The position numbers and the translations under genes are program-made. Positions 1-64,000 of a stretch of DNA of 64,000 bases are shown here, piece by piece (within the stretch, counting starts at the first letter, position 1; the number at the start of each line of letters is the position of its first letter). Under the pieces are notes generated by a model, which searched no databases, was not told where the DNA came from, and worked only from the letters and a program-made list of their open reading frames with translations. The DNA comes from Nautilus pompilius (taxonomy: Eukaryota > Mollusca > Cephalopoda > Nautilida > Nautilidae), in NCBI GenBank assembly GCA_018389105.1, contig JACATO010000691.1, positions 248,001-312,000 of the forward strand, read 5' to 3'.

Positions 1-3000
1 TACCTGTTGAGTTTAAAGAACTCTACCCTCCTGTTTTGATGTAAGTAGACAATCAGAAAGGCTAAAAAATAGTTTACGGTTCTTTTAACCAGCATTGTCT
101 TGCAAACACTCGGGCTTTTGTAGTTGCTTTGTCAGATAGAATTATAAAATGCATAATCAGATGGTAGTAATCGAATGTTGGTTTTTAAATTTCTTCTATA
201 GAACTTGTTAAATAATTGGAGCAGTACACTTCTCATGGGTTTTCTTCAGGTAGACATCAGCTACACGGTGGTTTTTCTATTCTTATTATATGGAAACAGG
301 GAATAGAGTTGGTGAAGGTTTTTAGTTAAGACTTAACACATCACGAGTGAAAGACCAGGGAGCAAGAACGGTTTTTGCTTGTTTGTTGAAGTGAATGGAG
401 AAGGGGTGTGTGTGGAAGTACACTCACAAATATAATAGGGTGACATAGCAGGTCTTTAGATGAAGAAATTACAATTTATGGAGAAGGTGGCACAATGTCT
501 CATACCTATACAACTTTTGCTTTAAAACCATCTGATTTTACTTACAGTTCCGTTTGGAAATTTATTCTTTTGTGTTCTTTTCCTGGTTTTCCAGATTACC
601 AACTATTGGGGAAGTTAATCCCACTTCTGCTAATAATAATAGAATTTTTAAAAAATCATTTAATTTGTCTTTCAATGCAGAAGTAAGTGGATATAATCAA
701 GAACCAATGCTTCATTTGATTTTCATTTATTTCATACAGATGAAATGCGAAAACTCTTCATTTGAATATATTTTTTCTGTAAATGTGTTTTTTTTCTGTT
801 GTTCCCCCCTCATCAGATATTCGACTGGAAAGAATTTGAGAGCCACATAAATCTGCAGCTCCAGTCAAAATCTCTGAACAAGAAACGACTGCAGGCCATG
901 ACAGTTACTACACTAAGTTTTCATCAGGACATTTGCAACTTGGACATGCCCTGCTGGCTCCTCCTGGTCAACATGAAGGCCCTGCTAGACATTGAGAGTG
1001 AGAAAAGTTGGTATCAGCAAAACAACAAGTGACATTGACAGTAACAGCCATTAAAAGTCTAATAAACAATGGCACACATCATATTTAGACCCCTTTAGCT
1101 TCAGCTGTCAATCACCTTTTTTCCCTATGGCAACCAGTAAAGCTTAATTTAGAAAGACATTTGCAATATCTGCATTATGGGGCTAGGAGAGGGCAAACTA
1201 GGTTCTCTAACATGCAGTTCTTTGTCACAGATTTTTGTGACTGCTATCGCTGAGGAAAATATTTTCTCAGTCCAGATTAAATTGCATTTGTCAAGTAAAT
1301 GTTTACTCTGTTATGGAGACAGGTTGTTGTTCAAAGTAGCAAGAAAAACAGCAGTTAAATGGACACTGAATATATTACCAATATTTATGAGTAGATTTAA
1401 ATGCTAAAATTAATAGATGTGTGTAAGAAATTATTAGATATTTCTAAAAGTTGTGATTTTATAACCCACAGACCACATCATCTTACACTGCACTGCCATA
1501 CATCACCATGCTTGACCACACGCGCACACCGGGCTGGCTGTGATGGTTTGACAGAAATCCTCTTTAAATATTTAGAGAAATGTTCTGTGAGGACTAGTAT
1601 TCTCAAATCTCAGTAATTCTCATTTTCAGGATTTAACAGTAGTATCATGGTGAGCACCAAATAATATATTGCTCTCAAAACTTGTGAATGAATCTCCGCT
1701 GATTTGATTAGAATGTACCTTTTTATCCTATATTTAGAGATTTCTTTTCTTGATGAAATTCTTAATGGCCAATGAAGGCTGGAAAATATCCCAAATAATT
1801 ATGGGTATCTAAATTCCATTCTTTCCAATCACCGCATCCCTTGTTTTACTTCTAACTTTAGTTTTATTGGCAGCTTCTGGATGAAATTAGTAACTATCTC
1901 TTACTTGAAGATTTCCAGGCAATTTTATTATATAATTTTGCTATTTACCTTTTAATTTCAATAAATAAATGAAATTTTTAAAAATATATCTGAAAGTTAA
2001 AAGGCCTGACAGTCTCCAGAGCACACAGAAAGATCCAGCAAACATTTAGAATAACATATAAATTATTAACTGGCTGAAAATTCATCTTTAATCTCTGACC
2101 TAAAGAACTAAAAGTTATCTATATGTGGTATTTACATGGCATTTATTTTGATGAGATATTGGATTGTGGACTTAGTGCGGTCTTTGATTTTACTTTGTAT
2201 GCAGTGATGCAGGATGTTCAACGGTCAGTTGTAAGACTTGTTCTACAAGAGGAAAACAAGAAGGAGGAGGAGGAAGAGGCTACACTGAGCGAAAATCGTA
2301 AAAAGGTACAGATTGTCTTTTTTGTTTTGTTTTTTTTTTATGGACACCTAATTTAAGCATGTTATGATATAATAATGTTAGGAAGCCATTTTGAAAAATA
2401 ATCTGGAGAGTAATTGTAAAGGGATTACAGGAACACTGAGAATGACACAGTTTTAACATGCCATTACTATTTATGATTAGTACAGTTAGCTTTGAAACCA
2501 ATCTCAAATTATCAGAAGCATTTAGAAATTTAAAATGTTCTTTTCTTTCATAGTATATTTAGTTCAGCAGGAAACAAAGTCACTACTGAAGTTAGACTGG
2601 CAACAGATTTGTGTAACAATATTTCATAGGATGGGAACTATGATCGGACATGAATCAGATACATTAGTATTTACTAATGGTATACATCCTAAAATGCCAG
2701 GAAAAAGAATAGTCAAGTGCATATGTAGCACACCAGCCTACTGTGGTTGAGAACTTGGGTTCAAATCACATCCAGATCCAGTTTTGTTTGGTGACTACCT
2801 ATGCCATGGCTTCATCTTGCTTTTCTATACCAGTCCATCATGTGCATGGATATTCTCTGGGCACTCCAATTTCCTGCCACAACCAAGTAGAGGAGTGCTA
2901 GCAGGATCTCTTCTTTCTTTCAGGTCAGCTTCCAGGCCACATGGTTAGTCTGTCCTGGGTCCCCCAGCCTACACTGACAGTCATGTAGCAATAGATGAGT

Positions 3001-4331
3001 CAAGGAGATAGTAAAATGCTAGAACTAGTTTGTTTCTTCTTATGCCACATTAGTGAGATATTTTTAAAAAAAAAAACAATTAATTCAGCATTAAAGGAGG
3101 CAAATGCCATTTCAGTTTTTTAAGAAAGGGTCCAAAGTTTATCCCAATAATTATAGGTCAGTCAGAATAATGTCTGTGGTAGACAAGATGATTAAAATCA
3201 TTGTGAAGAAAATTCCTGTTGCATAAATTTTAGTTCCATTATACAGAACCTTAGTTAAACTCCAAGTTGGGGAGTGTGTGTGTGTGTGTTTGTGTGTGCG
3301 TGCATGCTCCACACATTGAATCTTCATCAGCGAAGAAGTGTTGCTGAAAAGATGATCGACATAGTGTGAAGTATATTCTGTTTGTCCGCAGCACAATAGA
3401 AATTGGGCAAAAATCAACTACAGCCAGACTCGCGACGTCGTCAAGTCCAGACCACTGCGTAAGGACCGGATCGGTTTGCAGATGAAGCAGAAGAAAGTGA
3501 ATGATTTCATGAATTACAGCTGGAAAGATGAGAGCAGTGGTGAGAGATTTTCCTGCCGCCATTGTATCTGATTAGGTCTCTCAACAAAAACTTGTCTCAT
3601 AAAACGCCGTCCTTCATTGATTTAGCTGAAACTCATTTTTTGTTCTGACAAAATTAAATAAGATAGAAATGTATACGAGAACAATTCCTTGTTTTAAAGG
3701 AAAAAACAATGATATTTTTTAAAAAAATGTTTAATGTGTGGAAAGACAGTATGCCACTGCGTTTAAACTCAATCAACAGAGGTGATATGGAGGGGGGAGG
3801 GGGAAATCAGGGCATTTGTACAGTACTTTTCTGTGAATATTTATTCTATTTGAGGGAAACAAACAACAACAACAACAACAAGGATGATGATAAAAAGTAT
3901 TAAACTATGAAGTTGCATTTTTTTTTTTGTTCTTTTTCTCTCATGAATTTTCATCATCATTCACCTTGAGCTACTTGGAATTTCAAAATCGCCAAAGGTG
4001 TCAAGAGAGTGGGTATTGTCCTTCATTTTCTACTGTAACAATGCTCAGCTTTTCGGAAAATAAAAATTTGAGGGGGGGGGCACTGTGATATTTCGAGGGG
4101 TTGATGGGAGACTGTTTTAACTACGGGGACATTTTGACATCGGTTAAAAGGCAACTAAAAAGAAAACTCTCCGATAGTGTCTCTAGATGGGTCAGAATGT
4201 ATAAATAGCATAAAATTATTAGATGAAGACTTACGTGTAAAGCAGCAGTTTCCAAACTAGGGCTTGTTAAACCAGTCAGCATCGGGATTACTTTCATGTA
4301 TCATTTAAGCTTTGGCGGCGGGTCGCTCTCG

Positions 4332-4373
<42 letters not shown>

Positions 4374-4737
4374 CGCGCGCGGCACACACACCACACAAAC
4401 ACACTCTCGCTCGCTCTCACACACACACACAAACACGTCTCGCTCTCTCTCTCTCACACACACACCGCGCTCTCACCACACACACACACCTCCGCTCCCA
4501 CACACACACACACACACACAAACACGCGCGCGCACACACACACAAAAACACTCTCGCGCGCACCAACACACACCAACTGACACACGCTCTCGCGCGCGCG
4601 CACACCACACCACACACACACAAAAACACGCTCTCTCGCACACACACAACACACCACACAAAACACGCTCGCGCTCACACACACACACAAACACGCGCGC
4701 GCGCTCGCACACACACACACCGCGCTCGCACACACAC

Positions 4738-4774
<37 letters not shown>

Positions 4775-5881
4775 AACCCGCGCTCGCACACACACAAAAC
4801 ACGCGCGCGCGCGCACACACACAAAAACACGCGCGCGCTCACACACACACACAAACACGCGCGCGCGCTCGCGCACACACAAAAACACGCGCGCTCTCAC
4901 ACACACACACGCGCGCGCACCACAACACACACCCACACCTCGCGCGCGCGCGCGCACACACACACACAAACACGCGCGCGCGCACACCACAAACACAAAA
5001 CACACGCCGCGGCGCGCGCTCACACACACACAAAACACGTCGCGCGCGCGCGCGCGCACACACACACACACGCGCGCGCACCACACACCACACACACACG
5101 AACACGCGCGCGCGCACACACACACACAAACACAGCGCGCGTCGGCACACACACACACAAACCACCGGCGCGCACACACACACACCAAACACTCCGCGCG
5201 CACACACACACCACAAACACGCTCGCGCTCACACACAAACACAAACACACGCTCGCTCACACACACACACAAAAACACGCTCGCTCTCACACACAAACAC
5301 AAACACACGCGCGCTCCGCACACACACACACAAACACGCGCGCTCTCGCTCGCCCACACCACACCCACTCGCTCGCACAACACAACACCACACACGAAAC
5401 CTCTCTCGCTCACACACACACACAAAACCTCTCGCTCACACACACACACAAACACTCTCTCTCGCACACACACACACAAACACGCGCTCGCACACCACAC
5501 ACACACACTCGCTCGCTCTCGTCACACACCACCACACACACTCTCTCGCTCGCTCACACACACACACACAAACACGCGCGCTCGCGCACACACACACCAC
5601 ACACCACACAAACACACTCTCGCTCGCTCACACACACACACACACACAACCACTCGCTCTCTCTCACACACACCACACACACACAAACACTCTCTCCACA
5701 CACACACACACAAAACACACTCTCTCTCACACACACACAAACACACACCTCTCTCACACACCAAAAACATCCACACTTCTCTCTCTCTCTCTCACACCAC
5801 ACACACACACACACAAACACTCTCTCTCTCACACACACAAACACACACACACACTCTCTCTCTCCACACACACACACAACA

Positions 5882-5919
<38 letters not shown>

Positions 5920-6975
5920 CTCTCACTCTCACATACACATACCCCACACAGTTATTCCATGGTCTAGAAAGCAGAAATTGCATTATTTCACCCCCCCTTT
6001 TTTTTTTTTAGTAGGATGCATGCCTGCATTTTGGATTGATGGTGCTGGGGGTCACAAGAATTTGTCACCGTGTTAATGAGGTTGCACTGAGAAAACAAAA
6101 ATTGGTAACTGCTCACGTAACATCTGCCATTTTGTTTTTTAGGAAAGCATTTACTTTTAATGAAACCAACCACAAATTTATTTCCATGTTAGTTTTAGGT
6201 TTGTAGTTTGGGGCACATACTGAAAAAACTATTTAATTGATTTATTCAAATGTGTTTACTTTATATAAAACTAAAAGAAATACCACGCATTGTTTAATGC
6301 ATCTGTGGGGAATGGAAGATTGTTGGTGAAGCAGCAGAAGATTACTTACTATTGGATGTTGTTTCATCAGTGAATTGTTGTGCAAACAAGACCCCAGAAT
6401 TCTTTGTCTTTTCAGGGGACAATGACAAGAAAATAAACATGGAAAAGCTGTACGAAATATATGAATATCCAATTGCTGACTATGAGGATGCAGATTTTGC
6501 TGAAGTTAATAAAATAGATGATGGTAAGTATGACAAAGAAGATTGAAAATGTTGCCAAATTTATTCATTTATTCTTTAGTACAACATTCAGAGAGTAAAC
6601 AAATGTTATAGGTTCCTGGTATGTACAGTTGATCCAATCAATGTGACAGCTGAAGGGAAGACAATTGGACAATTGTTTGATGTATTTAGTCTTGTGATTG
6701 CTCTGCTAAATGGCAGCATGTTTATTTAATTTTGTCCAGCTTCTAAAATTATTGAAAATATAATGAATTCCATTAAAACTTACTTTTGGTTAATAGAATC
6801 TTGAAAGTTCTAGATGTTTTGTGTTTCTTTCTTTCTCTGTTTAGCTGAAAGACAATTAACTTCCAAGGTACAGTCAAAAGATACTAAGTGGGCCAAAGTG
6901 AACTACCTGATGGAAAAGGAAGAAACAAGTATGACAGAAGCCCAGAACAAAGCAAGAAATGCAAAATGTTATTGA
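1..6975 (+). CDS. C-terminal seven exons of an unidentified protein (5' part lies outside the window)
   Basis: Coding exons are 1-40, 595-682, 817-997, 2205-2305, 3392-3539, 6416-6523 and 6845-6975, with the TGA stop at 6973-6975. Every junction has AG/GT borders and matching phase: 2, 0, 1, 0, 1, 1. This agreement over six introns is the main evidence that the gene is real. The visible 264 residues contain no signal peptide or membrane segment. The part from 817-997 is mixed helical-looking sequence with a CNLDMPCW stretch. Exon 2205-2305 ends in an acidic Glu/Lys run ([10 protein letters not shown]). Exon 3392-3539 is basic ([13 protein letters not shown]). The last two exons are rich in Tyr and acidic residues ([16 protein letters not shown]) and end in a charged tail. 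I do not recognise the family and assign no function. The tail looks disordered and soluble. The first canonical AATAAA after the stop is near 7542. Confidence 0.8.
998..2204. other. Intron of the left-end gene, no recognisable content
   Basis: AT-rich intron between the exons ending at 997 and starting at 2205. I see no repeat, RNA gene or conserved coding stretch in it. Confidence 0.5.
2720..2995 (+). repeat. tRNA-derived SINE, plus orientation
   Basis: A tRNA-like head carries a B-box-like GGGTTCAAATC at 2758-2768, followed by a pyrimidine-rich body ending near 2995. It shares its head layout with other copies in the window (7655, 13745 minus, 17985 minus). It lies in the intron before exon 3392-3539. 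Confidence 0.5.
3274..3303 (+). repeat. (GT)n microsatellite in intron
   Basis: Short TG/GT run with interruptions, about 90 bp upstream of the acceptor at 3391. Confidence 0.85.
3540..4325. other. Intron sequence with no recognised feature
   Basis: AT-rich intron with short homopolymers and a CAA run near 3863-3880. No gene seen. Confidence 0.4.
4326..5942. repeat. 1.6-kb composite CA/CG/CT microsatellite
   Basis: A large tandem array made of (CA)n blocks alternating with CAAACA spacers and (CG)n or (CT)n blocks. CT-rich blocks flank both ends. The middle, about 4500-5350, is rich in uninterrupted CGCGCG runs embedded in CACACA. Alternating purine-pyrimidine sequence of this length can adopt Z-DNA. 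It sits in the 2.9-kb intron between exons 3392-3539 and 6416-6523. Very long open frames on both strands are low-complexity artefacts (His-Thr or Cys-Val repeats). Confidence 0.97.
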
Positions 6976-7541
6976 TAATGCATTGGTTGTTAATGTTGGT
7001 GTGCATATGCAAAACCATGGTAGACAAAATTTTATGCATAGATAATGGAGCAGTCTTCTGCTTAATTATTGCTATACAGCCATAAAATAATATAACGGTG
7101 ATTAATATTTACACTAAAAATTGTGCTGTGAATTTGTTTTTTCTAATAGGATAGATAGAGCTTTAGGTCTTACCATACCAAAGCACTGCACAACTACTAG
7201 TACTGTGACTTTATAATCCTGGGCAGGCAGGGGTTAACTTCTACATCTAAGTTGTATTTGATTTGGCAAAGCAAAATAATAATTTAAATTGATTTTTTGC
7301 TGCATGGTTCGAATAATATATCAAATGGATCTACCAGGCCTAGTAGCTCTCATGGTTCTGTCACATTGCCTTTGTAACACAGATGCAGATACCAGTATCC
7401 ATCTTTCCAATGATAATTTTGAACAGCTCTGTTTTCAAATGATTGTCTCAAATATCTATGATCTAAAAAAGGGGGGATTTTTATGTAATATTTAAAAAAG
7501 TAAGTAAATCTAAAATCCATTAACACATTTTAAAGACTTTA

Positions 7542-7547
7542 ATAAAC
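7542..7547 (+). terminator. Candidate poly(A) signal of the left-end gene
   Basis: First AATAAA after the TGA at 6975, which would give a 3' UTR of about 0.58 kb. Position-only inference. Confidence 0.35.
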
Positions 7548-7654
7548 AGATCTAATTTACTCCATAAGTAAAATTCTCTCTTTTTTTTTTCTGCAATGAT
7601 GTTCATGTAATATTTATTTCGAGGGACTCTAATTTAATTTTAACTTTAAAAAAT

Positions 7655-7925
7655 AGGCAGGTGATGCAGTAATTCTCATTAAGAGTCCCACAGATAAATC
7701 TGTGTATGGGCAAGTCCAACAGCCATGTTACTGGACTGCTAAGGTCTCCCAGTTCAAATCCAGGTCACATTTGGCTTAGTTTGACATGGTTTCTTCTGGC
7801 TCTGCTCCTCCATATCTAATAATGAAGGGATCTGCCAAGGACTTTCTGCTTTCCTGTCTTCTGCACCATCTAGTAGCTGGACCCTTGCCCAGTTACCACA
7901 GGAAAGACTAAGGGATGTTTAACCA
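7655..7925 (+). repeat. tRNA-derived SINE, plus orientation
   Basis: B-box-like AGTTCAAATCC at 7751-7761 follows a tRNA-like head (gtgatgcagtaattctcatt). The downstream pyrimidine-rich body resembles the copy at 2720. Confidence 0.5.
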
Positions 7926-10113
7926 CCTGACTTTGTAAAATGGCTACCGGTTTCAAAAATAGAACCAGATTGGGTTTCCACTGTTTCTGGCTGTGGTTTA
8001 CTTCTTGATATCACCACTTTTATGTAATTTCACTTTAAAAGCTTGTATGAAAATATTACTTGATTAATTATATTAATAATATTGTTTATTACATATGTAT
8101 TTGATAATTTGTAAATAGTGTTGAAGCCAAATTACCATTAATATTAACGCGTGTCAAAACTGTGAAGAGCTGTCAGGTAGGGGCTCCATCATGGGGTATA
8201 CGAGATGTGTTTGTTTTGAGTATTTGCAGCTCTTGTTGTAATTCATTGCTTAAAGACTACAACGAAAAATTAGCCTTTACTGACTGAGGCTTATCAACTT
8301 AAAGTATTGAGGTCTGGTGCCCTCTCTTGTTTTGTAAATCATAACTAATTAATAAGTGCCTTAAATTTGGCTATTATATTTTGTGGTGGACTCTATGAAA
8401 AATAAAAGATGTACAATTCAATGTTACAAGTGGAACTACTTTTTCCTGCGCAGTTTTTTTTTTTAAATGCGAAGCGTAACAATGGCATGAATTCAAACGC
8501 CCATTATTTTGTGGTGAGTTTAATTATGGTGCAGAGCTGTGAGAACAAACTTTCAGATTTTATGTGGAAGTCATGGCCAAGTTTTAATTAAAAGATTAAA
8601 CTTCTTCCATGCTTTGGTTCAGAGTTTTGTGGGATTTTTTATCAACTTTCTTAGTCCAAAAATAGATGATGCAGCTTTAGCTTTGGCCAAGTGACACTTG
8701 TGACTCAAAATGTAAGATGAATGTTTTGGACAATTTTATTTATTTATTTTGCTATACTGTATCCCCTTTTTTTGTAGAAATAGCTGCCTTAGTGTGGAGG
8801 TGTGTAGGCTTTCTGATAGGGTGGTTTGTTACATGATGCCGTTTCTCAATCAAACAATACAGATGGGAAGCCAGATACAATGAATAATGGTTGTATTAGT
8901 CAATCTTTCTCATTTCCTTATGACGCTCACTTTGTTTCCTACTCTTGACATGCACGCTACTCTGAAATGACTATATCCTTAACAGGTCATCTGCTTTGGT
9001 CCAGAAACTACAGATGGTCATGGAATCTTAGTTTGGAGTGGCAACTAAGCATTGCCAAGTTTAAATATATATAAGTTTTTTTTAATAAATAAAAGAGACT
9101 GCTAATTAAATTTCCATTAGTTTAAGTCTGTTTGGGCATCTTGTGGCAAGAGTATTTGAAAGCTAAATATAAGGTATCAAGTATTTTTAAGAAACTAAAA
9201 GCTTCATGATATCATCAGTTTTAACAGAAATTCAGTACATGTAAACACTGCACCGGAGCTTTCTTGTTAAAAAGACTACAAACAAGTGTGTGCGTCATAG
9301 TTGTGCAGGGTGGTTTTCTGTTTGGCTTTACTTGCTACAAATGGTAAATAAGGTAATCAGAATTGTATTACTTTGAGAAAAGTTATCATCATCTTTCTTT
9401 TGCTTGGAGGATAATTGGCTTTTACGCCAAACCAACTTAGTCTATTTAGTGTTAATGTCATCTTACCTCAGTAGCTATAATAAGTAAAACACTTTGTACA
9501 GTAGTTTGGATAATCATAATGCCTAAACTAACTTTTGGATTAAGGAATTTTCGGAGATCCCTATTTATCTTTTTTTCTTTTTAAAGTTTAATTTGTTGAA
9601 AGTATTGAATTCTTCCTAAGATAATAAAAACAAAAACTAGGAATGTGTCCCAGAGAAAGGTCTCCTTTTGATTTGGTTGATGAAGATAAATTTCGTCTTC
9701 CCCAAATTTTCAGTATCTGGGAGATAATGTCTGTTTTAGATTCCTCATAACGGAAACCTTGTTGAGGTAGTTTTGCCACGAAGATGTTTAATTTGCAGTT
9801 AGGACCGGTTCGAGGTCTTGGCTAATTGAGCAGTCACCAAAAAACAAAGAGAAAAAACTTAATAAGTAAAGAAAATATTAAAATGGTAAGCTTTAAGGGT
9901 GCTGGAATTCAATTTGTCCAGGACACCAACAACCCTAGAACTGGTCCTGTTTGAAGCCATGAGTAAGTCCCTGAAAAGATTACTGTAATAAGTACTGTAG
10001 ATCAATCAATTATATGTTATTGCTTTTAAATATATTACCTTTTGGTTTCACACTTTTTTGATTATCATTATTATTGATAAATAATATTTAATAATCCTTA
10101 AAATATAGTAATA
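7926..10113. other. Intergenic DNA, nothing recognised
   Basis: AT-rich, with no convincing open frame, RNA gene or repeat. Confidence 0.5.
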
Positions 10114-10667
10114 CAGTCGACCCCCGCGTAATCGCAGCCCCCAGTTATTCGCGGAATTTTCCGTAGAACCTAAACTAATAATTGTTCGTGGAAACCCCCG
10201 CATATTCGCAAATATCTTCCTCGATTTTTTATGGCTTTTTTCGTGGCCATATATATTTTTTCACGCTTTTTAACGCTAAATTATTAATAAGAATATAATT
10301 TACTAATTTTATAATATAAATACTAAAGTAAATTCAGCAAAATATCGATATAAAATAAATGCTATTGGCTGGAGGTTTGAAAGTAGCCAATCGGAGAGCG
10401 TTATTCATTTCTCCTCGCTGCTGATTGGCTGCTGCCCATGAGGCGCTGTCTCAGGCAGATGCAGCCCCGCATCAGCCCAGTTTACCATGTGTAGCTCTCT
10501 CGAGTGTTGTATTTTTTATTAAATTATTATTATATATTTACTTATATTTTTTTATTATATTTTACATTATATTTTGACGTTTATAGGCATTTTTATGGAC
10601 CACGTCCAATATTCGCGGTTTTTCACTCTTCATGGGCGCTCAAGGGACGTAACCCCTGCGAAACTTG
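10114..10667 (+). mobile_element. Non-autonomous TIR element (MITE), copy 1
   Basis: Starts with CAGTCGACCCCCGCGTAATC after a TA and is near-identical over most of its length to 40516-41094. Shared features are an internal AT-rich block (TAACGCTAAATTATTAATAA), a GC-rich part and the end piece CGCGGTTTTTCACTCTTC. The right end has lost about a dozen bases compared with copy 2. It encodes no transposase. TIRs starting CAGT and TA flanks fit the Tc1/mariner/pogo superfamily. Confidence 0.8.
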
Positions 10668-13600
10668 TATCATGTAAATGTGTTTTACTGTGTTAAATGC
10701 AATTTCCTGTCCGGCAAACTGACTTATGACGTCTCTGAAGTCCTTTAGTCCACCTCTTGAGCTATTGCTGATCCAATGGAGATGATAAAGTGTTCTTGTG
10801 GCATGGTTGACTGACAACATTTAAGAATTTTTAGTTTATTAAAACTTCACCCTCCAGATGCTATAGTAAGAGGAAGTGTAATTAGTAGAATTAAAGTGTT
10901 AAGGAAAGTTTGTACATAGTTTTGCTTTGCAAAAAATTCAAAGTATTTTGTATGGCTTATTTGCTGGATGGTGGAAGAAGTGTGGCCACAGCTGATCATA
11001 AAATAAAAATAAATTAGTTCAGTCCACAGTATATAATAGATTGGTTACCAGTCTACTCAGATTTAAGAAAGGATGTCATTATTTGCCCCTGATAACTGAT
11101 CTATCTATACCATACAAGCTCTGTCTGTCTCTGTGTGTGTGTGTGTTATTCAAGTGTTCCCTCTATTCATTGCAAAAACCAATGGGGAAACTATTTTTGG
11201 TATTTTTTTTCAACTGCTTTGGCATCTGTCCATTTCAGGAGAGAGACACTGGGTCATGGCTTGTTATTTGAAATGACTGCTCATCACTTGTAGCAATGGC
11301 TGGTCCAACCCACTAGAGAATAGTGCTCACCATGTCAGTTATATTTCCACAACTCTGTTACAAGGACATTAGCAGATGGAATATGAAGGGCCAGACAATT
11401 TAGAATCTCATGCACAGGAGAGACAATTCTGGCATTATGCAGTCCATTGGGAAATGAAAACCAGTGACAGAAGAAGAGAACAAGAGGAGGCCAAACAGTC
11501 GCAGAAGACATCCTCTATCTATTTCCTCTTTAACGATGTTAATAATGCAAATTGGTGACATCAGTTCAGTTTATGACGAACTATTGAAGCAAATGAATAA
11601 TATAATTTCAATTCATAATCGACCTAACAATAATTTCTTCCTTTAAAGAAACCACCTGTTTATTAAGGGAAAGAGTCAGGCTATATATATATATATTCAT
11701 CTTTGTATAAGCCATGTTGCTTCCATGTGATAACTAAAATCTTTAAAAGAATGATTTTGTAGTAGCTAACCTCAGTTTTGTTTATTGGAGCCTTATCTAG
11801 TAATTGTAAGTTGGCAGGAGAGGTTATATGGTGAACCAGGGTTATGGTGGTGCTTCCTGGTACAGAGCATCAGATACCACAGCTGCCTGATGTTGACCTG
11901 TCAGACTAGCTTGAGGACCAGGGAAGTGTTAATATGATAAGACACATTCCTCACCCCTAACTTATTTTGACTGTTATTCATTCCAGAAGAAACTGAACTT
12001 AGACTTCATACTTATAGCTCTTTTACCAAGACCATTACAACAACAAAAAAAAAACAAACTTATATATACAAATTTATAAAATTTCTAAAACACCACATAT
12101 TTTGTCTTTTGTAACTGAAATTTTTTTGCTTTGATTTTTCCTCTATTGAATCTAACCTACAGCTTTAATCATGAGCCTTCACTGTTTGCTGTTAAATGTG
12201 ACTGCCATGGGGCAGATAAAATAAACCAAAAATATTTTTCAGGGAAAAAAAGAAGAAATGCAGTTGCTTTTCAAGCCAAAATGCAAACAGAACATCGATT
12301 CTTTTTCTCTTAAATCTGCCAATCTCCACTAAAAATTAATCAGACTTATTACTGGTCTTTCTCTTATTCAATCTCTCTCCTCTTTCTTTCCATCTGTCTT
12401 TCTCTGTAGGGTGTATTTTTCAACAGACAAATGACTTCAAAAACAAAATAGGAAATCATTATTATTATTATTATAAAAGGTACAGCAAAATAGCAATATT
12501 ACATACGTGTCTTGCACTATCAAAAAGTGCAAAACCACAGACTTACTGGTCATTTGGAATTCTGTAAAGTGAAAATATACAAAGTATTTGAATATCACAT
12601 AAAAAAATATCATACACCTTGTTGTAAAATACAAAAAATAAAGGATGGGTGAATTCATGGTATGCTGGATCATGGGTGGTTGGCTAGTATTTCAGAGAAC
12701 ATCAAAGTCTGTTAAACAAGCTTAAATTACTTTTGAAATAGATCACCTATGTCATTAGGTAGGAGGAAATCTTAAACTTCTGGTACTTTAAAATGCAGAT
12801 GGGCAATAACCATAGCTCTCCTGTCACTATCATAAACAACTGCACAGTTCTGCAAATGAACTGATGTATGGCAGCATGAGCATCATATGAAGTTATTATG
12901 CAAGCAGTCTGTACAATGCAACATAGAAAAAAAAATGTACTGAATGAAGACATCTAAGTTTCCACAACCAATAAAGGCTATGGATGAACTTTGTGTGATG
13001 ACAATAAGGTCACAAAGCAGAACATACAAAGGTTCTAACAGTAGCATAGTCAACAGCATCCAAGCTGCTTCTTTCTGTAGTTGAAGGCAGCTTAGTTCAT
13101 ATCCAGTAATAGTAGATACTCCAGTTGATAAAATAGTAGCTTTAAGTTTATCACATGGTGAAGACAAGGAGGCAAAAAAAAAACTGAGTAACAAAAGTTT
13201 CAGATATATTTTGCTGTCTGCTTCGGCAGGCAGACAGACAGACACCACAGTTACTTTCAAATAAACTTGGCTGAGTATGATTGTGGCAATGTGGCAATTC
13301 TATCTCTGCCAAGTTTTATCTTCCATGGTGGTGTACCACATGACCCCATTTTGGTTGTATAAGTATTAGATTTTCAGATCTTGAAAATAACAGAATGCCA
13401 ATGAAAAAGACAGATTTTGAAGATTTTCCTTTAAAACAATAATAAACATTATTCATTATAAATTAAATGTTTGTGAATGAACCCCAACACACTGGCTAAG
13501 TACAATGGTGGTATAATTTGATACTGCATTATCTTTACAAAAATCATGGTATGTTTTACATATTATATTAGGATAAAAAATATAATTATATAATTAGAAA

Positions 13601-13744
13601 AACAATTTTAAAAAAATAAACAGAGATGGCTATAATGACTTTAAATGTGGCTAAATAGTTGAGATGAAACATTTCATTTACTAGCTTGCGAATGTAAGAT
13701 GTGCTATTAAAGTTGCAAAATAATTACAGTGATACATTTCTGTA
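10668..13744. other. Intergenic DNA, nothing firm
   Basis: AT-rich, with short microsatellites (GT near 11133, TA near 11682, ATT near 12459). No coding exon supported. Confidence 0.45.
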
Positions 13745-14030
13745 CTTCTTCCTGGCAACCCTGTCCTCTCACAGCAGGGAGCTAGGCGTATTAGGCTTGG
13801 TAACCAAGCGAGTTACCTGAGTACAGTGGCTGGTCAAGGAGAGTTACCCATGGCATCTCCACTAAATGTATCTGGAAAACTCTACCATATCTCTGTTTTA
13901 GATGTGGGAGGAAACCAGAAGCAAAAGGAGAATAAACCATGCAAGGGAGGTATGCCAATTCAAACTTGGGCCCTCACCCTAACAGTCCTGTAGTCTGCCA
14001 CTGGACCACCAGTCACCCTGTTCTATACTT
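13745..14030 (-). repeat. tRNA-derived SINE, minus orientation
   Basis: Read on the minus strand, a tRNA-like head with B-box-like AAGTTTGAATT (13957-13967) comes first, followed by a body shared with the copy at 17985 (both contain a 'catgcaagg' block). Confidence 0.5.
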
Positions 14031-15640
14031 GAGATTCTATTTTTGTATATACAGAAGACTTTATTTTCACCAGCTGTGATCTATGTGAAATTTCTTCATT
14101 CATTTGTGCACCTACAAAACACAGACAAGCATATCACAGTGCGTGAAAAGACCTTAGAGTGAGGTTTTTGGCCCCCCCCCACTTTTTTTCATCTTCGAGG
14201 TGTGCCCACCCATACTGTGCTACAGAATGGGTGAACTGCCTCATTCTGATACAAGCCGGAACTGTTTTTCAATCATTTTTATTTATGCTGACAAGTTTCA
14301 ATAGCAATTCATTCCATCGATTTTCACAATGCTCGGAGAAGGGTATTTTGAGGCACCTTGAAAATAAATTCTTAGAAGGAAAATTAAATATGCCCAGCTG
14401 CTAACTCTTATTGATGATCAACTCTTCATCAGAATAGTTCTCTGGATTGTTTTCCCTTCTTTCCAAGATGGACATTTGAATATCAAGGGGAAATGATAGC
14501 TCCTCTACAGGTAATCTCCTCATTAACTGTGTTTTAGTACTTAGCAACATCTCATAAGGCAACACCTGCCTTCTCAGCTTCATTCTTGTTTATCATAATT
14601 TCAACTACAAAGAAGAGTTCAGAGCCCTGGATAATCAGATGAAGATGACTGGCAAAAAAAAAGAGAGAAAAACTGAGAAGACCCACAGTGGCATTTTAAC
14701 TACATACAGCTAATCTGTCTCTGGTGATAATGCAGAATTAATCTAGAATCAAACGGATTGATTTAATTCAAATTACTCAAATGGGATGACCAAAAATATA
14801 TACAGATAAAATATACCGTTGTGTTCATTAAGGAAAAAAAATGGGAAATTGGGATATTAGTTAATACAATGAAAAAAGAAGTAAATGGTACAGTTCTGGG
14901 TCTTCGTACACAACGTGCTCCAGTTTAAATAAGCTTACTATAAAAATCATTTTTCAAAGACAAGCAAACAAAATAACTAAAACCACTTGACTAGAAATTA
15001 CAGCAAAAAAACTGCCTTTCTTGAAAAACCATAGACATCTTTTTCTTTTTTATGCATACAAAATGGAGGACAGACATAAATCCTTCAGCTGGTGTTAGTA
15101 TGATTTGTTCTTTCCCCTCTCGTTGTTCCTGCTGCTCACACAGCAGGGAGAGTTATTAAAAAACAAACGATATCCATCACCATTCCAGTCTAAAATTTAC
15201 CCCCAACTCAGTGACAAAAAAAAGCTGCGCTGTTGCTGTTCCATTTTGACGCCTCTCCCACTAGTACATCCAACCCACCAAGCAGGCTACCATCAGCAGC
15301 TCAGGACATGATGCCAAGGCCATTTGTCTTTTCATTGTGCAGTGCGGCTCAGAGAGACAGTATATCTATAGTACCTTGTAACGCTAAATTACTAGTTTAA
15401 TTAATTCTGTGGAGAAAGAACACCATTGTAACCATCATGTGAACCATTGTTTGTGTCACTGAATTATACCCAACATGCAAAAATGCATACTGCGCAAAAT
15501 CTGCGCTAACTGTGGAACATTGAGGAATACCTGCATTCTACTACAAATACCTTACTGATTAAGTCATTAAATAGCTTAATCATCTACTAAAACACTCACC
15601 GGATATCTTATGTGGTGTTTTCAAATTTTTGCCAGTTATA
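14031..15640. other. Intergenic DNA, nothing recognised
   Basis: No supported gene or repeat. Short open frames lack splice or composition support. Confidence 0.4.
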
Positions 15641-16255
15641 CAAGGGGTTTCAGAAAATAAAGGTAACATTTGTAACCGAGCTGGAGAGAACCAGATGGTT
15701 TAAAGACAGGTTTAAAAATGACCAAACATCAGTAAGTGGATGAAGATAGACTAGAACGCCCCAGCAGTGCTACCACTGATGAAAACGCTGGCAAGGTATG
15801 CTCTGTAACAACCGAGAGGTAAGTATTGATGAAGTTGTTAATGTGTTTGGCATAAGAGGAGCCATTATCCATGAAAACTTGAACTTCTAGAAAGTGTGTG
15901 CTTGTTGGGTCCCAAAAACAGCATGCAAGACTGACACAAGGCATTATGTTGCAGCATGTCAATGTGAGACTGTTGCTCGTGACACCGTCGGTATTTCAGA
16001 TCGACTACACTTTTAACCTCTACCATATCCTCATATAGTCCGGATCTTTCCCCATCTGATTTGCTAGTGACCAAAGGGGACCAACAGTCAGTGCATCTGT
16101 AGCTTACACAAAAGCAAGGATGGCATCAAGAAACTTGAGTTGGACTACATGTTGCAAAAACAGAGTGACTACAAAGAAAAATAATGCAGTACAATGAGTG
16201 ATACCTGGTTGCTTGTTTTATCTACGAACTGCCTTAACTTTCTGAAACACCCTTG
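15641..16255 (+). mobile_element. Decayed, internally deleted mariner-type transposon
   Basis: Terminal inverted repeats read CAAGGGGTTTCAGAAAATAA on the left and CAAGGGTGTTTCAGAAAGTT on the right (reverse complement), flanked by TA on both sides. Plus-strand fragments resemble mariner transposase: DENAGK, then IDEVVNVFGI (helix-turn-helix region), then KVCACWVPK near 15890, then SYSPDLSPSD near 16027, which is the block before the last catalytic Asp. Stops and frame changes interrupt all of them. At 615 bp it is about half the usual 1.3 kb. Confidence 0.8.
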
Positions 16256-16284
16256 TATACTTATTTATCTTTCACTTGTGCATT

Positions 16285-16340
16285 AGGGATGCTTAGATGA
16301 AACCTAGCTGAAATAGCATGAGTTTCATTTGAACATTCCC
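16285..16340. repeat. Short palindromic hairpin element, copy A
   Basis: Arms AGGGATGCTTAGATGAAACC and GTTTCATTTGAACATTCCC pair with each other around a short loop. Related copies occur at 19444, 48403 and probably 21844. It lies about 500 bp past the stop of the membrane-protein gene. Confidence 0.7.
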
Positions 16341-16839
16341 AGTATATTTAAAATACAAACAAATTTTAAATTTTGGAACTAAAACAAAGAGGCTAAAAAA
16401 TTCATTGTTATTATAAATATTTTGGCATTACTGTTCAGTCTGTGTATTATGAATTTTTCAATGTTAGCAGGGAACTTTCCTTGGATGATGATTGTTCAAT
16501 ATTGATGCTAATACCTTGTGGTAGAGATTCACTGGAAAGCTGATGGGGCTTGCCTGATTAATAGGCTTGACTCTAAAAATGACGGTTACCAGCTGACTAC
16601 TATTTTCTTTAATATTTATGAAAAAGGGAGTTTTTCTAAGGCCATTTTCTTGGTATTTTTCAAAGATTTTATCTGAATAACCTATTGTGCATAGGTTTCC
16701 TAGGTATATTGTTTTGTTGTTTTTTCATGGATGAACTCTGTTCATTCAAGCATGGAAATTGGAAAATTAAGGAATTAGCCAATCGGGTTGCTGAAAGAAA
16801 CCCCGCATTAAAGGGAAGCCACTTATCACAATAGCTTGC

Positions 16840-19800
16840 TCAATATTTTTGGTAATTCATGTAGCACTCATCATTGATGTACACTGATTGTTCCACACAA
16901 TCTTGTTGTTGTGAATGTAGTGGTGGGTTCTCATAATCAAAATCTTCATCATTAGATACCTTACATTTACTTGCACTCATATCTATGTAGTCCTGGTCAT
17001 AGGTTGCACTGTCTTTGTCCATGGATCCCATTGGCATATAAAGAGAGTCTGAACCATCGGATCTATCCACTGGTTTTACTTGGTCCATCTGTTTTGGAGC
17101 AGATGGTGCAATCGGTAAGCTCTTGATTTCTTCATCTTCAAGCAGCACAGTTGTCTGCTTTGGTTTTAAAGGCAACTTCACTGGCTTCTTTTGATAAAAT
17201 GGCTGGTTTACATAGGACTCATCAACCATTGGCTTTAGAGTAAAAAAAGAGAGAGAGAAAAGGTTTAAGGCAAACTGAGAAGTTAAACAATTGAGGTACA
17301 ATTTCATTTACTGGCTTGCAGATGTTCAGAGAGCAGCTCTCAAAAAATCGTATAATCGTGCAGCAACCTTTGAGAAAGCAGATTCTGGTCCAGTTTAATA
17401 AAATTTTTTTTTTTTTTTTCCTTGTAAAAGGAAACATCTATCACCATCAGTTTGTTTAAAGATTTATGCATTTCATCATTTTTTTAAAGATACTGTAATT
17501 GAATTCTTTCAAGTCATGCCTTAAATAGGTCCTAGTCAGTGAAGATCATTTGGAACATGGCAACTGCAGCCAATTAGTAGTAAAAGGAATTTAAAAAAAA
17601 AAAAACAAAATTAAATGAGGAATGCCACAAATTCAAAAAAAAAAAAGAAAGAGTATTAAACTTTAAAACTTTAAACCCCTAATACACTCCTTAGAAATAG
17701 ATTTTTAATTATAATTTAGAGGTGGCAAAGGGATAAAGTAATGTAGACATGCTAGAAAATATTTATGTAAAGACAATAACCATGCACAGGTAAACAAGGA
17801 TGGAATTTTCTGCAGATTTGGGGCCAAATCGAATCTTTTTGAGATTGATTTAAATCTGAAAAAAGAATGTTAGTGGGAAGGGATTGTTTTCCTTTATTGT
17901 GTATTTTCTACAGGAAAAACAACCCTGGTAAGGAAATGTAGAGATGTGGTTATCTATTAAGAAGCGTTGCCAATCTTACTTCACACACAGATGCAGCATT
18001 TCTGACTTTGGCAGCAAAAAACATACTAGAACTCTTTGTATGTTAGATGAGGAAGGAAACTCATGTGGCTGGAGGATGAAGAAGAGTGAGAAGAAATCAT
18101 GCAAGGAAGGTACATCAAACCAAGATATTCCTCTGAGGAAATCAAACTGGAGCCTTGGACCCTTGCAGTGCAGTCTAGTGGTCTACCATCATGTCACCTG
18201 AGGCTGGGTTTACATAGTTGTAAATTGTAATTTTTACATAAAAATCATGTTCACTGTTATAAAATATTTCCAGCCTAAATGTCCCTTTTGCCAATTACTG
18301 CAGACAAGAGTGTAAATTTTTCCTCATTGTGATGTAACAAGCTATTTCTAATATGTCTAAACATCTGGTGGTATTGTTGTTCCTTATTCTGCAGCCTCCA
18401 GACCCCTAGACTATCATGGTTATGGTTTTCTCCACATTTTACATTCTCATTCCTGACTGGTTGGTTTGGGTAAGAGCAAAGACAACTTAAGAAAGGTATT
18501 AAACTTCTGACATATCCAAAATTCAAGATGATTTAAATCATTCTGTAATTATCCCACTAAGTGGCAAACTGGTGATTTTCAAAAGTAACAGAAAAGCTTT
18601 AAGTACCATCTGCTTAATGAAGATACTAGGAAGGGGAAACAATATAATGGTGCAAGAAAGACTGAATACCAAGCATGTTAGAGAGAATGATAAGAGCAAG
18701 AAATGCCAGAGGTTTGCAAAGCTTTGACTAGCATGCATTTAGTTCTTGAGATCCAGTTACTGCAATTACCATTTGGTTAAGGGTTTAGAAATGATGCAGC
18801 CATTTTACAAGAATAGTGTTAAAAAATGTTGGATCTTGCATACACTCTTTCTACTTTAATATTGCATATTGTGTGAAGATATGTTGCCTGCAAGCTTCAA
18901 GATTTTTTTTTTCTTTTATAAAGGAATTATTGCCATTATTACTTCAATTTTAGTTTTAAATTCTACCTTTGCACATAAGACCAGGAGGTATTTAAGGACA
19001 TGGATAAAGTTTCAGCTATAAAACAATTTGTCTGGCAAGATAGGCCTGGCCTATTTATGTAAATACTTTCACAGTAGTATTAATTCTTGAGATGAAAGGG
19101 CATTCAAGAAAGAGAAATACATTTCCTGCCCCTTATTTCCTTCCAATAATCTTAGCTAGCAAGAAACCAGGAACTGATCTTTAACAATTTACTTGGAAAT
19201 CCTTGAATGTTTTTTTTCTAGTTGGTGTCTCAGTATATCTTGCATCATTATCAGGCACTGCTATGGATTTTTGATGAAAATCAGTGTTCTGATAGTTCTC
19301 ACTTTCCCTGAATTCCAAACATGGATTCTGGTTAGGCGGGTCACTTAGATTGCACATCTGGAGCAATAAATCAAAAAGAAAAAAATTTTATCTTCTCTTT
19401 CATATATATATATATATACACACACACACCACACACACACACTAGGAATGTTCAAATGAAACCCGTCCAGATTACAGCATTATTATTTCAGCCAGGTTTC
19501 ATTTGAACATCCTTGTTGTGTGTGCAATCCGATTTAATTGTTAGTCATCAGTTTACATAATACAGGTAAAAAGAGATGCCAATGAAGTAATGTTCTGCCA
19601 CCAAAATGATAAATGTATTTACATGATTTGGTAAATTTTACTCATCCATATGTTAAAGTTTTTTTCATTTTCTATTATAGCTGGTGTACACCAACATTTA
19701 CAAGGTAGATATCCCTAGTAAAGAACTGTATAGTGCTGCAGTTTCCACTATGAAGCATTGCCAATAATGTCCCACATGAGGCCCAATACCACTAACTATG

Positions 19801-22800
19801 GCAGAGAATTTCTTTTCTAGTAACTATCATTTTAAAAATTTGTTTAAATTCTTTTAAGTTTCTTTATTTTAAGCATTAATGACTTTTTACTTTTTCTCCT
19901 GTACTATTTACACTTAATCAAAATCACATTCACTAAATGAGTCTTCCAGTGTGTGTTTCCTATCACCATAATTTTAACACAGATTACTATTATTTAGAGT
20001 TCAATTGGGTAAATTATCAAGGCCACATAAGGGATTATTATTAGATATATGAATACTTTTTGGAGACATTCATTTTGCCTGTTTATGCTCTTCAGAAGAA
20101 ATAGTAGTAAAAGTAGCGAAGTCTGTCCCTATTATACAAATATACCATATAGTAGATGTAAATTATACAACTCTGACACACAAAAAGTGGTTTTCTTTAC
20201 TGGAGAGCTACAGCATGCACCATACATGATTGGAAAGTATCAAAAGCTTAGAATTACTGGAACTCTCTCTCAAAATTAATAATGCAGAAAACTTGTTACA
20301 GAACATGATTTTATTTAGAAAGTAATTTAAGTTTGTTTATTAATGTGTTCCTCGAAGCCAAAAGTAGTGGAAAACTAAGGAGGACTGTGCCGCCACCTTC
20401 TGCAGTGCACAGATACTTGTCCGAGTTTTCTATCTTTGTTGGATATGAAGCTTAAAGCTCCACTAAAAGAAGTCTTTCTCTTTTTAATATCTATTTTCAC
20501 TGATCTGTTCTTTATTTACTGTCTTATCTCTGCTCAATGAACAAGCAACAGCAGCTGAAATGGTTCCCACCTAGCCACAAATAGCAACTGCAGAGTTTTA
20601 CCCACAATGATCTGCAAAAAAAAAAAAAAACCGAAAAAAGATGACATGGCAAGTAATAACAGCCTCTCCTGAAGCTGGACCATGCTGATTGTTTATCTGG
20701 TTTAGTGGAACACTAGAGTCCTCCCACAAACACCCCCTGGCCCCTGGTACACAAGTCTTTTTTTTTCTTTCAGCTAAATAAAACTTTGAACCCTGACCCC
20801 TGTGATGTCTAACAAAAAGCTATAGTTGCTCCATCCATCTCAAAAGCAAACAGGCTTGGTAAAACAAGCAGGTGGTTCCCACATCAGAGATTTATTGAAT
20901 GAACCCCTTTTGCAATTATTAGGAATAATTTTGACACCTGACAAAGATTTTGATTATTTTATATTTTTTCCCTTAGTTGATGCCAGAGCAATCTAATATT
21001 TTCCTGTTTATAAAAACAAGCTATGTCCAAACATCTGGTGGCATTGATATTCCTTGTTCTGCAGCCTCCAGATCCCTGGGTTGTCATGGTCGAGGCTTTC
21101 TCCACATCTGTCATTCTAATCCCTGACTGGTTAGTTTGGGTAAGAGCAAAGACAACTTAACAGAGGGTATTAAGCTACTTCTGACATAGCCAAAGCTCAA
21201 GGGAGACTGACTTGTTTTGTAGCTATCCTTCTTAGACAATTTCCTTGCCAGTAAACAAGTTTACTGTACCTCCATAGCATGGTTTCTTTTCATAGGGGAT
21301 CTATCTCTGAAGTCAGAAGTGCCAAGCCCCATGCAGCATAGATTTGACAATGCTTCCCAGCAAGCAACCTTCACTGTGTTCCCTTATTAGGTTTGACTCT
21401 CTTGTGGACATTGGTGTATGTCAACATAAAATTCAAAAACCTTTTTCTTCATAAGTAAATATATTAAACTTAATTTTATACGTAGGACTTGTGTAATCAG
21501 ATTCTCCATTACTTGACCCCGAGCCTTCATCACCTTGACCTTAAACTAAAATGTTATAAGGAAAATACATTTGTGTTGTGCATGATTTGAAATTGGTGGA
21601 AAACCTACCAATCTAAGTGAAAACACCAAGGCAACCATATGATTCCTGTTTTAGGCAAAGAAAAACCCTATCAGAAGTGCCTTTCGTTTGGCAAGCAGAA
21701 AAAAAGCAGAGTTTCCAGAAGAGCATAGAAAGTTTGCTCCTCTTTCCATCTTTAGTCTTCTAATGCAATTATCTTGGTGGTGATTAGTTCCCTTGATTGG
21801 TTTGTGTTACAAGAAAAAAAAAAAATACAAGAGGAAATTGTACTAGGGTGTTGAATGAAAACTGGTTTGATACTATTACAGGGGTGCTACTGTAACCTAG
21901 CTTCATTTCAATGACTGTAGTAAAAGTCACTGCATGCACATCCATATTGGATGCTCAGATACATTTACACAGAACACTTACACATCATGGAGAATACGAT
22001 TAGCATCATAATTAAAAACAACAACAACATGGCATCTCAGTATAGCATAAAGAACAAAAGATCCATATCAGATGGTTTAGCAAAAATAAATAAACCAAAT
22101 TTTGAACTGCATTATCTGATAGATCAATCACTTCCTATTACCCCCCCAAACACTCACATATTCAACCTCTGTGAATAATAAGAGTGTTACTATCATTACT
22201 CTTGCATATTGATGATTGTACACTTTTCTGCAGGAACATTCCTTAAGTGGCTATGAAATGAAGCATGCATTATTGCAAATGGATGCATTTTAAATATAGT
22301 TTCCAAGTTATTTTCATCTTGTATGATTAAACTGTTCTCTTATTGAGGTTTCTGTTGTTTTTTGTTTTTTTTTGCTTTTGTGAAAACAATTATATTTCCA
22401 AAATTTAAATAGTGAGTATTTAATGTGTCCTTGATCTACTCTCCCATCACTGTTGAGCTACCGTTTCATTTGCTCATCCAAAGAGTTCCTTGCTAAATCT
22501 CTTTTTATAAGTCTTATCTAGTTTATTGCCCCTAAACAGCCCTTGTACTTTTCACGCTGTCAGACTAGGTGAGATTTAAGACAAAATACTGGCATGATGT
22601 CAGTGGCAATCATCGGAAAGCTGCACTATATGGCAACCTTTGGTGACCACCATTTGTCTTCATACGGATGACTTTGTAACAACTATCAGCCCATTTCCAA
22701 ACAAAGCTGTTTTGATAATTGCTGATTTACAAAAATAAAAACATTATGTAAGAATATTAGCATTATGTGAAAATTAAAATACTATACAAGAATATTATTT

Positions 22801-25800
22801 CATGTATGAATACAACTGTTATTCAGTGCAAACATTGTTATAGAAAAATACTTTTGTTATGTAGGAATGCAACGTTATACATCAATACAAGTATTAGATA
22901 AAGATGCAATGGTCCATTTGATGCAATATTGCATATTTAGTTTCATGAGGCAAAAAAGTTTGTACTGTAAATAAAACTCAGATGAAAAACAATAAATTAC
23001 TTTCCTAACAAGAAAAAAGTTATCTTATGTCCCATAATTCTTTGAGTTTAAAATTTAAAATCAAAACAGATTCTATGTAAATGAATATTAACTCAGCATT
23101 TGTAAATCTACCAGTATGTTAATTTGTTTGGAAACAAAGTTCTGAGTATCTCTAAACTTTTTCTACCACTATGATTGATATCAGCTTTAAAAACAAGAGA
23201 AGAGTTGTTTTTTTTATACTTACTGAATTTTCGCCATTCAGAGAACTTCTTATCCTTTTCTTATAAATGACAACTATTACTGCTGCAATGATTATCAACA
23301 CCAATAAGCTACACACTGAAGCGATAATAGCCTTGTTTTGAGTAGATAACTCTGGTCTATAATTGTGTGCGGTGTTCAAAGATGTTGAATTGCACACCTC
23401 ACTGGATATGCACATGATGCAATTTAAAGTACAGTTGGAACAGGAGTCTTTACAGAGCGTGGGAAAGCAGTCACTGCATAAATGATTACTACTACCAACA
23501 AATTTTGCCATACTTGCTTGACAAATTTTAGTTTTACAACAGATGTTCTCATTGGAAGCATTTTTGCAGTTTGTCGTAGTCTGAAAGTTAAAAAAAAAAA
23601 AATGAAAGAAAGATTCCAATTAACTCTGGGCATTTCTTACTACACATGGTGTGCCTTATGGAAAAATTGCACTCATAAATTAATTTAGTAGCTTTTTAAT
23701 TTAAAACATTTTCTTGAATTTTATTATACACTGAATACATCAGTACATACACTTACAAACACATACATCAGTACATACACTTACATACACATACATCAAT
23801 ACATACACATGAACACACACATACATCAGTACATACACTTACAAACACATAATACATCAGTACATACACTTACATACACATACATCAATACATACACTTA
23901 CATACACATGAACACACACATACATCAGTACATACACTTACATACACATGAACACACACATACATCAGTACATACACTTACATACACATGAACACACACA
24001 TACATCAGTACATACACATGAACATGCACATACATCAATACATACTTACATACACATGAACACACACACATCAGTATGCATACATCAATACATATACTTA
24101 CATACACATGAACACACACATACATCAGTAGATACATACTTATACATCAAGATTATGACCTTCTCTTGTAAAAAGAAAAACCTTTGTGCATTTTATTTAA
24201 CAACAGACTTTAATAAAATATTTGCTTTTTAAAAATAATATGTAATAATAAATTTAGCACCAGTTTATCCAAAAAATATCTGAAAAAAAAAATTTTTTTT
24301 TTAGTCAGTTTACAATAAAAATTAAAATCCTTCTCAGATTTGAAATAAGACAAATTAGCTAAGATTCCAGTGATATCAGAAAATGTATATTTTTTTTTGT
24401 TTATATAACGAGTGTAATAAATTACTGGTAACAGTTAATAGTATTAATCAATTTAAGAATTTTATCTCCAGTCATTTCTCTTCCCTGGAGGCCACTTGTA
24501 TTTGCTTCCTTCTAACTACTAAACAAAACTTACTAATGCTTTGTGGAAGCAAAATTAAAGAAAACTAGTGCTTACCCTGTCATACGAGAGTACCTACTTT
24601 CACTATAACACTTGATTGCTTTTTTTTTTTTTTAATTTGAAGGATAAATTTTAAGTTTTTTTTTTTTATAACCCCACACAGAAATAAAACAAACAATATG
24701 GATGTAATGTAGCTGAGTAACTTAATAATATAACATAAGGTTGAACTCAAATGCTACCCCAGTGGTGCATCCTTCAAAAAAGATTCTCAACATCTTAAGT
24801 GGAAAAGTGAAAGCAGAGATAAACAGAATGGAAATAGAAGGTGTTACAGAAAAAGACAGAAGAGCTGAGTCAATTGTAGTGATAGAGAAACCAAATGTTA
24901 AGGTTAAGATATGATAAGACCCAAGAAGACCTAAGCAAGTTTGTGAAATAAGATTACTAGTGATTAAAAATAGAAGTAGCAGATAATTTTTAAAAAATCT
25001 AAATTCTTTTAGTGAGTTGGATGCATTTTCAGATTTTCAGGATTCTATCAAATAAAGATGTCTAAGGAGCATTCAGAGCATTCGTGTGACTCATAAACTA
25101 TCATGGAAAGTTTATATCAAACTCGTCATCCATTACATTTAAAAGGCCAAGGAAGTTATCTCAGTGCATCATCTGAAGAACTAGAGGCACACATTCTGCA
25201 AGAGAACCATTCAGTTGCATATACATTAAATCAGAATGGCATTATGCTCAAATAAAGAGAGAGATGACAGTAATAGTATTTGTAACTATAAAGTTTCATC
25301 AGTATATATATAGGAAACAAGCACACATAGAAACAGATCACAAGCCACTCGAGAGGTTATTTAGAAAATCTATTATCAACAAAGAATAAGAGAGACTAAA
25401 ACTACTTGTCACAGCATCAGTATTTCCTAATTAAATGTATAGTTGAGACTATGATCAGCATCATATGCTTTTACCTTATGTAAATTATAGCCTCATTTAA
25501 ATATTTAATTAGGAGTTACTGATGCTGTTTTTGCACCTATAACAACTAGCCTAAGTCTCTCCTACAGCAAATGATGCTAAAGTACAGAAGTAAAATTTAC
25601 AGGATGTCTATAAATTTGTAGAAAAAACTCATATTTTAGACAAAATTAGCTGAACATATGAACAGATTTCCATTGACAGGTTGAAAGAATTTAAAATGGA
25701 GACTCAGTTTTGGCGGAGTACAAAAGCTGAAAGTAGTAGTTTAGCAGGGTTGACCAGAGACATCAAAAGACATGGTTAAGAATCTTAAACTACAGTGGAA

Positions 25801-27682
25801 CTTCAAAGATCAAATTAACTCTGTAGATGCACTTGTACAGAAAGGCAAAAGTATAATAGTTCCTGAGTCTATGAGCAAGCAAAGGCTAAGAAAGATCCAC
25901 AGTAGGCACCTAGAAACGCAAAGTTGGCCAAACGGCGCTTCTCGAGCTCTCCAGAGACAAGTGTGCATAAGTATGCAATGAGGTGTCAGTGCAGAATTTG
26001 TTGAACAAACACGGACAAGAACCTTTGAAATCTTATGAAGTGCTGAAGTGGTAGGAACTGACATTTAAATTTAACAAAAGAATTATTTCATTATTACTCA
26101 GAGTTTGTTTGTTTTTTTTTTTTTTGAAGTGTCAGAACTGATAGACAAGATGCAAAACCGTAATAACTAATGATGCTCAAATAAATCCAGTGTTGTGGCT
26201 GATGGAAACCAAGAGAGAGATGTCATGTACAGTCATTCACTTAACCAGTCATCCAGTGGGAGTGTCATCAGGGAAATCACAAGGTTCATGAACTAAGAAA
26301 CCCTTTTGTGAACTTTCTGACAGAGCTGAATGTGTTCTCCTGTGAGAAGAACCCCTTGAAGACAAGGTAGTGGATAACAAGAAAAAGGGGATGTGAGTCA
26401 CAACTGTAACCATGAATTGTCTCTCTGTGCCTGCCACTACATTGTGCTGTATACACACTCACTCACTCAGCTGTGACACATCACATGACAACATTTCCAG
26501 CTGGAGCGTGAGATATTTCTTTTTTTGTCTATATCAAGGAAAAAAATAAATGAATTAAGACGGACTAAGCAAATATCCATTTAAGTAATCATACACAATG
26601 TACTCCGCTAACGACTCCAGGTGGCGCTTCTCGCCCTTCGCTTTAGTCGGCCGGGCAAGGGAGACGATCCTTGGTTTGGGGGGGGGATATTTAAATCACT
26701 GCCAATTGAAATTAGAGCAGACCTCACTTTTTCCGCTTCTCGTTTTTAAACTTATTAATTACCAAAACTATTATTATTTCTTTAGGGGAGGGGAGGGGCC
26801 ATTCGTGTAGAGACCTTCAGGGCCACTTCCTTGATCAGCCTACCAAACTGTCAAGAATCTCTGGGCGATGGCGCGTCTGTAAGCCAGCAGCCAGCTTCCT
26901 GCCCAGACGAGTAGAAAGCCACTCTAAATTTATAACAAGTCGTATTATTATTAATTATTATTAATTATTATTAATTATTATTAATTAGTATTTTCTACAA
27001 AAAAAAAGGTCTGCGCAGAATAACATCCAAAGTGGAAATTCATTTCAAAATATCGGCAGTCCAGATAGTCGGGTACCTTCCGCGAGGTTTCCAAGCAACC
27101 ACCTTATTAATTCACCGAGTGGGCTAAGCTGGGATGGAGTCTGGGGAGCCAAAAACGGGCGGAAATGTCCTCGTAGGTTCGTGAGAAGAGCGGGCTCAAG
27201 ACTGGGTGAGGGAAGGACGGGAATACGTTGTAATGGCCGATAAAGCTGATCCTAAGACCAAAACATTTTGGGAAGGGTTAAATATGCTGTTCTCCCTCCT
27301 CCCCCCCTCCTCCCTCTCTCTACTCATCTGTACCAGCTCTGACAAGAGCTTGTTGTTGTTGTTGCTTATGAAAAGAAAACACCTTAGGAGTTCAGGTAAA
27401 ACCCGACCGAGGCAGCATCGCCCTCAATGGCGTCTGGCCGGGTCTTACTTGAACTTTCCCACGTAGATATAAGTCAGTAAACAACAACACAGGTACACCC
27501 CGAGGGTGGTGTGGCCCTTCCCCTCTGTAAGCTGACAGGGGTAAGGTTAATAATTCCGACGCCGCTGCTGAGGTGGGCAGAGGAGGAGGTGGGAGGCTGC
27601 TGTTCCTTACCTCGTCGCACTGATGATAACCCGGCCCCTCGAAGACAAGCAGAGCCAAAACCAGCAGGATGCCGAGCCCCAT
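16840..27682 (-). CDS. Type I transmembrane protein with Cys-rich ectodomain and a tail of phosphotyrosine docking motifs (328 aa, complete)
   Basis: Exons, in order of transcription: 27682-27611, 23580-23224, 19357-19193 and 17232-16840 (TAA at 16842-16840). All junctions are AG/GT and all introns are phase 0. Residues 1-18 or so form a signal peptide (MGLGILLVLALLVFEG). Residues 19-107 are a small ectodomain with 13 cysteines and NxS/T sites, resembling disulphide-rich receptor modules but not matched to a family. Residues 108-130 are one membrane span, followed by the stop-transfer KKRIR. The 198-residue tail has YMPM (Tyr263) and YIDM (Tyr280), both YxxM PI3-kinase p85 motifs. It also has YQN (165), YVN (205), YIN (317) and YMN (322), all Grb2-type YxN, plus YENP (298). 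No kinase, death or TIR domain is present. Inferred role: a receptor or adaptor phosphorylated by a partner tyrosine kinase. The exon model is strong; the function is inference. Confidence 0.82.
17985..18200 (-). repeat. tRNA-derived SINE, minus orientation, in intron 3 of the membrane-protein gene
   Basis: Same order of blocks as the copy at 13745, including the 'catgcaagg' body block and a tRNA-like head near 18170-18200. Confidence 0.45.
18337..18525 (-). repeat. Interspersed repeat, copy 1
   Basis: About 190 bp, clearly homologous to 21016-21201. Shared blocks include ACATCTGGTGG, CTGCAGCCTCCAGA and GGTAAGAGCAAAGACAACTT. Family not recognised; orientation is arbitrary. Confidence 0.75.
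19404..19442. repeat. (TA)n(CA)n microsatellite in intron 2 of the membrane-protein gene
   Basis: Run of TA then CA, about 45 bp upstream (transcript sense) of the acceptor at 19358 and directly abutting the hairpin element at 19444. Confidence 0.9.
19444..19514. repeat. Short palindromic hairpin element, copy B
   Basis: 71 bp. Left arm AGGAATGTTCAAATGAAACC pairs almost perfectly with right arm GGTTTCATTTGAACATCCTT. Intronic in the membrane-protein gene. Confidence 0.8.
19515..21015. other. Intron 2 of the membrane-protein gene, no recognised content
   Basis: AT-rich intronic DNA. No extra exon with compatible phase was found. Confidence 0.4.
21016..21201 (-). repeat. Interspersed repeat, copy 2
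   Basis: Homologous to 18337-18525 in the same orientation, with many substitutions, so both insertions look old. Confidence 0.75.
21844..21919. repeat. Probable decayed copy of the hairpin element
   Basis: Ends CTAGGGTGTTGAATGAAA and CTACAGTCATTGAAATGAAG (reverse complement) resemble the arms of copies A and B but carry several mismatches. Confidence 0.35.
21920..23223. other. Intron 2 of the membrane-protein gene, nothing recognised
   Basis: AT-rich intronic DNA without supported features. Confidence 0.4.
23735..24145. repeat. Minisatellite of TACATACACT-type units
   Basis: Irregular array built from CATACATCAGTA, CATACACTTACA and CATGAACACACA blocks, with a higher-order period of roughly 36-40 bp. 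It lies in intron 1 of the membrane-protein gene, about 150 bp upstream (transcript sense) of exon 2. Confidence 0.9.
24770..26060 (+). mobile_element. Broken Ty3/gypsy retroelement pol fossil
   Basis: Plus-strand fragments resemble, in order, the start of a gypsy reverse transcriptase (VKAEINRMEIEGV, then IVVIEKPN), its SGFYQIKMSKE region, an RNase H segment (ETDHKPLERLF near 25350) and the integrase zinc-binding region (IIVPESM near 25855, then KIHSRHLE). The domain order is the normal one for the family. It is heavily broken, with many breaks and no recognisable LTRs, so it looks old. A MITE at 25389-25562 is inserted within it, which dates the retroelement as older. It lies in intron 1 of the membrane-protein gene, antisense to it. 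Confidence 0.75.
25389..25562. mobile_element. MITE with long inverted repeats, copy 1 (inside the gypsy fossil)
   Basis: Ends AGAGAGACT... and ...AGTCTCTCC are inverted repeats that continue inward to CAGTATTTCCTAATTAAATG and its counterpart. TA duplications occur at 25387-25388 and 25563-25564. A relative lies at 36265-36444. Confidence 0.75.
26061..27600. other. 5' part of intron 1 of the membrane-protein gene, nothing firm
   Basis: Contains a short (TTATTATTAA)n run at 26945-26990 and a rise in GC towards the promoter. No exon seen. Confidence 0.4.
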
Positions 27683-28000
27683 GACTCCCGATTCTTCTGG
27701 CGAAAGATGTTCGACGTAAATGCAACTTCCTTTTCTTTTTTTTTTCTCTCCCCCCCCAACCAGATGGATCTTACATTTTCTGTCATCAGAAGCCGCCCGT
27801 CGTCGGCTCCAACGCGGAAGTACAAGTTGAGAGAACTTCGACTGCCAATCGGACGTAGGCGATCATTGGCTGCGCCGATTAAAGGCCGGGTTGGTTACCA
27901 CGTTGCTAACGAAGCACGTGCGGTTTGGCGCCCCCTCCCCCTCCTCCCCCGGCGATTACTAACTGGGTCCGCATAAACGATCATCCCCCCCCCCCCACGA
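27683..28000 (-). promoter_or_regulatory. Probable promoter and 5' UTR region of the membrane-protein gene
   Basis: GC-rich and CpG-containing stretch directly upstream of the ATG at 27682, unlike the AT-rich surroundings. It contains CACGTG at 27916-27921 and CCAAT-like sites. No TATA box was identified with confidence. Confidence 0.5.
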
Positions 28001-29506
28001 CCGAACACTAGTGTTTTGGTAATGACGATGTTGAACCCAAGCGTGTCCCGTTTTCGGGAAAGAGAAAAGACAGAAACAAACCCCTTTGTGCTTAAAATGG
28101 AGTGAGTTTGTGTTGTTTATTTGAACTACATTATATAAATCTCAGTAGATGCTGCGTGTACCAGGAACACACAACAATGATGATGATGATGAAGCAAATC
28201 TCAAAAGCTTTAGATAGCAAATTTTTAAATATTTTATAATTTCCAGATTTATTTTTTTTTTTAAATTTTAATTGTCATTTCCTAATCTTGTTGTGTTTTG
28301 GTCTATTTGGCTCAGCACCAGTTCCCACCAAGCTCAAAAATTGCAATGTTTTCCATTTTTAAAGATCCTAAGACAGGTTTACGACGACCTGCCCCAACTA
28401 CAGATCCTGCTAAACAACTGTGACCTGCTCGGTTTACCAACGCATGGTAGATGTAACCAAAATCTCAACATAATAGGAGGGTTGGATAGAGACCAGCTTT
28501 GGTGGAATAACACACTTTAATTTAACCTATAATATAACAAACAATAACCAATACTAAATTAAAAATGGTTTTTTTCTAAAGTACTAAGGTATTTGACTAG
28601 TCCTGATGGTAAATTTACTGTACAGACCCGCCCTTCTTTCTTCCAGCCATTAGAGTGGATGAGTGCCCTTTTATATATCGGCGGATAAAATGAGCTGCCA
28701 TAGGATAATCCGGTGTAATCTCACACTATATTTTAACGATAGCTACAGACATTGTTATAAATTACTGTTAAGGTCGACACTTGTCGTTTTTTCTTCCTAT
28801 TTTTCGTCCCAAAGTAGTCCTGACTCAGAGAGTCGTGGCGGCGTTCAGATGCCAGCTCACATCTGTTTACTTCGATGAGCGAGCATCTGTGCAAAATATC
28901 AGAACCTACTCAATCCAATAAAATGTCACATATCCATGTGCAATTACTCAAAGAGGAAAGTGGCAGATTTCATCCAAGGAGCATTCTTTACTTCACTGCC
29001 TATTGTAGAGAGAAAAAAATAAGATTTTTAACTAAGAAAATCATTTTCTCCCCTCACCACAGATAACCTCCTTTGGGGGGGGGACTGTTTACGATGAATG
29101 AACAACATTTTTCTGGCACCTGTTCTTGTTAAAACTCTGCATGTGGTACAGAAGGAAGTTCTGGTCTGAACAAAGAGCTGAGGCCCACCCCATGCCACCA
29201 CTTGTTAAGTCACTTTAGTCTGTCTGGTATTAGGTTACATAAAGCAGCTTTAAACTTTAACAATACTGTGACAGCAGTCACCAAGCCATGATGAGGATGG
29301 GAGGACTTTATCCCTGCAGTTCACTTATGCTTGATTGTTGTCAGGTTTTTTTTTTAAATGTGATCTGCTTTGGAAATTAAGATGATTTCAGAACCACGCG
29401 CTGTAGGTCTGCATTTGTTAGGAAAATATAAAATAGGATTTATGTCCACGTTCACCTTTTAGTGAACAAAAACAAAGTGTTTCTATAATTTTGACTCTAT
29501 TCTCAG
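28000..29506. other. Intergenic DNA, no firm feature
   Basis: An acceptor- and donor-bounded 82-bp stretch near 28366-28447 stays open in one frame, but it cannot be joined in phase to the candidate exon at 29507. I therefore do not call it. Confidence 0.35.
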
Positions 29507-29666
29507 ATTAGTGGTAGCAAAAGAAAAAAAGTTTGGTATTGACCCTGACCCAGACCAGAAATTGGTCAGGGTTAAGCCAAAGGGTAAAGTGCTGGTTGCT
29601 GAAAGACTGGCTAGAGATGAAGAGGCTGATCCCAGTCACCCATACGCTATACTATGGTCTCTCTAA
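29507..29666 (+). CDS. Candidate orphan terminal exon, 52 codons
   Basis: A pyrimidine-rich acceptor (ttgactctattctcag) precedes an open stretch of 52 codons ending in TAA at 29664-29666, with AATAAA at 29722-29727. The peptide has coding-like composition (KKFGIDPDPDQKLVRVKPKG, then ERLARDEEADPSHPYAI). I do not recognise it. No upstream exon was found in the 1.8 kb between it and the membrane-protein promoter. It may therefore be the last exon of a small plus-strand gene, or a remnant of a retrocopy. Confidence 0.35.
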
Positions 29667-29992
29667 AGAAACATCACCAAAACACAGTGTGGGAAGCAAA
29701 AGAAAAAAGATTTTATTTTTGAATAAAGTACAAAAAGAAAAGTTTTTAGCAGAAGCATAATAAGCGATGTAGGAGGACACTGTGGTCCTGTAAACAAGAA
29801 AAAAAAGACAGATCATTCAAAATGTCTGGTCAGAGGCAACTTTTCTATAAAAATTTTTTTTTTAAAGTAATTTTCATTTATATTCTGGAGGAAATTAACT
29901 TTGATAATCTAATAGAGTGCATCTGGATACAGAAGATCAGACTGGGTGGGGGATAAACAATTTAAGAAAGAAAGGAAGCATAAATATACATA

Positions 29993-30350
29993 CCAGGTGA
30001 GTCAAAAGTAGCGCCCAATCCTGTTTTAGGGCTGTCAGTTTGTTTGTTTGTTTGCCATTTGGATTACAGTGTGCAAGAAGGTAGAAATAAATGAAAGACA
30101 TGTTTTCAAATTATTCCATTTATTCAGGGAATACGGAATTGTAACAGGCTGTTTTACTTTCAATGTTCAAAGTGTCCTCTCTCGTGATCAATGCACGGCA
30201 CAGAGTGATACACACTTGCAGAGTTTGCTATCAATTTCCTCGAACTTTTCAGTGATTTTAGCTTTCAATTCCTGAATAGTATGAGGTTTTCATGATAAAC
30301 AACATGAGCATGACTTCCCAGAAACTGGGCGCTACTTTTGACTCACCCTG
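29993..30350 (-). mobile_element. Deletion derivative of a mariner-like transposon
   Basis: Left end CAGGTGAGTCAAAAGTAGCG and right end CAGGGTGAGTCAAAAGTAGC (reverse complement) form inverted repeats flanked by TA. The minus strand between them retains a transposase C-terminal piece: IQELKAKITEKFEEIDSKLC, the usual helix after the last catalytic Asp. At 358 bp most of the transposase is missing. Confidence 0.85.
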
Positions 30351-32003
30351 TATATTAAATCACAAACAGTCCTTTATCAAATAAATAAACATTTTTCAGC
30401 AGAAAATAACAGCAGATTATGCAATATTCGGGAGAATAAAAACAACACAAAGGAGACATAATAACTGGTTACGATGATGATTACTGATGTCCTGTAAATT
30501 TAACATCCTGAAAACTGTGCGAACAGAACTAATTATCTATAAGCAGTTTAAGAATTTATCCAGGTATATTTATTTCTGTCCAACAAAAGCCAAATATTGG
30601 GAGGGGACTTGTTTGGATCTCAGCAATCTTGGCACATACACTTTATCTTGACGAGTTTTCATCCACGCACTCGATGATTAACTGTTATGGCATCTTAAAA
30701 CACCCTTTCTTTCCTGTTATTACTTCAAACAACCAAATAGAGGTTCTGTTAATAACACCTCTTTGGTAATTAAAAAAAAAAAAAAAGGCTCTACATATAA
30801 TGGAAATGTTTTGTAATCAGTTATCTACACTATGGCGATATTGTGTTCTGTTAAATTAATTTATAAAACCAATTTTTCAGCTATTTACATTATTTGTATA
30901 AATTACTTAAACAATTTTTTTAAAAAATACCAGCACCAACTCTGTTCCTTATCTTTCCTGCCAATAGGCCTTCTGCTATAACCAACTTGGATATGCTTTC
31001 CCGGATTCCTAATACTGAACACCCTAAATCTGACACAGGTGAATAGGGGGAACTTTTTGAAATTCAGATTTAGGTGTTACATGTTTTATATTTATATATA
31101 TATATACTTTCTTTGGTGGCCTTATTTAAAAAAGTTATCAGAACTAAACATGGTGACAGAAACAGGGAAAGAATCATAAGAAATACGTTAAACCTCTATT
31201 TTTCTTTTTTTTATTACATGCTTCAAAGAACCACCATATTTATAGTGGAATCTGTCTGAAATGATATCAAAAGAAAACAGAATAAAACATTGGTTTAACA
31301 AGCATTGAAACAACTCACACTGTAGCAGCACGTAATGGAACTGGTCATGTCACATTTACCTTTGCACACTTGTGCAAGGAGGTTTCTTCTGCAAAAACTG
31401 AGATTCGTAGCCATGCAGAGCACTTATCATCTGTTAAATTGGAACTCAAAGTGAGCCCAGGTATCGACTTAGCTTTAAAATCACCATCAACACTGCAAAC
31501 CCTACTGCCAAGTTTGGAAGCATTGTTGATGTGCAAGGGAACAATGCTATTTAGGTAATAACGTATTTAAAAAACTGCAAATACGTCTGATTTCAGGGGT
31601 TAAATAAAGCAAAATCCAACCTGAAACTGTCACAGCCAATAAAAACATAAACATCAACAGTTAACCCCCTCTGTACCACATCAGCTTGTTGCCACCTGTG
31701 GGGGGGGGGATAAAATCTGGAAGCAACAGTTAGTATTTGTGCTGAGTTGGTCGTATATTTAGTCAACATGCTCGTTATGCAAGACGTGTGGGATCAGGAT
31801 GATGTGTGGATTTATCATTACAAAGGATTAGATTAACAAGGAAGGTACGCGCTGGATCTGAAGGACAGGAGGGTCCACAGAGGTTTAAAACGAAATACAA
31901 TACAAAAATAAATCTAAAAAATATATATGTAAAGGTTTGCACCCTTTTCAATAACAGCTCCTGAGGCAGGAGGATAAAGATGATGATGATGATGATTACT
32001 GCC
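30351..32003. other. Region downstream of adenosine deaminase, nothing firm
   Basis: Presumably contains the ADA 3' UTR at its right side. An open stretch at 31370-31558 (plus) has moderate coding-like composition but no acceptor or homology that I can support. Confidence 0.35.
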
Positions 32004-53226
<21,223 letters not shown>

Positions 53227-53560
53227 CACAAGAGGGCAAGAGATACGTCGACGTTCACCGGCGTCCGCTGTGCGATTGCTCGGTTATCCCTGACAACATC
53301 CGCCCGCTGGCTGCCACCCCCAATCAGACTCTCACAACCCTGTCAGCCAGCCAACCGGTCGGTCCTTTCCATATTTTCCCCTCCTTCCTTCCTTCCTTCC
53401 TACGAAAATAGAGGACGGTCAAGTAGTCGGCGAATTTAAAGGGAAAATCAATAATAATAATAATAATAATATAATAATAATTTTTTTTTTTTGAAAGTGA
53501 AAGTGACGGAGTCATGAACAGGTGAAGGCACGTGTTGGGGAGTGGGGTCTTAACAGCGAA
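53227..53560 (-). promoter_or_regulatory. Probable promoter and 5' UTR region of ADA
   Basis: GC-balanced, CpG-containing stretch around the ATG at 53226, sharply different from the AT-rich flanks. A (TTCC)n run at 53383-53402 and an (ATA)n run at 53448-53480 lie upstream of the start. No clear TATA box. Confidence 0.45.
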
Positions 53561-53767
53561 ATGACAGTAATTGGATTGGAAATAACCCTATTATGTTTAT
53601 TCCAACATTTATCTTTCTTTCGAAAAGCATGTGTTTTGTTGTTATAAGAATATGGTAATTTTTAATGACCATTAATTGATATTTATCATTAGTAACGTGT
53701 TGGGGAGAGGGTTAAACAGTCACATTCCTGAAGTCAGCTCTCACTCAGTTGTATTACAAATGTTGCT

Positions 53768-53880
53768 GAGAGAGAGAGATGGGGAGAGGGAGAGGGAGAT
53801 ACAGACAGACAGAGAGAGATGGGTGGAGAGAGAGAGAGAGACAGAACAGACAGAGAGGGAGGGGGAGAGAGAGAGAGGGG

Positions 53881-53914
<34 letters not shown>

Positions 53915-53954
53915 TAGACATAGAGAGATGGGGGAGAGGGAGGGAGAGTGAGAG

Positions 53955-53985
<31 letters not shown>

Positions 53986-54187
53986 TGGGGAGAGGAGGGA
54001 GAGAGAGAGAGACAGACAGAGAGGGGGGAGGGAGAGGAGAGAGAGGAGAGATGGGGAGAGGAGGGAAGAAAGAGAGAGAGAGACAGACGAGAGAGGGGGG
54101 AGGGAGGAGAGGAGAGAGAGACAGACAGACAGAGATGGGGAGAGGAAGGGAGAGAGGGAGAGAGACAGACAGAGAGAGAGGGGGGAG

Positions 54188-54225
<38 letters not shown>

Positions 54226-54267
54226 GATGGGGAGGAGGAAGAGAGAGGGGAGAGAGAAAGAGAGACC
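53768..54267. repeat. 500-bp GA/GACA microsatellite array
   Basis: GAGAGA blocks alternate with GACAGACAGA and GATGGGGAGAGG segments, giving a loose higher-order repeat of about 60-100 bp. It lies between the two divergent promoters. Long Arg/Glu open frames across it are artefacts. Confidence 0.95.
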
Positions 54268-55199
54268 CTAATTCAGCTTCTATCCAAACTATTTCTACAA
54301 CCCAGCAAGTCTATTGGAGTTCTGGAGTTCAACGGGACTAAATAGATAAATTTAAAAAGTAGTTTGCAGAGAAATTTCTTTAACTCTGCACTGTTTGCCC
54401 CTACCCCGACTAAGCGAGATCTTATATAGATAGGAAATATTTCTGTACATGGTCTTGGGCATTACACAAGTTTAAATCCCATTTACTAGTTGTGCTGCAT
54501 TGACCTAAATCCTGCTACAGAAGTACATGCCTCTTTCTTTTTATAAAGGAAAAATCAAACAGATGTATTATATTACTGTAACTCCGCAAGATAACAACTG
54601 AGCAATTTGCTTAATAATTTTTGCCAATTTATATATTATTATTTTTAATGCAATCAATGGTCAACTTTGTGCCATTTAAAACGGGAGATGTATTTTAAAT
54701 TTATGTATTGATAGGTAAATTTTTTGTGCAAGTTATTTCCTCTTGGGCATTTTAAGTGGGGAAGATTAATAATCAGACTTATCCACATTCCCCCCCCCCC
54801 AATATTCATAACCCTCTCATGTCGAATGGGGCACCAGGAACAAGCCTACCAGGAAAATAAATGTATTCATCAGCCTCTGTAACTATCTGCCCCCTTTTTC
54901 TTCTGTTTGACACTACTTTAAATAACTGCAACAAGGTTACCTTCACCCCCCCACCACCCACAACTATTTCACCAGGCAGAAGCTGTCATCGGTAATTAAT
55001 GTTATTACTACAAACATCAGGATCATAAACAGTTATGAGCGCCAGAGGCGGTGATACCCACGACGGCCATACTTTTTTTTTTCCTTCTTTTTTTAAAAAA
55101 TGTTAAATGGATTCTAACTTCTGTGGACGCGTTGAAGAGTAGTTTTCAGCATCTATTTTTTTTTTTTGGTGGGGGGGGGGAATTTGTATAGATCACAGA
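54268..55199. other. Intergenic DNA between divergent genes, nothing recognised
   Basis: AT-rich, with poly-C and poly-T runs. Confidence 0.4.
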
Positions 55200-56356
55200 C
55201 TTCCTGCTCGCCCTCGGTTGCTGTACGCTATATTCTTCGGCTGTAATGGCGGGTAATGTGATCTGAGCCGGCAGCGGTTATTCCCCTTCGAATCGAGAGC
55301 TGTAGATGGCGGTCAGTTCTGCTCTCTTCTCCAGCCGCGCCCGTCGGTTAGGCTCCTGGGTTGTTAGGGTGGCGGGGGGGGGGGGTAGAAGGGCCACCCC
55401 CCCACACACACACCCCCGGGGGGGGGTCGACTCCTGGTGGGGACCGGTACGGCTGCCTTGTAGCGGAGCTACTGTCGTCGGTTCTTTCTCTGTACGCGCG
55501 CCGACGGGATCGAACCGCGGCCCGCTATACTACTACTACTACCCACCCCCCTCCCCCCATGGAAAACGGAAATCGACGGATGCGGATCGCGTGGAAAAAA
55601 CAATAAAAGCTCCAGCTCCTTCCCGCGCGCCCTGTGGGCGTCCGAATGTGAGAATATTTTCCCCGAAGTTTTGGGGAGGGAAGTCGGGGGGGGGGGTGTG
55701 AGGGACGGTTACTGCTGCATCTCCATCACGGAGGGGGTAGTCCTGTGTTTCAGTTCGGACAGGTTCCGAGCTTTTCATAAACGCAGGTAAGTGATGGGGT
55801 CAACTTTTGGTTTCGGAGAGGGAGGGAGAGAGAGAGATGCTTACACCACGGAGCCTTTCCTCTGCCTGCTGATTAAAGAAAAGGGCGGAGGGAGAGAAAC
55901 CCCTGCAGTCAGCAAAGAGATGAAGTGGGACGAGTCATCCGTTATTATTAGAAGTCCTCCGCGCCGCCGCCGCCAGCAGCCAACCTCCCTTTTGTTTTGT
56001 TTTTATTCTTTCTTTCTTTCTCTCGCTTTATCTGCTGCTATTGTTTTTTATTTCTTTATCGAGAGAGAGGAGAGGAGGGGTGGGGTGGGGGGTAAACAAT
56101 CAAACAAACGACACGGAATTCCGCCAGACCGCCGCTACACGGTGCATGCTCAGTTCGGTTTTTGTAAGCATCCGCAGCACTCGTCCGACCATTATCACAT
56201 CCGACCCTCGGGTGAACTTCGCAGGCGGCGTAACGTTGGAGCGTTGCCGGGTTTAAATATTTATATATACATAATATAAATATATATATATATATTATAT
56301 AGGTATATCTATCTGTATATATTGTTAGCGATAACAGGAGCCACGAAGAGTTCACC
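55200..56356 (+). promoter_or_regulatory. GC-rich promoter and 5' UTR of the right-end gene, with a probable 5' UTR intron
   Basis: CpG- and GC-rich region with G/C homopolymers, upstream of the ATG at 56357. A perfect donor CAG|GTAAGTG at 55784-55793 suggests a non-coding first exon ending at 55786. The best acceptor is TATATTGTTAG ending at 56328, giving a 542-bp 5' UTR intron. This intron contains GA-rich and (TA)n runs. Splice pairing is inference. Confidence 0.45.
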
Positions 56357-56437
56357 ATGGTCAAGACGGGGCAGTTCTACGCTGGATCTACCATTCTGTT
56401 GTCGCTTGTGCCTGTCATCGGACTACCCATCGATCAG
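56357..56437 (+). CDS. First coding exon of a probable secreted or membrane protein (27 codons, rest beyond the window)
   Basis: The ATG lies in a Kozak context (TCACCATGG) and the exon ends at a good donor CAG|GTAAGC (56438), phase 0. The encoded start, MVKTGQFYAGSTILLSLVPV, then IGLPIDQ, has a basic n-region and a 13-15 residue hydrophobic core, as expected for a signal peptide or signal anchor. It sits directly behind the CpG-rich promoter. No downstream coding exon could be identified up to 64000, so the first intron would exceed 7.5 kb. The family is not recognisable from 27 residues. Confidence 0.55.
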
Positions 56438-57152
56438 GTAAGCAGTTCCACCATCACCATCATTGTTATTGTTAATGTTTTCCACTAGTTTGAGAAAGAA
56501 GAGGAGCACTTGGTGGCGCGTGTGTGTGGGGGACGCAGACCGTAGTCACCTTTGTTGTCGTCACATGGTTTGCTGTACCCGGCAGAGATGAACAAGCAGT
56601 CCTCCCTCGGGTCCGGATAAGAAGATATATGCCCCCCATATTATCTGATAAGGTCTATCTTACTGCCCCCTCCCCCTCTTTAAATGGCTGGGCCCCCGGC
56701 CCCGATCGGTGAAGATCGACCGCCGCCGCGTGTGCCATGCAGACAATGACGACGATGGAGCCGCTGCGATCGGCACCATCGCTGTACCGCACAGGTATCT
56801 TTTTTTATACTTAATCCTATTAATTATCTGCTGGCTTAGAGATCCCGAACAAGGTCCCCGCCGGCTGTTCGTAACTTGATGTAAGCGAAACCGAAAAATG
56901 CGGCAATCTGGATGTGGGTGTTACAGCTTTAAAATAGCATCACCACAGTGAGTGGAATCCACAGACTAGTGTCGGAATCGGAGAAGGATGTTGTGCTAAA
57001 AAGCCATGGCAGCAGCCAGCATCAGGCTTCAGAGACGCCTGGTAATGGACAAGCGAGCTGATTTATCAAATCAGACGTCTAACAAAGGGTTTACACCTAA
57101 AGTTAAGAACCGCTTCCCGTGAATAGTAATACAGTAATTTTTTAATTAACCG

Positions 57153-57188
<36 letters not shown>

Positions 57189-57544
57189 ACACAGAGAGGC
57201 TAATCCTCTCTTACAGGAAGCAGGGACTGTGAATACTGACCTACACTTAAGTAAATTATGCAGCCAAGTGCTCTAAATTGCCATGCATGAGATTACTGAT
57301 AGTTTTATACCACAGCCAACTTTTAAGAGAGATGTTTGTAATTCTGAAGCCTCCAAATGAAATCCTTCATTTTAATTCATGAAAAACAAAAAGCTAAATT
57401 TTATCTTATATTTTTAAAGACAGAAAAATCATTATTTAAACAAACAGAAATATTTCATTTGTTTACTGGACAGAATTCTTTAGTTACTAGGCAGCAGTCA
57501 GAATGTTAAACTACGTTCTGGATCATATTCTTACTTGGTGGTAA
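56438..57544. other. First intron of the right-end gene, 5' part
   Basis: GC-rich at first, then AT-rich, with a (CA)n run at 57156-57186. A possible alternative first exon (ATG at 56737, donor at 56795) is too weak to call. Confidence 0.4.
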
Positions 57545-60179
57545 CCCAGACACACAAGGAGAGTGTTCAGGGAGTAGATAGTCACGTGACAAATTTATTG
57601 AGACGGTCCCAGGCACACAAGGAGAGTGTTCAGGGAGTAGTAGCCACGTGACAAATTTATTGAGACGGTCCCAGGCACACAAAAGAGAGTGTTCAGGAGT
57701 AGATAGTCACGTGACAAATTTATTGAGACGGTCCCAGGCACACAAAGAGAGTGTTCAGGGAGTAGATAGTCACGTGACAAATTTATTGAGACGGTCCCAG
57801 GCACACAAAGAGAGTGTTCAGGGAGTAGATAGTCACGTGACAAATTTATTGAGACGGTCCCAGGCACACAAAGAGAGTGTTCAGGGAGTAGATAGTCACG
57901 TGACAAAATTTATTGAGACGGTCCCAGGCACACAAGGAGAGTGTTCAGAGAGTAGATAGTCACGTGACAAATTTATTGAGACGGTCCAGGCACACAAGGA
58001 GAGTGTTCAGAGAGTAGATAGTCACGTGACAAATTTATTGAGACGGTCCCAGGGCACACAAGGAGAGTGTTCAAGAGAGTAGATAGTCACGTGACAAATT
58101 TATTGAGACGGTCCCAGGCACACAAGGAGAGTGTTCAGGGAGTAGATAGTCACGTGACAAATTTATTGAGACGGTCCCAGGCACACAAGGAAAGTGTTCA
58201 GGGAGTAGATAGTCGCGTGACAAATTTATTGAGACGGTCCCAGGCACACAAGGAGAGTGTTCAGGGAGTAGTAGATAGCCACGTGACAAATTTATTGAGA
58301 CGGTCCCAGGCACACAAAGAGAGTGTTCAGGGAGTAGATAGCCACGTGACAAATTTATTGAGACGGTCCCAGGCACACAAGGAGAGTGTTCAGGGAGTAG
58401 ATAGCCACGTGACAAATTTATTGAGACGGTCCCAGGCACACAAGGAGAGTGTTCAGGGAGTAGATAGTCACGTGACAAATTTATTGAGACGGTCCCAGGC
58501 ACACAAGGAGAGTGTTCAGGGAGTAGATAGTCACGTGACAAATTTATTGAGACGGTCCCAGGCACACAAAGAGAGTGTTCAGGGAGTAGATAGCCACGTG
58601 ACAAATTTATTGAGACGGTCCCAGGCACACAAAGAGAGTGTTCAGGGAGTAGATAGTCACGTGACAAATTTATTGAGACGGTCCCAGGCACACAAGGAGA
58701 GTGTTCAGAGAGTAGATAGTCACGTGACAAATTTATTGAGACGGTCCCAGGCACACAAGGAGAGTGTTCAGAGAGTAGATAGTCACTTGACAAATTTATT
58801 GAGACGGTCCCAGGCACACAAAGAGAGTGTTCAGGGAGTAGATAGTCACTTGACAAATTTATTGAGACGGTCCCAGGCACACAAAGAGAGTGTTCAGGGA
58901 GTAGATAGTCACGTGACAAATTTATTGAGACGGTCCCAGGCACACAAGGAGAGTGTTCAGGGAGTAGATAGCCACGTGACAAATTTATTGAGACGGTCCC
59001 AGGCACACAAGGAGAGTGTTCAGGGAGTAGATAGCCACGTGACAAATTTATGAGATGGTCCCAGGCACACAAGGAGAGTGTTCAGGGAGTAGATAGCCAC
59101 GTGACAAATTTATTGAGACGGTCCTAGGCGCACAGGGAAAGTGTTCAGGAGTAGATAGTCACGTGACAAATTTATTGAGACGGTCCCAGGCGCACAAGGA
59201 GAGTGATCAGGGAGTAGATAGCCATGTGACAAATTTATTGAGACGGTCCCAGGCACACAAGGAGAGTGTTCAGGGAGTAGATAGCCACGTGACATTTATT
59301 GAGACGGTCCCAGGCACACAAAGAGAGTGTTCAGGGAGTAGATAGCCACGTGACAAATTTATTGAGACGGTCCCAGGCGCACAAGGAAAGTGTTCAGGGA
59401 GTAGATAGTCACGTGACAAATTTATTGAGACGGTCCCAGGCACACAAAGAGAGTGTTCAGGGAGTAGATAGCCACGTGACAAATTTATTGAGACGGTCCC
59501 AGGCACACAAGGAGAGTGTTCATGGAGTAGATAGCCACGTGACAAATTTATTGAGACGGTCCCAGGCACACAAGGAGAGTGTTCATGGAGTAGATAGCCA
59601 CGTGACAAATTTATTGAGACGGTCCCAGGCACACAAGGAGAGTGTTCATGGAGTAGATAGTCACGTGACAAATTTATTGAGACGGTCCCAGGCACACAAG
59701 GAGAGTGATCAGGGAGTAGATAGCCACGTGACAAATTTATTGAGACGGTCCCAGGCACACAAGGAGAGTGTTCAGGGAGTAGATAGCCATGTGACAAATT
59801 TATTGAGACGGTCCCAGGCACACAAAGAGAGTGTTCAGGGAGTAGATAGTCACGTGACAAATTTATTGAGACGGTCCCAGGCACACAAGGAGAGTGTTCA
59901 GGGAGTAGATAGCCACGTGACAAATTTATTGAGACGGTCCCAGGCACACAAAGAGAGTGTTCAGGGAGTAGATAGCCACGTGACAAATTTATTGAGACGG
60001 TCCCAGGCACACAAAGAGAGTGTTCAGGGAGTAGATAGCCACGTGACAAATTTATTGAGACAGTCCCATGCACACAAGGAAAGTGTTCAGGGAGTAGATA
60101 GTCACGTGACAAATTTATTGAGACGGTCCCAGGCGCACAAGGAGAGTGTTCAGGGAGTAGATAGTCATGTGACACATTT
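57545..60179. repeat. 63-bp minisatellite, about 42 copies, most with a CACGTG E-box
   Basis: Each unit contains GAGAGTGTTCAGGGAGTAGA, then TAGTCACGTGACAAATTTAT, then TGAGACGGTCCCAGGCACAC. The unit is 63 bp, so it is a multiple of three and stays open in one frame on each strand (21-residue repeats), giving artefactual frames above 300 codons. Copies are highly similar. Common variants are agtCACGTGac versus agcCACGTGac; a few units have CACTTG, CATGTG or CGCGTG. The first ten units have small indels; the rest are nearly uniform. Presumed intronic. Confidence 0.98.
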
Positions 60180-60990
60180 AAGATGCTCTAGCGTTTTTTT
60201 GGTTGCAATAGGTTGTGGAATTTGCTTCAAAAAGATGTTGGTTAGGCCCAGGGGTTGAAACTCTAATATTTTTGCTGTTGGTACAGTTTTTTTTTTTTTT
60301 TCTAAAACAGGTGACATATATATTATATTGTATCTATAATGCAGTTATTTACAAGGTTAGCCCAATTCTCACTCATTTGGGTGGTGGTGTCATTGTGCTT
60401 AAAGCAAAATATTGCAGCTATGATTTGGATTTTTTACAATTTCCATCTTTTAAATTTTGTAAGTTATTGATTAAAGCATCAAAATTCTACTTTTTATAGT
60501 ACTTTATAATATACTTGCATACTCTATAAAGCTGACGATTTTAATTTAATACAAATTAGAAAAGATGCTGGAGTGATGTTGAAACTTTACAACATTCCCA
60601 TTGTGGATTTCAACTCCAGTCATGGCTCCACTAATAAGGTTACTTATTGTTGGAGTTTTATAGTCAGTTCACTCAACATATATAATACCAAGATTGTGCA
60701 TGAATTGACTGAAAGGAATCATAATTTCAATTCATTATAGTCACCCTTTGCTTTGAGAATCTTGGGGTATCTTCTGAAGCTTCAGAAAAATACTTGTACA
60801 TTGTAGTATAGGACTTCCAGACATCTTTCATGGCTTGAAACTGGAGGCCTATTCACACCTTCCTACTTCCAAAACCTGAAGTTCTAATGTCTTTGCCACA
60901 TTCTGAAAGCCCTCTCTGATTTTTGTAAGAAGCTTGATGAGTGCTATATGATTTGTTCATAAATATTTTTAAATTATCTATTCCAGAAAC
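60180..60990. other. Presumed intron of the right-end gene, nothing recognised
   Basis: AT-rich, no repeat or exon supported. Confidence 0.4.
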
Positions 60991-61262
60991 TTCCTCAACA
61001 GTGTCACCCACAGAAAGTTTTAATCTCTGATGAGAGCAGTACTAAATAACAAAATTTGGAAATATATTGTATAGTAAAGTTTCCATCACACCCCGCATTT
61101 GTAGAAGTGTCTTCAGCTACAAGTCTATGTTCAAAGACGACTTCATCAAAACCATACAATTTCAAATGTTTTAGCAATGAAGAAAGCATTTGCTCAGCTC
61201 CCATACTCGCTAGTTCTACTACATCCAGAAAGACCAGTTGATTGGTTCTGTATCTTCAGAGA
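60991..61262 (-). pseudogene. Unclassified coding remnant, possibly transposase-derived
   Basis: The minus strand carries an open stretch from 61204 to 61004 (GAEQMLSSLLKHLKLYGFDE, then VAEDTSTNAGCDGN). Its composition is coding-like. The DTSTNAG block is reminiscent of Asp-containing blocks in some DNA-transposon proteins, but I cannot name a family. No flanking repeats found. It may alternatively be an exon of an unknown gene. Confidence 0.3.
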
Positions 61263-62580
61263 TTAAAACTTGTAAATAAATTATTAATGATGATTTAGCT
61301 CTCAAAGATGTTGATTTATCCAGCATAGATGAAATCTTGTAGTTGAAACTTAAAAGAGTTCCTGGTTAGCATTTTTTGTCTTTCCTTTTTCTATCTTTGC
61401 TTGATTGCAAATATTTGCACAGGAAATTCTTGAGTGCAAAATTTGCCCTTTATTACAGCCATTTAAAATCTGAAATTTGATATCAGTAGGAAAGTCTTTA
61501 GATGGATGATTTTAATTTAATAATTTTGTGGGCTGCTTGAAAAATTCTGGTTGTTTTTCCTTTTTCATGCTTTAGTTGGCAGGTTGTTGTAAGAAGGTTT
61601 GGCAATACTGAATGGCTCTTTTGTTCTGGGATTTGTTCACATGATTAGTGTGGAATCAATTTTTAATATTCAGAAAATCTTTTTTCACAGTGACTGCTGT
61701 TTTTGAAGAATTGTTTCTCCAAGAAATGTCCACACCATTTGGTGAATGTGGAGGGCATACCCAATCTTTTTTCTTCTACTCCTACCTAGTCAACCTACTT
61801 TGCAGCACACATTATGGCCAAGTTTTGCACCTTTTAGCCTGAGCCATTTTTATTCATTTTTTTTTAAAATTAATTCAATTGTTTTTCAGCATTCTGTTTG
61901 AAAATTTTGAGTGGATTTGTCTGACTGACCAAATGATTGACTTTTATTTTCAATTTCTACTATCGGAGGTTGGCAATCAATGCTACTTGTGTTTTCTTTT
62001 TCTAATGGACTTTCTTTCATCTGGTTTAAGTCTCTTCAAGTATTTGTGCAATGACATTTTGAGTTATGGCTGATGTGGGCAGAAAATCTATATAATATAT
62101 ATATTATTATATTAATTAAATAATCTAAAGGGTTCTAGTGAGAACTAGTGTGTAATTAAATAAACGTGTTTAGCAAAAATCAATGGCACTTGCTTTTTAA
62201 CTACCAGTACTAGGTGGATGTTATTAATATTAAATCTAACTTAGCCCTATGTAATACTAAATCAGAAAACCATGAGTTATCAGCAAAGTTTTCTGTGATG
62301 TACTTTGTCAGAGCCTTTATAAAGAAATAATAAACAAGGCTCTAAGTTTAGTTTGAAACAAACCCTCTAACTGCATCCTGATCAGCCCGATCTAGCCTAA
62401 TAAGATTAGCCTAACTACTTACTCAAGTAGGAGAGATTTGTTAAATGGTAAGCATAATCTAAATATAGGCTTTACTTTACTTAGACCTATGCCTAATACA
62501 TAATAGGGCTTATTAGCATTTATTTATTTAAAAGATAGCAACTTCAACAACAGGTAGGTAATTTGTGTGTCATTAAAATG
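61263..62580. other. Presumed intron, nothing recognised
   Basis: AT-rich DNA with no supported feature. Confidence 0.4.
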
Positions 62581-62892
62581 CAGTAAATTCTTGCTAATCC
62601 GGACCCCACCGATCCAATTTTGCTTAATCTGGACAAGGTCCAGTGTCACATGGCTTTGTGGCATCAATTTTTGTTAACTTGTAACACACTATTAAGTGTT
62701 TAAAAAGGGTCCAAAGTAATTATAAGACTATCAAGTAATGTAGTAACCTTTGTACTGCTTTGAATTTTATAGGTTAATTATGCTTCATTCATGTGTGTAC
62801 TTTTTCTATATATATATATTGGATAATCTGGTCTTTTGGCTAATCCAGACACCCTCTCCCCACATTTAATCTGGATTAGTTAGGGTTTACTG
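62581..62892. mobile_element. Pogo/Tigger-like MITE
   Basis: 312 bp. Left end CAGTAAATTCTTGCTAATCC, right end (reverse complement) CAGTAAACCCTAACTAATCC; TA follows the right end, while the left flank is TG. The CAGT...AATCC(A/G)GA end is typical of pogo-group elements. No coding capacity. Confidence 0.8.
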
Positions 62893-64000
62893 TAATTCAG
62901 AATATCCCAAAACCCAATGGTGTAATTTTACAAAGATAAATGCAAAGATGAATGATAAGTTGGTATAAACACTGGTGTTATACTTGACTATTCAGTAGTA
63001 ACTAATATTGAAATGCATAATAAAATAAGAATGTAAAAATGTCGAGCATAGGTTAGGTTAGTTTGTGGTTTTATAGATGTTTTATTAGAAATAGATACAC
63101 GCCAACAGATGTAAAGAGAAATTCCATTAAAATTGGAATTAGAATTTTAGTCATTTGTGAAGTTTGCAAAAAAAATATACTTAGCAGGACCTGTTAAATC
63201 CAATATCGTGTCAGGAGTTAATGCTTTGTAAGAATAGATGAGATGGAGTAATATACACAAGTCTATGCTTAACATTGACAAAACTGGTTTTAAGGGAAGT
63301 TCATTTAAGCTGTGACTGTTCCAAGAGCCAAATTAGTGCCAGTATTACATTTCATTCCACCTGAGTTTTAATTTTGCATCAGTAAGATGTTGGTTAGGCC
63401 TTGTCGGGAATACGCAGATCAGATATAGTGTTATGGAAGAAAGATACTTTAATTAACTATAACAAAATCAGGTGGCATGGTTGACATCTCAAAGAACATG
63501 AATCATTGTATTAAATGAACCAGGGGCAAAATAAACATTTTGCCTAATTATTTCTCTCTAGATAGCAGAAAATGTAGATAACTAGCAGCAGTCAGAACAG
63601 TTAAAATCTGAACTAAAGCACTAGGTTGTCCGCATTCTTAGTTACATAGGTACATTTATGAAAATTAATGGCAAAATTGTCTTTGGCCTGTGGTATGGGA
63701 GTAAAAATCTAGGAATTTTGGCATGGATACACAGAGAGCTGTCAAAGATTAGATAACTTTATTTTCCACTGTTGGAAACACTAGAAGATAAACTTACAAC
63801 CCACCTTTGTTGGTATCTTGATGGACTAGACATAGCACAGAAAGAGAGCAAAATTAGTGCTTAGCTAATAAAATCAGTTTAAAAAATGCTATATCATAGT
63901 AATGAAACAAACAAATAGCAAATACTGTTTCTAGAACAGATCATAAAAATTTTCCAAACTAATAATCTAAGTTTAGAAATGTTGTTGAATACCTGTTGAT
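62893..64000. other. Right end, nothing recognised
   Basis: AT-rich, presumed intronic. No exon seen. Confidence 0.4.

What the first reader, a model, noticed from the sequence alone, without database searches (positions are those of the whole stretch)
16840..27682. Small single-pass receptor with an IRS/CD28-like phosphotyrosine tail
Four phase-0 exons give a 328-aa protein: signal peptide, a compact 13-Cys ectodomain of under 90 residues, one membrane span, and a 198-residue tail with two YxxM motifs (YMPM, YIDM), four YxN motifs (YQN, YVN, YIN, YMN) and YENP. YxxM and YxN are the established docking sites for PI3-kinase p85 and Grb2. The protein has no kinase domain, so it would act as a ligand-binding transmembrane adaptor, as CD28, LAT or IRS proteins do in vertebrates. 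I know of no described invertebrate family with this architecture. It may be a lineage-specific signalling receptor.
Basis: partly seen in the sequence, partly recalled or inferred. Interest (0 to 1): 0.85.

Follow-up and report, generated by a model that had tools for sequence, protein, structure and literature searches.

The report
Nautilus receptor with PI3K/Grb2-type tail
A cephalopod genome, probably that of the chambered nautilus, holds a believable gene for a small cell-surface receptor whose inner tail is full of tyrosine docking sites like those of vertebrate immune co-receptors, while its outer part resembles no family we could search; whether it really signals is untested.

Summary
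Four phase-0 exons on the minus strand (27611-27682, 23224-23580, 19193-19357, 16843-17232, stop 16840-16842) join to a 328-aa type I membrane protein: signal peptide, 89-residue ectodomain with 13 Cys, one membrane span, and a 198-residue tail with two YxxM (YMPM, YIDM) and five YxN sites (YQN, YVN, YEN of YENP, YIN, YMN). Exon 1 lies in a CpG-rich, GC-rich island. The motif load exceeds composition shuffles (joint 8 of 200,000), though the motifs were chosen after seeing the tail. No second copy was detected. The genome is a cephalopod's, most likely Nautilus pompilius. No Pfam or PDB relative was found; a TNF-receptor repeat profile from the same genome does not match; single-sequence AlphaFold gave no usable ectodomain. 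The genome has many SH2 pieces and a p85-type gene. Best reading: a kinase-less receptor whose phosphorylated tail recruits p85 and Grb2-type adaptors. It works like CD28 or MUC1 tails but is not a member of those families. Conservation, expression, ligand, kinase and binding are untested, and no mollusc proteomes could be searched, so 'no described family' cannot be confirmed.

The parts
27611..27682 (-). exon 1: start codon, signal peptide, first ectodomain Cys (MGLGILLVLALLVFEGPGYHQCDE)
   Evidence: donor GAG|GTAAGG; CpG-rich island
23224..23580 (-). exon 2: 12 of 13 ectodomain Cys, sequons at N31, N73 and N88, whole membrane span, start of tail
23332..23580 (-). exon-2 part of the ectodomain (residues 25-107)
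   Evidence: coordinates; folded alone without a usable model
19193..19357 (-). exon 3: tail with YQN (Y165)
16840..17232 (-). exon 4 and stop codon: tail with YVNQ (Y205), PKQTT, YMPM (Y263), YIDM (Y280), YENP (Y298), YIND (Y316), YMNY (Y322)
27500..27999 (.). GC-rich, CpG-rich island over exon 1, likely promoter (inferred)
   Evidence: GC 0.57, CpG o/e 0.90

Best explanation
It is a real protein-coding gene for a small type I membrane receptor without a kinase. Inferred mechanism: the disulphide-rich ectodomain meets a ligand or partner (the odd Cys number would allow a covalent dimer); clustering brings tyrosine kinases of the Src, Syk/Shark or receptor kind to the tail; phosphorylated YMPM and YIDM then recruit the SH2 domains of PI3-kinase p85, and phosphorylated YVNQ, YIND, YMNY, YQNT and YENP recruit Grb2-type adaptors, so one small receptor starts both PI3K/Akt and Ras/MAPK signals. 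Shown: open exons with splice borders, topology by sequence, motif content, and presence of p85-type and SH2 sequences in the genome. Inferred: expression, ligand binding, phosphorylation, recruitment, outcome.
For: Gene model; motif enrichment over shuffles; several motif tyrosines have acidic residues just before them (DESYVNQ, DQDYIDM, DEDFDYENP; sequence); two p85 inter-SH2 pieces over Pfam's cut-off and an SH2 piece near them on contig C2042; 43 SH2 matches, exon by exon, from 62 candidates scored. CD28's YMNM holds a PI3K (YxxM) and a GRB2/GADS (YxNx) site (PMC11599192, passages seen); MUC1's YHPM is listed as interacting with PIK3R1 and its YTNP with GRB2 (PMC5039420, passages seen).
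Against: No transcript, homologue, phosphosite or binding data. Short motifs occur by chance and were picked after the fact. Three of the gene's splice sites score low on a generic matrix. The ectodomain has no recognised fold. The codon-usage test was uninformative, and worst for exon 2. A Grb2 gene was not securely identified: the candidate SH2 piece scored slightly better to SHP2 (41.4 bits) than to Grb2 (36.9 bits).
Confidence: 0.6

Rival explanations
1. A divergent TNF-receptor-type protein (BCMA/Wengen-like small ectodomain) that signals through TRAFs; the tyrosine motifs are secondary.
For: Cys spacing C44-x14-C59-x2-C62-x4-C67 recalls the start of a TNFR repeat (recalled pattern); the tail has PKQTT, which fits the recalled PxQxT TRAF motif. 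The genome has other loci with a TNFR repeat, two of them Wengen-like by eye.
Against: No Pfam TNFR match; a profile of 11 TNFR repeats from the same genome scores the ectodomain at -2.9 bits, reached by 182 of 300 shuffles with Cys positions kept and 241 of 300 full shuffles (no held-out positive control was run). PxQxT appears in 10,053 of 200,000 tail shuffles.
Confidence: 0.12
2. A non-catalytic subunit (DAP10/CD3-like), endocytic or adhesion protein whose ectodomain mainly pairs with another receptor rather than binding a ligand; the YxxM/YxN tail gives the complex its signal.
For: Small ectodomain, odd Cys number, tail with both p85-type and Grb2-type sites.
Against: The membrane span between K107 and K131 has no charged residue, which such subunits usually have (sequence; the rule is recalled).
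Confidence: 0.18
3. A decayed or mis-joined remnant, for example a receptor tyrosine kinase that lost its kinase exons, or exons that are not joined in life.
For: No homologue and no transcript; long introns; three low-scoring splice sites; codon score uninformative.
Against: Four open exons of one phase with splice borders and a promoter-like island at the first. No convincing relative of the protein elsewhere in the genome: five other matches at E 0.004 to 2.45, judged chance; the best runs through a stop codon. A rerun on those loci alone, without composition correction, gave them E 6e-7 to 8e-5, values inflated by the tiny database.
Confidence: 0.1

Closest known systems
CD28/ICOS/CTLA4 family (jawed vertebrates)
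   Same: single-pass, no kinase, tail with YxxM and YxN sites
   Different: no Ig domain match; tail much longer, with seven such sites; the paper reports no convincing CD28-family homologue in agnathans or in the non-vertebrate deuterostomes it searched (PMC11599192, passages seen)
MUC1 cytoplasmic tail
   Same: membrane protein with a p85-type YHPM and a Grb2-type YTNP (PMC5039420, passages seen)
   Different: no mucin or SEA domain match
IRS proteins
   Same: YMPM-type p85 sites (recalled for IRS-1; the paper search listed nothing and one search was seen as a listing only) and several YxN sites
   Different: IRS are cytosolic with PH and PTB domains (recalled); neither matched
LAT/TRAP transmembrane adaptors
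   Same: kinase-less, many docking tyrosines
   Different: those have a very short outer part (recalled); this has 89 residues with 13 Cys, and no juxtamembrane CxxC
Grindelwald/Wengen/BCMA small TNF receptors
   Same: small Cys-rich ectodomain, one span
   Different: TNFR repeat profile does not match

Membership tests
CD28 family | Ig V-type ectodomain | tested here: not met
   no Pfam match at E up to 10 in the 88-residue ectodomain given
CD28 family | tail site for PI3K (YxxM) and GRB2/GADS (YxN) | tested here: met
   as separate sites; no single YMNM
IRS family | PH and PTB domains, cytosolic | tested here: not met
   no such match; signal peptide and membrane span instead
LAT/TRAP adaptors | very short extracellular part and juxtamembrane palmitoylation Cys | tested here: not met
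   89-residue ectodomain; tail Cys only at 145, 156, 288, 310, 321
TNF receptor superfamily | TNFR Cys-rich repeat | tested here: not met
TNF receptor superfamily | TRAF-binding motif or death domain in tail | tested here: inconclusive
   PKQTT present, but PxQxT arises in 5% of shuffles; no death domain match
Ly6/uPAR and TGF-beta-receptor three-finger domain | three-finger Cys pattern ending CC-x4-CN (recalled) | tested here: not met
   no Pfam match; CC-x4-C occurs near the N-terminus and the last pair is C-x5-CN. A divergent three-finger fold cannot be excluded without a structure.
Receptor tyrosine kinases | kinase domain | tested here: not met
   none in the 328-aa protein; introns were not scanned for kinase exons
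SH2-docking receptor (functional class) | phosphorylation-dependent p85/Grb2 binding | not testable with these tools
   needs experiment

The most novel reading that the evidence does not exclude
An invertebrate co-stimulatory-type receptor: a cephalopod- or mollusc-specific, kinase-less surface receptor that independently evolved a CD28/CD19-like tail coupling an unknown ligand to PI3K and Ras together, with an ectodomain fold not described before.
Probability: 0.3. Interest if true: 0.7.

Novelty: new variant of a known kind. Interest (0 to 1): 0.5.

Why it matters
Dual PI3K/Grb2 docking tails on kinase-less receptors are known best from vertebrate immune cells. A clear example in a cephalopod would show that this solution arose, or was kept, outside vertebrates, and would give a handle on how blood cells or other tissues of these animals receive signals. 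The claim can be tested directly with RNA-seq and phosphopeptide binding.

Tried and rejected
Extra exons: scans for further phase-0/0 exons (48-449 nt, set thresholds) between the proposed ones found none; other phases and shorter exons were not scanned. Paralogues: the whole-genome protein search gave this gene's four exons below E 0.001; the next five (E 0.004 to 2.45) were judged chance. TNFR reading: not met. Structure: AlphaFold of exon 2 (mean pLDDT 52.4, confident only in the membrane helix) and of the exon-2 ectodomain alone (36.7, no residue at 50 or more) were too poor, so no fold search was run. Codon usage: uninformative. Polyadenylation signal: one ATTAAA 229 nt past the stop, at about the background rate. 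Relatives in viral contigs: three stretches fitted a peptide pattern, none a relative. Grb2 gene: candidate piece ambiguous between SHP2 and Grb2.

Paper searches: four aimed at an invertebrate receptor of this kind (20 of 103 listed; 1 of 1; 12 of 82; 8 of 508); among the titles listed I saw none on such a receptor, which is not proof that none exists. The others were for background (8 of 73; 4 of 4; 8 of 23; none; 8 of 37; 4 of 4). Listings only were seen, except passages of PMC8257504, PMC11599192 and PMC5039420.

Full report
What is there. The minus strand of 27682-16840 holds four exons joined at phase-0 borders; each intron begins GT and ends AG. Joined, they give 328 residues: a hydrophobic leader ending near residue 18 (by inspection; no signal-peptide program was run), an ectodomain of 89 residues (19-107) with 13 cysteines and three N-glycosylation sequons (N31, N73, N88), one strongly hydrophobic span starting about residue 108, and a 198-residue acidic tail (pI 4.7). 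The tail has 12 tyrosines; seven of them lie in YQNT (165), YVNQ (205), YMPM (263), YIDM (280), YENP (298), YIND (316) and YMNY (322).

Is it a gene? Of the four longest open frames of the window, with listed repeat stretches and low-complexity frames left out, three carry exons 1, 2 and 4. A scan of the whole window for phase-0/0 open exons with modest splice-site scores found 30 candidates; of the 8 with 50 or more codons, 4 belong to this gene, 2 to an adenosine deaminase exon and 2 to one other place. By splice score alone e2 ranks 14th and e3 26th of the 30. The thresholds were set after the proposed exons' own scores were known, which makes the test partly circular. Exon 1 sits in a stretch with GC 0.57 and CpG o/e 0.90, in a window whose median CpG o/e is 0.26, as expected of a promoter. 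A codon-usage score trained on 2,232 hemocyanin codons did not help: exon 1 scored above all but 0.8% of 474 random ORFs, exons 3 and 4 above 86% and 88%, exon 2 above only 28%; the five ADA control stretches, whose ends include some intron, stayed below the 95th percentile too. There is no transcript evidence.

Are the motifs more than chance? In 200,000 shuffles of the tail, two or more YxxM with five or more YxN came up 8 times; five or more YxN 63 times; two or more YxxM 15,057 times. The YxN load is therefore the surprising part. The choice of motifs was made after seeing the tail, so these numbers are optimistic.

Whose genome? The genome has 727.6 Mb in 2558 contigs. It holds 14 hemocyanin beta-sandwich matches from 15 candidates scored, seven on each of two contigs (a lower bound). 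The one unit searched (from L015) matches a full-length hemocyanin, 6r83, best in the PDB (640 bits for the matching unit, against 537 for the corresponding unit of the second entry, 3j32; that 6r83 is a squid protein and 3j32 a gastropod one is recalled). Seven units per subunit is recalled for Nautilus and octopus. The Nautilus pompilius assembly is reported as 730.58 Mb (PMC8257504, passages seen). The window is therefore most likely Nautilus pompilius; the species is inferred, not shown.

What is it related to? Nothing found. For the whole protein Pfam gave five weak matches, all below their cut-offs and all reaching over the membrane span (best E 0.0025); none for the ectodomain alone and one at E 3 for the tail; the PDB gave none. 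In the genome itself the only confident matches are the gene's own exons. A viral contig collection had none. No animal proteomes could be searched. The ectodomain was tested against a profile of 11 TNF-receptor repeats of the same genome and scored no better than shuffles. AlphaFold on single sequences gave no usable ectodomain.

How it most likely works. A kinase-less receptor with p85-type and Grb2-type sites is the working principle of CD28 (PMC11599192) and of the MUC1 tail (PMC5039420). The partners needed are at least partly there: two p85 inter-SH2 pieces and an SH2 piece on contig C2042 and 43 SH2 matches, among them pieces that look like Src, Syk/Shark and SHP2 by recall. A Grb2 gene was not pinned down, though Grb2 is expected in any bilaterian (recalled). 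Ligand, kinase, phosphorylation and binding are inference.

Verdict. Membership in the CD28, IRS, LAT or TNFR families fails on at least one defining feature tested for each. It is a new variant of a known kind, of moderate interest until relatives and transcripts are examined.

Noticed in passing
33183-50176, minus strand: Exons of an adenosine deaminase gene, the nearest gene recognised upstream of the receptor gene and in the same orientation: of ten hand-picked ORFs, five match Pfam A_deaminase, three of them above its cut-off.
   Followed up: partly
57545-60180: Tandem array of a 63-bp unit, about 42 copies, 95% matches; being 21 codons long it keeps long frames open on both strands.
   Followed up: no
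23398: A stronger-scoring donor inside exon 2 (5.2 against 0.8) would skip the membrane span and could give a non-membrane isoform in frame with exon 3.
   Followed up: no
18340-18490 and 21020-21160: Two similar stretches (CATCTGGTGG...CTGCAGCCTCCAGA...CCTGACTGGTT) in introns, seen by eye; probably a dispersed repeat.
   Followed up: no
4340-5882 and 53768-54265: Long CA-type and GA-type low-complexity tracts.
   Followed up: no
L023, L027: Two loci of the same genome whose open frame shows a single TNFR repeat followed by a membrane span, Wengen-like by eye.
   Followed up: no
L011-L016 (contigs C557 and C1362): Hemocyanin genes on two contigs, seven units detected on each; two genes or two haplotypes.
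   Followed up: partly
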